Assembly (NCBI RefSeq): GCF_900116365.1
Contig: NZ_FPAG01000007.1
Location: forward strand, 62,001 to 126,000
Reading direction: 5' to 3'
Source of the DNA: Zhouia amylolytica
GTDB lineage: Bacteria > Bacteroidota > Bacteroidia > Flavobacteriales > Flavobacteriaceae
Length of the DNA stretch: 64,000 nt
Positions within the stretch are counted from its first letter, which is position 1; each line of letters starts with the position of its first letter. Positions 1 through 64,000 of the stretch are shown one piece after another. Position numbers and translations under genes: made by a program. The notes beneath the pieces are model-generated. The model did not search any database and was not told the DNA's origin. It saw nothing but the letters and a program-made list of their open reading frames with translations.

Positions 1-2
1 TT

Positions 3-989
3 GAAAATTATGCTACGGTAATAGAAGTTCAACAACCATTGATTAACCTGGACGGACTATATCAACGGAAAGCAGCTAAGGCAACAATGGAAGCTGTGAA
101 CTCACAAACAAAACGGACGGAAGATTATTTAATTCTGGAAGCTGAAAAAGCTTATATGCAACTACAATTGGCCTATAAAGCAGTAGCCGTAATTAAAAAA
201 GCTCAGGAAGCTGCCGAAGAAAATCTCAAAATAGCACAAAATAGTTTTAGACAAGGATACCTTCAAAAATCGGATGTGCTGGCAGTTGAAGTTCGAGTGT
301 CTGAGGTACAAAATCAATTACAGCAGGCCAAAAGTAATGTGAAAAATGCTTCTGACTATTTAGCGTTTCTAATGGATGAAAAGACCGATGAGATATATAT
401 CCCAAAAGATAGTCTGGTTGTCAATGCTTCAATAGAACAGTTTAAGGAAGAATTAAATCAGGAGCGAGCAGATATAAAGGCCATGGAGTTTACTACTGAG
501 GCTTTTAAGCAAAATTATAAGGCAGATAAAATGGCATTCTTACCAAGTTTAAATGCATTTGGAAGTTATGAACTCTATGATGATGAAATATTTAATGCAG
601 GAGCCAATGGCTATGTTTTTGGAGCTCAATTGAAGTGGGACATTCTCGAAGGTAGTAGTAGGTTTGGTAAATCTCAAAAGAGTAAGGCTTTATATGAGAA
701 GTCTAAATTGGAATATGCCCAATATGTATCTCAAAGTGAATTAGAACTCAATAAAATAAAAAGAAAATTATTGGACGCTAAGAATAAATTAGAACTTACT
801 TATTTGGCGTTGCAACAGTCTGAGGAATCCTTGCGAATACGCACAAACAGATTTGAGGAAGGACTTGAAAAAACTTCAGATCTTTTGTTATCTGAATCTA
901 AATATGCTCAAAAGCAATTGGAGTACTATCAAACAGTATTTGAATTCAATTATACACAATCATACCTACAATTTTTAACTAAAGAATAA
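3..989 (+). CDS. TolC-family outer membrane efflux protein (5' truncated)
   Basis: Outer-membrane channel of a tripartite efflux pump. The reading frame is open to the left window edge: codons from base 3 onward read in frame without a stop, so a TTG at 39 is not the real start and the N-terminus and signal peptide lie outside. The visible ~328 residues are rich in long amphipathic helices with heptad-like Leu/Ala spacing and many Gln/Lys/Glu, typical of the TolC alpha-barrel. A short beta-strand-like segment near GSYELYDDE and GYVFGAQLKWD fits the OEP repeat. The stop lies 5 bp before the adaptor gene, and the pump follows, so this is the first visible gene of an efflux operon. The substrate cannot be told from sequence. 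Confidence 0.88.
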   Translation, partial: ENYATVIEVQQPLINLDGLYQRKAAKATMEAVNSQTKRTEDYLILEAEKAYMQLQLAYKAVAVIKKAQEAAEENLKIAQNSFRQGYLQKSDVLAVEVRVSEVQNQLQQAKSNVKNASDYLAFLMDEKTDEIYIPKDSLVVNASIEQFKEELNQERADIKAMEFTTEAFKQNYKADKMAFLPSLNAFGSYELYDDEIFNAGANGYVFGAQLKWDILEGSSRFGKSQKSKALYEKSKLEYAQYVSQSELELNKIKRKLLDAKNKLELTYLALQQSEESLRIRTNRFEEGLEKTSDLLLSESKYAQKQLEYYQTVFEFNYTQSYLQFLTKE

Positions 990-994
990 GAATA

Positions 995-2071
995 ATGAGA
1001 ACAAATAAGAATCTAATATTATTGGCCTTGGTAGCTTTATCACTTCAATCATGCGGTACGGACCATTCGAATAAGTCTGAAAGTTCAGAAATTATTTCGG
1101 TGAAGGTTAGCACTGTTAATGTCGATCAAAAAGAGGGTGTTTTGAATGCAAGTGGTAAAATCGAAGCAGTAAATAGTGCAAATCTAAGTACCAGAATGAT
1201 GGGATATGTAAATAAGATTTATGTAAACATCGGTGAGAAGGTTAAAAAAGGGCAACTCTTAGTTTCCATCAGTAATAACGAACTCCAGGCACAGAGGGCT
1301 CAAGTCAATGCTAAAATTACTGAGGCTTCCGCTGCTGTTAATAATGCTAAGAAGGATTATGAACGTTATAAAAATCTTTATGAGCAAAATAGTGCTTCTC
1401 AAAAGGAGTTTGACGACGTTACCGCAAACTTTAAGATGGCCAAAGCACGTTTGGAAGCCGCAAATGAAATGAAAAATGAGATTGCTGCTCAATTTGCTTA
1501 TATAAATATCCGAGCACCCTTTAATGGGGTTGTGATCAATACCTTTATAGATGAAGGAGATATGGCAAACCCGGGAGTACCCTTATTAGCAATTGAAGGA
1601 CCTGGCAAATTTGAGGTAACCGCTATGGTACCAGAGAATGAAATTTCTAATATAAAATCAGGTATCCCTGTAGCGGTATTTATTAAGGCCATTGACACTA
1701 CAATTAAGGCTCAGGTATCAGAGCTTAGCATATCGGCTAAAAATACTGGAGGACAGTACCTTATGAAAGCAGTCCTTGATGATACCGAAGCACCAGTCTT
1801 GTCGGGAATGTATGCTACGGTAATGATTCCTACCGAAAATAAGTTAAAAACCTCGACAGTTTATTTACCAAAGGATGTTCTTGTTAAAAAGGGACAATTG
1901 ACAGGGATTTATACTCTCAGTGAACAACAAACGGCAATTCTTAGATGGCTAAGAATAGGTAAAACCTTTGGAGATAAGGTAGAGGTATTATCTGGCTTGA
2001 ACCCAGATGAAAGCTATATAGTCAGTGCTAAAGGTAAATTGTATAACGGAGCCAAAGTCTCAATAGAATAA
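995..2071 (+). CDS. RND efflux periplasmic adaptor lipoprotein (HlyD/MFP family)
   Basis: Periplasmic membrane-fusion subunit linking the inner-membrane pump at 2079 to the TolC-like protein upstream. The 358-aa protein starts with a lipoprotein signal (MRTNKNLILLALVALSLQSC), with the lipobox Cys at residue 20, so it is probably anchored by lipid. Around residues 55-85 there is a lipoyl/biotinyl-like half (GYVNKIYVNIGEKVKKGQLL). A helical hairpin rich in Ala, Asn and Lys follows, then the second lipoyl half (RAPFNGVVINTFIDEGD) near residues 172-190 and beta-barrel domains. Length and order are normal for AcrA/MexA-like adaptors. It is 5 bp after the channel gene and 7 bp before the pump gene, which implies cotranscription. 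Confidence 0.93.
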   Translation: MRTNKNLILLALVALSLQSCGTDHSNKSESSEIISVKVSTVNVDQKEGVLNASGKIEAVNSANLSTRMMGYVNKIYVNIGEKVKKGQLLVSISNNELQAQRAQVNAKITEASAAVNNAKKDYERYKNLYEQNSASQKEFDDVTANFKMAKARLEAANEMKNEIAAQFAYINIRAPFNGVVINTFIDEGDMANPGVPLLAIEGPGKFEVTAMVPENEISNIKSGIPVAVFIKAIDTTIKAQVSELSISAKNTGGQYLMKAVLDDTEAPVLSGMYATVMIPTENKLKTSTVYLPKDVLVKKGQLTGIYTLSEQQTAILRWLRIGKTFGDKVEVLSGLNPDESYIVSAKGKLYNGAKVSIE

Positions 2072-2078
2072 AATACTT

Positions 2079-5000
2079 ATGAAAGAAGGATTAGCAGGAA
2101 AAATAGCTAAAGGATTTATTAGCTCTAAGCTTACAGTTCTACTGATGATCGTGTTTATGATCATTGGAGTATATAGTTCATTCTTAATACCCAGGGAGGA
2201 AGAACCTCAGATAGATGTACCCATGGCAGATATTTTTGTGGGATATCCCGGAGCAAGCCCTACGGAGGTGGAATCAAGGGTTATAAAGCCATTAGAAAAA
2301 CTAATATCTAATATTAACGGTGTAGAATACGTATACTCCACTTCGATGAAAGAACAAGGAATGGTAATTGTTCAGTTTTATGTTGGAGAAGATATAGAAA
2401 GATCATTTGTAAAGCTTTATAATGAAATAAATAAACATATGGATGTCATGCCCCAGGGGGTAACTATGCCATTGGTAAAAACCAGAGCTATAGATGATGT
2501 ACCTATGTTGGGATTAACGTTATGGAGTGAAACATACGATGATTTTGAACTGCGGCAAATAGCTCAAGAACTTACCAATGAGATAGAAAAGGTACAAGAT
2601 GTTTCCTCTACCCGAAAAATTGGGGGACGTGATCGTCAGCTGCGCGTGGTATTGGATAAAGATAAGCTTGCTTCGAGCGGGCTGGATTTTTTATCCGTAG
2701 CCGAAATGATTAGGGTTAACAATGAGCAACTAATTTCGGGATCTTTTGATAAGAATGATACTGAGTTTATTATTAATACGGGTCAATTTATTGCATCTGT
2801 ATCGGATGTAGAAAATCTTGTTGTTGGAGTACATCAAAACAAGCCAATTTACCTGAAGCAGATTGCCGAAGTTGAAGATGGACCTGAAGTGCCAAAAAAC
2901 TATGTGTCTCATGGTTATGGGCAAGCCAGCCTTAAAGCAACTGAATTTAACGGAGAGTATCCGGCTGTAACTATTTCCGTAGCAAAGAGAAAAGGAGCCG
3001 ATGCTATGAAAATCTCTGATGTAATACTTGATAAAGTAGACCATTTAAGACAAAATTTAATTCCAGATGATGTTCATGTAGAGGTAACTAGAAATTATGG
3101 TGAAACAGCCTCCCAAAAGGTTTCCGAATTATTACTACATCTAATCGGTGCCATAGTAGCTGTTACATTTGTTGTTATGTTAGCTATGGGATGGCGAGGA
3201 GGTTTAGTTGTTTTTCTATCGGTGCCAATAACTTTTGCACTTACATTGTTGAGTTATTATATGCTAGATTATACCCTTAACAGAATTACCCTTTTTGCCT
3301 TGGTATTTGTTACAGGTATTGTGGTGGATGATTCCATTATTATAGCAGAGAATATGCATAGGCATTTTAAAATGAAACAATTACCGTTTAAACAAGCGGC
3401 ACTTTATGCTATTAATGAAGTAGGGAATCCTACAATTTTGGCAACGTTCACCGTGATAGCATCTGTTTTGCCTATGGCGTTTGTTTCAGGTCTGATGGGA
3501 CCATATATGAGTCCAATGCCGATTGGCGCATCTATAGCAATGATATTATCACTCTTTGTGGCCTTGACAATTACGCCTTATCTGGGATATTTATTTCTTA
3601 GGGAGAAGGATAAAAAGAAGAAAGGTAAGACCCCTGTAAAAGAAAAACAACTTGAAGATTCATTCATTTATAGAATATATGAAAGATTGGAGCGACCGCT
3701 CATTGAGAATAAAAAGAAAAGATGGCTGTTTCTGGGTATTACAATAGTATTATTACTTGGGTCACTAAGTATGTTTTTTACAAATTCAGTGGCTGTAAAG
3801 ATGCTTCCTTTTGATAACAAAAATGAATTTCAAGTGGTAATAGACATGCCTGAGGGAACCACTCTGGAGCGTACAGCGGTTGTAGTAAGAGAAATAGGTC
3901 AATACCTGGCAACGCGTTCGGAGGTTGTAGATTATCAGTCATATGTTGGTACATCTGCTCCAATTACTTTTAATGGTTTGGTAAGGCATTATGATTTAAG
4001 GAGAGGCAGTAATGTGGCTGATATACAAGTAAATCTTATCGATAAACATGATAGAAGTCAACAGAGCCATGATATCGCCAAGCTTTTACGTCCAGATATA
4101 CAGAAGATAGCAGCTAAATTTAATGCCAACGTAAAAGTTGTTGAGGTTCCCCCCGGACCGCCGGTGTTATCAACGATTGTAGCTGAAGTTTATGGGCCGG
4201 ATTACGACGGGCAAATTGCAATAGCTAATCAAATTCAAAATCTTCTTCACAATACGGATGATGTAGTTGATATAGATTGGATGGTAGAGGCAGATCAAAC
4301 TGAATATCAGTTTATTGTAGATAAAGAAAAGGCTATGCTCTATGGTGTAGCTCCTCAACAAGTAGTTCATACTATGAATATTGCATTGTCAGAAAATCCG
4401 GTTACAACGTTATATGATGAGAATGCAGTTAATCAAGTTGGTTTGATCTTAGCATTGGATGAAAAGGAAAAATCCTCACTGACAGAAATATCCCAATTAA
4501 AGGTCGCTTCGAATCAGGGCAATATGATCCCGATATCCGATCTGGTATCGATTGAAGAAACGACTGCCGCTAAAAGTATTTATAGAAAAAACCAAAAGCG
4601 TGTGGTCTATGTTTTGGCTGACATGGCAGGTAAATTAGAAAGTCCTGTATATGCAATACTAGGTATGACAGACAAGTTAAATGAGTTAGAATTGCCAGCC
4701 GGATATAACATGAATGAATTGTATATCGAACAACCGCAATATGAAGATGATTATACGGTTAAATGGGATGGAGAATGGCAAATAACACTTGAGGTGTTCA
4801 GAGATTTGGGAATGGCCTTCCTAGGGGTAATTATAATTATCTATATGCTAATTGTTGGATGGTTCCAAAATTTTAAGGCGCCAATTGTTATGATGGTTGC
4901 AATTCCACTTTCCATGGTGGGAATAGTTTTAGGGCATTGGCTAATGGGGGCCTTCTTTACCGCAACATCCTTTATAGGCATGATCGCTTTGGCTGGAATA

Positions 5001-5279
5001 ATGGTTCGGAACTCTGTATTGTTAATAGACTTTGTCAATCTTCGACTGGCAGAAGGAATTCCACTAAAACAGGCTGTAATTGAAGCAGGAGCAGTACGAA
5101 CCACACCAATTTTATTAACCGCCGGTACTGTGGTGATTGGGGCTTTCGTAATTTTATTTGATCCTATCTTTCAAGGATTAGCAATCTCATTAATGGGAGG
5201 AACAATTGCTTCGACAGTATTAACATTATTGGTTGTCCCGTTGGTATATTATTTAATAGAACGCAAAAATCATAATTAA
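2079..5279 (+). CDS. RND efflux transporter permease (AcrB/HAE-like)
   Basis: Inner-membrane proton-driven pump of 1066 aa, normal length for the family. It shows a TM segment at the N-terminus and two blocks of hydrophobic helices, each following a large periplasmic porter domain. The TM4 proton-relay motif is intact (GIVVDDSIIIAENM, about residues 412-425, with the paired Asp). The second half has the matching TM10 segment (AGIMVRNSVLLIDFVN). The paired Asp argues for HAE-type (organic solute/drug) over heavy-metal CusA-type pumps, although the downstream small gene resembles proteins linked to metal pumps. The gene is followed within 1 bp by the 101-aa gene, so the operon continues. The substrate is unknown. 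Confidence 0.93.
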   Translation: MKEGLAGKIAKGFISSKLTVLLMIVFMIIGVYSSFLIPREEEPQIDVPMADIFVGYPGASPTEVESRVIKPLEKLISNINGVEYVYSTSMKEQGMVIVQFYVGEDIERSFVKLYNEINKHMDVMPQGVTMPLVKTRAIDDVPMLGLTLWSETYDDFELRQIAQELTNEIEKVQDVSSTRKIGGRDRQLRVVLDKDKLASSGLDFLSVAEMIRVNNEQLISGSFDKNDTEFIINTGQFIASVSDVENLVVGVHQNKPIYLKQIAEVEDGPEVPKNYVSHGYGQASLKATEFNGEYPAVTISVAKRKGADAMKISDVILDKVDHLRQNLIPDDVHVEVTRNYGETASQKVSELLLHLIGAIVAVTFVVMLAMGWRGGLVVFLSVPITFALTLLSYYMLDYTLNRITLFALVFVTGIVVDDSIIIAENMHRHFKMKQLPFKQAALYAINEVGNPTILATFTVIASVLPMAFVSGLMGPYMSPMPIGASIAMILSLFVALTITPYLGYLFLREKDKKKKGKTPVKEKQLEDSFIYRIYERLERPLIENKKKRWLFLGITIVLLLGSLSMFFTNSVAVKMLPFDNKNEFQVVIDMPEGTTLERTAVVVREIGQYLATRSEVVDYQSYVGTSAPITFNGLVRHYDLRRGSNVADIQVNLIDKHDRSQQSHDIAKLLRPDIQKIAAKFNANVKVVEVPPGPPVLSTIVAEVYGPDYDGQIAIANQIQNLLHNTDDVVDIDWMVEADQTEYQFIVDKEKAMLYGVAPQQVVHTMNIALSENPVTTLYDENAVNQVGLILALDEKEKSSLTEISQLKVASNQGNMIPISDLVSIEETTAAKSIYRKNQKRVVYVLADMAGKLESPVYAILGMTDKLNELELPAGYNMNELYIEQPQYEDDYTVKWDGEWQITLEVFRDLGMAFLGVIIIIYMLIVGWFQNFKAPIVMMVAIPLSMVGIVLGHWLMGAFFTATSFIGMIALAGIMVRNSVLLIDFVNLRLAEGIPLKQAVIEAGAVRTTPILLTAGTVVIGAFVILFDPIFQGLAISLMGGTIASTVLTLLVVPLVYYLIERKNHN

Positions 5280-5280
5280 T

Positions 5281-5586
5281 ATGAAATTGTTATTAGTAAC
5301 TGCGGTGGAAGAATTTCAAAAAGACATTCTGAAATTGTTTAGTGAGGCTAAAATAGAGAGCTTTAGCGGATCAGGTATAGACGGATACAAAGAACCAGCA
5401 TCGGTAATGTTGACTTCGAGCTGGTTTCCTGCAGAAAAAGAAGCAGTTGAATCTATTATGTTTTTTTCATTTACAGATGACGAAAAAATAGATAAAGCCT
5501 TTGAATTAATTAAAACCTTTAACGCACAAATAGACACCAATAACCCAGTAAAAGCGGTGGTTGTGCCTATTGAAAAATGGATATAA
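5281..5586 (+). CDS. Small PII/DUF3240-like protein of the RND operon
   Basis: A 101-aa soluble protein starting one base after the pump stop codon, with no signal peptide or TM segment. Its pattern of beta strands and helices (MKLLLVTAVEEFQKDILKLF, then a central strand around SVMLTSSWF, and an ending PVKAVVVPIEKWI) looks like a ferredoxin-like, PII/CutA-type fold. In proteobacteria small DUF3240 proteins follow CusA/CzcA pumps in the same way. I infer a regulatory or sensing partner of the pump; no ligand-binding residues can be named. A pure hypothetical label would also be fair. Confidence 0.6.
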   Translation: MKLLLVTAVEEFQKDILKLFSEAKIESFSGSGIDGYKEPASVMLTSSWFPAEKEAVESIMFFSFTDDEKIDKAFELIKTFNAQIDTNNPVKAVVVPIEKWI

Positions 5587-5603
5587 CTCAAAATTAAATT
5601 ATT

Positions 5604-5813
5604 ATGATCAATAGATATATTAGAGCAATAGCGGGTACTTTTGTAATTATAAGTGTACTTATGGGAATGTTCGTGAATCCAAACTGGCTTTGGTTCACAT
5701 TATTTGTCGGTGCAAATTTATTTCAATCAGCATTTACTCAATGGTGCTTAATGGAAAAATTCCTGGTAAAGCTGGGAATAAAGGATGAAGGAGATTGTTG
5801 CTCCGAGAAATAA
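5604..5813 (+). CDS. DUF2892-type small membrane protein
   Basis: A 69-aa protein with two membrane segments (about residues 8-24 and 28-46) and a short cytosolic tail ending in GDCCSEK. The pattern N-R-x-I-R-x-I-A-G near the start and the NPNWLWFTLFVGANLFQSAFT segment match the DUF2892 (YgaP C-terminal-like) family, which often occurs beside rhodanese and sulfur-handling genes. The CC pair near the C-terminus could bind a metal or sulfur, but this is speculation. It lies 17 bp after the 101-aa gene and ends the efflux operon, just before a strong terminator. Confidence 0.7.
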   Translation: MINRYIRAIAGTFVIISVLMGMFVNPNWLWFTLFVGANLFQSAFTQWCLMEKFLVKLGIKDEGDCCSEK

Positions 5814-5835
5814 ATAGACAAATTTATATTTAATG

Positions 5836-5868
5836 AAAAGATCATGATAATTCATGATCTTTTTTGTT
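5836..5868 (+). terminator. Rho-independent terminator of the efflux operon
   Basis: Perfect 12-bp stem (AAAAGATCATGA at 5836-5847 pairing with 5852-5863), 4-nt loop TAAT, followed by a T-rich run. It sits 22 bp after the DUF2892 stop. Confidence 0.85.
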
Positions 5869-5937
5869 TTACCAGGTTCTGATACTTATTTCATATAAAA
5901 TATAGTATTTTCACAGTCTAATATTAAGTAGGTAACT

Positions 5938-6495
5938 ATGATTGAAATTATTTCTCAACCTTGGCCATGGTACGTTTCTGGATTTTTAATAGCCTTGATC
6001 ATGTTGGTTTTATTATTAATGGGTAAAAGGTTTGGTATGTCGTCTAATTTGAAAACTATTTGCACGATTTGTGGCGGGGGAAAGGCAAGTGATTTTTTTC
6101 GATTTGATTGGAGAAAAGATAGTTGGAATTTATTAATAGTCTTCGGAGCTGCTTTAGGTGGGTTTATAGCATCACATTATTTATCAGATAATACAATTCC
6201 TAAGGTTAGCGAAGCTACGATTGAAGCTTTAAGTGAAATGAACTTCAGTAGTGAGAATGCTTATTTGCCTAAAGAGTTGTTTTCACTGGAAGCATTCACC
6301 GATTTTAAAACGGTTTTAATTTTGATTATTGGTGGAATCTTAGTCGGTTTTGGTGCAAGATATGCTGGGGGATGTACTTCCGGACATGCAATCTCAGGAT
6401 TAAGTAATCTGCAAAAAGGTTCGTTAATTGCTGTTATAGGATTTTTTATAGGAGGTTTGGTAATGATTCATTTAATATATCCATTAATTTTTTAG
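5938..6495 (+). CDS. YeeE/YedE family permease, first of a pair
   Basis: A 185-aa membrane protein with the sulfur-transport (PF04143, YeeE/YedE) signature. The half-motif GARYAGGCTSGHAISGL near residues 139-155 holds the conserved Cys that in YeeE homologues lines the thiosulfate path. TM segments lie at about 14-29, 54-73, 121-142 and 160-182. It is a half-size member; the next gene is the matching half, 6 bp downstream, so the two probably work as a heteromer. The likely cargo is thiosulfate or another small sulfur compound, inferred from family only. Confidence 0.85.
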   Translation: MIEIISQPWPWYVSGFLIALIMLVLLLMGKRFGMSSNLKTICTICGGGKASDFFRFDWRKDSWNLLIVFGAALGGFIASHYLSDNTIPKVSEATIEALSEMNFSSENAYLPKELFSLEAFTDFKTVLILIIGGILVGFGARYAGGCTSGHAISGLSNLQKGSLIAVIGFFIGGLVMIHLIYPLIF

Positions 6496-6501
6496 ATCGC
6501 G

Positions 6502-6915
6502 ATGAAAAGAATTTTATATATCATAATTGGTTTAATTTTCGGAATTGTTTTATACAAGTCTGAAGCTGCATCCTGGTTTCGTATTTATGAGATGTTTAGA
6601 TTTGAATCTTTTCATATGTACGGAATAATTGGTACAGCTTTAATTTTTGGAAGTTTTTTTATTTGGAGTATAAAACGATTTAAAATCAAGTCTTTTGACG
6701 GGAGACCTATTACCATAGAACCAAAAGACAGTTCATTTCGAAAAAATCTTTTTGGCGGAATCATCTTTGGATTAGGCTGGGCTTTGGTAGGAGCTTGTCC
6801 AGGACCATTATTTGTGTTAATAGGAGCAGGGTTTGCACCTGTATTGTTGGTGTTAGTTGCTGCAGTATTCGGAACATTTTTATATGGAATTTTAAAAAAT
6901 AAACTACCACATTAA
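6502..6915 (+). CDS. YeeE/YedE family permease, second of a pair (DUF6691-like)
   Basis: A 137-aa membrane protein with four predicted TM segments and the paired motif GLGWALVGACPGPLFVLIG (about residues 91-109), again with a conserved Cys followed by Pro-Gly-Pro. This two-gene arrangement, a roughly 185-aa half then a roughly 137-aa half, is common in Bacteroidota and Proteobacteria. It starts 6 bp after the first half and ends 12 bp before the MenE-like gene, so all three may be one transcript although the third has an unrelated role. Confidence 0.85.
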   Translation: MKRILYIIIGLIFGIVLYKSEAASWFRIYEMFRFESFHMYGIIGTALIFGSFFIWSIKRFKIKSFDGRPITIEPKDSSFRKNLFGGIIFGLGWALVGACPGPLFVLIGAGFAPVLLVLVAAVFGTFLYGILKNKLPH

Positions 6916-6927
6916 AGTCTAAAGTTC

Positions 6928-8004
6928 ATGACACCATCATTTGATAAAATACATAATCAGTTTAAAATTAATGGTTATCATTACGATAGGGAAGGATTAG
7001 CAGAAGTAGCTTACAGTTTTATTAAAGAAGGAAAAGCTTATGAAAAAAGTATTGGTGATTTTCTTTTAGATTGGCTTAGTTCAAATAATGAAATTCAAGT
7101 TTTTACTTCGGGTTCTACTGGAAAACCAAAGCAAATTAGCCTTAAAAAGGAACATATGGTCAATTCGGCCATTGCAACCGGGGATTTTTTTGGCTTGAAA
7201 CCAGGGAATACAGTTTTATTGTGCTTGCCAGCGAATTATATAGCAGGTAAAATGATGTTAATCAGAGCTATAATCTTAGGGTTAGAAATTGATTTTGTTG
7301 AGCCAAATTTAGAACCTTTGAAAGGTATTAAGAAGTGTTATGACTTTGTTCCTATGATTCCTGCTCAAGTTGAGAAATCATTAATTCAAATAGAGCAAAT
7401 CAAAACGGTTATAATTGGAGGTGCTCCAATTTCTTCGGAATTATCTAGCAAGTTATTAGGTAAGAATACCGAATTCTATAGTACCTATGGAATGACGGAA
7501 ACAGTAACACATGTTGCGGTGAAAAAATTAAATCAATTGAAACCTGGTGAATCTTTTAATTTTAAAACGCTACCAAATGTTAGTGTATGTGCTGACGAAA
7601 GATCTTGTTTGGTAATAGACGCTCCATTGGTTTCAGACAAAAGAATAGTAACAAATGATGTAGTAAATATTATTTCCGAATCTGAATTTGAATGGCTAGG
7701 GCGATTTGACAACGTAATCAACTCAGGAGGTATAAAACTTTTTCCTGAAAAATTAGAAGATAAATTGTCTCAGGTTATAAAGGAGCGCTTTTTTATTGCC
7801 TCTGAACCTCATGAATCATTCGGTGAACAATTAATATTGGTGATCGAAAGTGATGAAGCTGATGCGAATGAGCTTTTCAGTAGTATAAGAGGCATAAAAA
7901 CGATTGAAAGATACGAAATACCAAAAAAAATCTACTCCATTAGCAAATTTGTCGAATCTGAAAATGGTAAAATACTAAGGCATGATACGCTTCAAAGTAT
8001 ATAA
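6928..8004 (+). CDS. menE: o-Succinylbenzoate-CoA ligase-like AMP-binding enzyme
   Basis: Adenylate-forming ligase of menaquinone synthesis, predicted to join CoA to o-succinylbenzoate. The P-loop-like A3 motif VFTSGSTGKPKQI is near residues 58-70, the YSTYGMTETVTHVA adenylate-binding segment near 190-203, and the hinge/ADP-binding stretch WLGRFDNVINSGGIKLFPEKLED near 255-277. At 358 aa it is short compared with E. coli MenE (451 aa), but such compact versions are usual in Flavobacteriia. No other men gene is in the window, so the substrate assignment rests on family and length. It is convergent with the DoxX gene only 3 bp away. Confidence 0.75.
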   Translation: MTPSFDKIHNQFKINGYHYDREGLAEVAYSFIKEGKAYEKSIGDFLLDWLSSNNEIQVFTSGSTGKPKQISLKKEHMVNSAIATGDFFGLKPGNTVLLCLPANYIAGKMMLIRAIILGLEIDFVEPNLEPLKGIKKCYDFVPMIPAQVEKSLIQIEQIKTVIIGGAPISSELSSKLLGKNTEFYSTYGMTETVTHVAVKKLNQLKPGESFNFKTLPNVSVCADERSCLVIDAPLVSDKRIVTNDVVNIISESEFEWLGRFDNVINSGGIKLFPEKLEDKLSQVIKERFFIASEPHESFGEQLILVIESDEADANELFSSIRGIKTIERYEIPKKIYSISKFVESENGKILRHDTLQSI

Positions 8005-8007
8005 GGA

Positions 8008-8430
8008 CTATTTTTGCATTTTAAAGTAATAATCCGCTGAGTGCTTTCCGCTACCATAAACCAGGAAAAAGGCACAAATGACTAAAATAATAAGTGCGGA
8101 TAAAAAACCTTTTGTATCCATAGGGCCAAAGAAATTAATAGCTACAGCCCCAATTAATATTGGTAACTGAGCTATAATGGCCCAACGGGTTAATAATCCA
8201 AAGGCAATTAACAGACCACCTATTAAATGAGCAGGTGCTACATAATGTACCATCATGAGTGATCCTGCCCAGTTTTTTAAAGGGTCAATGAGTTCTATAA
8301 GAAGCTCAGTGTTCCCAATAAAATGTATTCCTTTAAAAAATAAAAAAACACCTAAGGCAACACGTATTAAGTCTAGCGGATAATAAGTATGCGCATTCGC
8401 CCACTTATTTAAAGTTTTAACCGTTCCCAT
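8008..8430 (-). CDS. DoxX family membrane protein
   Basis: A 140-aa protein with four TM segments. The pattern DLIRVALGVFLFFKGIHFI at the N-terminus and HLIGGLLIAFGLLTRWAII in the middle are DoxX/DoxD hallmarks. Members are named after a subunit of archaeal thiosulfate:quinone oxidoreductase, but most bacterial DoxX proteins have no proven reaction. The nearby YeeE pair might suggest sulfur chemistry, yet it lies on the opposite strand, so the link is weak. Confidence 0.85.
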   Translation of the reverse strand: MGTVKTLNKWANAHTYYPLDLIRVALGVFLFFKGIHFIGNTELLIELIDPLKNWAGSLMMVHYVAPAHLIGGLLIAFGLLTRWAIIAQLPILIGAVAINFFGPMDTKGFLSALIILVICAFFLVYGSGKHSADYYFKMQK

Positions 8431-8516
8431 ATCTATTTGATTTACTCTAATATACTGATTTTCATTAACTTTTAAAAGCTAAATCATAATAGATAATTAA
8501 GGTGTTTTATTTTAGA

Positions 8517-10133
8517 CTACATGCGCTTTACGTTAATATAAAATTCAGAGGTCATAACTTTTAGATCGTCTACCCTTGATTTCTTTAGTTTTTTCCATCT
8601 AGTGGTAGGTGTTAATCTTTTAGGTTCAGATTGTAACGACACATCTACAGGCATGTTAAAGTTTGCTACATCAGCATTCCATCGGTACAAAATATCTTTT
8701 CCGTCTTGCTGAATTTCAAGGGTGGGTATTTTGGTATACCTAAGGTATTGATCAAATACGGGTTTTAACTTTAATCCTGATTCTTTTTCAAAATAATCTA
8801 CAACATCTTTTGTGCTAATAATTTGATGTTTAAAGTGTTCAGCATAGCTACGTAAAATCGTCCACCATTTTGTATCATTGTCAATGATGTGTCTGATGGT
8901 ATTAAGCATTAAAGCCCCTTTATAATACATATCTCCACTTCCTTCACTATTTACACCATAATCACCAATTATAGGGATATCGTTTTGGATCATTTTAGCG
9001 GTACCATTAACATATTTTTGCCCATCTTCATATCCCCATCTACATTCGGTGTATACGTTCTCAGAATAAGCGGTAAAACTCTCATGTATCCACATGTCAG
9101 CGATATCGGAAGAGGTTAAACTGTTTCCAAACCATTCATGACCTGTTTCGTGAATAATGATAAAATCCCATTTAAGACCCACGCCAGTACCTGACAGATC
9201 ACTGCCCATATAACCCTTTTTATATTTATTTCCATATGCTACGGCGCTTTGATGTTCCATTCCCAGATGAGGTGTTTCAACCAATTTATAGCCATCTTCT
9301 TTGAAAGGATATTGTCCAAATTTTTCTTGGAAACAATCCATCATAGGTTTGACTTCTTCGAATTGAATTTTAGCTTTATCAAGATTATAACGCAATACAT
9401 AATAATCGAGATCTAAACCTTTGTAGGTTTCACCAAAGTGTACATAATCTCCTATATTAAGAGCTACATCGTAGTTGTTGATAGGGTTTCTCACTTCCCA
9501 GTCCCAGCGGGTAAATCCATTACCCAGATCTTTATTTCCTTTAAATCTGCCGTTTGAAACATTCATAAGACCATTTGGTACGGCTACTTTTATGCTCATA
9601 CCTTCTTCGGGTTCGTCAGACTGATGATCTTTATTTGGCCACCATAAACTTGCTCCTGTACCCTGACATGCTGTAGCAATCCAATCATTTCCGTTTGCAT
9701 CTTTAGTAAATACAAAACCTCCATCCCAAGGAGCTCTTTTAGCTATGATAGGGTTTCCCGAATAATAAAATACAATACGATCTTTTGAACCTTTCTTAAA
9801 GTTACCATTTATAAAAACAGCATTAAATTCTCTTTTATAATTTAGCTGTTTTCCATGATGTGTTATGGAGTCAACATTCATGTTGTCAAACAAATCGATT
9901 TGAATTGTACTTAAATTTTCGTGAGGAATAAATTCAATTGTGTTAGATCCATTTATGAATTTTTTAGCTGGATGAACAGTAATATCTAGATGATATTTTT
10001 TAACATCAAAATTTCTTTCTGTTCTCAAAGAACCTCTAAGAGTATCAGCTCTTGTATATGCTCTTTGGCCTGTTAATACTTGCGCTTTAGAAGTTAAAAC
10101 AGTAAGAAAGGCAATTAATAATAATTTTTTCAT
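8517..10133 (-). CDS. Secreted M1 family zinc aminopeptidase
   Basis: Gluzincin exopeptidase that trims N-terminal residues from peptides, probably periplasmic or surface-attached. The start was moved to the ATG at 10133, which gives a clean signal peptide (MKKLLLIAFLTVLTSKAQ) and 538 aa; an in-frame ATG 84 bp upstream would put charged residues before the signal and overlap the carboxylase gene. The zinc site HETGHEW (His328, Glu329, His332) with the third ligand Glu351 in IHESFTAYSE is intact. GMEHQSA near 291-297 replaces the common GxMEN exopeptidase motif with His for Asn. The long ERAP/PepN C-terminal helical domain is absent, as in short bacteroidete M1 proteins. The gene starts 25 bp after the carboxylase stop. 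Confidence 0.9.
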   Translation of the reverse strand: MKKLLLIAFLTVLTSKAQVLTGQRAYTRADTLRGSLRTERNFDVKKYHLDITVHPAKKFINGSNTIEFIPHENLSTIQIDLFDNMNVDSITHHGKQLNYKREFNAVFINGNFKKGSKDRIVFYYSGNPIIAKRAPWDGGFVFTKDANGNDWIATACQGTGASLWWPNKDHQSDEPEEGMSIKVAVPNGLMNVSNGRFKGNKDLGNGFTRWDWEVRNPINNYDVALNIGDYVHFGETYKGLDLDYYVLRYNLDKAKIQFEEVKPMMDCFQEKFGQYPFKEDGYKLVETPHLGMEHQSAVAYGNKYKKGYMGSDLSGTGVGLKWDFIIIHETGHEWFGNSLTSSDIADMWIHESFTAYSENVYTECRWGYEDGQKYVNGTAKMIQNDIPIIGDYGVNSEGSGDMYYKGALMLNTIRHIIDNDTKWWTILRSYAEHFKHQIISTKDVVDYFEKESGLKLKPVFDQYLRYTKIPTLEIQQDGKDILYRWNADVANFNMPVDVSLQSEPKRLTPTTRWKKLKKSRVDDLKVMTSEFYINVKRM

Positions 10134-10158
10134 GAATGTAAGTTTTGATATTGAATGA

Positions 10159-11787
10159 TCAGACCTGGATAACCCCAAGGTTAAATTTCTTCTCAATAGG
10201 AGCATGGTTAGCAGCATTAATTCCCATGCTAATCCATTTCCTTGTTTCTAACGGATCAATAATAGCATCGGTCCACAATCTTGCGGCAGCGTAGTATGGA
10301 GAAACCTGATCATCATACCGCGATTTAATTTTATTAAATAATTCTTCTTCTTGCTCTTTAGTTATTGTTTCTCCTTTTTTCTTGAGAGAAGCAGTTTCGA
10401 TTTGAAGTAAAACTTTGGCTGCCTGAGCTCCTCCCATAACAGCTAATTCGGCACTTGGCCATGCAAAAATAAGCCTTGGATCATATGCTTTTCCGCACAT
10501 TGCATAATTACCTGCACCGTAACTATTTCCAATCACTACAGTAAATTTAGGTACCACTGAATTACTAACTGCATTTACCATTTTGGCACCATCTTTAATA
10601 ATACCACCATGTTCGCTCTTGCTACCAACCATAAAACCGGTAACATCTTGTAGAAATACAAGTGGAATTTTTTTCTGATTACAATTGGCAATAAAGCGTG
10701 TAGCTTTATCAGCAGAATCAGAGTAAATTACACCTCCAAATTGCATTTCTCCTTTTTTACTTTTTACTACTTTTCTTTGGTTAGCGACAATACCCACGGC
10801 CCAACCGTCAATTCTGGCATAACCCGTAATTATTGTTTTACCATAACCAGCTTTGTATTCTTCAAATTCAGAATCGTCAACTAAACGCTTGATGATTTCC
10901 ATCATGTCGTATTGATCACTTCTGCTCTTGGGGATAATACCATAAATATCGTCAGGATTCATTTTAGGCTTTTTAGCTTTAACCTTATTAAAACCTGCTT
11001 GATCTGCATCTCCTATTTTACTAATGATATTTTTAATGGTATCTAACGCATCTTTATCATCTTTAGCTTTATAATCAGTAACTCCGCTGATCTCAGAATG
11101 AGTTGTAGCACCTCCGAGAGTTTCATTATCAATGGTTTCACCGATGGCTGCCTTAACCAGGTAACTACCTGCCAAGAAAATACTGCCAGTCTTTTCTACG
11201 ATAAGAGCTTCATCACTCATTATAGGTAAATATGCACCTCCGGCAACACAACTTCCCATTACAGCTGCTATTTGAGTAATTCCCATACTACTCATAATAG
11301 CATTATTTCTAAATATTCTGCCAAAATGTTCCTTATCAGGAAAGATTTCGTCTTGCATAGGAAGGTATACGCCCGCACTATCCACAAGATAAATGATAGG
11401 TAATCTATTATCCATGGCAATTTCCTGAGCTCTTAAATTCTTTTTACCTGTAATTGGAAACCAGGCTCCTGCCTTCACAGTGGCATCATTGGCTACCACA
11501 ATACATTGCTTATCCTGGATATACCCAACTTTGACGACAACCCCCCCAGATGGGCATCCACCATGCTCCTTATACATACCATTACCTGCCAGGGCTCCTA
11601 TTTCTATAGACTCTTTATCCTTGTCTAGAAGGTAATCAATGCGCTCTCTGGCTGTTAACTTCCCTTCTTTATGTAGTTTTTCAATTCTTTTGGCTCCACC
11701 TCCTAATTTAATCTTTGCCAGTTTATTTCTTAAATCAGAAGCTAATAACTTATTATGATCTTCGTTTTTATTGAAGTTTAAATCCAT
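10159..11787 (-). CDS. Acyl-CoA carboxylase carboxyltransferase (beta) subunit
   Basis: Carboxyltransferase half of a biotin-dependent acyl-CoA carboxylase, moving CO2 from biotin to an acyl-CoA. The ATG at 11787 (MDLNFNKNEDHN, 542 aa) is preferred over an upstream start 51 bp earlier. The crotonase-like N-domain has GGCPSGGVVVKVGYI, VDSAGVYLPMQ and the oxyanion-type GSCVAGGAYLP. The C-domain has QDVTGFMVGS and GNSYGAGNYAMCG. The segment PDKEHFGRIFRNNAIMSS and the length resemble methylcrotonyl-CoA carboxylase beta (leucine breakdown) more than propionyl-CoA carboxylase. No biotinylated alpha subunit is in the window, so the substrate stays uncertain. It is divergent from the CAL67264 gene across a 157-bp spacer. 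Confidence 0.88.
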   Translation of the reverse strand: MDLNFNKNEDHNKLLASDLRNKLAKIKLGGGAKRIEKLHKEGKLTARERIDYLLDKDKESIEIGALAGNGMYKEHGGCPSGGVVVKVGYIQDKQCIVVANDATVKAGAWFPITGKKNLRAQEIAMDNRLPIIYLVDSAGVYLPMQDEIFPDKEHFGRIFRNNAIMSSMGITQIAAVMGSCVAGGAYLPIMSDEALIVEKTGSIFLAGSYLVKAAIGETIDNETLGGATTHSEISGVTDYKAKDDKDALDTIKNIISKIGDADQAGFNKVKAKKPKMNPDDIYGIIPKSRSDQYDMMEIIKRLVDDSEFEEYKAGYGKTIITGYARIDGWAVGIVANQRKVVKSKKGEMQFGGVIYSDSADKATRFIANCNQKKIPLVFLQDVTGFMVGSKSEHGGIIKDGAKMVNAVSNSVVPKFTVVIGNSYGAGNYAMCGKAYDPRLIFAWPSAELAVMGGAQAAKVLLQIETASLKKKGETITKEQEEELFNKIKSRYDDQVSPYYAAARLWTDAIIDPLETRKWISMGINAANHAPIEKKFNLGVIQV

Positions 11788-11884
11788 AGTTCTTTTTAGT
11801 ATGTTTGCGCTAAAATACAAAATAGGCTTATATATCATTCGATAATATTTGCTTAAATTGTACGACCTTTGTAGCGTTATAAAA

Positions 11885-11915
11885 TTGCTACACGTGCAGT
11901 AATCATTACATTTTG
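11885..11915 (+). promoter_or_regulatory. Flavobacterial-type promoter for the CAL67264-ettA unit
   Basis: TTG at 11885-11887, a 19-nt spacer, then TACATTTTG at 11907-11915, close to the Bacteroidota sigma-A pattern TTG-N(17-23)-TAnnTTTG (one extra T). It lies about 30 bp before the ATG at 11945. Confidence 0.55.
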
Positions 11916-11944
11916 CACAAAATTTTAAAACAGAACGGATTATT

Positions 11945-12127
11945 ATGGGTATGAATAAGAATACGGTATTGGCATGGGCAACTTTTATAATGATTATCGT
12001 AGGGATATCGCTAATTGCATTAGGCGCATTTCGTTACGATGATGTAGCAGGATGGGGGTTTGCCTCTGTAGGAATTGGGTTCTTTGCAATTGCCTGGGTC
12101 TTTAATGCCCTTAAGGGACGTGTATAA
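11945..12127 (+). CDS. CAL67264 family membrane protein
   Basis: A 60-aa protein with two TM segments (about residues 9-27 and 36-54) joined by the loop FRYDDVAGWGF. It matches the small flavobacterial family named after a Gramella protein, which typically sits directly before ettA, as here (28 bp gap). Function is unknown. The conserved linkage with a ribosome-associated ABC-F ATPase suggests shared expression rather than proven interaction. An alternative start two codons downstream (second Met) is possible. Confidence 0.8.
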   Translation: MGMNKNTVLAWATFIMIIVGISLIALGAFRYDDVAGWGFASVGIGFFAIAWVFNALKGRV

Positions 12128-12155
12128 AATTTTAAAGAATTAACTATAAATAAAT

Positions 12156-13850
12156 ATGTCAGACGATAAGAAAGTCATCTTTTCGATGAATAAGGTCAGT
12201 AAGACCTATCAAAGTACCAATAAGCAAGTACTTAAAGATATCTATTTAAGCTTCTTTTATGGAGCAAAAATTGGGATTCTGGGGCTTAATGGTTCTGGTA
12301 AATCAACATTATTAAAAATTATTGCTGGTGTTGAAAAGAATTATCAGGGAGATGTGGTTTTCTCGCCAGGATACTCTGTGGGTTATCTTGAACAGGAGCC
12401 AAAATTAGATGAAGAAAAGACAGTTATAGAAATTGTGAAAGAAGGGGCTGCTGAAACTGTTGCCGTTTTAGATGAATACAATAAAATAAATGATATGTTC
12501 GGCCTTCCTGAAGTTTATGAAGACGCAGATAAAATGCAGAAACTGATGGACAAGCAGGCGGTACTTCAAGATAAGATTGATGCCCTTGGTGCCTGGGAAC
12601 TCGACAATAAGCTAGAAGTGGCTATGGACGCTTTGCGTACACCCGATCCGGATACTCCGATTAAGGTGTTATCAGGGGGTGAAAGGCGCAGAGTTGCTTT
12701 GTGTCGACTTTTATTACAACAACCAGACGTTCTATTATTAGATGAGCCTACCAACCACCTCGATGCAGAATCAGTTCTTTGGCTGGAACAACATTTACAG
12801 CAATATAAAGGAACAGTGATTGCCGTAACCCACGATCGCTATTTTTTAGATAATGTTGCCGGGTGGATATTAGAACTGGATAGAGGAGAAGGAATCCCTT
12901 GGAAAGGGAACTATTCATCCTGGTTAGATCAAAAGGCGAAACGTTTGGCTCAGGAACAAAAACAGGCCTCTAAGCGACAAAAAACACTTGAACGAGAATT
13001 GGAATGGGTTCGAATGGCTCCTAAAGGACGTCAGGCAAAACAAAAAGCCCGTCTAAATAATTATGATAAATTATTAAATGAAGATCAAAGAAAGCTTGAA
13101 GAAAAATTAGAGATTTATATCCCTAATGGTCCGCGCTTGGGTACTAATGTCATCGAAGCAAAAGGAGTGGCTAAAGCTTTTGGTGATAAGTTATTATACG
13201 AAGATCTTAATTTTACCCTACCACAGGCAGGTATCGTTGGTATAATTGGTCCAAATGGAGCTGGTAAAACCACCATCTTTAGAATGATAATGGGAGAAGA
13301 AACTCCGGATAAAGGAACTTTTGAAGTGGGTGAAACCGCCAAAATAGCCTACGTAGATCAATCTCATAAAGATATTGATCCTGAAAAATCTATTTGGGAA
13401 AACTTTTCAGAAGGTCAGGAATTAATAATGATGGGGGGAAAGCAAGTGAATTCAAGGGCTTATTTGAGTCGATTTAACTTTTCGGGAAGTGAACAAAATA
13501 AAAAGGTAGCAACATTATCAGGAGGGGAACGCAACAGATTGCATTTAGCAATGACGTTAAAAGAAGAAGGAAATGTTCTCTTACTCGATGAGCCTACCAA
13601 TGATCTTGATGTGAATACTTTACGAGCGCTGGAAGAAGGTTTGGAAAATTTTGCAGGATGTGCTGTAGTAATTTCTCACGATAGATGGTTCTTAGATCGT
13701 ATTTGTACACATATATTAGCCTTCGAAGGAGATTCACAAGTTTATTTCTTTGAAGGAAGTTTCTCGGAATACGAAGAAAATAAAAGAAAACGATTAGGTG
13801 CAGATGTAACGCCTAAACGAATTAAGTATAAAAAATTAATAAGAGATTAA
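12156..13850 (+). CDS. ettA: Energy-dependent translational throttle protein EttA (ABC-F)
   Basis: Cytosolic ABC-F ATPase that binds the ribosomal E site and gates the first elongation step according to ATP/ADP. The 564 aa carry two complete nucleotide-binding domains. NBD1 has Walker A GLNGSGKST, signature LSGGERRRVALCRLL and Walker [18 protein letters not shown]2 has Walker A GPNGAGKTT, signature LSGGERNRLHLAM and [12 protein letters not shown]. An arm-like insert lies in NBD1 and a basic linker (APKGRQAKQKARL) between the domains, which fits EttA better than Uup or YbiT. Length equals the family norm (about 555-565 aa). It is cotranscribed with the 60-aa membrane gene and ends at a strong terminator. 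Confidence 0.95.
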   Translation: MSDDKKVIFSMNKVSKTYQSTNKQVLKDIYLSFFYGAKIGILGLNGSGKSTLLKIIAGVEKNYQGDVVFSPGYSVGYLEQEPKLDEEKTVIEIVKEGAAETVAVLDEYNKINDMFGLPEVYEDADKMQKLMDKQAVLQDKIDALGAWELDNKLEVAMDALRTPDPDTPIKVLSGGERRRVALCRLLLQQPDVLLLDEPTNHLDAESVLWLEQHLQQYKGTVIAVTHDRYFLDNVAGWILELDRGEGIPWKGNYSSWLDQKAKRLAQEQKQASKRQKTLERELEWVRMAPKGRQAKQKARLNNYDKLLNEDQRKLEEKLEIYIPNGPRLGTNVIEAKGVAKAFGDKLLYEDLNFTLPQAGIVGIIGPNGAGKTTIFRMIMGEETPDKGTFEVGETAKIAYVDQSHKDIDPEKSIWENFSEGQELIMMGGKQVNSRAYLSRFNFSGSEQNKKVATLSGGERNRLHLAMTLKEEGNVLLLDEPTNDLDVNTLRALEEGLENFAGCAVVISHDRWFLDRICTHILAFEGDSQVYFFEGSFSEYEENKRKRLGADVTPKRIKYKKLIRD

Positions 13851-13851
13851 T

Positions 13852-13880
13852 AAAAAGCCCTGCGATCGCAGGGCTTTTTT
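13852..13880 (+). terminator. Terminator after ettA
   Basis: Palindrome AAAAAGCCCTGC-GATC-GCAGGGCTTTTTT immediately after the ettA stop, with a GC-rich core and a T run. Confidence 0.9.
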
Positions 13881-13955
13881 ATTCTTTACAAAAAGTTAAA
13901 AATTACACCAGATCAAGTTGTAATAATTATTTTAGCGAGCAAATTAAATTAATTC

Positions 13956-15134
13956 ATGATGTATATAAAAAGATCTCTTCTATCCGTGATGCTACTAGCT
14001 TCAGTAACATTATCGGCTCAAGATGATTTAATTAAATCTCTCGAGGGAAATAAAAGTATTAAAGCTACGGAAGGATTTCAGTTTACCCCCGTGATCAATC
14101 TGGAAACTACTTCTGTGAAAAATCAAGGAAGTAGTGGTACCTGTTGGAGTTATTCCGGAAATTCATTTTTGGAAACCGAAATGATTAGAATGGGTAAACA
14201 ACCTGTTGATCTCGCAGAGATTTATACTGCCAGATGTACATATATCGAAAAAGCTATTAACTATGTACGTATGCACGGTAATTTAGGCTGGGGAGATGGA
14301 GGAGAACTTCATGACGTGGTTAATATCTATAAAAAATACGGAGCTTTGCCTCAGGAAGTTTATGACGGATTAAACTATGGAACCGACATCAATAAGTTTG
14401 GTGAAATGCAAGCTGCTCTAAAAGGGTTTTTAGATGGCATTGTTCAAAATAAGAATGGCAAATTAACTCCAAATTGGTTGAGTGCATTTACTGCGGCCCT
14501 CGATAGTTACTTAGGTGAAATTCCGGAAGAATTTGAATATCAGGGTAAAACATATACCCCTCAAACATTCGCAGAAGAAGTAGTAGGAGTAAAGGCAGAT
14601 GACTATATCGAAATGGTTTCTTATTCAGATCAGCCGTTGTATAAAGATGTATTTATGGCAGTACCTGATAACTGGAGTTTCGATACGGCTTATAATGTAG
14701 CCATGAATGACATAACGAAAACAATAGACAACGCCCTTAAGAATGGATACAGTGTAGGTTGGGCTACCGATGTAAGTGAAAAATATTTTAGCTGGAAAAA
14801 CGGGATCGCCTATTTACCGGAACTTGATTACACTCACATGACCAGTGAAGAACGTCAAGCTATGTTTTCAGGACCAAAACCAGAACTTGATGTTACAGCT
14901 GAAATGAGACAACAGGCATTTGATGACTACACAACCACAGACGATCATGCTATGCAAATTGTTGGGGTAGTAAAAGATCAAAATGGAAAAGAATATTATA
15001 TTGTTAAAAATTCTTGGGGAGTAAGTAATGATTATAACGGATATTTATATGTCACCAAAGAATTTGTCAAATATAAAACGACCGCTCTTTTAGTGCACAA
15101 GGATGCAGTTCCGAAAAATATTTTAAAGAGTTAA
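13956..15134 (+). CDS. Secreted C1 (papain/bleomycin-hydrolase-like) cysteine peptidase
   Basis: Exported cysteine peptidase of 392 aa with a signal peptide ending near ASVTLSAQ (residue 22). The papain triad is visible: Cys63 in SSGTCWSYSG, His331 in DDHAMQIVG and Asn352 in VKNSWG, with the oxyanion-helping Gln57 in KNQG. The architecture, with a large insert between Cys and His, resembles aminopeptidase C/bleomycin hydrolase, but the export signal is a bacteroidete variant. Two adjacent ATGs (13956 and 13959) could start it. It stands alone between two terminators. Confidence 0.9.
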   Translation: MMYIKRSLLSVMLLASVTLSAQDDLIKSLEGNKSIKATEGFQFTPVINLETTSVKNQGSSGTCWSYSGNSFLETEMIRMGKQPVDLAEIYTARCTYIEKAINYVRMHGNLGWGDGGELHDVVNIYKKYGALPQEVYDGLNYGTDINKFGEMQAALKGFLDGIVQNKNGKLTPNWLSAFTAALDSYLGEIPEEFEYQGKTYTPQTFAEEVVGVKADDYIEMVSYSDQPLYKDVFMAVPDNWSFDTAYNVAMNDITKTIDNALKNGYSVGWATDVSEKYFSWKNGIAYLPELDYTHMTSEERQAMFSGPKPELDVTAEMRQQAFDDYTTTDDHAMQIVGVVKDQNGKEYYIVKNSWGVSNDYNGYLYVTKEFVKYKTTALLVHKDAVPKNILKS

Positions 15135-15136
15135 AT

Positions 15137-15166
15137 AAAAGCCTGGAATTTTCCAGGCTTTTTTAA
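15137..15166. terminator. Bidirectional terminator between convergent genes
   Basis: Perfect 12-bp stem (AAAAGCCTGGAA at 15137-15148 with 15151-15162) and a 2-nt gap, with A run on one side and T run on the other. It serves the C1 peptidase (+) and the MBL hydrolase (-), whose stop codon lies at its edge. Confidence 0.9.
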
Positions 15167-15897
15167 TACCATTTTCGCAATCGTACATCAATGTTATTGT
15201 TTTTATCATTTACCTTCTTTTTAAAAAGGTTGATATCACTTACATCTGGTCTCCCTCTGTAATGATAAGGATAGATAATTTTTGGTTGAAATTCAAGAAC
15301 AGCATCAGCTGCTTGCTCTATATTCATCGTATAGGGTAGATTCATGCAAACAAACGCAACATCGATATCATTCAAACTTCTCATTTCCGGGATGTCTTCT
15401 GTATCCCCACTTACATATATACGAGTGTTATTGAGTGAAATAATATAACCATTACCAACACCTTTTTTGTGTCTTGCGGTTTCATCATGAGGTAAGTTAT
15501 ACATAGGAAGGGCTGTAACAGATATCTCCTTAATTTGCTTCTTATTTCCATTGTTAAGTATTACTAATTGGTTTTTATATCTGGATGGTATTTTTTTAGC
15601 GACCGCTTCTGGCACAATAAAGGTTGCATGTGCTGTATTTAAAACCTCGAGCGTGTTTAAATCTAAATGATCACCATGAGTATGGGTAATTAAAATAAGG
15701 TCGGGATCTGAAATACCTTTAAATTTTTCAATTCCTCCATGAGGATCAACGTAGATGGTACTTTCATTATAGTCAAAAACAACAGAACCATGATAAACAG
15801 GGAAAATAGTTATACCATTAACGATGTCTGAATTATTTATTTGGGTAAAGCCTGATGAGGCATAGATAAAACAACCAATGGCAAGTATATATTTCAT
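15163..15897 (-). CDS. Secreted metallo-beta-lactamase-fold hydrolase (UlaG-like)
   Basis: A 244-aa protein with a signal peptide (MKYILAIGCFIYASSGFTQ) and the MBL metal motif THTHGDHLDLN at about residues 76-86. Further His/Asp ligands appear around LPHDETARHKKG, YVSGDTEDIPE and YPYHYRG. The arrangement resembles UlaG/YtnP-like members that hydrolyse phosphoester or lactone bonds, but the substrate cannot be assigned. It is a single gene, convergent with the C1 peptidase across a shared terminator. Confidence 0.82.
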   Translation of the reverse strand: MKYILAIGCFIYASSGFTQINNSDIVNGITIFPVYHGSVVFDYNESTIYVDPHGGIEKFKGISDPDLILITHTHGDHLDLNTLEVLNTAHATFIVPEAVAKKIPSRYKNQLVILNNGNKKQIKEISVTALPMYNLPHDETARHKKGVGNGYIISLNNTRIYVSGDTEDIPEMRSLNDIDVAFVCMNLPYTMNIEQAADAVLEFQPKIIYPYHYRGRPDVSDINLFKKKVNDKNNNIDVRLRKWY

Positions 15898-16020
15898 AGT
15901 TTTTAATTTAAAAATACAAAAAATTGAAAATCAGTTAAGATGTTCTTTATCGGTTAATAGTATAAAACCTTCAAGAAGATATAAATATTTCATAATATTG
16001 TATGTTATACAATTCGAATT

Positions 16021-18219
16021 TTGAGAACATACATCTGTTACATATTCTTCGTTTTATGCTGTTCTTTTTGGATGGAGGCTCAAGATTCAGAGCACCATTC
16101 AAAAACGCTGGATTCACTTACGAGAGCAGCAGAAAAAGCTCAGTTTAAATATCGTTTAAAAGAGTCCTTTGAAATTGCAAATAAGGTTGTAGATATTGCA
16201 TCAAAAGAAGAAAGACCAGATTACCTAGCCAGGATTTATAATGTGATTGGAATTAATTATGAAATAATTCTGGATTATACCAATGCTGAAAAAAATTACC
16301 AGAAGGCATTGTATTATGCCGAACAGGATAAAAACATAAAGTTTATTGGATGGATTTATAATAATTTGGGGAATGTATACTCAGACGGACTTAAAAATCA
16401 TGAAAAAGGACTGCAATATTACCAGAAATCTCTTGAAAGTGCTAAGGAAGTAGGAGATTCAATAGATATTTTAACCCCTATATTAAATATTGGTTGGACT
16501 TATATCGATGAAAATAAATTTGATAAGGCATACCCATATTTAATAGAGGCTTCCTCTTACATTGATCAAGTAGGAGATAAAACTAGTAAATTACAAATTA
16601 GTTATTTGTTGGGTAAATATTATTCCTCTAAGGAAGCCGATCAAGAAGCGGAAAAGAATTTTAATGATGCAATTGCTATTGGGGTAGAAAATGACTTTTA
16701 CCTGGACCTGGCCGAAGTGTATAAAGCATCTTCTGAGCATTATAAAAATAAAGGAAACTTAAATCAGGCATTTAAAGATTTAGAACAGCACAATTTTTAT
16801 AAAAATAAAGTTTTTGATAAAGATCGACTAAAGCAGTTAGAAGTTGCAAAAGCGAGATTTGATGCAGACGAGTATCGTCGGGATTTGGAACTGGCCAAAA
16901 AGGAACGGGAAGCCCAAAACCGTGTTTTAAAGAAATCCAAACAGCTTGCTTTATTTACTGGAATAGGTGTTTTGGTGTTATTCATTTTACTCATGCTCTT
17001 GCTTGCAAGTATTAAACATATAAAGCATATTAACAAAGAATTAGAGCTTCAAAATGTACAGCTTGAGGTCGCTAAAGAGGAAGCTGAAAAGCTTTCAAAT
17101 GTTAAATCTCAATTTATTTCAACAGTAAGTCATGAATTAAGAACACCGCTGTATGGAGTGGTCGGCTTAACTTCTTTATTGCTGGAAGAAGCGAAATTAA
17201 CCCAGAAAGAATTTCAATATTTAAAATCATTAAAGTTTTCAGGTGATTATTTATTAAACTTAATTAATGATGTTTTGCAATTAAGTAAAATTGAATCCAA
17301 TAAAGTGGTTCTTGAAAATACTAAGTTTAATATAAAACAATTAGGGAAAAATATAATTAATTCATTTGGTTTTCAAGCTGAACAGAAAGAAAACACCCTT
17401 GAATTTCGATTTGATAATGAAATACCAATTGCCATAAATGGAGATCCGGTTCGATTATCTCAAATATTAATTAATTTAATAGGGAATGCTATCAAGTTTA
17501 CTTCCAATGGTAATGTTGTATTGGCAATGAAACTCGTTTCGAAATCAGAAAAACATGTTGAGATTAATTTTAATGTGGAAGATAATGGTAAAGGAATTTC
17601 AAAAAAGGACCAGGAACAAATTTTTGAAAATTTTGCTCAATTAGATAGAGGTAATAATGAGTATCAAGGTACAGGTTTAGGATTGTCTATAGTTAAGAAA
17701 TTAATAGAAATATTTGACAGTCAGATTACTTTAGAAAGTGAATTAGGAAAAGGTTCAAGATTTAGTTTTACAATAAAATTCGATTACAATGAGGGAGATA
17801 TTATCGAAAATGTATATGAGGAATTGCCATCTATTCTTGGTTTCAAGAATAAGGTATTAATAGTTGAAGATAATAAAATCAATCAAATAGTAACGCAAAG
17901 TATTTTACAAAAAGTTAAGTTTAAATGTAAAATAGTTAGTGATGGTCAGGAAGCAGTTGAAATATTGAAAAAGGAACATTTTGATTTGGTACTTATGGAT
18001 TTAAACATGCCCAATATGAATGGAATGGAGGCAAGTAAGCTCATTCGGGAGTTCAATAAAAATGTTCCAATAATAGCTTTAACAGCATTGCAAATAGACG
18101 AAATTCAGTCTGATATTTTTGAATACGGAATTAATGACATTATCAATAAACCCTATGACCAGCATGAGTTTTTTCAAATTATAGTGAAAAACTTAAATAA
18201 AGTTCAATCCCAAACTTAA
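16021..18219 (+). CDS. TPR-containing hybrid sensor histidine kinase/response regulator
   Basis: A 732-aa membrane sensor. A signal sequence (about residues 1-20) is followed by TPR repeats in the periplasm (about 45-250), a coiled coil, one TM helix (309-331), and a cytosolic HisKA domain with phospho-acceptor His371 in STVSHELRTP. A HATPase domain follows with N box NLIGNAIKF, G1 VEDNGKGIS and G2 GTGLGLSIVKK. A C-terminal receiver has Asp660 in LMDLNMP and the acidic EDN. There is no DNA-binding or Hpt domain, so the output partner is elsewhere. The start is TTG: no ATG occurs upstream before an in-frame stop at 15982, and the next ATG (residue 18) would destroy the signal peptide. It overlaps the convergent acetyltransferase by 4 bp. 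Confidence 0.9.
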   Translation: MRTYICYIFFVLCCSFWMEAQDSEHHSKTLDSLTRAAEKAQFKYRLKESFEIANKVVDIASKEERPDYLARIYNVIGINYEIILDYTNAEKNYQKALYYAEQDKNIKFIGWIYNNLGNVYSDGLKNHEKGLQYYQKSLESAKEVGDSIDILTPILNIGWTYIDENKFDKAYPYLIEASSYIDQVGDKTSKLQISYLLGKYYSSKEADQEAEKNFNDAIAIGVENDFYLDLAEVYKASSEHYKNKGNLNQAFKDLEQHNFYKNKVFDKDRLKQLEVAKARFDADEYRRDLELAKKEREAQNRVLKKSKQLALFTGIGVLVLFILLMLLLASIKHIKHINKELELQNVQLEVAKEEAEKLSNVKSQFISTVSHELRTPLYGVVGLTSLLLEEAKLTQKEFQYLKSLKFSGDYLLNLINDVLQLSKIESNKVVLENTKFNIKQLGKNIINSFGFQAEQKENTLEFRFDNEIPIAINGDPVRLSQILINLIGNAIKFTSNGNVVLAMKLVSKSEKHVEINFNVEDNGKGISKKDQEQIFENFAQLDRGNNEYQGTGLGLSIVKKLIEIFDSQITLESELGKGSRFSFTIKFDYNEGDIIENVYEELPSILGFKNKVLIVEDNKINQIVTQSILQKVKFKCKIVSDGQEAVEILKKEHFDLVLMDLNMPNMNGMEASKLIREFNKNVPIIALTALQIDEIQSDIFEYGINDIINKPYDQHEFFQIIVKNLNKVQSQT

Positions 18220-18686
18220 GGGGTGATGGGTAGTTCCATCTTTATATCACACCTTAAATAAGAACAATTATCCTCTACAGGAATTTCTTTAAATCCAAAT
18301 TTTCGGTATATATGAATGGCATTTTCAAGTTTGGTGCTGGAATAAATAATTAGCTTTTTCCATTTTTTTTCCCTGGCGAAATCAAGAGCATACTGCATTA
18401 ATTTTTGACCGACCTTGAGACCTCTTTGCTCGGTTACGACCCCCATCTTGCTCAACTCAAAAATGCCCTCCTCAATTTTAATTAAAGCGACAGTTCCAAT
18501 AATTGCATCATTGTGTTTTGCAAAAAAAATATGTCCTCCATTTCCAATAATATATGTTTCAGCATGATCCAGCACTTCCATGTCATGTTGTTCTACAAAA
18601 AAATATTTTTGTAGCCATTCAATATTAATGTCTTTGAAGTCTTTAGCATATTCTGGTTTGAATGGAATGATCTTTAATTCTTGCAC
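18216..18686 (-). CDS. GNAT family N-acetyltransferase
   Basis: A 156-aa cytosolic acetyl-CoA-dependent transferase. The acetyl-CoA pyrophosphate loop is visible in TEQRGLKVGQKLMQYALDFA (about residues 88-107), preceded by the beta4 strand IFELSKMGV. IHIYRKFGFKEIP near 128-140 is the typical end of the fold. The amine substrate is unknown; small-molecule, amino-acid and protein N-acetylation are all possible. Its 3' end overlaps the histidine kinase gene by 4 bp in a tail-to-tail arrangement with no terminator between them. Confidence 0.85.
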   Translation of the reverse strand: MQELKIIPFKPEYAKDFKDINIEWLQKYFFVEQHDMEVLDHAETYIIGNGGHIFFAKHNDAIIGTVALIKIEEGIFELSKMGVVTEQRGLKVGQKLMQYALDFAREKKWKKLIIYSSTKLENAIHIYRKFGFKEIPVEDNCSYLRCDIKMELPITP

Positions 18687-18878
18687 AGTTTAATTGTTAA
18701 AGGATTTGATTTTAATTTTTCAGGGTATTTCGAAAGAGAGGATTCTCGGAACCCTCCATGTTAGTAATATGGGAAAAATTAATCAACCGGTTTATTATAA
18801 TTTAATTATCAATATGTTTTGCTCTGGAGTGGTTGAATCATCCCCACGTTAAACGATATTAATTAATGAAAATTTTTA
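18687..18878. other. Intergenic stretch with no gene seen
   Basis: AT-rich 192 bp between hutG (-) and the start of the acetyltransferase gene (-). I see no convincing coding frame, RNA fold or strong terminator in it. It holds the promoter region of the acetyltransferase. Confidence 0.5.
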
Positions 18879-19895
18879 TTATTTTCTTATAAAATCAGTT
18901 ATTAAATAACTTATAAGTTTTCCGACCAGAATCATTTCATTTTCCAGCTTCGGGTTAGGAGCAGCTTCACATATATGTACGTATTGTATATTTTTACTTC
19001 TACTAAATTTATGCGTTAGATATCTGATGTCATTAACTGATAAACCAGACGGAGTCATCGCGCTGGAAGGTATATTTATTATGGAATCGCAATCGATCTC
19101 CAATCCAAAAAAGTCATCCTCAACGAAAGATAAAGCTCTCTCGGCCTCATGAATTATTTCTGTTTCTTTTCTAACCGCAAGAGACTCGAAGGTGTTATAC
19201 TGAATTCTTTCGTCTTCGTCATTTAACATATTAAATATTTCTTTGGAGGTATAGTTTTCATGAAGTCCAAATATGAAATATTTATTTAAAAAACCTTCCT
19301 CAAAAGCATATGAAAAGCCATTACCACTATGTCTTGTTTCAGTGGTTCGAAAATCGGTATGGGCATCAATATTTATAACATTAACAGGTTTACCATGGGC
19401 AAGAGCACAACCCTTTAAAATACCATATGCATTATTATGACCGCCACCAATTATGATAGGCGTTTTTCCACTACTTACTATTAAGTTTATTAAATAGGTG
19501 ATTTCTTTATCAATAATATTAATAACGTTCTGCAGCCTTTTAGGTAATTCAGGACTGTTGAAATCAACGTTTTCTACCTCTTTTGAAAAATCCAAATGTC
19601 CTAATAATAGTATTTTACCTCCTTTATTAAATTTATTTTGCTGTACATTAAGAAGCGACTTTAGCGTAGCGGTCCAGGCACTTTTAGCTCCAGGACGACC
19701 ATAATTAGCCTGAACTCCATAATCTTCCGGAATACCCAGGATTACATGTTTTGTTTTTGAAGCTGTCAGTTCTTCTTTAAGAGCGGTAGGATCGTTTATA
19801 AATTTAAACTTTTCTCCTATTTTCACCTCTCCCTTTCTATGACCTATGTACTTATTAATTGTTTTTAATTGATAGGTAATTAAATATTTACTCAT
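18879..19895 (-). CDS. hutG: Formimidoylglutamase-like ureohydrolase
   Basis: Arginase-superfamily enzyme predicted to split N-formimino-L-glutamate into glutamate and formamide, the last step of one histidine-degradation route. The binuclear Mn site is complete: His153 in GGGHNN, Asp177/His179/Asp181 in NIDAHTDFR, and Asp268/Asp270 in LEIDCDSI. At 338 aa it is longer than many HutG proteins because of an N-terminal extension of about 50 residues. Context favours HutG over arginase or agmatinase: hutI lies 1.1 kb away on the same strand. hutH and hutU are not in the window. Confidence 0.78.
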   Translation of the reverse strand: MSKYLITYQLKTINKYIGHRKGEVKIGEKFKFINDPTALKEELTASKTKHVILGIPEDYGVQANYGRPGAKSAWTATLKSLLNVQQNKFNKGGKILLLGHLDFSKEVENVDFNSPELPKRLQNVINIIDKEITYLINLIVSSGKTPIIIGGGHNNAYGILKGCALAHGKPVNVINIDAHTDFRTTETRHSGNGFSYAFEEGFLNKYFIFGLHENYTSKEIFNMLNDEDERIQYNTFESLAVRKETEIIHEAERALSFVEDDFFGLEIDCDSIINIPSSAMTPSGLSVNDIRYLTHKFSRSKNIQYVHICEAAPNPKLENEMILVGKLISYLITDFIRK

Positions 19896-20021
19896 ATTTT
19901 TCTTTACTAAATCTTTGAAAAAATCTAAAAATTAAATTGGAACGTATATAATAATTGTAATATGTTTATACAAATTACCAGATAAACCTAAATTTAAATT
20001 TAACTAATTAAAACCACAATC

Positions 20022-20912
20022 ATGACTGCAACAAACAGTAGTAACAGTTTAAAAGTAATTGCCGGTTTGCTTGGCGCAGCTTTGGTAGGAACATTAATTT
20101 ATACCATTAGCTTATACAACGATAAAAAGCAAACTACTGCAAAGTTAAACGAAGAAAAGGATCTAGTAATAGAAGATCTTAATAATCTTAAGTCTGATTA
20201 TGATAAAGCAATCGCAAACAATGAGGAAACAAGTGGAGAACTTGAAGAAGCAAGAGATAAGATTGCAAGTTATATCGATTCAGTAAAAACGATGAAAGCA
20301 GATATTTCTGCACTTTACAGATATAGACGACAAGTTAATCAGCTGAGAAAAGAAAGAGAATATCTATTGGCTCAAAACGATTCATTGAAGAAGTCTAATG
20401 AAATGATTGCTATGCAAAGAGATAGTACAATTGTAGCACTGGAAGAGCAAACAACTTTTACGGATTCTTTAGTTGTTCAAAATACACAGCTGGCAAAAAT
20501 AGTAGAAGCTGGATCTGCCTTAAACTTAAACAAGTTTAATGTCGATGCCGTAAGAGAAAGAAATAGCGGGAAATTAGTTTCAACGAATCGCAATAATAGA
20601 GCAGACAAGATTAAATTGTGCTATACGGTAGGAGATAACAAGATTTCAAATCCAGGACCAAAACAATTTTATATTCAGGTTACAGATCCTTCAGGTAATA
20701 TTATGGGAGAAAAAGCTATAGCAGCTAATGAAGAGGAAGGAACAAATATTACTTATACCAAGGCGTCTAGTTTTTACTATGAAAATACTGCGTTAGATGT
20801 ATGTGAATTTGTTTCTAAGGAAGGAAGTGAATTCCCGGAAGGAACATATACAGCTAAGGTATTTGATGATAAGTTGAGAGAGTTAGGAACCTCTACATTT
20901 ACATTGAAATAA
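20022..20912 (+). CDS. Membrane-anchored coiled-coil protein, function unknown
   Basis: A 296-aa protein with one N-terminal TM segment (about residues 9-29). A long coiled coil follows from about 36 to 165, rich in Glu, Lys, Asp and Asn with heptad Leu/Ile. A C-terminal beta-rich domain (about 190-296) contains IKLCYTVGDNK, QFYIQVTDPSGN and EGTYTAKVFDD. Similar flavobacterial proteins are often labelled as chromosome partitioning because of coiled-coil similarity, but no ATPase motif is present, so I do not adopt that name. It lies between hutG and hutI on the opposite strand and ends at a shared terminator. Confidence 0.75.
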   Translation: MTATNSSNSLKVIAGLLGAALVGTLIYTISLYNDKKQTTAKLNEEKDLVIEDLNNLKSDYDKAIANNEETSGELEEARDKIASYIDSVKTMKADISALYRYRRQVNQLRKEREYLLAQNDSLKKSNEMIAMQRDSTIVALEEQTTFTDSLVVQNTQLAKIVEAGSALNLNKFNVDAVRERNSGKLVSTNRNNRADKIKLCYTVGDNKISNPGPKQFYIQVTDPSGNIMGEKAIAANEEEGTNITYTKASSFYYENTALDVCEFVSKEGSEFPEGTYTAKVFDDKLRELGTSTFTLK

Positions 20913-20930
20913 AGTAAATAATACTCTTTA

Positions 20931-20960
20931 AAAAAGGCGTCGTTTTAACGACGCCTTTTT
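20931..20960. terminator. Bidirectional terminator between coiled-coil gene and hutI
   Basis: 14-bp perfect stem AAAAAGGCGTCGTT/AACGACGCCTTTTT with a 2-nt gap at 20945-20946, followed by T residues on both strands. Confidence 0.92.
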
Positions 20961-20963
20961 TTA

Positions 20964-22199
20964 TTAAATTTTTTTTCCATTAATGAAAACGCTGTCAATA
21001 TTATTGGTGCCAAAGGCATAGGGTAGAAATCCATAAGATGGGATTTCCTTTGTAAGAATTAAATTTGCCTTTTTACCAACAGTAATGCTACCATGACTTT
21101 CTGCAATGCCCATGGCATAAGCAGCATTGATAGTTGCCGCATTAATAGCCTCTTCAGGAGTCATTTTCATTTTTATACAGGCGGTTGAAATAACAAAATT
21201 CATATTACCGCTAGGTGTAGAACCAGGATTGAAATCAGTAGCTAATGCAAGAGGTAATCCTGCATCTATTAATTTTCTTGCTGGGGTATATGGAATACTT
21301 AAAAAGTAAGAACATGAAGGTAATGCAACAGGCATTGTTTCTGAATTCTTTAATATTTCTATATCCTCATCAGATATCACCTCTAGATGATCCACCGATA
21401 AAGCATTGTATTCAACTCCTGCCGCAACACCACCAATAATGTTGAATTGATTGACATGAATTTTAGGCTTAAGTCCATATTTTTTTCCAGCTGCCAAAAC
21501 TCGTTTGGTATCTTCTATTGAGAAATATCCTTTTTCACAAAAAATATCGATATAATCAGCCAGATTTTCATTTGCAATTGCAGGAAGCATTTCGTTAATA
21601 ACTTGATCAATATAGCCAGCCGTATTATTTTTAAATGCCTTTGGTACTGCATGAGCCCCCAAAAAAGTTGCTTTAACAGGTAACTTATACTCCTGTTTAA
21701 GTTTTCTGATTACTCTTAACATTTTCATTTCAGCTTCCGGAGTCAAACCGTAACCGCTTTTAATTTCTACAGCCCCCGTTCCTAATTGCATGACTTCTTC
21801 TAAACGTTTCTTGGATTGTTTATACAGATCTTCTTCTGAAGTATTCTGAAGCTTTTCTGCAGAATTTACAATTCCTCCTCCGCGATTGGCAATCTCCTCA
21901 TAGGTTAATCCGTTTATGCGGTCAACAAATTCTTGTTCACGATTTCCTGCATATACAATGTGTGTATGACTATCAATCCATGTGGGCATTACTATTTTAC
22001 CAGTACAATCAATGACTTCGTCAGCAATACCAAAACAAGTATCATTCATTACCCCATAGTCAATTATTTCATCATCCTTAACAAGAAGATATGCATTTTT
22101 TATACTAGGTAAGATCTTCATTTCCTGACCGGAAACCTTTTCGATGGTAGAGGTTCTGGTTTGAAGTAACTCTTTTATGTTTATGAATATCGTAGTCAT
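20964..22199 (-). CDS. hutI: Imidazolonepropionase
   Basis: Amidohydrolase that opens 4-imidazolone-5-propionate to N-formimino-glutamate, the substrate of the HutG-like enzyme nearby. The 411 aa equal the family length. Visible motifs: the metal-binding DSHTHIVYAGNREQEF (about residues 76-91) with the HutI-specific Arg, GGGIVNS, VEIKSGYGL, FLGAHAVP, the HVNQF metal/catalytic His, SVDHLE, and the catalytic Asp in ALATDFNPGS. It is divergent from pta (125-bp spacer) and separated from hutG by the coiled-coil gene, so the two hut genes are not one simple operon. Confidence 0.93.
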   Translation of the reverse strand: MTTIFINIKELLQTRTSTIEKVSGQEMKILPSIKNAYLLVKDDEIIDYGVMNDTCFGIADEVIDCTGKIVMPTWIDSHTHIVYAGNREQEFVDRINGLTYEEIANRGGGIVNSAEKLQNTSEEDLYKQSKKRLEEVMQLGTGAVEIKSGYGLTPEAEMKMLRVIRKLKQEYKLPVKATFLGAHAVPKAFKNNTAGYIDQVINEMLPAIANENLADYIDIFCEKGYFSIEDTKRVLAAGKKYGLKPKIHVNQFNIIGGVAAGVEYNALSVDHLEVISDEDIEILKNSETMPVALPSCSYFLSIPYTPARKLIDAGLPLALATDFNPGSTPSGNMNFVISTACIKMKMTPEEAINAATINAAYAMGIAESHGSITVGKKANLILTKEIPSYGFLPYAFGTNNIDSVFINGKKI

Positions 22200-22324
22200 T
22201 ATAATTTTTTTGTAGGGGCTAAAGTTATTTAAAAGAAATTACTTTAAAACTGATAATACTTAGTTTTTCTTTTGTTTAAATCTCCGTATTTTACATAAAA
22301 TTTACCACTCATAATACGTATGCT

Positions 22325-24418
22325 ATGAATAAAGGATTATATATTGCTACACTCGAGGCTAATAGTGGAAAGTCACTTATTGCATTGGGGCTTATGCAAA
22401 CGCTTTTAGCTAAAACTCCTAGAGTTGGTTATTTCAGACCAATTATTAATGATCCAAAAGATCAAAATAAAGATAATCACATCGATACTGTTTTATCATT
22501 TTTTAATGTTGAAATACCATATGAAAAAACTTATGCTTATACAGTTAGTGAGGTTGTCCAAAAAAGAAACGAAGGTAAGACTGGTGAAGTATTGGATAAC
22601 ATCATTCAAAAATATAAAGAAGTAGAAGAAAACTTTGATTTTGTTTTGGTGGAAGGTTCTGATTTTTCAGGGGAAACCAGTGTTTTTGAATTTGATGTTA
22701 ATGTACATATAGCCAAAAACCTTGGTATTCCCGTAATTATTATAGGAAGTGGAGTTAATAAGACAAAGGAAGAGCTTCTTGGGAGTTTGCAATTGGCCTA
22801 TAATACATTTGTAAATAAAGATGTTAAAGTAATTGGAGTAGTAGGGAACAAAATCCAGGAAAATAATTTAGAAATCGTAAATGAAGGTATAAAATCCTTT
22901 TTAACCGATGACGTAGATGTTTTTACCATTCCAATGCAAGAAATGTTAGCAAACCCTACGATGAAAGAAATCGTAGAAGAATTGGATGGAGAAGTGTTAT
23001 TTGGGGGAGACCTTTTGGATAACCAAACGGGTAGTTTTGGGGTAGGAGCAATGCAATTGAGAAATTATTTAAATCACCTTAAAGAAAATAGTCTGGTAAT
23101 TACTCCGGGAGACAGAGCAGATATCATTTTGGGAGCCTTACAAGCGAATATATCAGCTAATTATCCCAGGGTATCCGGTATTATCTTAACTGGTGGTATT
23201 ACTCCTGAGGATACCATTTTACGATTAATTGATGGTGTTTCTCAAGTAGTTCCAATCATTTCAGTCAAAGGAGGAACTTTCCAGGTTACGAACCAAATAG
23301 GTAATATTAAATCTAATATTTATGCAGATAGTATACCAAAAATAAATGCTTCTATCAGTGCATTTGAAAAGTATGTGAATGTTGATGGGTTAATGGAAAA
23401 GATAACGGATTTTGAAAATACAGGAATCACTCCTCGAATGTTTCAATATAGTTTGATTCGAAAAGCTCAAATGGAAAGAAAACATATAGTATTACCAGAA
23501 GGTATAGATGAAAGAGTACTAAAAGCAGCCTTTAGACTCTCTACCTTAGACTTGGTAGACTTGACGCTTTTAGGAGATGAAGACAAGATTAAAGAAAAAG
23601 CCACTGAATTAGGACTTCCGATTGATTTTAAAAAAGTGCATTTAATTAATCCTCCCAAGTCCAAATATTTTGATGATTATGTAAAAACATTTTATGAGCT
23701 TCGTAAGCATAAAAATGTGAATATGGATATTGCTCGAGATTGCCTGACTGATGTTTCTTATTTTGGAACCATGATGATTTATAAAGGTCATGCTGATGGC
23801 ATGGTGTCAGGGGCAATGCATACAACTCAGCACACGATACGTCCGGCTTTACAGTTTATTAAAACTAAACCAGGTGTTTCCTTGGTTTCTTCTATATTTT
23901 TTATGTGTTTAGAAGATCGGGTTGCCGTATTTGGAGATTGTGCAATTAATCCGAACCCTTCAGCTAAAGACTTGTCAGAAATAGCCATATCATCTGCAGA
24001 AAGCAGTATCAATTTTGGTATTGAACCTAAAATTGCAATGCTGTCATATTCTTCCGGAACATCTGGGAAAGGAGAAGATGTTGACCGAGTTCGTGAGGCT
24101 ACAGAAATGGTTAAAAATCAGCGTCCGGATTTAAAAATAGAAGGACCTATTCAATACGATGCAGCGGTAGACATTACAATCGGGAAAAGTAAATTGCCAG
24201 AATCTGAAGTGGCGGGTCAAGCAAGTGTTCTAATATTTCCTGACTTGAACACTGGTAATAACACCTATAAAGCTGTACAAAGGGAAACAGGAGCCTTGGC
24301 TATCGGACCGATGCTTCAAGGTTTAAACAAGCCAGTTAATGACTTAAGCAGAGGCTGTACAGTTGATGATATATTTAATACAGTAATTATTACAGCCATT
24401 CAAGCACAAGGAATTTAA
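22325..24418 (+). CDS. pta: Phosphate acetyltransferase, long form with P-loop domain
   Basis: Interconverts acetyl-CoA and acetyl phosphate. The 697-aa long form (as in E. coli) has an N-terminal dethiobiotin-synthase-like P-loop domain (EANSGKSLIALGL near residues 10-22), a DRTGG domain in the middle (VITPGDRADIILGAL), and the catalytic PTA domain from about residue 375 (KHIVLPEGIDERVLKAA, VSGAMHTT, SYSSGTSGKGEDVDRVREA, VLIFPDLNTGNN). It is followed 13 bp later by ackA in the classical overflow/acetate pathway. The N-terminal domain acts in allosteric control in other bacteria. Confidence 0.95.
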   Translation: MNKGLYIATLEANSGKSLIALGLMQTLLAKTPRVGYFRPIINDPKDQNKDNHIDTVLSFFNVEIPYEKTYAYTVSEVVQKRNEGKTGEVLDNIIQKYKEVEENFDFVLVEGSDFSGETSVFEFDVNVHIAKNLGIPVIIIGSGVNKTKEELLGSLQLAYNTFVNKDVKVIGVVGNKIQENNLEIVNEGIKSFLTDDVDVFTIPMQEMLANPTMKEIVEELDGEVLFGGDLLDNQTGSFGVGAMQLRNYLNHLKENSLVITPGDRADIILGALQANISANYPRVSGIILTGGITPEDTILRLIDGVSQVVPIISVKGGTFQVTNQIGNIKSNIYADSIPKINASISAFEKYVNVDGLMEKITDFENTGITPRMFQYSLIRKAQMERKHIVLPEGIDERVLKAAFRLSTLDLVDLTLLGDEDKIKEKATELGLPIDFKKVHLINPPKSKYFDDYVKTFYELRKHKNVNMDIARDCLTDVSYFGTMMIYKGHADGMVSGAMHTTQHTIRPALQFIKTKPGVSLVSSIFFMCLEDRVAVFGDCAINPNPSAKDLSEIAISSAESSINFGIEPKIAMLSYSSGTSGKGEDVDRVREATEMVKNQRPDLKIEGPIQYDAAVDITIGKSKLPESEVAGQASVLIFPDLNTGNNTYKAVQRETGALAIGPMLQGLNKPVNDLSRGCTVDDIFNTVIITAIQAQGI

Positions 24419-24431
24419 ATCTATAGATGGA

Positions 24432-25622
24432 ATGAAAAATATTTTAGTGATAAACTCGGGGAGCTCATCCATTAAATTTCAATTATTTAAAATGCCTGAA
24501 GCTAAAGTTGATGCATCAGGCTTAGTAGAAAGGATTGGATTAGATGATGCAACTATTCATTATAAAACATCAAAACTTAATCTTCAGGAAAAAATAGCTA
24601 TTCCTGACCATAAAACGGGTTTAAAAGAAGTAGCTAAACTACTAATGGACCCTGAAAACGGTGTTATATCAGATGCTAAGGATATTGATATTGTAGGACA
24701 TCGGGTTGTTCATGGAGGGGCATCATTTTCTGATACAATTTTAATAGACAATATCGTAAAAAAGAAAATTAAAGATCTATTTAATTTAGCTCCTTTGCAT
24801 AACCCTCATAATTATACGGGTATTGATGTAGCAGAAAATATATTTCCCAATGCCAAACAGGTAGCGGTTTTTGATACAGCATTCCATCAGACCATCCCTG
24901 AAAAGGCTTATAAGTATGCTATTCCTAATAAGTTTCTTGAAAAAAACCGGATACGTTTATATGGGTTTCACGGTACAAGTCATAAATATGTGTATACCAA
25001 AACCGTAGAATACCTGGCTAAACCTTTACCTAAGGTAATAACAGTACATTTAGGAAATGGGTGTAGTATTACAGCTATTCATGAAGGTAAAAGTGTAGAT
25101 CATTCTTTAGGGTTTGGCCCTGTGAACGGATTAATAATGGGTACACGAAGTGGAGACATTGATCAATCCGTTATATTTTATATGATTGATAAACTAGGAT
25201 ATACTCCTGCTCAGGTCAGTGAATTGCTCCATAAAAAGAGTGGTATGTTAGGGCTAACGGGATATAGTGACTTAAGAAATATTGAAGAGGAAGCATCCAA
25301 AGGTAATACAGACTGTTTGTTAGCATTAGAAATGAACGCCTATAGAATAAAGAAATATATCGGATCTTATATTGCGGCAATGAATGGGATAGATGCTTTG
25401 GTCTTTACTGCTGGGATAGGAGAAAATAGTAGCACTTTAAGACGTATGGTTTGCTCAGAATTGGATTATTTGGGTATACAAATAGATCCAGATAAAAATA
25501 ACATTCGATCAAAAGATATTCGTCTCATCAGTCATGAAGATGCAAGGGTTGATGTTCTGGTGGTTCCAACTAATGAAGAATTAGAAATAGCCAGGCAGGC
25601 ATATGGCTTATTAAAAAACTAA
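24432..25622 (+). CDS. ackA: Acetate kinase
   Basis: Makes ATP and acetate from acetyl phosphate and ADP, working with Pta. The 396 aa are full length. The N-terminal signature VINSGSSSIKFQLFK, the HRVVHGG motif with catalytic His/Arg near residue 90, FDTAFHQTIP (catalytic Asp), the second signature LYGFHGTSHKYV, the nucleotide loop VHLGNGCSITA and VFTAGIGENS are all present. It is cotranscribed with pta and ends at a long palindromic terminator. Confidence 0.96.
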   Translation: MKNILVINSGSSSIKFQLFKMPEAKVDASGLVERIGLDDATIHYKTSKLNLQEKIAIPDHKTGLKEVAKLLMDPENGVISDAKDIDIVGHRVVHGGASFSDTILIDNIVKKKIKDLFNLAPLHNPHNYTGIDVAENIFPNAKQVAVFDTAFHQTIPEKAYKYAIPNKFLEKNRIRLYGFHGTSHKYVYTKTVEYLAKPLPKVITVHLGNGCSITAIHEGKSVDHSLGFGPVNGLIMGTRSGDIDQSVIFYMIDKLGYTPAQVSELLHKKSGMLGLTGYSDLRNIEEEASKGNTDCLLALEMNAYRIKKYIGSYIAAMNGIDALVFTAGIGENSSTLRRMVCSELDYLGIQIDPDKNNIRSKDIRLISHEDARVDVLVVPTNEELEIARQAYGLLKN

Positions 25623-25658
25623 ACAAAAAAGCTCAGTTTAAACTGAGCTTTTTTGTTT
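25621..25658. terminator. Bidirectional terminator after ackA
   Basis: 38-bp perfect palindrome with core AAAAAAGCTCAGTTTAAACTGAGCTTTTTT, overlapping the ackA stop. It also serves the convergent META-domain gene. Confidence 0.92.
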
Positions 25659-25666
25659 GAAATAAA

Positions 25667-26092
25667 CTATTGCTTTTTGAAACGCATTAGTTCGATATCA
25701 TCCATATAGAAACTGAGGGTTTCATTTATTACTTTATAGCTTTCTATTTTTGAAAACAGTTTTGTGAATGCTTGCTCTCCACCACCTTCACAGAATCTCA
25801 TGGTTGCTATAGGATCGTTGATGAAAATTTTATTTCCTTCAATGGTAATTTTACTGCTATAGGCATTACAACTGGTACTACCTCCAATACTGTTTTCTTC
25901 TAAATTGAAAATTAAAGTGGGTCTTTCTTTTGGGAATAAGCCTTCAAAAGAAATTCTCGGACCTGTTAAATAAACCAATTCCCAGGTGGCTCCTTCTAAC
26001 TTATCAATATCCTTAGAGATACTATTTTTAGAACTTTTACAAGAAACTGCCGTAAATAAAATGAGCGTGCAAATAAAAATCTGATTTTTCAT
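25667..26092 (-). CDS. META-domain lipoprotein (HslJ-like)
   Basis: A 141-aa exported lipoprotein: signal and lipobox in MKNQIFICTLILFTAVSC, Cys18. The META domain follows, with the opening W-E-L-x-x-L (TWELVYLTGP), the NSIGGSTSCNAYSS glycine-turn motif and ATMRFCEGGGEQAF, where the Cys may pair with the Cys of SCNAY. HslJ-type proteins are linked to stress and novobiocin resistance in E. coli, but a mechanism is not established. It is a single gene, with a decayed gene directly upstream. Confidence 0.85.
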   Translation of the reverse strand: MKNQIFICTLILFTAVSCKSSKNSISKDIDKLEGATWELVYLTGPRISFEGLFPKERPTLIFNLEENSIGGSTSCNAYSSKITIEGNKIFINDPIATMRFCEGGGEQAFTKLFSKIESYKVINETLSFYMDDIELMRFKKQ

Positions 26093-26147
26093 ATGTGTGT
26101 GTATTAATTACGTTTTAAATGCTTTAAGATAATGTTATTATTAATTT

Positions 26148-26442
26148 TTAATTGTGTAATGTCTTTGTAATTGAGTTAACCGTTCTTTCTTCTACTACAG
26201 GTCTGTAATCTTAATTATAAGCATCATCATTTTTAAAGACTTCCCTGTTTGCAGTTAGTTCCTCTGAGGCAATTGATATCCTGCAAGAATCTTGTCTCCT
26301 TTGACCGTACCATTAATTATGCCATAACGGTATTCTTTTTCAAAGAATTAATATGATAAACTTCCAATTATTTTATTGTCAGTTATTTAAAGGGAAAGAT
26401 TTATGACATATTTTGATTTGTAAACATATATCACTCCATGTC
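26148..26442 (-). pseudogene. Decayed C-terminal part of a Bacteroidota lipoprotein-type gene
   Basis: This stretch inside the only long gene-free gap (26093-26671) reads as protein on the minus strand despite lesions. From about 26440 downward one frame gives HGVIYVYKSKYVINLSL, stop at 26389, ITDNKIIGSLSY, stop at 26350, then FFEKEYRYGIINGTVKGD and KILAGYQLP. Near 26267 the frame shifts and continues SEELTANREVFKNDDAYN, stop at 26213, then DYRPVVEERTVNSITKTLHN to the stop at 26148. The order G-x-L-x-Y, EK, G-T-x-K-G-D, Y, SE and REV resembles the C-terminal domain of small bacteroidete lipoproteins as I remember them. No intact start or lipobox is seen. The rest of the gap holds nothing I recognise. 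Confidence 0.5.
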
Positions 26443-26623
26443 TTGTTTATTAATAGCTATTTAGGTGAGCTCTGAATTAGTTTCTTGAATAGTATTATGC
26501 CTCAAAATGGTATGATAAGAAAAAATAGAAACAGTAAGAATATAAATATAATAGATTGCATTATGCAATATCTGCTAAGTTCATTGTTTTCTAATTCAAT
26601 CCATTTTAAAAATCCCTTAGGAA

Positions 26624-26656
26624 CAAAAAAAGCATCCTTTAAGGATGCCTTTTTAT
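26624..26656 (-). terminator. Terminator of fumC
   Basis: Stem GCATCC/GGATGC (26632-26637 with 26643-26648) extended by A/T pairs. On the minus strand it ends in a run of seven T, 16 bp after the fumC stop. Confidence 0.8.
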
Positions 26657-26671
26657 GTTGTTAGATATACC

Positions 26672-28069
26672 TTATTTCAAGGATCCAACCATATCTTCTG
26701 GTTTAACCCATTCATCAAATTCTTTTTCTGTAAGGTAACCTAAACTAACAGCAGCCTGTTTAAGAGTGGTTCCATCTTCATGTGCCTTTTGAGCTATTTC
26801 TGCAGCTTTATAATAACCAATTTTAGTGTTAAGCGCCGTTACCAACATTAAACTATTGTCTAAAAGTTGTTTGATGCGCCCATGATTAGGTTCTATTCCC
26901 TGAGCACAATGTAAATCAAAGCTTACACATGCATCACCTATCAGGCGAGCAGATTGCAATAAATTAGCGGCCATCATAGGCTTAAAAACATTAAGCTCAT
27001 AATGACCCTGGGTTCCACCAACGCTTATGGCTACATCATTACCCATAACCTGTGCACATACCATGGTTAAAGCTTCACATTGAGTCGGGTTTACCTTTCC
27101 TGGCATTATTGAACTACCTGGTTCATTTGCAGGAATTATGATTTCACCAATACCACTTCGAGGTCCAGAGGCCATAAGTCTAATGTCATTAGCTATTTTA
27201 TTAAGTGATACGGCCAATTGTTTGAGAGCCCCATGAGTTTCAACAAATGCATCATGAGCTGCCAGGGCTTCAAATTTATTCAGTGCAGATTGAAATGGCA
27301 ATTCTGTGAATTTGGCAATGTATTCGGCAACCTTTACCGCATATCCATTAGGGGTGTTTAAACCTGTTCCAACTGCAGTACCACCAAGTGCTAATTCAGA
27401 TAAGTGATCCAAGGTATTATTCAAAGCCTTCAGGCCATGATCTAACTGAGAAACGTATCCGGAGAATTCCTGTCCAAGAGTAAGAGGAGTGGCATCCATC
27501 AAATGGGTTCTACCAATTTTAACTACATTGTTAAACTCTTTGGACTTTTTCGCTAAAGTATCTCTTAATTGTTTAACACCAGGAATGGTTTGTTCTACCA
27601 CCATTTTATATGCAGCAATGTGCATGCCTGTAGGGAAAGTATCATTTGAAGATTGTGATTTATTTACATCATCGTTAGGTTGTAATGTTTTTTCACCTTC
27701 TCCAATTTTTTTACCAGCTATTTGATGAGCACGGTTTGCGACAACCTCATTCACATTCATGTTACTTTGAGTTCCACTTCCGGTTTGCCAAATTACCAAA
27801 GGGAATTGATCGTCATGCTTGCCTTCTAAGATTTCGTCACATGCTTTTGCAATTAAGTCTCTCTTATCTTCAGGTAAAACGCCCAATTCACAATTTGTAT
27901 AGGCGGCAGCCTTTTTAAGATAAGCGAAGCCATATACAACTTCCAGAGGCATAGATGCAGGAGCTCCAATCTTAAAATTATTTCTCGAACGTTCCGTTTG
28001 AGCACCCCATAGTTTGTCAGCAGGTACTTTAACTTCGCCCATCGTATCTTTTTCTATTCTATATTCCAT
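26672..28069 (-). CDS. fumC: Class II fumarate hydratase
   Basis: Iron-independent fumarase converting fumarate to malate in the TCA cycle. The 465 aa equal the family length. The superfamily signature [15 protein letters not shown] (about residues 320-334) with the catalytic Ser loop is intact, as are [29 protein letters not shown] and [16 protein letters not shown] (catalytic His). [14 protein letters not shown] separates it from argininosuccinate lyase and fits fumarase/aspartase; the overall pattern favours FumC. A promoter-like element lies just upstream and a terminator downstream, so it is probably monocistronic. Confidence 0.95.
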
Positions 28070-28098
28070 ATAAATGCGTGTATTGTTTTTCTGTAGGA

Positions 28099-28106
28099 CA
28101 AATTTA
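28099..28106 (-). promoter_or_regulatory. -7 element (TAAATTTG) upstream of fumC
   Basis: On the minus strand TAAATTTG matches the Bacteroidota TAnnTTTG -7 box about 30 bp before the fumC ATG. No clear TTG -33 box is seen at the usual spacing. Confidence 0.45.
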
Positions 28107-28211
28107 AGCTTTTCGTATTATTTCAGGAATATTCATTGCATCAGATTTAAAATATGTAACATAAAAACAAAAGGATTTTTTAAAATTTATGGGGAAATAA
28201 AGAATTGTGTG

Positions 28212-28219
28212 TATCTTTG
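28212..28219 (+). promoter_or_regulatory. -7 element (TATCTTTG) upstream of the 57-aa gene
   Basis: TATCTTTG fits TAnnTTTG and lies 28 bp before the ATG at 28248. No -33 TTG is evident at the right distance. It supports the small gene being expressed. Confidence 0.5.
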
Positions 28220-28247
28220 AAGCGAATTCAGAAAATTTCCGGAAATT

Positions 28248-28421
28248 ATGTTCGAATTTGATCAGTATCTAGGCTTTTTAGCGTTCTTAACCATTTTAAC
28301 AATTGGTTTCTGGTTAATGATCTTTTTATTGACTTTTGTTATTCCTTATTGGGTAGGAGGAGCAATTATGGAGATGATTAAAGAAAAGAGAGAAGCTAAA
28401 AAAGCTGCACAGAACAGTTAA
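28248..28421 (+). CDS. Small 57-aa membrane protein, function unknown
   Basis: An ATG-started frame of 57 codons (MFEFDQYLGFLAFLTILTIG, then a second hydrophobic half ending near YWVGGAIM, and a charged tail EMIKEKREAKKAAQNS). It predicts one long or two short membrane helices and a basic cytosolic C-terminus. A TAnnTTTG box lies 28 bp upstream and a strong terminator starts 5 bp after the stop, so the frame is neatly bracketed by expression signals. I do not recognise a family. Confidence 0.65.
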   Translation: MFEFDQYLGFLAFLTILTIGFWLMIFLLTFVIPYWVGGAIMEMIKEKREAKKAAQNS

Positions 28422-28425
28422 AAAC

Positions 28426-28453
28426 AAAAAAGAAGCTCATGAGCTTCTTTTTT
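28426..28453 (+). terminator. Terminator of the 57-aa gene
   Basis: 13-bp perfect stem AAAAAAGAAGCTC/GAGCTTCTTTTTT with a 2-nt gap and further T residues. Confidence 0.88.
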
Positions 28454-28460
28454 TATTTAG

Positions 28461-28496
28461 AAAAAGAAAGACTACCATTTGGTAGTCTTTCTTTTT
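28461..28496 (-). terminator. Terminator of the TonB receptor gene
   Basis: 16-bp perfect stem (28461-28476 with 28481-28496; core GAAAGACTACC/GGTAGTCTTTC), loop ATTT. It lies 8 bp after the receptor stop on the minus strand, back to back with the preceding terminator. Confidence 0.85.
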
Positions 28497-28503
28497 GGTT
28501 CTG

Positions 28504-31005
28504 TTAGCCTTCGAAGTCCATATCTTCTCCGCCACCGTTTCTATTATTTCCACCGCCTCGGCCATTTCTTTCCTTAGGTTGATTGAATCTATATATAAAA
28601 GAAATATTGAATTGTCTTTCTCTCCATTGGAATTCACTTTCTGAGGTAAATCTTAGATTACCATTAGCGTCATAAGACTCAGTGAATGATTGTCTCTTAC
28701 GACTGTTTAATAAATCTCTGACATTGAAGCTAATGGTCGCATTATCGTTCAATATGTCTTTACTGAAGGCAAGGTCTAATGAAAACATTCCTTCCGATTT
28801 AGTCTGTGAGTTTTCTCTAGGCCCCATGTAAAAAGCATTTGTTTGCCAGTCTATCTTTCCAGGTAGCGTTACTTTTGAACTAAATCTGGCAAACCAACTT
28901 GAACTTTTTGTTCCATAATCGATTCCATTAAATTCGCCATCAGAATCAAAATGGAAATAATTAAAACTACCGTTAAACCGCAACTTTCTTGATGGATTAT
29001 ACATCAAACTACCTTCAAAACCTACCCGTTGATTAGTAGCCAGGTTAATTGGGATAGAGCGGATGATTTCAATACCATCAGAGGTCGTTTCTCCTGTTTC
29101 TTCCTGAATACGTTCAAAAGCGTTGGTTTCACGTTGATAGTACACAGATGTGTTAAAAGTGATTTTTTCCCATCTTTTAAGGTAGCCTACATCAAAGGCA
29201 TTGGCATACGCCGGATCTAAATCAGGATTACCTTGAAAAACATTCGTTCTACTAGATCTGGAAGGGAAAGGATTAATAAACCATCCTCTCGGTCTGTTTA
29301 TTCTTCTGTTATATCCAATAGAGATATTTTCATACTCATTCAATTCATAAATAAGGTTTACCGTAGGGAATAGGCCCAAATAATTCTTATCGAAATTAGC
29401 CTCTACATTAATACCTGGAATATTGTCTACAGGTGTGCCATCTAATGTTTTTACCTTACCAATTAACTGGGTGTTTTCAAGTCTTAAGCCCAAGAGGAAA
29501 GAAAACTTTCCAAATTTATTACCATATTGAGTATAAAGTGCATGTACGTTTTCTGTATAATCAAAAATATTAGACAGATCATTATTGGTAATGTATTCAT
29601 TAGAATTACGATCTAGCGTGTCTAATCTGTATTCATTTTGCTCTTTTTCAAAATCTCCACGGTATCCAGCTTCAAACTGCGCCTCTCCCATAGGAAGGAC
29701 ATAATCAGCTTGAATTAGGTAATCTTTTTGAGTTTCTATCTCATAAATATTTTCAGAGGCAATAAGTGAGTTGTTTGGATATGTAGCATTCTCAATAATA
29801 TTTGAAAGAACGTCTTCATCATCAAAGGAATACTGTAGATCTGCTGTAAGTTGATGACCTTCATCATTAAACTTATTAATATAACTTAATGATACCTGAT
29901 AATTGGTGTCATCCTCATTCTCCTCTTCCTTTCTATTGGTGCGACTATCTACGACAGAATTAATAAATCGTTCCGTTTTATTTTCTGTAACATCTTGTTC
30001 GTCTGATAATCTGGTAAAGAAGCTACCAGTAATAGAAGATTGATCATTAATGAAGTATTCCATACCTATGTTCATGTTAAACCCCTTATCTTTCCTGGAC
30101 ATATCCCGATCTTCTATAATTCTGTCAAATTTACCATCCTCGTAACGGTTGTCAAAAAAACCATTGCCAGGTGGTTCTCTATAAAAATATCCCAGGGTAT
30201 TGAAGATATTAAACTTATCGGTTCTATAGTTGAAGTTAGTAGTGATCTGGCTACTATTTGGATATCCCATAGTTAAATTAGCAGACCCGTTAACACCTAA
30301 AGTTTTTTCCTTTTTCAGAACAATGTTCAAAATACCTGCTGTTCCTTCAGCATCATATCTTGCAGATGGACTGGTAATTACTTCTACTTTCTCAATGGCA
30401 TCTGCCGGAAGCTGACGTAAAGCCTCAGTGCTACCAAAACCGGCCATGGCAGAAGGCTTACCATTAATTAGGATTCTAACATTTTCGTTTCCTCTTAAAC
30501 TAATAGCTCCGTCAATATCAACAGTAACTGACGGTACATTATTCAGTGCCTCACTTACGGTACCACCACTTGTGGTAAGATCTTTTCCGATATTATAAAT
30601 CTTCTTATCTAACCTAACCTCTACAGTAGTACGTTCGCTAACAACTTCTACGGCTTCAAGCTGGGCTACATCTAACGATAGTTTAATAACTCCTAAGTCT
30701 TTATTTTTGGTTAAATTTTGATTTTTAATTTCATAGGTGCCATATGAGATGAATTCAACACGAATGTTATAAACACCGGAATTTGCTTCGACATTAAATT
30801 TACCTTGGGCATCGGTAATTCCACCAGTTACATTATTGGGGTTTTTTACACTCTGTAAAACAATGGTGGCATATTCCAAGGGTTCGTTAGTGTCGGCATC
30901 TATAACTTGTCCTGTTAAACGAATTTTCTTTGCAATTGGAGATTGTGCCTCGGCAGTAAATAGGCCAATGATAATGACACAAAAAGCAAATAATTTAAAT
31001 TTCAT
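28504..31005 (-). CDS. TonB-dependent outer membrane receptor family protein
   Basis: An 833-aa outer-membrane beta-barrel protein. A signal peptide (MKFKLFAFCVIIIGLFTAEA) is followed by a carboxypeptidase-regulatory-like domain (about residues 28-110; LTGQVIDADTNEPLEYATI). Next come a plug domain (TTSGGTVSEALNNVPSVTVD, RILINGKPSAMAG, IEVITSPSARYDAEGTAG as separate blocks) and a barrel of the OMP_b-brl_3 type. The C-terminal residues RFNQPKERNGRGGGNNRNGG form a glycine/asparagine-rich tail after the last strand, which is unusual for an insertion signal at the very end. No SusD partner is adjacent, so it is not a typical polysaccharide-utilisation SusC. The ligand is unknown. Confidence 0.88.
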   Translation of the reverse strand: MKFKLFAFCVIIIGLFTAEAQSPIAKKIRLTGQVIDADTNEPLEYATIVLQSVKNPNNVTGGITDAQGKFNVEANSGVYNIRVEFISYGTYEIKNQNLTKNKDLGVIKLSLDVAQLEAVEVVSERTTVEVRLDKKIYNIGKDLTTSGGTVSEALNNVPSVTVDIDGAISLRGNENVRILINGKPSAMAGFGSTEALRQLPADAIEKVEVITSPSARYDAEGTAGILNIVLKKEKTLGVNGSANLTMGYPNSSQITTNFNYRTDKFNIFNTLGYFYREPPGNGFFDNRYEDGKFDRIIEDRDMSRKDKGFNMNIGMEYFINDQSSITGSFFTRLSDEQDVTENKTERFINSVVDSRTNRKEEENEDDTNYQVSLSYINKFNDEGHQLTADLQYSFDDEDVLSNIIENATYPNNSLIASENIYEIETQKDYLIQADYVLPMGEAQFEAGYRGDFEKEQNEYRLDTLDRNSNEYITNNDLSNIFDYTENVHALYTQYGNKFGKFSFLLGLRLENTQLIGKVKTLDGTPVDNIPGINVEANFDKNYLGLFPTVNLIYELNEYENISIGYNRRINRPRGWFINPFPSRSSRTNVFQGNPDLDPAYANAFDVGYLKRWEKITFNTSVYYQRETNAFERIQEETGETTSDGIEIIRSIPINLATNQRVGFEGSLMYNPSRKLRFNGSFNYFHFDSDGEFNGIDYGTKSSSWFARFSSKVTLPGKIDWQTNAFYMGPRENSQTKSEGMFSLDLAFSKDILNDNATISFNVRDLLNSRKRQSFTESYDANGNLRFTSESEFQWRERQFNISFIYRFNQPKERNGRGGGNNRNGGGEDMDFEG

Positions 31006-31101
31006 AGTAGTTTTTTTGATTTAGCTTATTTCGATTACTAAATCCATTGACCCTAAAAACGGCAACGGGTTTAATTGATTTTGGTTAAAAGATTGTTAAA
31101 T

Positions 31102-31135
31102 AAAAAAGCCCGGTGTTAATACCGGGCATGTTTTT
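31102..31135 (-). terminator. Terminator of the prfB-arsC unit
   Basis: Stem GCCCGGT/ACCGGGC with flanking A/T pairs; a T run follows on the minus strand, overlapping the arsC stop. Confidence 0.85.
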
Positions 31136-31475
31136 ATAAAATAGATTTTATGTTTTCAGGAGGTCTTCCAATGATAGCCTTATTGTCTTTAATAACAATT
31201 GGCCTTTCAATTAACTTTGGATGTTCAAGCATGATATCAATAATCTCATCATCAGAAAGTAATTTACCTTTAAAGTTTTCTTTCCAGATAGATTCATTTT
31301 TACGAATTAATTGTTCTGGTTTAATATCAAGGCAATTCAGAACCTGTCTGAGTTCTTTTTCAGTTGGAACATCTTCCAGATACTTAATAATTTCAAAGGT
31401 TTCTCCGGATGCTTCTAGTATTTGAAGCCCCTCTCTGGATTTTCTACACCTTGGATTGTGATATATTTTAATCAT
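31134..31475 (-). CDS. ArsC/Spx-family arsenate reductase-like protein
   Basis: A 113-aa thioredoxin-fold protein with catalytic-type Cys10 in YHNPRCRKS, where the C-R-K-S loop is the ArsC form rather than the CxxC of Spx. ERPIVIKDNKAIIGRPPENI near the C-terminus is the ArsC-family stretch with the conserved Arg residues. It would reduce arsenate with glutathione- or thioredoxin-like donors, but many members beside housekeeping genes have no proven arsenate role. It starts 20 bp after prfB and shares its transcript. No other ars gene is near. Confidence 0.75.
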   Translation of the reverse strand: MIKIYHNPRCRKSREGLQILEASGETFEIIKYLEDVPTEKELRQVLNCLDIKPEQLIRKNESIWKENFKGKLLSDDEIIDIMLEHPKLIERPIVIKDNKAIIGRPPENIKSIL

Positions 31476-31495
31476 AATTACTTTTACTTTTCAGA

Positions 31496-32590
31496 TTATT
31501 CTTGTTTCTGTCCCATCATCATCAGATAGGATTTTAAAAATTCGTCAATAGCGCCATTCATTACACCATCAACATCGGCAGTTTCGTGACTAGAACGAAC
31601 ATCTTTTACTAATTTATAAGGATGCATAACATAATTACGAATTTGAGACCCCCATTCAATTTTCATTTTACCTGCTTCAATTTCATCTCGCATCGCTTGT
31701 CTTTTCTTTAATTCAATTTCATACAATTGAGATTTCAATAATTGCATTGCCTTAGTTTTGTTATCCAGCTGTGATCTGGTCTCTGAGTTTTCTATAATAA
31801 TTCCAGTTGGATGGTGGCGAAGTCGAACAGCTGTTTCAACTTTGTTAACATTTTGCCCACCAGCTCCACTTGCTCTCATGGTTTCAAAGGTAATATCGCC
31901 TGGGTTTATATCTACTTCGATAGAATCATCTACTAATGGATACACATAAACAGAGGCAAATGATGTATGTCTTTTGGCATTGCTGTCAAATGGAGAGATT
32001 CGTACCAATCTGTGAACTCCGTTTTCACCTTTAAGCCATCCAAAAGCGTATTCACCGTCAATTTCTATAGTTACTGTTTTAATTCCGGCGACATCGCCAT
32101 CCTGATAATTCAGTTCACGTGTCTTAAACCCATGATTTTCAGCCCACATTAAATACATTCTCATCAACATGCTGGCCCAATCACAACTTTCGGTTCCTCC
32201 GGCACCTGCCGTTATCTGTAAAATAGCACTCATGCTATCACCTTCGTCCGATAACATGTTTTTAAACTCTAATTCTTCAACCAGAGTTTTGGTAATTTCA
32301 TATTGATTTTGAACATCTTCTTCTGAAGCTTCATTTTCCTTATAAAACTCATATAGAACCTCTAAATCACCAATGTGAGTTCTGCTTTTATTATAATCAT
32401 CAACCCATTTCTTTTTTGATCTAAGCTGTTGCATGAATTTTTCAGCTTCTTTTGGGTTATTCCAGAAATCAGGGTCTAATGTTTTTTCTTCATCATTAGC
32501 AATTTCAATTAGCTTTGCGTCAATTTCTAAATATTTTTTTAGAGCATCCAGACGCGTAGAGAGTTCCTTAATCTGATCTGAGTTTACCAT
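31496..32590 (-). CDS. prfB: Peptide chain release factor 2, without programmed frameshift
   Basis: Cytosolic factor releasing peptides at UGA and UAA codons. The 364 aa include the tripeptide anticodon SPF (residues 199-201, in VRISPFDSN) and the catalytic GGQ (244-246, in [11 protein letters not shown]), which needs glutamine methylation. The domain order is normal. The reading frame is continuous from ATG at 32590 through the segment [14 protein letters not shown]. In E. coli and many other bacteria this point carries an in-frame UGA and +1 slippage site; here the codons read TAT TTA GAA ATT with no stop. arsC follows 20 bp downstream. Confidence 0.95.
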
Positions 32591-32609
32591 TAATTTTAAT
32601 TATGTTAAG

Positions 32610-32643
32610 CAAAAATACTATTTAACGAAGGGAATAAAAACAA
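32610..32643 (-). promoter_or_regulatory. Promoter of prfB
   Basis: On the minus strand: TTG (32643-32641), 23-nt spacer, TATTTTTG (32617-32610), a match to TTG-N-TAnnTTTG. The prfB ATG is 20 bp further on. Confidence 0.6.
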
Positions 32644-32682
32644 TTATACATAAATTTAGCCAATACTCTTATTAGCAAAATT

Positions 32683-35082
32683 ATGTATAAAAAATTTGTT
32701 CTAGCCGCCTTAATTTTCATTAACTATACGAATGCTCAGTTTCTAGAAAAGAAAAATGATTTAGAAAAACAGGAAGGTTTCTTTAACATTTACTACCAGC
32801 CAAGTGAAGATAAAATATTTTTAGAAGTAGATAAGCTGGAGGAAGAGTTCCTTTACGTGAATTCATTGAGTAGTGGAGTAGGAAGTAATGATTTGGGATT
32901 GGATAGAGGGCAGTTAGGAGGCGAACAAGTGGTTTTGTTTAAGAAAGCAGGTAACAAACTTTTATTAATACAACCGAATTTAAAATATCGTGCTAATTCT
33001 GAAAATGATTTAGAAGTAAAGTCTGTAGAACAGGCTTTTGCTAAATCTGTTTTATTTGGTTTTGAAATAAAAGAACATGAAGGCAAAAGTTATATTATTG
33101 ATTTTACTCCTTTTTTATTAAGGGATGCTCATGGTGTTGCGAAGAAGTTAAAAGATAACGATCAGGGAACCTACAAATTAGATTTAAGTAAGAGTGCGCT
33201 CTATATGGCCAGAACGAAGGCTTTTGTTGAAAATAATGAATTTGAGGCCATGCTCACTTTTAATGGAGAGGCTAAAGGGAATTATATTAGATCAGTATCA
33301 CCAAATTCAGATTTTGTAACAGTTGTTCAGCATCACTCGTTTATTAAATTACCTGATAATCAATACAAGCCAAGAGTATTTGATCCAAGAAGTGGTTCGT
33401 TTTCAATTTCTTACATGGATTATGCAACACCCGTATTTGAACCAATTCAAAAGAGATATATTACCAGACATCGATTGGAAAAAAAGAATCCTGAATTACC
33501 AATGAGTGAACCGATAGAGCCTATAATATATTATTTGGATAATGGAACACCTGAACCCATTAGATCGGCTTTGCTTGAGGGTGCAAGTTGGTGGAATCAG
33601 GCATTCGAGGCAATTGGTTTTAAAAATGCATTTCAGGTAAAAGTATTACCTGAGGACGCCGATCCTATGGATGTAAGGTATAATGTAATTCAATGGGTTC
33701 ATAGGTCAACAAGAGGCTGGAGCTATGGCGCCAGTGTGAAAGATCCCAGAACCGGAGAAATTATAAAAGGTCATGTGAGTTTGGGTAGCCTTAGAATCCG
33801 GCAGGATTTTTTAATTGCTCAAGCCCTTATGAATAAACCTTTTGAAAAAGATGACGACAATTATGAACCGATGTTAGCGTTAGCTTTAGCTAGAATCAGA
33901 CAATTGGCTGCTCATGAGGTTGGACATACATTAGGGTTTGCTCATAATTTTGCGGCAAGTGCATTAGATAGGGCTTCAGTTATGGATTATCCACATCCGC
34001 AGTTTAGTGTTAAAGATGGTCATGTCGATTTTTCTAAAGCATATGAAACCGGGATAGGTGAATGGGATAAAGTAACTGTTGCCTATTCTTACAGTGTGTT
34101 TTCAGATTCAATTAATGAAAATAAAGCTTTGAGTAAAATATTGAGGAATGCTTTTGAAGAAGGACATCAGTTTATTTCAGATAGTGACGCAAGAGCTAAA
34201 GGAGGAGCTCATCCAAATGCTCATTTATGGGATAATGGGCCTAGCGCAACAGAAGAATTGAAGAATGTATTAGCGGTTAGGCAAGCGGCCATTGAAAATT
34301 TCACAAGTGATAATATTCGAACTGGTGAACCCTTCACTGTTTTGGAGGATGTTTTTGTTCCACTGTATTTTTTTCATAGGTATCAGACAGAAGCGGTCAT
34401 TAAAGTTATCGGTGGGGTAGATTATAATTATGCCGTAAAAGGAGGAAATCAAAAAGTAGTGGAAGAAGTTGATGTTGCAACTCAAAATGAAGCTTTAAAA
34501 GTGTTGTTACAAACTATTGATCCAAAAACATTAATGATTCCTGAAAATATTTTAAATCTTTTTCCGCCACGTGCATACGGATTTAATAGGAGTAGGGAAT
34601 CTTTTAAAAGTCATAATGGTGTTACCTTCGATCCAATCGCCGCTGCAGAGACAGCAAGCGACTTTACTTTAAGTTTATTGTTCCATCCTGAAAGGGCAAA
34701 TAGGCTTCTTCAGCAAGCTGCTTTGAATTCCAATCAATTGGGTTTAGAAGATTTAATAGATATTATACTCCAATCGACCATAGAGAATCCTTATCGTTCA
34801 GGTTACGAAGGTGAGATTCAAAAAATAATTAATTATAATGTTGTTAAAAGTCTAATCAGGTTATCAGTGAATAAGAACACCTCTCCTGGCGTTAAAGCAA
34901 CAACTGATTTTAAATTGAAAAGATTGAAGACTTGGTTGGAAAGAAGGAAAAAAGATAGTTTTGCATCATTCTTAGCTACAGAAATAGACATTTATTTTAA
35001 GGAACCGCAAAAGTATCAGTTGTTTCAAACACCAAAAATACCGGATGGTTCCCCAATTGGAGTAGATTGTTTAATGAATTAA
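32683..35082 (+). CDS. Secreted zinc-dependent metalloprotease (DUF5117/DUF5118 type)
   Basis: A 799-aa exported protease with a signal peptide (MYKKFVLAALIFINYTNAQ). The metzincin-like zinc site HEVGHTLGFAHN (about residues 412-423, three His plus Glu) is followed by SVMDYPHPQ, a Met-turn. The N-terminal half (FNIYYQPSEDKIFLEVDKL) matches DUF5117/5118 domains of the bacteroidete family. The length is close to the family norm of about 800-850 aa. The threonine aldolase gene follows 18 bp later, possibly on the same transcript. The substrate is unknown; probably extracellular or periplasmic protein. Confidence 0.88.
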   Translation: MYKKFVLAALIFINYTNAQFLEKKNDLEKQEGFFNIYYQPSEDKIFLEVDKLEEEFLYVNSLSSGVGSNDLGLDRGQLGGEQVVLFKKAGNKLLLIQPNLKYRANSENDLEVKSVEQAFAKSVLFGFEIKEHEGKSYIIDFTPFLLRDAHGVAKKLKDNDQGTYKLDLSKSALYMARTKAFVENNEFEAMLTFNGEAKGNYIRSVSPNSDFVTVVQHHSFIKLPDNQYKPRVFDPRSGSFSISYMDYATPVFEPIQKRYITRHRLEKKNPELPMSEPIEPIIYYLDNGTPEPIRSALLEGASWWNQAFEAIGFKNAFQVKVLPEDADPMDVRYNVIQWVHRSTRGWSYGASVKDPRTGEIIKGHVSLGSLRIRQDFLIAQALMNKPFEKDDDNYEPMLALALARIRQLAAHEVGHTLGFAHNFAASALDRASVMDYPHPQFSVKDGHVDFSKAYETGIGEWDKVTVAYSYSVFSDSINENKALSKILRNAFEEGHQFISDSDARAKGGAHPNAHLWDNGPSATEELKNVLAVRQAAIENFTSDNIRTGEPFTVLEDVFVPLYFFHRYQTEAVIKVIGGVDYNYAVKGGNQKVVEEVDVATQNEALKVLLQTIDPKTLMIPENILNLFPPRAYGFNRSRESFKSHNGVTFDPIAAAETASDFTLSLLFHPERANRLLQQAALNSNQLGLEDLIDIILQSTIENPYRSGYEGEIQKIINYNVVKSLIRLSVNKNTSPGVKATTDFKLKRLKTWLERRKKDSFASFLATEIDIYFKEPQKYQLFQTPKIPDGSPIGVDCLMN

Positions 35083-35100
35083 AAACTTTAGAATAAGAAA

Positions 35101-36141
35101 ATGGAAGTAAATTTAATTAGTGATACCATAACAAAACCAACTAAAGCCATGTTGGAAGCCATGATGAGTGCTGAAGTTGGTGATGATGTTTTTAAGCAGG
35201 ATGCAACCGTAAATGCTCTTGAAAACAAATTGACTGAAATGTTTCAGATGGAAGCTGCTTTGTTTTTTCCAAGTGGAACCATGGCTAACCAAACCGCAAT
35301 AAAGCTGCATACCCAGCCATCAGATCAGTTAATTTGTGATAAAGACGCTCATATTTATAATTATGAAGGGGGAGGAGTGAGTTTTAATAGCGGAGTGTCA
35401 TGTAAATTAATAGATGGTACGCGAGGTACTTTTACTGCGGCTCAAGCGGCGAGCTATATAAATCCACCTGATTTCTATCACAGTCCTTTAACAAAGTTGA
35501 TTTGTACTGAAAATACAGCAAATAGAGGAGGGGGTACGTGTTGGGATTTCAATGAATTAATGAAATTAAAGGATGTATGTGAGCAACATCAGCTGGCATA
35601 TCACCTTGATGGTGCAAGGCTATGGAATGCGTTGGTTGCTAAAAATGAATCTCCCGAGCAGTATGGACTTTTATTTGACACTATTTCTGTATGCTTAAGC
35701 AAAGGATTGGGATGCCCGGTAGGGTCTGTACTCCTGGGTTCAAAGGAACATATTGACAAAGCCTTGCGAATTCGAAAAGTATTCGGAGGAGGGATGCGTC
35801 AGGCAGGGTATTTAGCTGCTGCCGGTATGTATGCTTTAGACCATCATATTAGTCGTTTAGCAGAAGATCATAAAAAGGCATTGGAAATAAGAGATGCCTT
35901 AGCAGATAGACCATTTGTCAAGAAGGTTGAACCCGTAGAGACTAACATTGTTATTTTTTATTTACAGGATGATATAGATGAAGTTCATTTTATGAATGAA
36001 CTCATGAAGAATAATATTAAGATAATTAGTATGGGTATGGGAAAACTCAGAATGGTAACACATTTAGACTACACGGATCCAATGCATGAATATCTCCTAA
36101 AGACCTTGAAAATTTTGAAAATAAAAAAAGCTGCTATTTAG
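35101..36141 (+). CDS. ltaE: Low-specificity L-threonine aldolase
   Basis: PLP enzyme cleaving L-threonine/allo-threonine to glycine and acetaldehyde. The 346 aa match the family. Visible features: the N-terminal LISDTITKPTKAML, the EVGDDVFKQDATVNALE segment, DKDAHIYNYEGGG, YHLDGARLWNA (PLP-pairing Asp and the substrate Arg) and SVCLSKGLGCPVGS, with the PLP-binding Lys201. The stop codon lies inside the terminator stem. Confidence 0.9.
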   Translation: MEVNLISDTITKPTKAMLEAMMSAEVGDDVFKQDATVNALENKLTEMFQMEAALFFPSGTMANQTAIKLHTQPSDQLICDKDAHIYNYEGGGVSFNSGVSCKLIDGTRGTFTAAQAASYINPPDFYHSPLTKLICTENTANRGGGTCWDFNELMKLKDVCEQHQLAYHLDGARLWNALVAKNESPEQYGLLFDTISVCLSKGLGCPVGSVLLGSKEHIDKALRIRKVFGGGMRQAGYLAAAGMYALDHHISRLAEDHKKALEIRDALADRPFVKKVEPVETNIVIFYLQDDIDEVHFMNELMKNNIKIISMGMGKLRMVTHLDYTDPMHEYLLKTLKILKIKKAAI

Positions 36142-36154
36142 CAGCTTTTTTTAT
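36123..36154. terminator. Terminator overlapping the aldolase stop codon
   Basis: 13-bp stem AAAAAAAGCTGCT/AGCAGCTTTTTTT with loop ATTT. It also fits termination of the convergent DUF1508 gene. Confidence 0.88.
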
Positions 36155-36176
36155 TAGGGAAACCATGTTTGTTTAA

Positions 36177-36506
36177 TTATTCAGTTTTGTCTTCAACCCC
36201 TGCGCTACTGGCATTAGTTTTAACAGACTCTATTCCATTTTCCATTCCAGCTTCGGAAGCGTACATTTGGCTACTACCAATAATTTGACCGTTTCCAGCT
36301 TTTAAGTTAAAATGAAACTTTCCGTTAGATGCAGTTTTACGTTCATATTTACTGTCATCTTCGGCATTTTCTTTAATTGAATTAATGCCATTAGAAGCTC
36401 CTGATTTACTCTCGTATCCTTGACTTGACAGGATTACCTGGCCGTTCTTAGCTTTCAGGTTAAAATAGAATTTGTCATTTTTTTCGCTTTGAAAAAGTTC
36501 AAACAT
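36177..36506 (-). CDS. YegP-like protein with two DUF1508 repeats
   Basis: A 109-aa cytosolic protein made of two tandem DUF1508 repeats: KFYFNLKAKNGQVILSSQGY with GASNGINSIKENA (about residues 11-50), and KFHFNLKAGNGQIIGSSQMY with GMENGIESVKTNA (about 62-101). Both repeats keep the F-x-L-K-x-x-N-G-Q-x-I-x-S-S-Q core. The molecular role is unknown. It follows the YbaB gene by 47 bp on the same strand. Confidence 0.9.
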   Translation of the reverse strand: MFELFQSEKNDKFYFNLKAKNGQVILSSQGYESKSGASNGINSIKENAEDDSKYERKTASNGKFHFNLKAGNGQIIGSSQMYASEAGMENGIESVKTNASSAGVEDKTE

Positions 36507-36553
36507 GATGATTTTTTTTTATGATTAGTCTGTCATAAATATAACTAAATTCT

Positions 36554-36877
36554 TTATTTAAAAAAATCCATTCCTGGAATATTAGGCATGCCATCTTTTG
36601 CTACCGCTCCTAATTCGGCCTCATTTACTTTAGTTGCTTTTTCAATAGCTTTGTTGATAGTTAGCACCAGATAATCCTCAAGTTGTTCTTTGTCAGCAAG
36701 TAGGCTGTCATCAATATCGATTGATTTAATCTCCCTATTGGCCGTTAAAGACACTTTAAGCAATTCGTCGGAACTTGATTCATCTACTATTACAGAATCC
36801 AATCGCTTCTTTGTTTCTTCAATTTTTTTCTGGGTTTCTTTCAGTTTACCCATCATACCCATAAGATCTCCAAACAT
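36554..36877 (-). CDS. YbaB/EbfC family nucleoid-associated protein
   Basis: A 107-aa dimeric DNA-binding protein. It starts with [20 protein letters not shown], the helical tweezers arm, followed by [19 protein letters not shown] and a second helix with [14 protein letters not shown]. These are standard YbaB/EbfC features and length. In most bacteria the gene sits with dnaX-recR; here it is next to the DUF1508 gene and has its own promoter. Confidence 0.88.
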
Positions 36878-36909
36878 AATTTTATAATATTTATAAGTTT
36901 AAGCTCACG

Positions 36910-36937
36910 CAAAAATACTAAATTAGAGGCTGTACAA
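36910..36937 (-). promoter_or_regulatory. Promoter of the ybaB-type gene
   Basis: On the minus strand TTG (36937-36935), a 17-nt spacer, then TATTTTTG (36917-36910): a full match to the Bacteroidota consensus, about 33 bp before the ATG. Confidence 0.65.
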
Positions 36938-36948
36938 TAAAAATCTTA

Positions 36949-39084
36949 ATGGAAAACAAAATTTTTGTTTTAGTACTATGTGCTATTTTTGCTACCTCAT
37001 GCAAACTGGAAAAGCAAAAAGATAATATGATTCACATTCAAGCTCCAAAGGCTAAGATAGAGCCTACCTCATTAGAAAAACACGGTGATATTAGAATAGA
37101 TAACTATTTCTGGATGAATCAGAGAGATAGTAAAGATGTTTTGGCTTACTTAGAGGAAGAAAATGCCTATTACGATGAAATGACCAGGCATACCAAGGAA
37201 TTTCAGACAAGCTTATTCGAAGAGATGAAAGGGAGGATAAAGGAAGACGATTCCTCAGTTCCATATAAATATAATGGATACTGGTATATAACGAGATATG
37301 AAACTGGCAAGGATTATCCTGTTTATACCCGTAAAAAAGGATCTTTAAAAGCCAAAGAAGAAGTGTTGTTCGATTGTAACCAAATGGCTGAAGGACATTC
37401 TTACTTTCATCTTAAAGGAATAAATATTAGTCCGGATAATAAGTTTGTGGCTTATGGGATCGATACAGTAAGTCGAAGACAGTATGATATAAAGATAAAA
37501 AATATTGAAACCGGAGAGGTACTTCCTGTAGTTATAAAGAATACAACAGGAGGAAGTGTTTGGGCTAATGATAATATCACTTTGTTTTATACTCGTAAAG
37601 ATCAGCAAACCCTTCGCTCAGATAAAATTTACAAACATACTTTAGGAACAGATGTTTCTAAGGATAAGCTTGTCTACGAAGAAAAAGATGAAACTTTTAA
37701 TGCATTTGTTTATAAAACCAAATCTAGAAAGTATATAGTTTTTGGAAGTTCGAGTACCCTTACGGCAGAGTATAGTATTTTACCCGCTGATAATCCTGAT
37801 GCTGCATTGAAAATTTTTCAAGGTAGAGAGCGAGGTATGGAATATGGGTTATCTCATTTTAATGATTCTTTTTATATACTTACCAATGCAGATGGAGCTA
37901 TCAATTTTAAATTGATGAAAACTCCTGAACATGCAACTGAAAAAGAAAACTGGATAGAAGTAATAGGGCATAGAGAAGATGTTTTATTGGAAGATATCGA
38001 TATATTTAAAGACTTTTTAGTGGTTAGTGAAAGAAGTGAAGGATTAAATAAAATAAAGGTAATAAGATGGGATGGACAGGATGAATATTACCTTCCATTC
38101 GATAATGAAACCTATACAGCTTACTCCACAACTAACATTGAGTTTGATACTCAGATCCTTCGATATGGTTATACCTCCTTAACTACACCTGCCTCCATTA
38201 TCGATTTTGATATGGTAACTAAAGAAAAAGAGGTTAAAAAGGAACAAGAGATTTTGGATCCGAAATTTGATAAAAGGAATTATGTTTCCGAAAGGGTTTG
38301 GGCAACTGCAGAAGATGGCACCAAAGTTCCGATTTCCTTAGTGTATCGTAAAGGGATAAAAAAAGATGGGTCAAATCCGCTTTTACAGTATGGATACGGG
38401 TCATATGGAGCTACTATTGATCCATATTTTTCTTCATCGAGATTAACCTTACTGGATAGAGGTTTTATTTATGCCATTGCACATATACGAGGTGGTGAGT
38501 ATCTAGGAAGACCTTGGTATGATGATGGAAAGCTACTCCGAAAAAAGAATACATTTACTGATTATGTTGCTGTTTCAAAATTCTTAATTGATCAAAATTA
38601 TACGTCACCTGAACATTTATATGCCATGGGTGGTTCTGCAGGAGGACTGCTTATGGGGGCCGTTATGAACATAGCGCCGGAATTGTATAATGGTGTAATT
38701 GCATCTGTGCCTTTTGTGGATGTTGTTACAACGATGTTAGACGAATCAATCCCTTTAACAACCGGCGAGTACGATGAATGGGGAAATCCAAATGATAAAG
38801 AGTATTACGAGTATATTAAATCATATTCTCCTTACGATAATATTGAAAATAAAAGCTATCCTAACTTACTGGTTCTTACAGGATATCATGATTCTCAGGT
38901 TCAATATTGGGAGCCTGCAAAGTGGGTGGCAAAATTAAGAGAATTAAAATCAGACGATAACAAATTATTATTTCATACGAATATGGATGCTGGTCATAGC
39001 GGTGCTTCGGGTAGATTTGAAGCGTTAAAAGAATTGGCAGAAGAATATGCATTCCTGTTGGATTTAGAACATATTCAGGACTAA
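36949..39084 (+). CDS. Prolyl oligopeptidase family lipoprotein (S9A, oligopeptidase B-like)
   Basis: A 711-aa serine peptidase with lipobox Cys18 (FVLVLCAIFATSC by pattern). An N-terminal seven-bladed propeller spans about residues 40-440, and an alpha/beta hydrolase domain carries Ser563 in GGSAGG, Asp648 in GYHDSQ and His683 in DAGHSG. The RGGEYLGRPWYDDGK segment and overall order match oligopeptidase B (cleaving after basic residues), but the acidic specificity pocket cannot be confirmed by eye. It is lipid-anchored, so probably periplasmic. It is divergent from the YbaB gene. Confidence 0.9.
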   Translation: MENKIFVLVLCAIFATSCKLEKQKDNMIHIQAPKAKIEPTSLEKHGDIRIDNYFWMNQRDSKDVLAYLEEENAYYDEMTRHTKEFQTSLFEEMKGRIKEDDSSVPYKYNGYWYITRYETGKDYPVYTRKKGSLKAKEEVLFDCNQMAEGHSYFHLKGINISPDNKFVAYGIDTVSRRQYDIKIKNIETGEVLPVVIKNTTGGSVWANDNITLFYTRKDQQTLRSDKIYKHTLGTDVSKDKLVYEEKDETFNAFVYKTKSRKYIVFGSSSTLTAEYSILPADNPDAALKIFQGRERGMEYGLSHFNDSFYILTNADGAINFKLMKTPEHATEKENWIEVIGHREDVLLEDIDIFKDFLVVSERSEGLNKIKVIRWDGQDEYYLPFDNETYTAYSTTNIEFDTQILRYGYTSLTTPASIIDFDMVTKEKEVKKEQEILDPKFDKRNYVSERVWATAEDGTKVPISLVYRKGIKKDGSNPLLQYGYGSYGATIDPYFSSSRLTLLDRGFIYAIAHIRGGEYLGRPWYDDGKLLRKKNTFTDYVAVSKFLIDQNYTSPEHLYAMGGSAGGLLMGAVMNIAPELYNGVIASVPFVDVVTTMLDESIPLTTGEYDEWGNPNDKEYYEYIKSYSPYDNIENKSYPNLLVLTGYHDSQVQYWEPAKWVAKLRELKSDDNKLLFHTNMDAGHSGASGRFEALKELAEEYAFLLDLEHIQD

Positions 39085-39098
39085 TTCAAAAAAAAGTT

Positions 39099-39106
39099 TA
39101 ACTTTG
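39099..39106 (+). promoter_or_regulatory. -7 element (TAACTTTG) before the PLP synthase gene
   Basis: TAACTTTG matches TAnnTTTG and lies 50 bp upstream of the ATG at 39156. No -33 TTG is obvious. Confidence 0.5.
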
Positions 39107-39155
39107 CACCGTTTGAATTCAGCTAATAAACCATTTTGTACCTAACCCCACTATT

Positions 39156-40196
39156 ATGGAACAAAAGATAAATGCTTACGATAATGTTTTAGACCTAGTA
39201 GGCAATACCCCATTGATTAAGCTAAGCAAAATAGCTAAAAATTTTAAAGGTAATTTTTATGCTAAGGTAGAAGCTTTTAATCCTGGGCACTCCACGAAAG
39301 ATAGAATTGCTTTATATATTATTGAACAAGCTGAAAAGAAAGGGATATTAAAGCCAGGTGATACTATTGTAGAAACAACATCAGGTAATACTGGTTTTAG
39401 TGTCGCCATGGTGAGTATTATAAAGGGATATGATTGTATTCTTGCAGTAAGTTCTAAGTCTTCTAAAGATAAAATTGATATGTTACGGGCAATGGGTGCA
39501 AAAGTGTATGTTTGTCCAGCTCATGTAAAAGCAGATGATCCAAGGTCTTATTATCAGGTTGCAAAGCGCATTCATGAAGAAATGAAAGGATCTGTATATA
39601 TTAATCAGTATTTTAATGAGCTAAATATGGATGCTCATTATAATTCTACCGGTCCTGAAATTTGGAAACAAACCGCAGGTAAAATAACTCACCTTATTGC
39701 CTGTAGTGGAACCGGAGGTACCATTTCCGGAACTTCAAAATTTTTAAAAGAACAAAATCCTAACATCAAAATAATCGGGGTTGATGCCTATGGCTCAGTG
39801 TTGAAAAAATATCACGAAACCAGAGAATTTGATTCCAATGAAATTTACCCATACCGCATAGAAGGGTTAGGAAAGAACCTGATACCAACAGCTACAGATT
39901 TTGATTTAATAGATAAATTTGTTAAGGTAACGGATGAAGAAAGTGCGCATACGGCAAGAGATATATCCAGAACAGAAGGAATGTTCGTTGGGTATACTTC
40001 CGGAGCGGCATGGCAGGCTATTAAACAATTGGAGATAGAAGGCGAGTTTGATGAGCATAGTAATGTAGTTGTAATATTTCCGGACCATGGATCTAGATAT
40101 ATGAGTAAGATTTATAGCGACGATTGGATGAATGAACAAGGCTTTTTCGATAGTGTGAATACCGAAGAAGAATGTAAAATAGAACACGTTAAATAA
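39156..40196 (+). CDS. Cysteine-synthase/CBS-fold PLP enzyme, probable cysteate synthase
   Basis: A 346-aa fold-type II PLP enzyme. GNTPLIKL (16-23), PLP-binding Lys48 in [19 protein letters not shown] (the substrate/cofactor Asn loop) and the phosphate loop [11 protein letters not shown] are all present. It lacks heme and CBS domains. The SAKDR of ordinary cysteine synthases is STKDR here, and EAFNPGHS replaces E-x-x-N-P-x-x-S. The next gene encodes an alpha-oxoamine synthase; in sulfonolipid-making Bacteroidota such a pair makes L-cysteate (from phosphoserine and sulfite) and condenses it with acyl-CoA. Cysteate synthase is therefore inferred. A plain cysteine or cystathionine synthase is the alternative. 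Confidence 0.72.
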
Positions 40197-40214
40197 TAGG
40201 AATTTAACGAATAT

Positions 40215-40240
40215 AAAATAGCACCTAAGGGTGCTATTTT
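40215..40240 (+). terminator. Hairpin between the two PLP-enzyme genes
   Basis: 11-bp stem AAAATAGCACC/GGTGCTATTTT with loop TAAG. The trailing T run is inside the stem, so it may only partly stop transcription between the paired genes. Confidence 0.6.
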
Positions 40241-40307
40241 GCTTAAAAGTATTAATATAAATAGCATTTAGGCTATCGATTTTTTATGATATCAATCGAA
40301 AAATCTT

Positions 40308-40315
40308 TAGTTTTG
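40308..40315 (+). promoter_or_regulatory. -7 element (TAGTTTTG) before the oxoamine synthase gene
   Basis: TAGTTTTG fits TAnnTTTG, 46 bp upstream of the ATG at 40362. It suggests the second PLP gene also has its own promoter. Confidence 0.5.
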
Positions 40316-40361
40316 CATGCTTTTTAATTTTAACTGAGTTGTAATTAACCCGAAAATCTAC

Positions 40362-41621
40362 ATGAGAGATTTATTTGAAAGAATACAGAATAACAAAGGG
40401 CCTCTAGGTAAATGGGCATCGCAAGCAGAAGGATATTATGTGTTTCCTAAGTTGGAAGGAGAATTGGGGCCACGAATGAAGTTTCGAGGAAAAGAGATAC
40501 TTAACTGGAGTCTTAATGATTATCTGGGGTTGGCAACACATCCTGAAATTAGAAAAGTAGATGCGGAAGCAGCTGCGGAATATGGTGCTGCCTATCCTAT
40601 GGGAGCAAGAATGATGAGTGGACATACGGACATTCATGAGCAATTAGAGCAGGAACTGGCTAGTTTTGTTAAAAAAGAATCTGCCTATCTGTTAAACTTT
40701 GGATACCAGGGAATGGTATCTATTATTGATGCTTTAGTTACAAAAAATGATGTTATCGTTTATGATGTAGATTCTCATGCCTGTATCATAGATGGTGTTC
40801 GTTTGCACATGGGTAAACGTTTTACTTATAAGCACAATGATATCAGTAGCCTGGAAAAGAATCTGGAGCGTGCTACCAAAATTGCCGAAGAAAATGATGG
40901 GGGTATTTTAGTAATTACCGAAGGGGTCTTTGGAATGAGAGGACAACAGGGTAAATTAAAAGAAATTGCCGCATTAAAAGAGAAATATAACTTTAGAATG
41001 CTTGTTGATGATGCACATGGTTTTGGTACACTAGGTGAGACCGGAGCGGGTGCAGGTGAAGAACAAGGAGTTCAGGAGGATATAGATGTGTACTTTTCTA
41101 CCTTCGCGAAGTCAATGGCAGGTATTGGTGCATTTGTTGCCGGGAACAAAGATGTTATAGACTTTTTAAAGTATAACATGCGTTCTCAGATGTTTGCCAA
41201 ATCCTTACCAATGATTTTTACCAAAGGAGCTTTAAAACGTCTTGATATGCTAAGAACCATGCCTCAGCTTAAAGCTAAGTTATGGGAAAATGTTAATATG
41301 CTTCAAAACGGATTAAAAGAACGTGGTTTTGATATTGGCGACACAAATACATGTGTAACTCCTGTATATCTGGAAGGTAGTATCCCTGAAGCCATGGCTA
41401 TGGTAAATGACCTTAGAGAAAATTATGGTATTTTCTTGTCTATTGTGGTTTATCCGGTAATCCCTAAAGGAATCATCTTGTTAAGAATGATTCCTACAAC
41501 CTCGCATAATAAAGAAGATATAGAAGAAACGCTTTCAGCATTTGAAGCTATTCGTGAAAAACTAACGAACGGTACTTATAAAAGATTGTCAGCTGCAGTA
41601 GCACAAGCCATGGGCGAATAA
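40362..41621 (+). CDS. Alpha-oxoamine synthase (AONS/SPT-like), probable cysteate fatty acyltransferase
   Basis: A 419-aa fold-type I PLP enzyme of the KBL/BioF/serine palmitoyltransferase group, which joins an amino acid to an acyl-CoA with loss of CO2. Features: NWSLNDYLGLATHPE (residues 48-62), GARMMSGHTDIHEQLE, DSHACIIDG, VDDAHGFGTLGETG (PLP-pairing Asp and His) and TFAKSMAGIG with PLP-binding Lys250. It is not BioF by context: no biotin genes are near. The upstream cysteine-synthase-like gene suggests cysteate as substrate, giving 3-ketocapnine for sulfonolipids. Serine palmitoyltransferase for sphingolipids is the main alternative. Confidence 0.75.
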   Translation: MRDLFERIQNNKGPLGKWASQAEGYYVFPKLEGELGPRMKFRGKEILNWSLNDYLGLATHPEIRKVDAEAAAEYGAAYPMGARMMSGHTDIHEQLEQELASFVKKESAYLLNFGYQGMVSIIDALVTKNDVIVYDVDSHACIIDGVRLHMGKRFTYKHNDISSLEKNLERATKIAEENDGGILVITEGVFGMRGQQGKLKEIAALKEKYNFRMLVDDAHGFGTLGETGAGAGEEQGVQEDIDVYFSTFAKSMAGIGAFVAGNKDVIDFLKYNMRSQMFAKSLPMIFTKGALKRLDMLRTMPQLKAKLWENVNMLQNGLKERGFDIGDTNTCVTPVYLEGSIPEAMAMVNDLRENYGIFLSIVVYPVIPKGIILLRMIPTTSHNKEDIEETLSAFEAIREKLTNGTYKRLSAAVAQAMGE

Positions 41622-41645
41622 CAATATTACATAAATACTAATCAT

Positions 41646-41679
41646 AAAAAAATCCGTCCAAATTTGGACGGATTTTTTT
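41646..41679. terminator. Bidirectional terminator after the oxoamine synthase
   Basis: 34-bp perfect palindrome with 17-bp arms (core ATCCGTCC/GGACGGAT). It serves the + gene and the convergent thioredoxin-like gene. Confidence 0.92.
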
Positions 41680-41736
41680 ATGAGGTTATACATCTTAAAG
41701 ATATGATTCGAGTTTTATTCAATAAACTATAATGAT

Positions 41737-43146
41737 TTATCGACTAATGGTGTTTTCTATATTTTGATAATTTGCATTAGCAAAAGCATTCGTAATGATT
41801 CCTTGGTTATCTGTAATAATAACCTTATTCAAATGGTCTATAACCAGCTTTTTGCTGGTTTCCTGCTGATTGACAGTCTTGTATTGCGATAATTGATTTA
41901 AACCATTCGCTTTTACCGTATTCAACCATTGTTCAGGTGAAATGTCATCGAAATTAATCCCAACAAATTGATAAGAAGGGTATTTATTTTGCAATTCAAG
42001 CATTCGCTTGTTAATATAGATAAGGTGTCTTTTTTGATTTGTTGACCAGAAATAGAAGATAGTACCTGAGGTTTTAGGATTTTCTACAACATCTGTAATA
42101 TGTACTGTATCGTCGCTGATTGATGTTAGTAAAATGTCAGGTAGTTTATTCCCAGGTTGTAAATTTCGAATATTTTGAAAGACATTGTTAATTTCTGCTT
42201 TGTGACCTTTGTTTTTCGCCACCTCATTGTAAGCTGCAATGAATTGCTCATTATTTTTAAGGTTGTGGTCTCTCAAAAGATAGGAGTAAGCGGCATTTCT
42301 AAAGAGGTTATCTCTTAATTCACTACCATCAACCAAGCTATCAATCAAATGAAGTTTGTGAGTATGATAGTGAAGGGTGCGCTCTATTATTTCATCCTTG
42401 GAGCAGAACTTTTTACAGTTATTATAAGATAGATTGTTTAAGTGCATTACCAAGAAATCCATATATGGTTTGTAATGAACCATATCATCGTTTCCGTAAT
42501 CGATAAAACTTCTGTAATCATAAAAATCTCCTGGCATTTCGGGAGCCTGTTTCAGTCCGTGATTCAATCTGTACATGGTAGGATAGTGCTCAAAGGACAC
42601 AAAATGATTATAATCAATACTGGCTTTAGCAATTTTTTTGGCGCGTTCAGAAATGTCAAAATTTTGAGCGAAAGATTCGAACTGCTCCAGTTTCATTTCT
42701 TGAAGGGAATCCATCTTATGTTTAAATGTGAGAGGCTCCAGGCGATAGTAATTGTAAACAAGTTTTTTTTCATCCTCATCTAATAAGAACATATCGATAA
42801 GAAAGTTATTTTTTATGGACCCTTTACCAGAAAATACTAAGGAACCGTCAAAGTCAAGCGTATTTAAACGAAACAGGATACTGTCTCCTTTTTCTATAAA
42901 AACGTATTGATACTCAGGGTAATGTTTAAAGTTATAGAGTCCCTCTTGCAGATTGTCAAGTCTCATTAAAAATCGATTGTCTTGGTCTAAAACAGCAGAA
43001 TCGACAACCTCTTCATTATGGTATAATACTACATAGTTTGCTTTAGGGTTTACGATTTCCCCACCAAAGTATGTCGTAGTATTCCGTTTTTCTTCTTGGC
43101 AACTGATTAGGGTAATAGTAATAAGAACTAAAAAGAATCTATTCAT
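41737..43146 (-). CDS. TlpA/thioredoxin-like lipoprotein lacking the CxxC motif
   Basis: A 469-aa lipoprotein; the start was set at 43146, which gives MNRFFLVLITITLISC with lipobox Cys16. The N-terminal ~120 residues form a beta-rich DUF4369-like domain (FGGEIVNPKANYVVLYHNE), the middle is helical, and the C-terminal ~140 residues form a thioredoxin-like fold (NLQPGNKLPDILL, GTIFYFWSTNQKRHLIYINK, YQFVGINFDD). Where TlpA proteins have W-C-x-x-C, this one has FWSTNQKR, so it cannot do dithiol redox chemistry. Two Cys in the middle (KKFCSK, NNCKK) are elsewhere. A binding or scaffolding role is inferred. Confidence 0.78.
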   Translation of the reverse strand: MNRFFLVLITITLISCQEEKRNTTTYFGGEIVNPKANYVVLYHNEEVVDSAVLDQDNRFLMRLDNLQEGLYNFKHYPEYQYVFIEKGDSILFRLNTLDFDGSLVFSGKGSIKNNFLIDMFLLDEDEKKLVYNYYRLEPLTFKHKMDSLQEMKLEQFESFAQNFDISERAKKIAKASIDYNHFVSFEHYPTMYRLNHGLKQAPEMPGDFYDYRSFIDYGNDDMVHYKPYMDFLVMHLNNLSYNNCKKFCSKDEIIERTLHYHTHKLHLIDSLVDGSELRDNLFRNAAYSYLLRDHNLKNNEQFIAAYNEVAKNKGHKAEINNVFQNIRNLQPGNKLPDILLTSISDDTVHITDVVENPKTSGTIFYFWSTNQKRHLIYINKRMLELQNKYPSYQFVGINFDDISPEQWLNTVKANGLNQLSQYKTVNQQETSKKLVIDHLNKVIITDNQGIITNAFANANYQNIENTISR

Positions 43147-43184
43147 CTTTATTTCATTAAGCACTTTAGGTAGCTTACTTATAA

Positions 43185-43192
43185 CAAATCTA
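43185..43192 (-). promoter_or_regulatory. -7 element (TAGATTTG) for the thioredoxin-like gene
   Basis: On the minus strand TAGATTTG matches TAnnTTTG, about 40 bp before the ATG at 43146. Confidence 0.45.
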
Positions 43193-43280
43193 ACAAAGCT
43201 TGAGATTTCGTCGTGTTAATGGCTAGTTAAAAAAGTAATTTAAAAGTTATTTAACACCCTTAATTTCATTAGATATTTCT

Positions 43281-43288
43281 TAATTTTG
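43281..43288 (+). promoter_or_regulatory. -7 element (TAATTTTG) for the ABC-F gene
   Basis: TAATTTTG followed by CGGC, 30 bp upstream of the ATG at 43319. It fits TAnnTTTG. Confidence 0.5.
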
Positions 43289-43318
43289 CGGCAATTAAGA
43301 ACATCAAAAATAGAATAA

Positions 43319-44944
<1,626 letters not shown>

Positions 44945-44946
44945 AT

Positions 44947-44972
44947 AAAAAGCCGCTTAATAGCGGCTTTTT
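44947..44972. terminator. Bidirectional terminator after the ABC-F gene
   Basis: 11-bp stem AAAAAGCCGCT/AGCGGCTTTTT, loop TAAT, between the ABC-F gene and the convergent DUF2007 gene. Confidence 0.9.
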
Positions 44973-44990
44973 AACTTTTTAATTGAATTT

Positions 44991-45230
44991 TTAATTTCCT
45001 TCTTTTGCGATGTCGCCCATTTGATCCATTATTATTTGGGCTTTTTCCAGTTCATCTTCATGAACAAACACTTGTATATATCCGTAGACCTGCGGAGCGA
45101 AACCAGCGAGTCTTCCAGACTCAGATTCATCCTTTAAAAGTGGAATGATATCAACCTCTTTCAGCCTCGTAGCTATTTGATCAGCTATTACACCTGGACC
45201 CGTATAAATTCTTTTGTAATGTGATTCCAT
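44991..45230 (-). CDS. DUF2007 family small protein
   Basis: A 79-aa cytosolic protein with a ferredoxin-like pattern: YKRIYTGPGVIADQIATRLK, a middle loop with KDESESGRLAGF, and the end YIQVFVHEDELEKAQIIMDQ. These match the DUF2007 (putative signal-transducing) family, which is fused or adjacent to PII-like elements elsewhere. The function is unknown. Confidence 0.82.
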   Translation of the reverse strand: MESHYKRIYTGPGVIADQIATRLKEVDIIPLLKDESESGRLAGFAPQVYGYIQVFVHEDELEKAQIIMDQMGDIAKEGN

Positions 45231-45299
45231 ATCTATTTTATTTACTTATAAAGATAATCAGAATAATTTACTTAAATTAGAATTAGTTAGCCATCACTA

Positions 45300-46034
45300 A
45301 TGAAAAATTTAGAATATTTCTTTTTGTTCTTAGCTCTTATAGCTGAAATAGTAGGGACTATTGGAGGCTTTGGTTCGTCTGTGTTTTTTGTACCATTGGC
45401 AAATTTTTATTTTGACTTCCAATCAGTTTTAGCTTTAACTGCATTATTTCATTTTTCCAGTAATTTGAGTAAAATAGCGCTGTTTCGTAGAGGTCTTAAT
45501 AAGAACCTTTTAATTTATATCGGTATTCCATCAATAATATTGGTTATAATTGGTGGGGTCTTAACCAAATTATTTAAAACGGACCTACTGGAAATTGCAT
45601 TGGGAGCTTTTTTGGTAATCCTTAGTCTGGTACTGCTTTTAAAAAGTGAATGGGTATTGAAGCCAAATAAAATAAATGCCCTGCTGGGAGGTAGTGTGTC
45701 GGGGTTCATAGCCGGATTGCTGGGTACAGGAGGAGCTATTAGGGGTTTAACCATGGCGGCTTTTAATCTGGAGAAGAGCTCTTTTATTGCTACATCGGCC
45801 TTTATAGACTTCTTCGTCGATTCATCAAGGACTATCGTGTATTACCTTAATGGGTATATGAAGAAAGAGTTATTCATTTATATTCCATTTTTATTTGTTA
45901 TAGGATTTATTGGAACCTATATAGGGAGGTATCTTCTAAAGTTTATTTCACAAGATAATTTCAAAAGGGTATCACTAGGATTAATTTTATTAATTGGATT
46001 GGCAACATTAATTAAAATTATATTTACGCATTAA
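45300..46034 (+). CDS. TSUP (TauE/SafE) family anion permease
   Basis: A 244-aa membrane protein with about eight TM segments in two similar halves. The typical G-x-G-x-x-x-x-x-P motif occurs as GTIGGFGSSVFFVPL (about residues 18-32), and the second half has SGFIAGLLGTGGAIRGL (about 133-149). TSUP proteins export or import sulfite, sulfoacetate or other small organic anions. The specific cargo is not visible. The 3' end overlaps the convergent hypothetical gene by 11 bp. Confidence 0.85.
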   Translation: MKNLEYFFLFLALIAEIVGTIGGFGSSVFFVPLANFYFDFQSVLALTALFHFSSNLSKIALFRRGLNKNLLIYIGIPSIILVIIGGVLTKLFKTDLLEIALGAFLVILSLVLLLKSEWVLKPNKINALLGGSVSGFIAGLLGTGGAIRGLTMAAFNLEKSSFIATSAFIDFFVDSSRTIVYYLNGYMKKELFIYIPFLFVIGFIGTYIGRYLLKFISQDNFKRVSLGLILLIGLATLIKIIFTH

Positions 46035-46746
46035 AATACTTACTATTCCAAATAGCATGATTAAAGTTTTTCCCTAGCGCAAAGCCATAAAAGATCACAA
46101 TGCTACCAATCATTTTAAAAACAAACATATATAATAACCAAAAAGTAGCTTTATCCGGATTAGTAGTAAACAACCTAATGGGTAATAGGCTTGTTACCAA
46201 AAGGCTCAGTAATAAAACCAAGAGAATTAAATTTCTTAAATTTTTAAAAGGTAACATCAGGTATTTTCGTAATGGATGTAAATCTTTACCCCATTTATCA
46301 ATTAAATAAAAATAATTATTACCAATCGGCGCAAATAGTAGCGGATCATCAGCGTTCTTTAATTTAAATAATTTGGAAGGTGCAATAATTCTATATCCTT
46401 TAATTTGAATTTGATGTTGTGTTTCAATTAATTTAATTTTGTTTATAGTTTTTTGAGGAAAATCACCTTTAAAATAGGTAGTGCTTAAAAAACGTAAACG
46501 GTAATCAATGCATATCTTTTTGATCTGGTTAATATGAAAAATGCTTTCAGTATTAAGGAGATCGAAATTAAAATTATTTTCTAATATTTCAGATTCGGAA
46601 TCAAGCTGAGATTTTATTCTGATGTCTCTGTTTTCTTCCTTATTTAATATAGCATGTACCTCCTCCAGAATTAACTTGGATGATCTTAAAGCATCTCTGT
46701 AATTCTGAAGTTTTGAAACAACATCTACCCGACTTAAAATAGCCAT
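46024..46746 (-). CDS. Hypothetical protein with two C-terminal membrane helices
   Basis: A 240-aa protein of unrecognised family. The N-terminal ~165 residues look soluble and mixed helix/strand (SRVDVVSKLQNYRDALRSSK at the start; APIGNNYFYLIDKWG near 138-152). Two TM helices follow (about 172-192 and 203-225). It has no signal peptide, so the soluble part is probably cytosolic. It overlaps the TSUP gene tail to tail by 11 bp. I assign no function. Confidence 0.72.
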   Translation of the reverse strand: MAILSRVDVVSKLQNYRDALRSSKLILEEVHAILNKEENRDIRIKSQLDSESEILENNFNFDLLNTESIFHINQIKKICIDYRLRFLSTTYFKGDFPQKTINKIKLIETQHQIQIKGYRIIAPSKLFKLKNADDPLLFAPIGNNYFYLIDKWGKDLHPLRKYLMLPFKNLRNLILLVLLLSLLVTSLLPIRLFTTNPDKATFWLLYMFVFKMIGSIVIFYGFALGKNFNHAIWNSKYFNA

Positions 46747-46924
46747 TTGTCAACGTATTTTTTTGTTAACCATCTTAAAATTAAATAATTATGTTTTTTT
46801 CGCCAAGATTTCAATACGCAAATTTCTTCAATTAACACTTATGCTTTTGGTTTCTTAACGGTTAATAGAGTATAAGGAGGAGCGTTGTGGAGGAAATATC
46901 CTTCTTTGAGAAGAAATGAAATAA

Positions 46925-46952
46925 AAAAAGCTGTCTATTAAGACAGCTTTTT
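46925..46952 (-). terminator. Terminator of the 492-aa unknown gene
   Basis: 12-bp stem AAAAAGCTGTCT/AGACAGCTTTTT, loop ATTA, about 20 bp after the minus-strand stop at 46972. Confidence 0.85.
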
Positions 46953-46971
46953 AATTTATCCATTCTATGAG

Positions 46972-48450
46972 TTAATTATCTTCAATTAAGTTCTTCGACT
47001 TCTTTTTATCAAAGTTTTGAGGAAGATAGCCAAAGAGTTGCTGTTCTTTAATTAATTGAGATATTCCTTCTGGTAATAAATCTTCCCATCCATCTTCACC
47101 ATCGGCAATCATCTTAAGAACCTCTCTAGAGTATATTTTTAATATTTCAGGATTATAGTCAAATATATCTACTACTTTGCCATTGTATTTAAAAAACTTA
47201 TATAGTTCTTTCATACGAGGATGCACCTTTAAGTTGTTACTGGTGCTTACAGAACCCGTTTCCGGATTAATCATTGGATACAGGTATACCTTAAGGTCTT
47301 TATAGAATAGTTTACCGAATGCCTCTAGTATTCCACCACTAAGATGTCTGTAGTACTTTTCATCAAATATTTCAACCAGGTTGTTAACACCCATAGTAAG
47401 AGCCATACGTTCTCTTGAGTAATTCGAAAAGTATTCAACCAGTTTGTAGTATTCCTGGAAGTTTGAGATCATAACCTTATGACCTAATGAACAAAGCAAT
47501 TGAGCCCTATCCATAAAGTCTTTTTCATCGATCTCACCCTCTGCTCTAAGGTTGGATAATGTTATCTCAAATATCACTACTGCATTATCTTGCTCAACCT
47601 TATTCTCACGTATAAAAATCTCATAAGATTTCTTATACATATCCATATTCACAAGCGTAACCGGTCGGAAGCTTCCACGCAACGCTAATATATTTTTTTT
47701 GTATAGGACAGCCGCTGGCAATATATTATTACCATCAGGACCAAACATAACTGCCTGAGTCATGCCATTTTTTACAAGCTGCAAGCTCATTAATCGGTTA
47801 TCAACATCTTTAAAGCTAGGCCCTGAAAAGTTGATTGTATCGATTTCTAAGGTATCTTTATCTATATGATCATATAGATATTTTAAAAGCTTTTTAGGTT
47901 TATCATGTTTGTAAAATGCACCGTAAATAAGGTTTAAACCAACAATTCCAAGCGTTTCCTGTTGTAGTCTGGCCTCTGTTTGTTTAAAACGAATATGGAG
48001 TACAATTTCATTATAGTCTTCATTCGGATCTACCTGAAACCTAATACCCATCCAACCATGTCCTTTATACTTTTTGCTAAAATCAATAGTAGCTACTGTG
48101 TTAGCGAAGGAAAAGAAAAGTTTATTCGGATGTTTTTCACGAGTTATACGTTCTTCCATAAGGCGCATTTCGTGAGAAAGCATTTTTTTAAGTCTAGATT
48201 CTGTCACATAACGTCCATCTTCTTCCGGACCATAAATTGCATCACTAAAATCTTTATCATAGGCACTCATCGCCTTGGCAATAGTACCGGATGCTCCACC
48301 AGCTCTAAAAAAGTGTCTAACGGTTTCTTGTCCTGCTCCAATTTCAGCAAAAGTACCGTAAATATCTTCATTCAGATTAATCCTAAGAGCTTTGGATTTT
48401 AAAGAAGGGATGTTTTCAAAATTTTTATCACCTTGTAAAACAATAGCCAT
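46972..48450 (-). CDS. Conserved cytosolic protein of unknown function (492 aa)
   Basis: A 492-aa protein without signal peptide or TM helix. Conserved-looking stretches include EIGAGQETVRHFFRAGGASGTIAKAMSAYD (split here into GAGQETVRHFFRAGG and ASGTIAKAMSAYD), HGWMGIRFQ, GIVGLNLIYGAF, LRGSFRPVTLVNMDM and FNYSRERMALTMGVNNL-like (NYSRERMALTMGVNNL). Relatives have been labelled TonB-dependent receptor or nicotinate-nucleotide adenylyltransferase in databases. I see neither barrel nor plug, and no (H/T)xGH nucleotidyl-transfer motif, so both names look wrong. It has its own -7 box and terminator and appears to be a single-gene unit. Confidence 0.8.
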   Translation of the reverse strand: MAIVLQGDKNFENIPSLKSKALRINLNEDIYGTFAEIGAGQETVRHFFRAGGASGTIAKAMSAYDKDFSDAIYGPEEDGRYVTESRLKKMLSHEMRLMEERITREKHPNKLFFSFANTVATIDFSKKYKGHGWMGIRFQVDPNEDYNEIVLHIRFKQTEARLQQETLGIVGLNLIYGAFYKHDKPKKLLKYLYDHIDKDTLEIDTINFSGPSFKDVDNRLMSLQLVKNGMTQAVMFGPDGNNILPAAVLYKKNILALRGSFRPVTLVNMDMYKKSYEIFIRENKVEQDNAVVIFEITLSNLRAEGEIDEKDFMDRAQLLCSLGHKVMISNFQEYYKLVEYFSNYSRERMALTMGVNNLVEIFDEKYYRHLSGGILEAFGKLFYKDLKVYLYPMINPETGSVSTSNNLKVHPRMKELYKFFKYNGKVVDIFDYNPEILKIYSREVLKMIADGEDGWEDLLPEGISQLIKEQQLFGYLPQNFDKKKSKNLIEDN

Positions 48451-48472
48451 TGTTAAGTTGTTTTGTTTATTG

Positions 48473-48480
48473 CAAAGTTA
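48473..48480 (-). promoter_or_regulatory. -7 element (TAACTTTG) for the 492-aa gene
   Basis: Minus-strand TAACTTTG matches TAnnTTTG, 22 bp before the ATG at 48450. Confidence 0.5.
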
Positions 48481-48639
48481 ATAAGATTCATGAAGGTATT
48501 GCTGAAAAACCGGAGAAATTTAAATTGTTTCGACGATCCAATATTTCTTATAATTTCTGTGTTTTAAATACCACGAAAGTTAATTTTTTAAAAACTCTTC
48601 ATTTTAACTTCAGCACTCTTTTAATGAGAAAAATTTATG

Positions 48640-48647
48640 TAAGTTTG
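48640..48647 (+). promoter_or_regulatory. -7 element (TAAGTTTG) for the MBL hydrolase gene
   Basis: TAAGTTTG, 17 bp before the TTG start at 48665, would give a very short leader of roughly 10 nt. Confidence 0.5.
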
Positions 48648-48664
48648 ATTTAAAATACAGCGAT

Positions 48665-49432
48665 TTGAAGGTAACATTTTTAGGTACAGGAACCTCTCAG
48701 GGTATTCCTATTATAGGTAGTGATCATCCGGTTTGTTTGAGTGAGGACCCAAGAGATAAACGCCTGAGGGTATCAGTCATGGTTGAATGGGATGACTATC
48801 GTTATATTGTAGATTGTGGTCCTGATTTCAGACAGCAAATGCTTACAAATAATGTAGATAGAGTAGATGGTATTTTATTTACCCATGAACATGCAGATCA
48901 TACGGCCGGCTTAGACGATATTAGGCCTTTCTATTTTCGTCAGGGAAATTTACCTATTTACGGGCATAAAAGAGTTTTAAGATCTTTAGAGAAACGTTTT
49001 GATTATATATTCGTAGAACCGCATCAAAGATATCCCGGAGCTCCTGAAGTTGATCAATATGAAATTAAAAATAACCAATCATTTAAGTTAGGAAACTTAA
49101 ATATAATCCCTGTTAATGTATGGCATCATAACTTACAGGTGTTTGGATACAGGTTCGATAAATTTGCATATTTAACGGATGTAAAAACTATAGATGCTTC
49201 AGAACTTCAAAAGTTAAAAGGACTGGATGTGCTAGTGATCAATGCCTTGCGAATTCAGCCACACATATCCCATCTCAACCTCGAGGAGGCATTGGCATTG
49301 ATCGAAAGAATTAACCCCAAAAAGGCATACCTGACTCACATAAGCCATATGTTAGGTTTCCATGCAAAAGTAGAAGCTAATTTACCAAATAATGTATTTT
49401 TGGCTTTCGATAACTTAACTATAGAAATATAA
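48665..49432 (+). CDS. MBL-fold hydrolase (PhnP/RNase Z-like)
   Basis: A 255-aa cytosolic metal hydrolase that begins with the TTG-encoded MKVTFLGTGTSQGIPIIG, the usual N-terminus of PhnP-type MBL proteins, so TTG is accepted. The metal motif is HEHADHTAGLDDIRPF (about residues 76-91); further ligands are NVWHHNLQVFGYR, YLTDVKTID and the final THISH near 220-224. PhnP relatives cleave cyclic phosphodiesters, but this group is a general bacteroidete MBL family and the substrate is unknown. It heads a probable three-gene unit with the next two genes (4 and 12 bp gaps). Confidence 0.85.
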   Translation: MKVTFLGTGTSQGIPIIGSDHPVCLSEDPRDKRLRVSVMVEWDDYRYIVDCGPDFRQQMLTNNVDRVDGILFTHEHADHTAGLDDIRPFYFRQGNLPIYGHKRVLRSLEKRFDYIFVEPHQRYPGAPEVDQYEIKNNQSFKLGNLNIIPVNVWHHNLQVFGYRFDKFAYLTDVKTIDASELQKLKGLDVLVINALRIQPHISHLNLEEALALIERINPKKAYLTHISHMLGFHAKVEANLPNNVFLAFDNLTIEI

Positions 49433-49436
49433 CGCT

Positions 49437-49928
49437 ATGAAGAATAAAATTTTCATGTTTTTGTTTTTTTTCTCAGTATTGTTCATTTTATTTCAATACG
49501 TGAATTCTAAAAAATATTTTGATGCTGAAACAAAGAAAATGGAAGATCTGAAGGAACAACTAAAAGTCTTAGATGATTCTATTCAGCAACTTACCCTTAA
49601 TAATTTTAAACTACAATATTTTTCTCTGGAGAATAATGATGATGCACTTACTTATTTTGATGCTGTCAACATAGATGATCTGCCGAGGTATATAGCGGAT
49701 AAATTATTGGAAACTAATGAGATTAAAGGAGATAATCCCTTAGTTCCATATGCAGGAATGAACGGGTCTATAAAGATTAATAAAATTAAGGTTTTAAACC
49801 ATAAATGGATTATTGCTGATTTCTCTGATGGTAAATACTGGGGAGAACTTTTTATAAAATATGAACTTAAAGAGGATCTTGGAGTAGATTTTACATTAAT
49901 TGATCATTTACTTTATACATCGTATTAG
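49437..49928 (+). CDS. Membrane-anchored hypothetical protein
   Basis: A 163-aa protein with an N-terminal TM/signal-anchor (about residues 4-20), a coiled-coil stretch (DAETKKMEDLKEQLKVLDDS) and a C-terminal globular domain (ending HLLYTSY) rich in Trp, Tyr and Lys. No known domain is recognised; similar proteins are sometimes labelled hydrolase because of the neighbouring gene, without catalytic residues to support it. It starts 4 bp after the MBL gene and ends 12 bp before the TerC gene. Confidence 0.72.
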   Translation: MKNKIFMFLFFFSVLFILFQYVNSKKYFDAETKKMEDLKEQLKVLDDSIQQLTLNNFKLQYFSLENNDDALTYFDAVNIDDLPRYIADKLLETNEIKGDNPLVPYAGMNGSIKINKIKVLNHKWIIADFSDGKYWGELFIKYELKEDLGVDFTLIDHLLYTSY

Positions 49929-49940
49929 GGTAGGGGAAAT

Positions 49941-50900
49941 ATGGAAACAAATTTAGTTTGGGGAATTTTTATAGCTGGTATCATCGTTTTTTTAGCGTTG
50001 GATCTCGGAATATTTAATAAAAAAGCCCATGTGATTAGTAATAGAGAAGCTGGATTTTGGACGACTGTTTGGGTTAGTTCAGCGTTATTGTTTTCCCTGG
50101 TAGTGTACTTTATTTATTCTAAAGGATATATTGATAATCCTGATGATTTAACTCCATCAAATGCTACCCTTAAGTATATTACCGGATATTTAATAGAGCT
50201 CTCACTAAGTGTAGATAATATATTTGTGATTGCAGTTATTTTTTCATCCTTTAGTATTCCTCAAAAATATCAACACAGAGTATTGTTTTGGGGAATTTTA
50301 GGTGCTATTGTCTTTAGGGCTCTGATGATATTCTTTGGTGTTATTTTGATTAAAAAGATTTATTGGGCAACCTATGTATTTGGAGGATTTTTAATTTTTA
50401 CGGCTATAAGGATGCTCTTTCAAAAAGAGGAAAGTTTCAATCCTAAAAACTCTTTTGTTTATAAATATGTTCGTAAGGTAATTCCAATTACATCGCAGAT
50501 TGACGGAGAACATTTTTTGGTTAGACGAAGACATATTTTGGCAGCCACCCCGCTATTAATAGCTTTGATTGTTATAGAATTTACAGATGTACTTTTTGCA
50601 CTCGACAGTATACCGGCAATTTTAGCAATTACACACGATCCTTTTCTTGTTTTTAGTTCGAACATTATGGCTATAATGGGCCTTAGATCGATGTATTTCT
50701 TTCTATCCAATATGCTTAACAAATTTTCTTATTTAGAATATAGTTTGGTGATAATATTAATCTTTGTAGGGATTAAACTAATTGTTTCGCATCATTATAG
50801 TTTACCCGAATGGTTGTCGTTAACAATCATCGGAGGTTCGCTTGCAGGAGGAATACTAGCTTCGTTATATTTAAAGCCAAAGAAAAATAAAGAACATTAA
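49941..50900 (+). CDS. TerC/Alx family integral membrane protein
   Basis: A 319-aa membrane protein with about nine TM helices. TerC-family motifs are clear: LDLGIFNKKAHV (about 20-31, acidic residue in the membrane), ELSLSVDNIFVIAVIFSSF (about 87-105), EFTDVLFALDSIPAILAIT (about 213-231) and NIMAIMGLRSMYFFL (about 242-256). Alx/TerC proteins export Mn2+ or other divalent metals. No yybP-ykoY-like leader is present because the gene follows the previous stop by only 12 bp. Confidence 0.9.
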   Translation: METNLVWGIFIAGIIVFLALDLGIFNKKAHVISNREAGFWTTVWVSSALLFSLVVYFIYSKGYIDNPDDLTPSNATLKYITGYLIELSLSVDNIFVIAVIFSSFSIPQKYQHRVLFWGILGAIVFRALMIFFGVILIKKIYWATYVFGGFLIFTAIRMLFQKEESFNPKNSFVYKYVRKVIPITSQIDGEHFLVRRRHILAATPLLIALIVIEFTDVLFALDSIPAILAITHDPFLVFSSNIMAIMGLRSMYFFLSNMLNKFSYLEYSLVIILIFVGIKLIVSHHYSLPEWLSLTIIGGSLAGGILASLYLKPKKNKEH

Positions 50901-50907
50901 CTTTAGA

Positions 50908-50942
50908 AAAAAAGGCTTGCCCCAAGCATTAGACAAGCCTTA
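50908..50942 (-). terminator. Terminator between TerC and DUF779 genes
   Basis: Stem AAGGCTTG/CAAGCCTT (50912-50919 with 50934-50941) around a 14-nt loop; on the minus strand it is followed by a T run, 27 bp after the DUF779 stop. Confidence 0.7.
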
Positions 50943-50968
50943 AATCTAAACAACCTAACCAACTATTA

Positions 50969-51349
50969 CTATTCTATTTCCGTTGCTAACTTTATTGGAG
51001 ATAGATTTGCTGTCTCACCCTCAGAATAAAGTCTGGATTTAATAATGAATCGTATTCCTAAAGGTATTTCCAGTGAAAAACTGGAACCTCTTCCTTTTAC
51101 GATATCAACGGTTAATTGGGTGTGTTTCCAATATTCGAATTGTGACTTAGATATAAAAAAATCGCAATTATGAATAGTACCAAGCCAGATATCATTATGG
51201 TCTAAGATAAACTCTCCTTTTGGAAAACACATTGGGGAAGACCCATCACAACACCCTCCACTTTGATGAAATATTAGTTCACCGTGTTGGGCTCGTAATT
51301 GATCTATAACCTCTTTAGCGTTATCGCTAATTTCAACCCTCTTTACCAT
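50969..51349 (-). CDS. DUF779 family protein (aldehyde dehydrogenase partner)
   Basis: A 126-aa protein with HQSGGCCDGSSPMCF (about residues 28-42), a Cys-rich motif constant in DUF779 and suggestive of metal or redox binding. IWLGTIHNCDFFISKSQFEYW and LEIPLGIRFIIKSRL follow, again family-typical. DUF779 genes are almost always adjacent to ExaC/AldB-type aldehyde dehydrogenases, as here (1-bp gap). The role of the protein is unknown. Confidence 0.9.
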   Translation of the reverse strand: MVKRVEISDNAKEVIDQLRAQHGELIFHQSGGCCDGSSPMCFPKGEFILDHNDIWLGTIHNCDFFISKSQFEYWKHTQLTVDIVKGRGSSFSLEIPLGIRFIIKSRLYSEGETANLSPIKLATEIE

Positions 51350-51350
51350 C

Positions 51351-52874
51351 TTAGAAAAAACCTAAAGCTTTTTTATCATAAGAGATCAACATATTTTTAG
51401 TTTGACGATAATGATCTAGCATCATTTTATGTGTTTCACGTCCGATTCCCGATTTTTTATAACCACCGAAAGGTGCATGTGCCGGATAATTATGGTAATT
51501 ATTTACCCATACACGACCCGCTTTTACAGCTCTTGAAATTTGATAGGCCTGATGCATATCTCTTGTCCATACTCCAGCTCCAAGACCATAAAGGGTATCG
51601 TTCGCTATTTCTATAGCTTCAGCTTCATCTTTAAATGTGGTTACACATACTACAGGTCCGAATATTTCTTCTTGAAAAACTCTCATTTTGTTATTTCCTT
51701 TCAGAATGGTAGGTTGAATATAGTAACCGCCGTCAAGACCTTCATTATATGCCGCTTCACCACCTGCCAGAACTTCGCAACCTTCTTCTTTTCCTATAGC
51801 GATATAGTTTAATATTTTTTCATATTGATCATTTGATGCTTGCGCTCCCATCATGGTAGCCGGATCTAATGGATGTCCCAGTTTAATAGCATTAGTACGT
51901 TCAATAACTCTTTCTATAAACTTATCATAAATACTTTCTTGCACTAATATTCTGGAAGGACAAGTACAAACCTCCCCTTGGTTCAATGCGAACATTACAG
52001 CACCCTCTAAACATTTGTCAAAGAAATCATCATCTGCGTCCATTATGCTTTCAAAGAAAATATTCGGAGATTTCCCTCCTAATTCAAGGGTTACCGGTAT
52101 AATGTTTTTGGAAGCATATTGCATAATTAATTGACCAGTTGTTGTTTCACCTGTAAAGGCTACTTTGTTAATTCTTGGGTTAGATGCTAAAGGCTTTCCA
52201 GCTTCAACACCAAAACCATTGACAATATTTAAAACCCCAGCAGGAAGAATATCTTCAATTAGCTCCATTAAAACCATGATACCAACAGGCGTTTGTTCTG
52301 CGGGTTTTAAAACCACACAATTACCAGCTGCTAAGGCTGGAGCGATTTTCCAGGTAGCCATTAGTATCGGGAAATTCCAGGGTATAATCTGTCCTACCAC
52401 TCCAAGTGGTTCTGGCACGTTTAGTGAAACTGTATTAGCATCAAGCTCACTCACAGTTCCTTCTTCTGCACGAATAACACCGGCAAAATATCTAAAATGA
52501 TCAATCGCTAAAGGTAAGTCGGCCGCCATAGTCTCTCTAACCGCTTTACCATTATCCCAGGTTTCAGCTCTTGCCAAGCCTTCCAGGTTTGCTTCCATTA
52601 TATCAGCGATCTTTAGCAAAAGATTACTTCTTTCAGTTGCTGATGAATTGTTCCAGGAAGGAGCTGCTTTCCATGCAGCATCTAATGCTAATTCTATATC
52701 CTCGGCTGTTGAACGAGCTACTTTTGTAAATGAATTTCCGTCAACGGGGGAGATGTTTTCAAAATACTGACCTTTAACAGGCGGGATCCATTTTCCACCG
52801 ATATAATTGTCATATTGATTTTTGAATTTAGGCTTTTCTATAGCATTTTTTTCAGTTGTTTTGACGTTGCTCAT
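51351..52874 (-). CDS. NAD(P)+-dependent aldehyde dehydrogenase (ExaC/AldB-like)
   Basis: A 507-aa cytosolic enzyme oxidising an aldehyde, probably acetaldehyde or another short-chain compound. [12 protein letters not shown] (NAD site, about 165-176), Glu264 in [10 protein letters not shown] and catalytic Cys303 in [11 protein letters not shown] are intact. The CTC pattern is characteristic of the ExaC/AldB group. It forms an operon with DUF779 (1 bp apart) and is divergent from an AraC-type regulator, which suggests induction by its substrate, for example an alcohol-derived aldehyde. Confidence 0.92.
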
Positions 52875-52913
52875 AATTTAATTTTTAAGTTAACATACTG
52901 GTTATGAATTTCA

Positions 52914-52935
52914 TAGTGATCTAATGAGGTCACTA
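52914..52935. promoter_or_regulatory. Imperfect inverted repeat between aldehyde dehydrogenase and AraC gene
   Basis: TAGTGATCT (52914-52922), AATG spacer, AGGTCACTA (52927-52935): 9-bp arms with one mismatch, about 40 bp upstream of the aldehyde dehydrogenase ATG and 145 bp from the regulator. It is a candidate operator for the divergent AraC protein, though AraC proteins usually bind direct repeats. Confidence 0.4.
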
Positions 52936-53079
52936 AATCAAAAATAGGGAAGCACGCGTTTCTAATTATGAACTATACTGCTATTATGATGAACAATTCT
53001 ATTAAAAATTGATAATATGACATATTTAGGCTAAATTTATTGAGTATTATTACTTCTGAAGAATATAAAATTATGCATA

Positions 53080-53985
53080 ATGCAATTACCTGAAAGTTTT
53101 TTTAAACAAAGGAGGCTCGAAACCTTAGTAGAAAATCAAACCTCCTACACACTTGAAAATGCAGCTTTACATGTTTTTGAGACTCATAAACAAGCAGAAC
53201 ATGTTTTATTACAATTTGATAATCCTGTTTTGGCTAGTATGCTTAAGGGAAAAAAGATAATGCACTTAAAAGATCATAGGTCATTTGATTTTTTGCCAGG
53301 AGAATCTTTAATTTTACCTTCAGATGAATTAATGTGTATTGATTTCCCTGAGGCCAGAGAAAACAGTCCTACACGCTGTCTTGCAATGGCAATTTCTGAT
53401 GACTTAATTAAAGAGGTCATCTCCTTTATGAATGATAAAATGCCTAAATGCGATCAAAGAGAATGGAGTTTTCTTGATTATAATTTCCATTTTACGAATG
53501 ATATAGGTATTCATCAAATTCTACAACGACTCTTGTTTTTATTTACTGAAGCACATCCTTCAAAAGATTATTTTGTCAACAACATGCTTAAAGAGTTGAT
53601 AATTAGAATAATGCAAACAAACTCAAATAAGATTTATACGGAAAAAACCATGGATTCATCTAAAGATGGCAGGCTTTCTTATATTATAGAGTACATAAGA
53701 AAAAACTTACAAAAATCTATAAGTGTGATGGAGTTAAGTAAAAAAGCCTATATGAGTGAATCCAATTTTCATCGGGTTTTTAAAAACGAACTTGGAATGT
53801 CTCCGGTTGATTTTATTAACAATGAGCGAATTAAGTTGGCTTCGAGTTTACTTCAAGATCCCAACCTTAAGATAAAAGAAGTTTTTATGCGCTGTGGCTT
53901 TGAAAACCGCTCTTATTTTAATAGATTATTTAAGAGAATTAAGAATGTTTCTCCCAGGGAATATCAAAAGAAGATATTTAAATAG
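53080..53985 (+). CDS. AraC family transcriptional regulator
   Basis: A 301-aa regulator. The N-terminal half (about residues 20-120; LPSDELMCIDFPEARENSPT) matches the AraC-type regulator N-terminal domain PF06719, which in relatives senses small molecules. The C-terminal ~100 residues hold the two helix-turn-helix motifs: VMELSKKAYMSESNFHRVFK and KIKEVFMRCGFENRSYFNRL, ending in the family signature FKRIKNVSPREYQKK. It is divergent from the aldehyde dehydrogenase-DUF779 operon across 205 bp and probably activates it. Confidence 0.9.
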   Translation: MQLPESFFKQRRLETLVENQTSYTLENAALHVFETHKQAEHVLLQFDNPVLASMLKGKKIMHLKDHRSFDFLPGESLILPSDELMCIDFPEARENSPTRCLAMAISDDLIKEVISFMNDKMPKCDQREWSFLDYNFHFTNDIGIHQILQRLLFLFTEAHPSKDYFVNNMLKELIIRIMQTNSNKIYTEKTMDSSKDGRLSYIIEYIRKNLQKSISVMELSKKAYMSESNFHRVFKNELGMSPVDFINNERIKLASSLLQDPNLKIKEVFMRCGFENRSYFNRLFKRIKNVSPREYQKKIFK

Positions 53986-53996
53986 GGTATAGGATG

Positions 53997-54659
53997 CTAA
54001 ATATGTTCTTCTAACCATTTCTTTAAAGAAAAGAAGTTCTGTGGAGCGACACCATGTCCAACTGGAAATTCTTCATAAGTACAATCAACATCTAAAGCCT
54101 TCAAAAATCCTGGGGTCTTTTTGGCCCATTCTACCGGTATAACCTGATCAACTGTACCATGGGAAGCATAAATACTGAGTTTACTAAAATTATTAGTAGT
54201 ATAGTCAGGTGCAAGTATTCCCTCATTTATGTAACCGCTAAGAGCTACCACATTTTTAACTTTTTCAGGGTAAGACAGGGCAACAGCATAACTTAAAATT
54301 GAGCCTTGGCTAAAACCGAATAAGGTGGTATTCTCCTTGTCCAATTCATAAGCTTCACAAGCTTCATCTATAAAATCTTTAATTAGTTCTCTCGATTTTA
54401 TAGCTTGTGAATCATCACTCCACTTTCCATCTTCAGCATCGAAATGAATGGCATACCAAGCATAACCAAATCCAGACATTGAGTATGGTGCCCGAACTGA
54501 AATAATGAAGAGCTCTTCAGGAAGTTCATCAGCGAAAGAAAATAAGTCATCCTCGTTACTTCCATAGCCATGAAACATAAAAAGAACAGGTGTTTTTTCT
54601 TTTTTTAATCTAGGCTGTTTTATAAGGTGATCTAATGAAAGGTCTTGTATTTTTTGCAT
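53997..54659 (-). CDS. Alpha/beta hydrolase, phospholipase/carboxylesterase family
   Basis: A 220-aa cytosolic esterase. LFMFHGYGSNEDDL (oxyanion region, about 27-40), the nucleophile elbow GFSQGS (Ser near residue 120), Asp in SHGTVDQVIPV and His in FPVGHGVA form the triad of the Abhydrolase_2 family. It is the last gene of a four-gene overlapping operon: its ATG shares one base with the upstream gene's stop. The substrate is unknown. Confidence 0.87.
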   Translation of the reverse strand: MQKIQDLSLDHLIKQPRLKKEKTPVLFMFHGYGSNEDDLFSFADELPEELFIISVRAPYSMSGFGYAWYAIHFDAEDGKWSDDSQAIKSRELIKDFIDEACEAYELDKENTTLFGFSQGSILSYAVALSYPEKVKNVVALSGYINEGILAPDYTTNNFSKLSIYASHGTVDQVIPVEWAKKTPGFLKALDVDCTYEEFPVGHGVAPQNFFSLKKWLEEHI

Positions 54660-54988
54660 TATTGAATAAACTTAAACCATTTTTGAAACAATTCACCAAC
54701 CAGGGGAACTATCGTTTTTCTACCCTTTAGGGCTCCGGAAAATCCATAAACCCATAAAACCAATGAAAAGACCCAAAAACCATAGTAGGCGTAAATATTT
54801 TCAAAGAATCCAAGAATAATGGCAATTGAGATATATAACAAATGAATGCCAAAGGCTTGTCGAATATGGAAACGAGCAAATTCATTTTTTGATTCCATAT
54901 TCATAGAATAAGCAATTAAAGCTCCGGCAATGGTAAGGTAACCTATTATTGCTGTAGTTTTTCCTTCCTTTACAATTGAGTTATTCAT
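54659..54988 (-). CDS. Small membrane protein (DUF4870-like)
   Basis: A 109-aa protein with three membrane segments (about 12-29, 45-65 and 67-89). The segment NEFARFHIRQAFGIHLLYI resembles the F-H-x-x-Q-x motif of DUF4870/Tic20-like small membrane proteins. The start overlaps the dihydroorotase-like gene's end by 8 bp and its end meets the esterase ATG, so it is translationally linked. The function is unknown. Confidence 0.75.
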   Translation of the reverse strand: MNNSIVKEGKTTAIIGYLTIAGALIAYSMNMESKNEFARFHIRQAFGIHLLYISIAIILGFFENIYAYYGFWVFSLVLWVYGFSGALKGRKTIVPLVGELFQKWFKFIQ

Positions 54989-56237
54989 TGGTAATTAATT
55001 GTCCGTTGTTGTATATGCCGATAACTTTTCCTTTTAATCCTTGTCCAATAAAAGCACTATTTTTTGATTGAGAGTAGATGTTTTCTTTATCAAAAATATA
55101 TGTTTCTTCAGGGTTGAAAAGAGAAATGTCAGCTTTTTCCCCAAGTGCTATTTTCGAAGTATTAAGACCAAAACGTTCTTTCCCCTTGGTTAATAGTTCG
55201 ATGGTTTTTTCGGTTCCAAAAATAGTATTCAAGGCACCAAAGGCACTTTCAAGCCCGATAGTTCCGTAAAGCGCATGCTCGAACTCTCTTTTTTTCCATT
55301 CTACATCGATTGGATTGTGATCACTGGTCACAAAATCTATGATACCCTCTTTCACACCTGTAATAAGAGCTTCAATATCCGATTGAGTACGTAATGGAGG
55401 AAGTACTTTGTAATTAGCATCAAAAGTGTTTAAGACATCGTCGGTCAAAACCATATTATGAATGGCAACACTACAACTTACATCAAGGCCTTTTTCTTTA
55501 GCTTCCTTAATAAGCTGAACAGATTTAGCCGTTGAAATGGTTGGAATATGAAGTTTACCTCCTGTATACTCAAGAATGAATAAGTCTCTTGCAATATTTA
55601 ATTCTTCAGCTAGCGCAGGGATTCCCTTTAATCCTAGTTTCGTAGCGTTAACCTCTTCGTTAACCACGCCTTTACCCGCGATTTTCTTTTCAGAAGGAAA
55701 TGAAAGTATTAACCCGTCAAAGTTTTGAACGTATTGCAAAGCAATTTTAACAAGGTTAGCATTCGTAATTGACTTTTGATAATCACCAAAAGCAATTGCT
55801 CCTGCGCTTTTCATATCATATACTTCAGACAAATCAACACCTTCACTGTTTACAGTAAGGGCACCGATAGGGTATAAATTAACAGCATTACCGAGCGCCT
55901 TGTTCTTAAGAAAACCGATATCAGCATTAGAATCAATGACAGGGTTTGAATTCGGATTTACAGCTACTGAAGTAAATCCACTTTTTGCAGCCGTAAGTAA
56001 TCCATTAGCAATAGTTTCACGTTCTTCATAACCGGGTTCTCCGAAACTTACACTAGTATCAAACCACCCATTAGATACATGGAGTCCCTTAATACTAAGA
56101 ATTTTAGTCTCTGTACCTGGAGCGATCTCATCTTCTATTTTAGAAATAACTCCATTTTCAATAAAGATGTCTTTAGCTTTTAAGTGATGTTCACTTGAAG
56201 GATCTATTATTTTGGCAGCTTTTAAGAGGATGTTCAT
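54981..56237 (-). CDS. Dihydroorotase homologue lacking metal ligands
   Basis: A 418-aa amidohydrolase-fold protein, as long as class I dihydroorotase (PyrC), which normally closes carbamoyl aspartate to dihydroorotate. The first metal motif D-x-H-V-H-x-R-E-P-G reads D60-TSVSFGEPG: both His are Ser (62 and 64) and the Arg is Gly66. The usual AHCED is replaced by SFPSEK, the second His of HxxH[VI]ST is Thr (HIPTIST), and PHH reads IHN. Only the Asp-His of TSDHNP remains. The fold elements KVLPPLRTQ, ALAEELNIARDLFILEYTGG and TIGLESAFG are kept. Catalysis by the normal mechanism looks impossible; a structural or regulatory role is inferred. It starts in an ATGA overlap with the upstream gene. 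Confidence 0.85.
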   Translation of the reverse strand: MNILLKAAKIIDPSSEHHLKAKDIFIENGVISKIEDEIAPGTETKILSIKGLHVSNGWFDTSVSFGEPGYEERETIANGLLTAAKSGFTSVAVNPNSNPVIDSNADIGFLKNKALGNAVNLYPIGALTVNSEGVDLSEVYDMKSAGAIAFGDYQKSITNANLVKIALQYVQNFDGLILSFPSEKKIAGKGVVNEEVNATKLGLKGIPALAEELNIARDLFILEYTGGKLHIPTISTAKSVQLIKEAKEKGLDVSCSVAIHNMVLTDDVLNTFDANYKVLPPLRTQSDIEALITGVKEGIIDFVTSDHNPIDVEWKKREFEHALYGTIGLESAFGALNTIFGTEKTIELLTKGKERFGLNTSKIALGEKADISLFNPEETYIFDKENIYSQSKNSAFIGQGLKGKVIGIYNNGQLITNE

Positions 56238-58153
56238 TTAAAATATTTTAAGATGAGCGATTCAATAATTAAAAATATTAGTGCAAAAATAACAAACCAT
56301 TTCCAAAGCTCCTTCACTTTGTTTTCGGATTTTAAGTCTTGAAAAAATTCCGGAATAGACTCTGAAATGGTTATATTATTTAATTGATTGATATTTAAGT
56401 ATTCAAGATTACTTTCATTTCGGTTGGCATTAAAACTTATATTCTGAAGTTTTTCATCTTTTGTATAAATTCCATAATGCCCTTCGGTTGAAACACTGTT
56501 TGCAGTATTAATTCGAACCTTTTGACCATAATTCTCCTGGATAGGAATGAAATTATATTGATCATTCTTAATGGTTATGGTCTCATCCTGACTCAATGAA
56601 ATATTAAAATCAATATCCTCTTGAGCTCCCAGGGTATAATATAACGTTGGTTGAGATAAGCTTTTTTTACCCAAATTATAGAGTATTGGTACAATAAGTG
56701 GAGAGTTTTTAAAATTAGAATTTGATTCGTCTAAAGAAGCAGTAAAACTATAATTAGTTTTATTACTGATTAAAAAGGGTTCATTGTTTTCTAAACTCAA
56801 AACACTGTTAAAATTACCTGTAATATGAAAGTACCCCTGAACTTCCGGATACTGAAAGTTAGAAACGGGATATTCAAATACCCCATTGAACAGCGGGTGG
56901 TCAAAATTGATATTTGTGATTTTTTTACTACTTATAATAAGACTATCAAAAATAACACTCGGAATACCGGAAAATGATTCTTTTACAGGTTTGGAAATAT
57001 TTGGGATAAAGAGTGTGTTGATACCTTTCTTACTCAAATTGTTTAATGTATTAATCAATGAGGTGGTTGGTGTTAGTTGATTTATTATTATAAGTTGTTG
57101 CTTTTCTAAACGATTATAATCCAGTTTGTCAATTTGATAAGATTCGTAATTAAATTCATCTGTTGTGTATATTTTTTTTAAAAAGGAATCATCGGTATCA
57201 TTAACAGATAGAATATTAATTTTCTCTGGTTCGTTCACAGAAAAATAAAAGTTATTATCATAAGCTAGTCCATCATCAGTAATCGATATCATACCGCTAA
57301 CACCTGACAGATTGGTAACATCAAATATGGCTTCTGCAGAATTTTTGTCTTTAAAAGATACACTGGTTTTAGCAATTAACGAATTATTACTATTAAATAA
57401 AGAAACAGGGATGTTGTTATCTATTTTACCTTGTCTCGATAATTTTGTACTAAGTTGTTTTCGTCCCTCATTATCTTCAATTAGACTAATACTGTCAATA
57501 CTGATGTTGCTATCAATTATAGATTGAGATTTAATGAGGTTGATATTAAAATTCGTTGTCGTAAATTCAGATACCCGCTGATCAGGAATCTGAAAATCGG
57601 AAATTATGACAAGATTTTTAATGCTCGAACTATCCTTTGAAAATAGACTTTTAGCTTTTAAAAGTATTTCATTAAAATCGTATTGGTTTTGGGTATAGCC
57701 AATATTTAAAAGTCGCGCTTGAAGTTCACTTGGTCCTACCGACTTTAGTGTAAGGTCGTTGGTGAAAATAGCCACGTTATTATTTTTTGAGACATGGTCT
57801 ATTAGTTCATTAATGCTTCGTTGTAAAAGTGGACCATTTTCACCCCTTGCTTGCATGCTGTACGAGTTGTCCAGGTATATTATAGTTTCCGTTTCTGCAT
57901 CAATAAATTCTTTATTTGTGATAAAGGGTTGGGTGAACGCAACTATTAAAAACGAAAGGGTCAGAAGCCTGGATAGAAGAATTAACCATTTTTTTAGTTC
58001 CGAACTTTTACGGGTTTCAACGCTAATTTTTTTAAGTAACTGAACGTTCGTGAAAGGCGTTTTTTTGAACTTACGTAACTGAAATAAATGGACTATAATT
58101 GGTATAACCAATAACAGAAATGCCCAGAGAAAATCAGGATGTTTAAAATTCAT
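56234..58153 (-). CDS. BatA-like membrane protein with VWA-type domain
   Basis: A 639-aa protein with the BatA N-terminal module: FLWAFLLLVIPIIVHLFQLRKFKK (by segments, about residues 8-30), FTNVQLLKKI and a TM at about 56-75. A von Willebrand A-like domain follows (YLDNSYSMQARGENGPLL, a D-x-S-x-S-M MIDAS, about 93-110). The long C-terminal half is beta-rich and ends in a TM helix (about 616-637). Bat proteins are linked to stress tolerance and MoxR/Bat clusters in other bacteria; no MoxR gene is seen here. It is the promoter-proximal gene of the overlapping operon, ATGA-coupled to the dihydroorotase-like gene. Confidence 0.88.
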   Translation of the reverse strand: MNFKHPDFLWAFLLLVIPIIVHLFQLRKFKKTPFTNVQLLKKISVETRKSSELKKWLILLSRLLTLSFLIVAFTQPFITNKEFIDAETETIIYLDNSYSMQARGENGPLLQRSINELIDHVSKNNNVAIFTNDLTLKSVGPSELQARLLNIGYTQNQYDFNEILLKAKSLFSKDSSSIKNLVIISDFQIPDQRVSEFTTTNFNINLIKSQSIIDSNISIDSISLIEDNEGRKQLSTKLSRQGKIDNNIPVSLFNSNNSLIAKTSVSFKDKNSAEAIFDVTNLSGVSGMISITDDGLAYDNNFYFSVNEPEKINILSVNDTDDSFLKKIYTTDEFNYESYQIDKLDYNRLEKQQLIIINQLTPTTSLINTLNNLSKKGINTLFIPNISKPVKESFSGIPSVIFDSLIISSKKITNINFDHPLFNGVFEYPVSNFQYPEVQGYFHITGNFNSVLSLENNEPFLISNKTNYSFTASLDESNSNFKNSPLIVPILYNLGKKSLSQPTLYYTLGAQEDIDFNISLSQDETITIKNDQYNFIPIQENYGQKVRINTANSVSTEGHYGIYTKDEKLQNISFNANRNESNLEYLNINQLNNITISESIPEFFQDLKSENKVKELWKWFVIFALIFLIIESLILKYFK

Positions 58154-58173
58154 TCGCTTATAGGCTTACATGT

Positions 58174-58200
58174 CAAATATATGATTTTAAAAAATAGCAA
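58174..58200 (-). promoter_or_regulatory. Promoter of the BatA-like operon
   Basis: Minus strand TTG (58200-58198), 16-nt spacer, TATATTTG (58181-58174), 20 bp before the ATG at 58153. The spacing is one short of the usual 17-23. Confidence 0.5.
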
Positions 58201-58216
58201 CATTCAGCACCTGAAA

Positions 58217-59023
58217 CTATTTGGTAAATAGTTTTGCAAGATTATTTTTAATCTTTTGAAATAACGATTTCTCCAAATGAAAATCCAGGCTCATGGTATA
58301 ATCATATCCTAATTGGAACATATCATCAGCTTTGGAGGTGTCAAATAAAGAATACTCTCTGAGTTTCATGGGTTCAATATAAAGATCTGCCCTGGATTTT
58401 TTAGCCTCATTAGCAGCATTAACGGCCAATTGAAATGTGCGTCCCGCAATATCCATTATTCCACCGAGGTATTGTATTTGTTGAAGTGGACTAATACTAC
58501 TAATAATAACATGATCACATAAATGTGCAATAGGCTCCATGGGAGTGTTATTAAATACACCTCCATCGACATAATAACTTTCATCGATTTTTACAGGGGA
58601 AAATAAAACTGGAATGGAAGCAGAGGCCATTACTATTTTAGATAAATCCCCACGATTAAAGTATTCAACATGTCCATTAAGGACATCAGTTGCTGCCACA
58701 TACAAGGGAATTGGTAGATCCTCAATCCTTACTTTACCCAGTTCGGATTGAAGTAAACTTTCTAATTTCTGAAAACTTAATACTCCTGTTTTGGGAATTT
58801 GAAAACTAGTAAGGTCACTGAATTTATGTGCCTTCATAATTTCAAAAGTTTCTTCAATCGATTTTCCAGCAGCGATAAATGCCCCAACAATGGCTCCTGC
58901 GCTAACTCCTGATATAATACTGGGTTTAATTCCTTTTTCTTCCAAAGCTTTTAAAACACCCAGATGCGCAAAGCCTCTCGCACCACCACCACTTAAGACG
59001 ATTCCATATTTAAATGTTTCCAA
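58217..59023 (-). CDS. Patatin-like phospholipase family protein
   Basis: A 268-aa lipid acyl hydrolase. Oxyanion loop SGGGARGFAHLG (residues 11-22), nucleophile Ser41 in GVSAG and catalytic Asp153 in VDGGVFNN complete the patatin dyad. No signal peptide or membrane anchor is seen, so it is probably cytosolic, unlike the larger bacteroidete patatins with outer-membrane barrels. It starts 8 bp after the S10 peptidase stop, so the two are probably cotranscribed. The substrate is a phospholipid or acyl ester, not resolved. Confidence 0.9.
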   Translation of the reverse strand: METFKYGIVLSGGGARGFAHLGVLKALEEKGIKPSIISGVSAGAIVGAFIAAGKSIEETFEIMKAHKFSDLTSFQIPKTGVLSFQKLESLLQSELGKVRIEDLPIPLYVAATDVLNGHVEYFNRGDLSKIVMASASIPVLFSPVKIDESYYVDGGVFNNTPMEPIAHLCDHVIISSISPLQQIQYLGGIMDIAGRTFQLAVNAANEAKKSRADLYIEPMKLREYSLFDTSKADDMFQLGYDYTMSLDFHLEKSLFQKIKNNLAKLFTK

Positions 59024-59031
59024 TATATTAA

Positions 59032-60519
59032 TTAATATTTTGCAGGTTTACCTTCAGTTATACTGTTAGAAATGAACTCTCTGATATGATCATTGGCAGC
59101 TTTTAAATCCTCTTTTCTCAGATACATCATATGTCCGCTTCGATATCCTTCAAACTGTAAACGATCTTTCATTTTACCACTTGGATCTAATTGCCACATC
59201 GTATATTTTGCATCAAAATAGGAGGTAGCACCATCGTAATACCCGGATTGAATTAACACTTTAAGATAAGGGTTTTGAGCCATTGCCTGTCTTAAGTTCT
59301 CACCTGTATTATTCCCTGAACGATCCCATGGGTGTACCGGGCCAAACATATTGTATTTAATATCAGTGATAAAATTTAATTCTTCACGTAAATAATAATT
59401 AATCGCTGGGGTAAATGAATGTAACCATGATGTTAGTTCCGAATTATAGTCGGGAGATGTACCTGCTTCTTTTTTATCAATACCTAAATATCTGGAGTCT
59501 AACCGTCCAACAGTAAATCCTTTTTCTCTTAAGAGATCTTTCCAAAAGAAACTCACCGGAACATCTAAATTATTTCTTAGAATTGATTGTTCTGAAAGAC
59601 CAGAATAATAAGCCATTTTGGAAGCAACTTCTCGGCGTTTGACTTCATTTAGGAAACCTCCTTTGGCAAGTGCAGGTAGTAAGTCATTAATGGCATATTT
59701 TTCAACTTCAGGTAATATTACATCTAGATCCTTAGCCTGTAATTCAGGTTGAAGAACTTTGTGATGCCATGCGGCCGCAGCAAAGTAAGGTAATCTGTTG
59801 GCTGCCTCAACAGCACCGTCACGTTCGATACCTAAACCTGTTGGAGATACCAAAATAACCCCGTTCAAGTACATCCATTGCCTGTTTTGTAAAGCAAGAG
59901 CTAAACCAGAAACCCTGGTGGTACCATAACTTTCACCAATAAGGTATTTTGGTGAACGCCATCTATTGTGTCTTGATACAAAAGTGTTAATCCATTCAGC
60001 TAAATATTGAATATCAGCATTAACTCCAAAAAACTTAGAAGTGTCAACCTCTCCATCACCTGTAGAAACACTTCTCGAATATCCGGTGTTTACCGGATTG
60101 ACATAAACGATATCTGCTACATCTAAAATTGAATACGGATTCTCCTTAACACCGTATGGCTGTACCGGATATCCTTCATCATCAATCTTCAAAATACGCG
60201 GACCCGTATATGCCAGATGCATCCATACAGAAGCAGAACCGGGTCCACCATTGAAGGAAATTAACAATGGACGTTCCTGATTGCTTTTAACATCAGTTCT
60301 TTCATAATAAGTATGATGTAAAGCAGCAATAATTTCCCCTTTTTCATCCCAAACAGGCTGTGTACCTGTAGAAGCTTTATAAGGAATAGTCTTGTTATTG
60401 ATGGTAACTTTATGATTTGTAACAATTAGGGTGTCATTCGGAATCGTTTTTTGCTGTGCCATAATAGCACATGAAAACACCATTGAGGTAAATAGAAATA
60501 GTTTGTTTTTTACAATCAT
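59032..60519 (-). CDS. Secreted S10 family serine carboxypeptidase
   Basis: A 495-aa exported peptidase with a signal peptide (MIVKNKLFLFTSMVFSCAIM by pattern, then AQQ). Motifs: ISFNGGPGSASVWMHL (oxyanion region, about 87-102), nucleophile Ser197 in IGESYGTTR, Asp in QSGYYDGATS (about 433) and His in GYRSGHMMYL (about 467), the usual order Ser-Asp-His for carboxypeptidase Y-like enzymes. DIVYVNPVNTGYSRS is also family-typical. It is upstream of and close to the patatin gene and divergent from the PhoX-like lipoprotein across 259 bp. Confidence 0.92.
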   Translation of the reverse strand: MIVKNKLFLFTSMVFSCAIMAQQKTIPNDTLIVTNHKVTINNKTIPYKASTGTQPVWDEKGEIIAALHHTYYERTDVKSNQERPLLISFNGGPGSASVWMHLAYTGPRILKIDDEGYPVQPYGVKENPYSILDVADIVYVNPVNTGYSRSVSTGDGEVDTSKFFGVNADIQYLAEWINTFVSRHNRWRSPKYLIGESYGTTRVSGLALALQNRQWMYLNGVILVSPTGLGIERDGAVEAANRLPYFAAAAWHHKVLQPELQAKDLDVILPEVEKYAINDLLPALAKGGFLNEVKRREVASKMAYYSGLSEQSILRNNLDVPVSFFWKDLLREKGFTVGRLDSRYLGIDKKEAGTSPDYNSELTSWLHSFTPAINYYLREELNFITDIKYNMFGPVHPWDRSGNNTGENLRQAMAQNPYLKVLIQSGYYDGATSYFDAKYTMWQLDPSGKMKDRLQFEGYRSGHMMYLRKEDLKAANDHIREFISNSITEGKPAKY

Positions 60520-60746
60520 AGTATGAAAACGTTTATTTTCTCTAAAAATATAAATTATCTCACATCAAAAAAATCTATGCATCACCTTTAATATGAACTT
60601 ATGAATTTAATTCGGTTTCCATTGATTTCAGATAACTTTAGATATGTTGAAGTTTATTAAACTTTTTATTTACATCTTAACATAAAATTACAAATAACGT
60701 AAAAGAATGGTGATTTTGAATTAACGCATTCGATTTATTAGCCTGA
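60520..60746. other. Divergent intergenic region, no gene seen
   Basis: AT-rich spacer between the S10 peptidase (-) and the PhoX-like gene (+). It holds promoter DNA for both; I see no coding frame or RNA structure worth naming. Confidence 0.5.
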
Positions 60747-60754
60747 TACTTTTG
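60747..60754 (+). promoter_or_regulatory. -7 element (TACTTTTG) for the PhoX-like gene
   Basis: TACTTTTG matches TAnnTTTG, 25 bp before the ATG at 60779. Its position inside the longer upstream reading frame supports the downstream start. No -33 TTG lies at the usual spacing. Confidence 0.55.
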
Positions 60755-60778
60755 TGTCAAACCAAAAAAAACAAATCG

Positions 60779-62326
60779 ATGATTAAATTAAACTTAATTT
60801 CAAAATTATTACTAATTCCGATAATCGGGTTATCCATTGTTAGTTGCGACGGTGAAGATGGAGCAGATGGAGTTAACGGAAAAGACGGTCAGGACGGTGT
60901 TGACGGAAAGGATGGTCAAAACGGTGAAGATCTTGTAACTCAGCCTACCATGTTTGAAAATAAGTCTGAAACAAAGCCTTTGGTCGCTATGTCAGGGCAG
61001 TTTAATTATGTTGAGGCTTATTCATTAATCAGTACACCAGATGTTATTGGTGAAAATTTTCAACTTGCAGGTTCTGCAGATGGTGCAGGATTTCTTAAAG
61101 ATGGGGAAGGTTATATGTATGTGGTAAACTGCGAAGATAGCTATGCAGTTGCAAGGATACGGTTTGATGAACATATGAATCCGGTATCAGGAGACTATTT
61201 ATTAAATTCCGGAGTAGCAGACTTTGCAAGACAATGCTCAGCTACTATGTGGGAAGCTGCAATTCACGGAGGTACTAAAGATTTGTTCTTGTCGGCTTCA
61301 GAAAGCATTAATTACGATGTTAAAGGAATTGACCCATGGGTAGAAACGCCAACTCCCAGTGCAGATTTTGGTCTTGATGCATTAGGGGAGTTTTCATGGG
61401 AAAATGCAGTGCCGTTACCTCAAAATTCTTATGCAGGTAAAACTGTTATAATTGGAGGTGATGATGATTCCAGCGATTCAGAAGGACAAGTCGTAATGTA
61501 TTATTCTGAAAATAGTGATGATGATCTGGAGAACGGAAAGATATATGTATTACGAACAAAGCAGATTTCAGATGGAGCTGATGGCATAGCTCCGGTTGTT
61601 GACGGAACTGCGTATAATGAATCAAACTTTGATAGAGGAGCCACTTATGATGTTGAATTTGTAGAGATAGAAAATGGTGCATCTTTAACAAAAAGTGAGA
61701 TGGAAACGGCATGTATGAATATCAATGCTACACAATTTATGAGAGTGGAGGATGTGGATTATCAAAAAGGTTCAGATGAAAATGGACGTAACGTGTATTT
61801 TGCTGTAACAGGAAGAGGTCCGGGAAGAGGCACCTATAATGACTGGGGGACTGTTTATAAGCTTGAATTAGATGCAGATTCTCCGTTAACTGGTAAGTTA
61901 ACTCAGGTTATCAGTGGTAACACAAATTCAAACAATATGGATGGTAATGTTGCAGAATTGCAAAGTCCTGATAATATATGTGTAACAGAAAATTTTATTT
62001 ATACACAAGAAGATCCAAATTCATTCGACAGAGGGCATCCTGCTTATATTTATCAATCTGATTTAAATGGTAACAATACAACTAAAGTTTTAGAGCTTGT
62101 AGTAAGACAGGATTTAGACCCTGATTACAGCTCAGGATTTAGTGGAGAGTTTGGTTCGTTAATTGATGTTTCAGATAAAGTTGGAGAACCAGGTACATTC
62201 ATTTTAGCTGTACAACCACACTATTGGAGAAATGATAACTTCATGAATCTCGATGGTCATACAAACGCTGATTATGAAGATAATCAGTCTTCACAAATTG
62301 TATTATTAAGGGGTTTACCTAGATAG
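60779..62326 (+). CDS. PhoX-like lipoprotein with N-terminal collagen-like repeats
   Basis: A 515-aa surface or periplasmic lipoprotein. The start is the ATG at 60779 (27 bp inside the longest frame), giving a signal of basic plus hydrophobic residues and a lipobox ending LSIVSC (Cys about 24). About nine Gly-x-y triplets follow at once, in a stretch like GADGVNGKDGQDGVDGKDGQ (about 28-47). The rest resembles the beta-propeller of PhoX/DUF839 proteins: MRVEDVDYQKG, VYFAVTGRGPGRG, TVYKLELD and QSPDNICV in this order. Metal ligands of PhoX phosphatases cannot be confirmed by eye, so phosphatase activity is only possible. Confidence 0.8.
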   Translation: MIKLNLISKLLLIPIIGLSIVSCDGEDGADGVNGKDGQDGVDGKDGQNGEDLVTQPTMFENKSETKPLVAMSGQFNYVEAYSLISTPDVIGENFQLAGSADGAGFLKDGEGYMYVVNCEDSYAVARIRFDEHMNPVSGDYLLNSGVADFARQCSATMWEAAIHGGTKDLFLSASESINYDVKGIDPWVETPTPSADFGLDALGEFSWENAVPLPQNSYAGKTVIIGGDDDSSDSEGQVVMYYSENSDDDLENGKIYVLRTKQISDGADGIAPVVDGTAYNESNFDRGATYDVEFVEIENGASLTKSEMETACMNINATQFMRVEDVDYQKGSDENGRNVYFAVTGRGPGRGTYNDWGTVYKLELDADSPLTGKLTQVISGNTNSNNMDGNVAELQSPDNICVTENFIYTQEDPNSFDRGHPAYIYQSDLNGNNTTKVLELVVRQDLDPDYSSGFSGEFGSLIDVSDKVGEPGTFILAVQPHYWRNDNFMNLDGHTNADYEDNQSSQIVLLRGLPR

Positions 62327-62349
62327 TTAGTTTAAGTTAGTTTTAGCAA

Positions 62350-62377
62350 AAAGGCCACCATGTTTATGGAGGCCTTT
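62350..62377 (+). terminator. Hairpin between PhoX-like and peroxidase genes
   Basis: Stem AAAGGCCACCAT/ATGGAGGCCTTT with one mismatch and loop GTTT; no T run follows (CGTATG), so it is a weak terminator or attenuator allowing some read-through. Confidence 0.5.
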
Positions 62378-62402
62378 CGTATGTATTTGAAAAAATTATA
62401 AT

Positions 62403-64000
62403 ATGTTGAAACGATCATTTAAGATATTCTTTTTAACACTCCTTCTTATTTCATGTAAAAAGGAAAAGACCGTAACTGTACCCGATTGGAAAATTACAGA
62501 AGAATTTTATATCAATGCATTGGAAAATGCAATATTGTATGCTGATTCCATTAGAATGACTGGGATAAACGGAGAGAAAACGAAATACTATTTTTCAAAT
62601 TTACGTAAGGAGTTTAAAAAGGCAGAACCTTTTGCATCTTATATTAATCCAGAGGTTGGGCATAGAGTAAACGGACCGGCCTTACCTGTTTTTAAAGAGG
62701 ATAATCAAAAAACTCTCTCTCCTGTAGGCCTCCAAAAATTGGAAGAGAGTATTTATGAAGGAGGTGTTACTGCTGATGAATTTATACGTGAATTGAATAT
62801 AACCACTGGTATGCTGACTGTGCTTCAAAAAGGAATGAAGAAAAGAAATTTAAATCCACAGCGATTCTTTGTAGCTACGCATCAGCAGCTGTTAAGAATC
62901 ATAGCTTTTTCAATTTCAGGATTTGACACTCCTGTAAGCCATTTATGTATAGACGAAATCAATGTATCCTTAGACGGTTTAGCAGAAGTATACAGAAGGA
63001 GTGTACAATCTATGGTACAGGTGAATAAGGATGACCTAGATTCACAATTCATGAATCAGATAGAAGCTGCTAAATTATTTGTTTCTAATAATAATGATTT
63101 TGAAAATTTTGATCGATATCGATTTATCAGGGAATTTATGAACCCTATCACCAGAAGTTGGGTAGAAATAAGGAAAACAATTGATATTTGGAATGGGTCA
63201 GAGGATTTTCCATTCAATTTTGATGCTCCTACCTTTTTTGAGGACGATTCATTTAACCTAAAATATTTTACGGCCAATACGAATAAGAATCCAACGCAAA
63301 TACAAATTGAATTGGGTAAAAAATTGTTTTTTGAACCTAAATTGTCAGCGAATGCTAAAATGTCTTGTGCTAGCTGTCATATTCCGGAAAAAGGATATGC
63401 TGATGGAAGGGTTTTTAATGTCGGAAACAAAGGCTTGGAATTGCAAAGAAATACCCCCACATTATTAAATGTTGCTTTTCAAAAAAACTTTTTTTGGGAC
63501 GGTAGGGCTGCGGATCTGTTAGATCAGATTTCAGCCGTTTTTCTAAATGAAGATGAATTCAATACAAGTGTACACGAATTTTCATTGGAAATTCTAGACG
63601 ATAGCATATATAAAGCATCCTTCGAAAAAGCATTTGGAAGTGTGCCGAATAATAACCTTAATACAATTAAAGCCATCTCGTCATATGTAAGTACATTAAA
63701 TAATTTCGACTCTAAATTTGATAAGAATATGAAGGGAGAGGAGGACACTTTTACGAAGGAAGAAATACAAGGCTTTAATTTATTTATGGGAAAAGCGCTG
63801 TGTGCTACCTGCCATTTCATTCCCTTAACCAATGGAACGGTCCCTCCATTTTATAGCGAGACCGAAAAGGAGGTAATAGGAGTTCCGGAAACAGCTGCTA
63901 ATACTGCTATTGATGAAGATTACGGATTTTATTGGAAATTCAATGAAGCTACTCATAAAGGAATGTTTAAAACGCCGGGAATTAGAAATATTAATGAAAC
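62403..64000 (+). CDS. Di-heme cytochrome c peroxidase/MauG family lipoprotein (3' truncated)
   Basis: An open frame from the ATG at 62403 runs past the window end, so only the first ~532 residues are seen. MLKRSFKIFFLTLLLISC gives lipobox Cys18. Then comes a ~290-residue helical extension, then the peroxidase domain starting near NPTQIQIELGKKLFFEPKLS with the first heme site CASCH (about residues 322-326) and the second CATCH (about 463-467). FNVGNKGLELQRNTPTLLN and FFWDGRAADLLDQI are CCP/MauG features. The enzyme would reduce H2O2 or oxidise a partner in the periplasm. The N-terminal extension is common in bacteroidete versions. It is 76 bp after the PhoX-like gene and may be cotranscribed. 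Confidence 0.9.
   Translation, partial: MLKRSFKIFFLTLLLISCKKEKTVTVPDWKITEEFYINALENAILYADSIRMTGINGEKTKYYFSNLRKEFKKAEPFASYINPEVGHRVNGPALPVFKEDNQKTLSPVGLQKLEESIYEGGVTADEFIRELNITTGMLTVLQKGMKKRNLNPQRFFVATHQQLLRIIAFSISGFDTPVSHLCIDEINVSLDGLAEVYRRSVQSMVQVNKDDLDSQFMNQIEAAKLFVSNNNDFENFDRYRFIREFMNPITRSWVEIRKTIDIWNGSEDFPFNFDAPTFFEDDSFNLKYFTANTNKNPTQIQIELGKKLFFEPKLSANAKMSCASCHIPEKGYADGRVFNVGNKGLELQRNTPTLLNVAFQKNFFWDGRAADLLDQISAVFLNEDEFNTSVHEFSLEILDDSIYKASFEKAFGSVPNNNLNTIKAISSYVSTLNNFDSKFDKNMKGEEDTFTKEEIQGFNLFMGKALCATCHFIPLTNGTVPPFYSETEKEVIGVPETAANTAIDEDYGFYWKFNEATHKGMFKTPGIRNINE

Follow-up and report, generated by a model that had tools for sequence, protein, structure and literature searches.

A dihydroorotase homologue without metal ligands in Zhouia amylolytica and its probable role as an aspartate transcarbamoylase subunit in Bacteroidia

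We describe a gene of Zhouia amylolytica (Flavobacteriaceae) encoding a class I dihydroorotase homologue that has lost its metal site, and we consider it probable that the product, a pseudo-dihydroorotase (pDHO), is catalytically dead and persists as a structural component of a class A2-like aspartate transcarbamoylase (ATCase; PyrB). In the proposed arrangement, dimers of the dead protein would hold PyrB trimers together in a complex of roughly 6+6 chains, pDHO would stabilise or activate PyrB within this complex, and dihydroorotase activity would be supplied by a separate PyrC encoded on another contig. The physical complex, the requirement of pDHO for ATCase activity and the stoichiometry in Bacteroidia are predicted by analogy with known systems. 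We regard it as unlikely that the protein is instead a regulatory or organising subunit that replaces the function of PyrI and carries a lineage-specific ligand pocket, or a bridge between PyrB and PyrC that channels carbamoyl aspartate.

The window, i.e., the whole stretch of DNA that was analysed, is 64,000 nucleotides long. The gene and the codons of its former metal site, the latter assigned by alignment, are located in it as follows.

54981..56237, minus strand: pDHO gene, 418 aa, class I dihydroorotase homologue
56040..56054, minus strand: codons 62-66 (S-V-S-F-G), formerly the HxHxR metal and substrate motif
55779..55781, minus strand: codon 153 (Tyr), formerly the bridging ligand Asp153 (ligand role from PMC3880350)
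55698..55700, minus strand: codon 180 (Phe), formerly the beta-site ligand His180; HCED has become SFPSE
55539..55541, minus strand: codon 233 (Thr), formerly the beta-site ligand His232
55320..55322, minus strand: codon 306 (Asp), the kept equivalent of Asp305

Translation of the window gives an intact reading frame with an ATG start and 0 internal stops. Ligand numbering and roles are those of the Aquifex dihydroorotase (DHO), where the beta site is dispensable for activity (PMC3880350). When the two proteins are aligned, the alpha-site ligands H61, H63 and D153 correspond to S62, S64 and Y153, the beta-site ligands H180 and H232 to F180 and T233, and the substrate residue Arg65 to G66; the second-His motif now reads HIPTIST and the PHH region IHN. 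All 5 of the 5 direct metal ligands are replaced, the equivalent of Asp305 (D306) being the sole survivor. The ligand set of active class I dihydroorotases (HxH, Asp/Lys, His, His) is thereby absent from pDHO, whereas every ligand is kept in 27/27 active class I sequences compared. Since the Aquifex beta site is dispensable, the case against catalysis by pDHO lies in its missing alpha site. Judged from these residues, the protein is probably a catalytically dead class I dihydroorotase, unable to bind catalytic zinc via the known ligands. S62, G66, T233 and D306 are invariant across 30 pDHOs of the window genome's family, so the loss of ligands is not a sequencing error or a matter of chance; chance or frame damage is rejected on this invariance and on the intact frame. 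Other positions, among them E71, E194, K247, R283, N393 and G403, are common to pDHO and the active class I enzymes and differ in the separate PyrC, which would fit retained scaffold or interface roles.

A sequence-only reading of the gene had described the changes of HxH to SxS (62/64), of Arg to Gly66 and of PHH to IHN together with the loss of AHCED and of the second His of HxxHxST, and the Aquifex alignment bears out each of them. Two points were absent from that reading, namely the additional loss of the bridging Asp153 (Y153) and the retention of Asp305 (D306). It had also held that fold and length are kept and that the gene, free of frame damage, is under selection, and it had proposed alignment with active class I enzymes and with an inactive dihydroorotase-like protein as well as a search for a second, complete pyrC. 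These statements stand on the evidence below, the second pyrC is found, and the inactive homologue of Sinorhizobium meliloti lacks the ligands as well.

The nearest solved relatives of pDHO are class I dihydroorotases, the best being that of Aquifex (E 8e-67, 34% identity). Against TIGR00857, the profile of active class I dihydroorotases, pDHO scores 265.3 bits, under the curated cut-off of 279.05, and its best NCBIfam match, NF006558, gives 317 bits against a cut-off of 645. The AlphaFold model (pLDDT 93.5, pTM 0.92) has as its top structural matches the Aquifex DHO chains of the DHO-ATC complex (4bjh, Z 55.3; 3d6n, Z 55.0), with an rmsd of 2.1 over 414 residues. Profile scores and model together place pDHO in class I by homology and fold; since the scores for other class I enzymes come close, the structural match is informative about the fold and not about the partner.

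That the gene is a decaying pseudogene would agree with the missing catalytic residues and with a protein that evolves ~3x faster than PyrB, but the reading frame is open in 41/41 genomes sampled from the family, length and fold are kept, and comparison with the sister-genome orthologue gives pN 0.14 against a saturated pS of 0.76, change being mostly synonymous. We reject this explanation, which is hardly credible given the family-wide frame and the low pN.

The genome contains a separate complete pyrC (L001:1447-2787, contig C6, 446 aa), whose product scores 735 bits against NF006688 (cut-off 535) and whose nearest solved structure is 2gwn of Porphyromonas gingivalis. In this PyrC, as in 2gwn, QxH replaces HxH (DDQVHFREPG). 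An NF006688-type PyrC is the only TIGR00857 dihydroorotase found in genomes of families f2, f11 and f12, and therefore the NF006688 type suffices. The single catalytic pyrB (L009) lies on C15 downstream of a pyrR-like gene, away from the pDHO gene, a separation that counts against the proposed partnership; its product carries the STRT, KGE, HPTQ and HPGP motifs. This PyrB belongs to the type whose partner elsewhere is a class I dihydroorotase, and no PyrI was found in the window genome.

The distribution was investigated across the phylum, in 395 genomes. Each of the 41 sampled members of the window genome's family has pDHO, 55-64% identical to the window protein outside the genus and 79% identical in the sister species, and most Bacteroidia families have it too. 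The ligands are lost in every Bacteroidia family first sampled (f1, f3, f4, f5, f7, f8, f10), with replacements that are specific to lineages in the alignment (SxS, NxN, FxH or FxD, RxS and others). Homologues from other classes keep all ligands, several of them directly beside pyrB, and are by sequence active dihydroorotases. The pDHOs of Bacteroidia form one clade with support 99, and the dead dihydroorotase has a single origin in this class. Whether this clade is placed with the proteobacterial (including alphaproteobacterial) pDHOs or apart from them, the tree rejects neither grouping; common descent with proteobacterial pDHO is usual for a class A2 pDHO and is not required. A new activity as a metal-independent hydrolase could build on the conserved fold and on Asp306, but such an activity is highly improbable, as no replacement set is conserved across Bacteroidia and the Asp305 equivalent itself is gone in f3 and f4.

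pDHO co-occurs with one type of PyrB. Measured against the PyrB of the window genome, the PyrBs of pDHO genomes are ~58-91% identical. Most lineages that have an active class I enzyme give 56-61%; f2 gives 36-41% and the PyrI genomes 32-37%. In the PyrB tree, the PyrBs of pDHO genomes share one clade with those of the lineages with active class I dihydroorotase, whose gene is often beside pyrB; the clade of PyrI-type PyrBs lies far from it. Of the genomes in which PyrB was read, pDHO or degenerate pDHO is present in 60 of the 67 with the matching PyrB type and in 2 of the 24 with other PyrBs, two doubtful candidates in f92 being counted (Fisher p = 5e-13, with phylogeny not corrected for). The P0001 scan of 295 Bacteroidia genomes, which at its threshold of E 1e-40 misses the degenerate pDHOs of f80 and f92, finds pDHO in 243 genomes and in none of the 11 with PyrI (11/11 lacking it; hypergeometric 2e-9, phylogeny again not corrected for). 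In genome G477 PyrB is foreign (33%) and pDHO is lacking, and its congener G408 has a 78% identical PyrB together with pDHO; replacements of this kind occurred in several lineages. Because the presence of pDHO tracks the PyrB type, a partner of ATCase is favoured over a new function. Of the two options that the sequence-only reading had left side by side, the non-catalytic ATCase partner is thus supported, also by the second pyrC and the family-wide conservation, and the new function is disfavoured.

Several genomes depart from the pattern or appear to do so. Four apparent exceptions in f80 carry ligand-less pDHOs, 25-31% identical to the best query. The proteins at L263-L266 (f80) and L267-L268 (f92) are extremely degenerate pDHOs with 24-31% identity to the best query and 0 metal ligands. 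Seven genomes with the matching PyrB gave no pDHO; 5 of the 7 are incomplete or highly fragmented, and G619 (100% complete; L213/L239) and G612 (98% complete; L198/L242) are not easily dismissed, where an assembly gap or a true loss may be responsible. G410 has a degenerate pDHO (L269) and no pyrB was found in it. Two genomes of f9 lack both pyrB and pDHO, and G072 is a third genome of the same genus. In G072 (L165) a different pyrB is directly followed by the gene of an active class I dihydroorotase that keeps its ligands, and the same arrangement is seen on a plasmid of Hymenobacter canadensis (L320).

Evolutionary rates offer a less specific link. The partial correlation between pDHO and PyrB is 0.78 in 36 genomes and that between pDHO and PyrC is 0.73 in a 21-genome set, with a carbamoyltransferase control near 0.1. 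As pDHO covaries about equally with both, PyrB is not singled out and the rates indicate a link to the pathway only; rate covariation as proof of a PyrB partnership was rejected for this reason.

The same co-occurrence data bear on the explanation that the metal-free pocket has been repurposed, e.g., for nucleotide or metabolite sensing, and that pDHO, instead of being a passive scaffold, regulates PyrB as a subunit standing in for PyrI. Not one of the 295 genomes sampled was found to have both pDHO and PyrI, and the replacement residues S62, G66, T233 and D306 are invariant in the 30 family members. However, these pocket positions differ freely among the other Bacteroidia families, and inside the family their conservation does not clearly exceed that of the remaining columns, so that we consider a sensory role quite unlikely and prefer the structural subunit.

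The genes around pDHO suggest a further possibility. They are the following.

56234..58153, minus strand: BatA-domain (TIGR02226) membrane protein gene, directly upstream; its TGA stop overlaps the pDHO ATG (ATGA)
54659..54988, minus strand: small putative membrane protein, 109 aa, downstream; conserved in the family
53997..54659, minus strand: carboxylesterase-like protein (Abhydrolase_2), downstream neighbour conserved in the family

The BatA gene is directly upstream of pDHO in f1, f3, f5, f7 and f8, which, with the overlap in the window, would fit a function of pDHO with the BatA-domain and small membrane proteins in the cell envelope, unrelated to pyrimidines. Yet pDHO persists in f4, f10 and L045, where no BatA was detected next to it, and the presence of pDHO follows the PyrB type. 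An envelope function is very unlikely on these grounds; the gene order BatA-pDHO is old but not obligatory, and we do not count the BatA-domain neighbour as part of the pDHO mechanism. On a 12.5-kb plasmid of Rufibacter tibetensis (L319), positions 6001-7281 encode a pDHO that lacks the ligands and bears the annotation dihydroorotase; a weak BatA-like match precedes the gene, and DUF4199 genes follow it.

Literature searches, whose reach was mostly papers available without subscription, found no paper on pDHO in Bacteroidetes. What is new here is a Bacteroidia lineage of a known kind of pDHO, with a gene unlinked from pyrB, and at least some members of this clade carry the annotation dihydroorotase despite the loss of ligands, as in the Rufibacter record. 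If the structural reading is correct, the ATCases of Flavobacteriaceae and many other Bacteroidia would be two-component enzymes of the class A2 type, pyrimidine prototrophy would be predicted to depend on the gene described here, and the repeated swap between two ATCase partners (dead dihydroorotase or PyrI) would become open to study.

Among the known systems, the P. gingivalis-type dihydroorotase (PDB 2gwn, NF006688) belongs to the same superfamily and is the type of the window genome's separate PyrC; unlike pDHO, it keeps the other metal-site residues, with QxH for HxH, and 2gwn is only ~23% identical to the pDHO model. The Aquifex aeolicus DHO of the class A1 DHO-ATC complex (PDB 3d6n, 4bjh) has the same fold (Z 55, 34% identity) but has an intact metal site and remains catalytically active within that complex. 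The product of S. meliloti smc01361, for which the name PyrX has been proposed and whose disruption causes pyrimidine auxotrophy (PMC5929573; NF006558/PRK09059), resembles the window pDHO in lacking the ligands and in the same change of Arg to Gly (GEPG), whereas its gene overlaps pyrB and the window protein reaches only 317 bits of the NF006558 cut-off of 645. In Pseudomonas aeruginosa PyrB by itself is monomeric and inactive, and ATCase activity is restored by pDHO (PyrC', the pyrX product of class A2 ATCase; PMC7053772). The window pDHO differs from the Pseudomonas protein in that its gene is unlinked from pyrB and follows a BatA gene, and in that it belongs to a separate Bacteroidia clade. 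It shares with the class A2 pDHO the class I fold, the missing zinc ligands, a separate complete and active PyrC and a PyrB without PyrI, and the role that we propose for it, by analogy, is that of the Pseudomonas protein, i.e., partner of an ATCase that has no PyrI.
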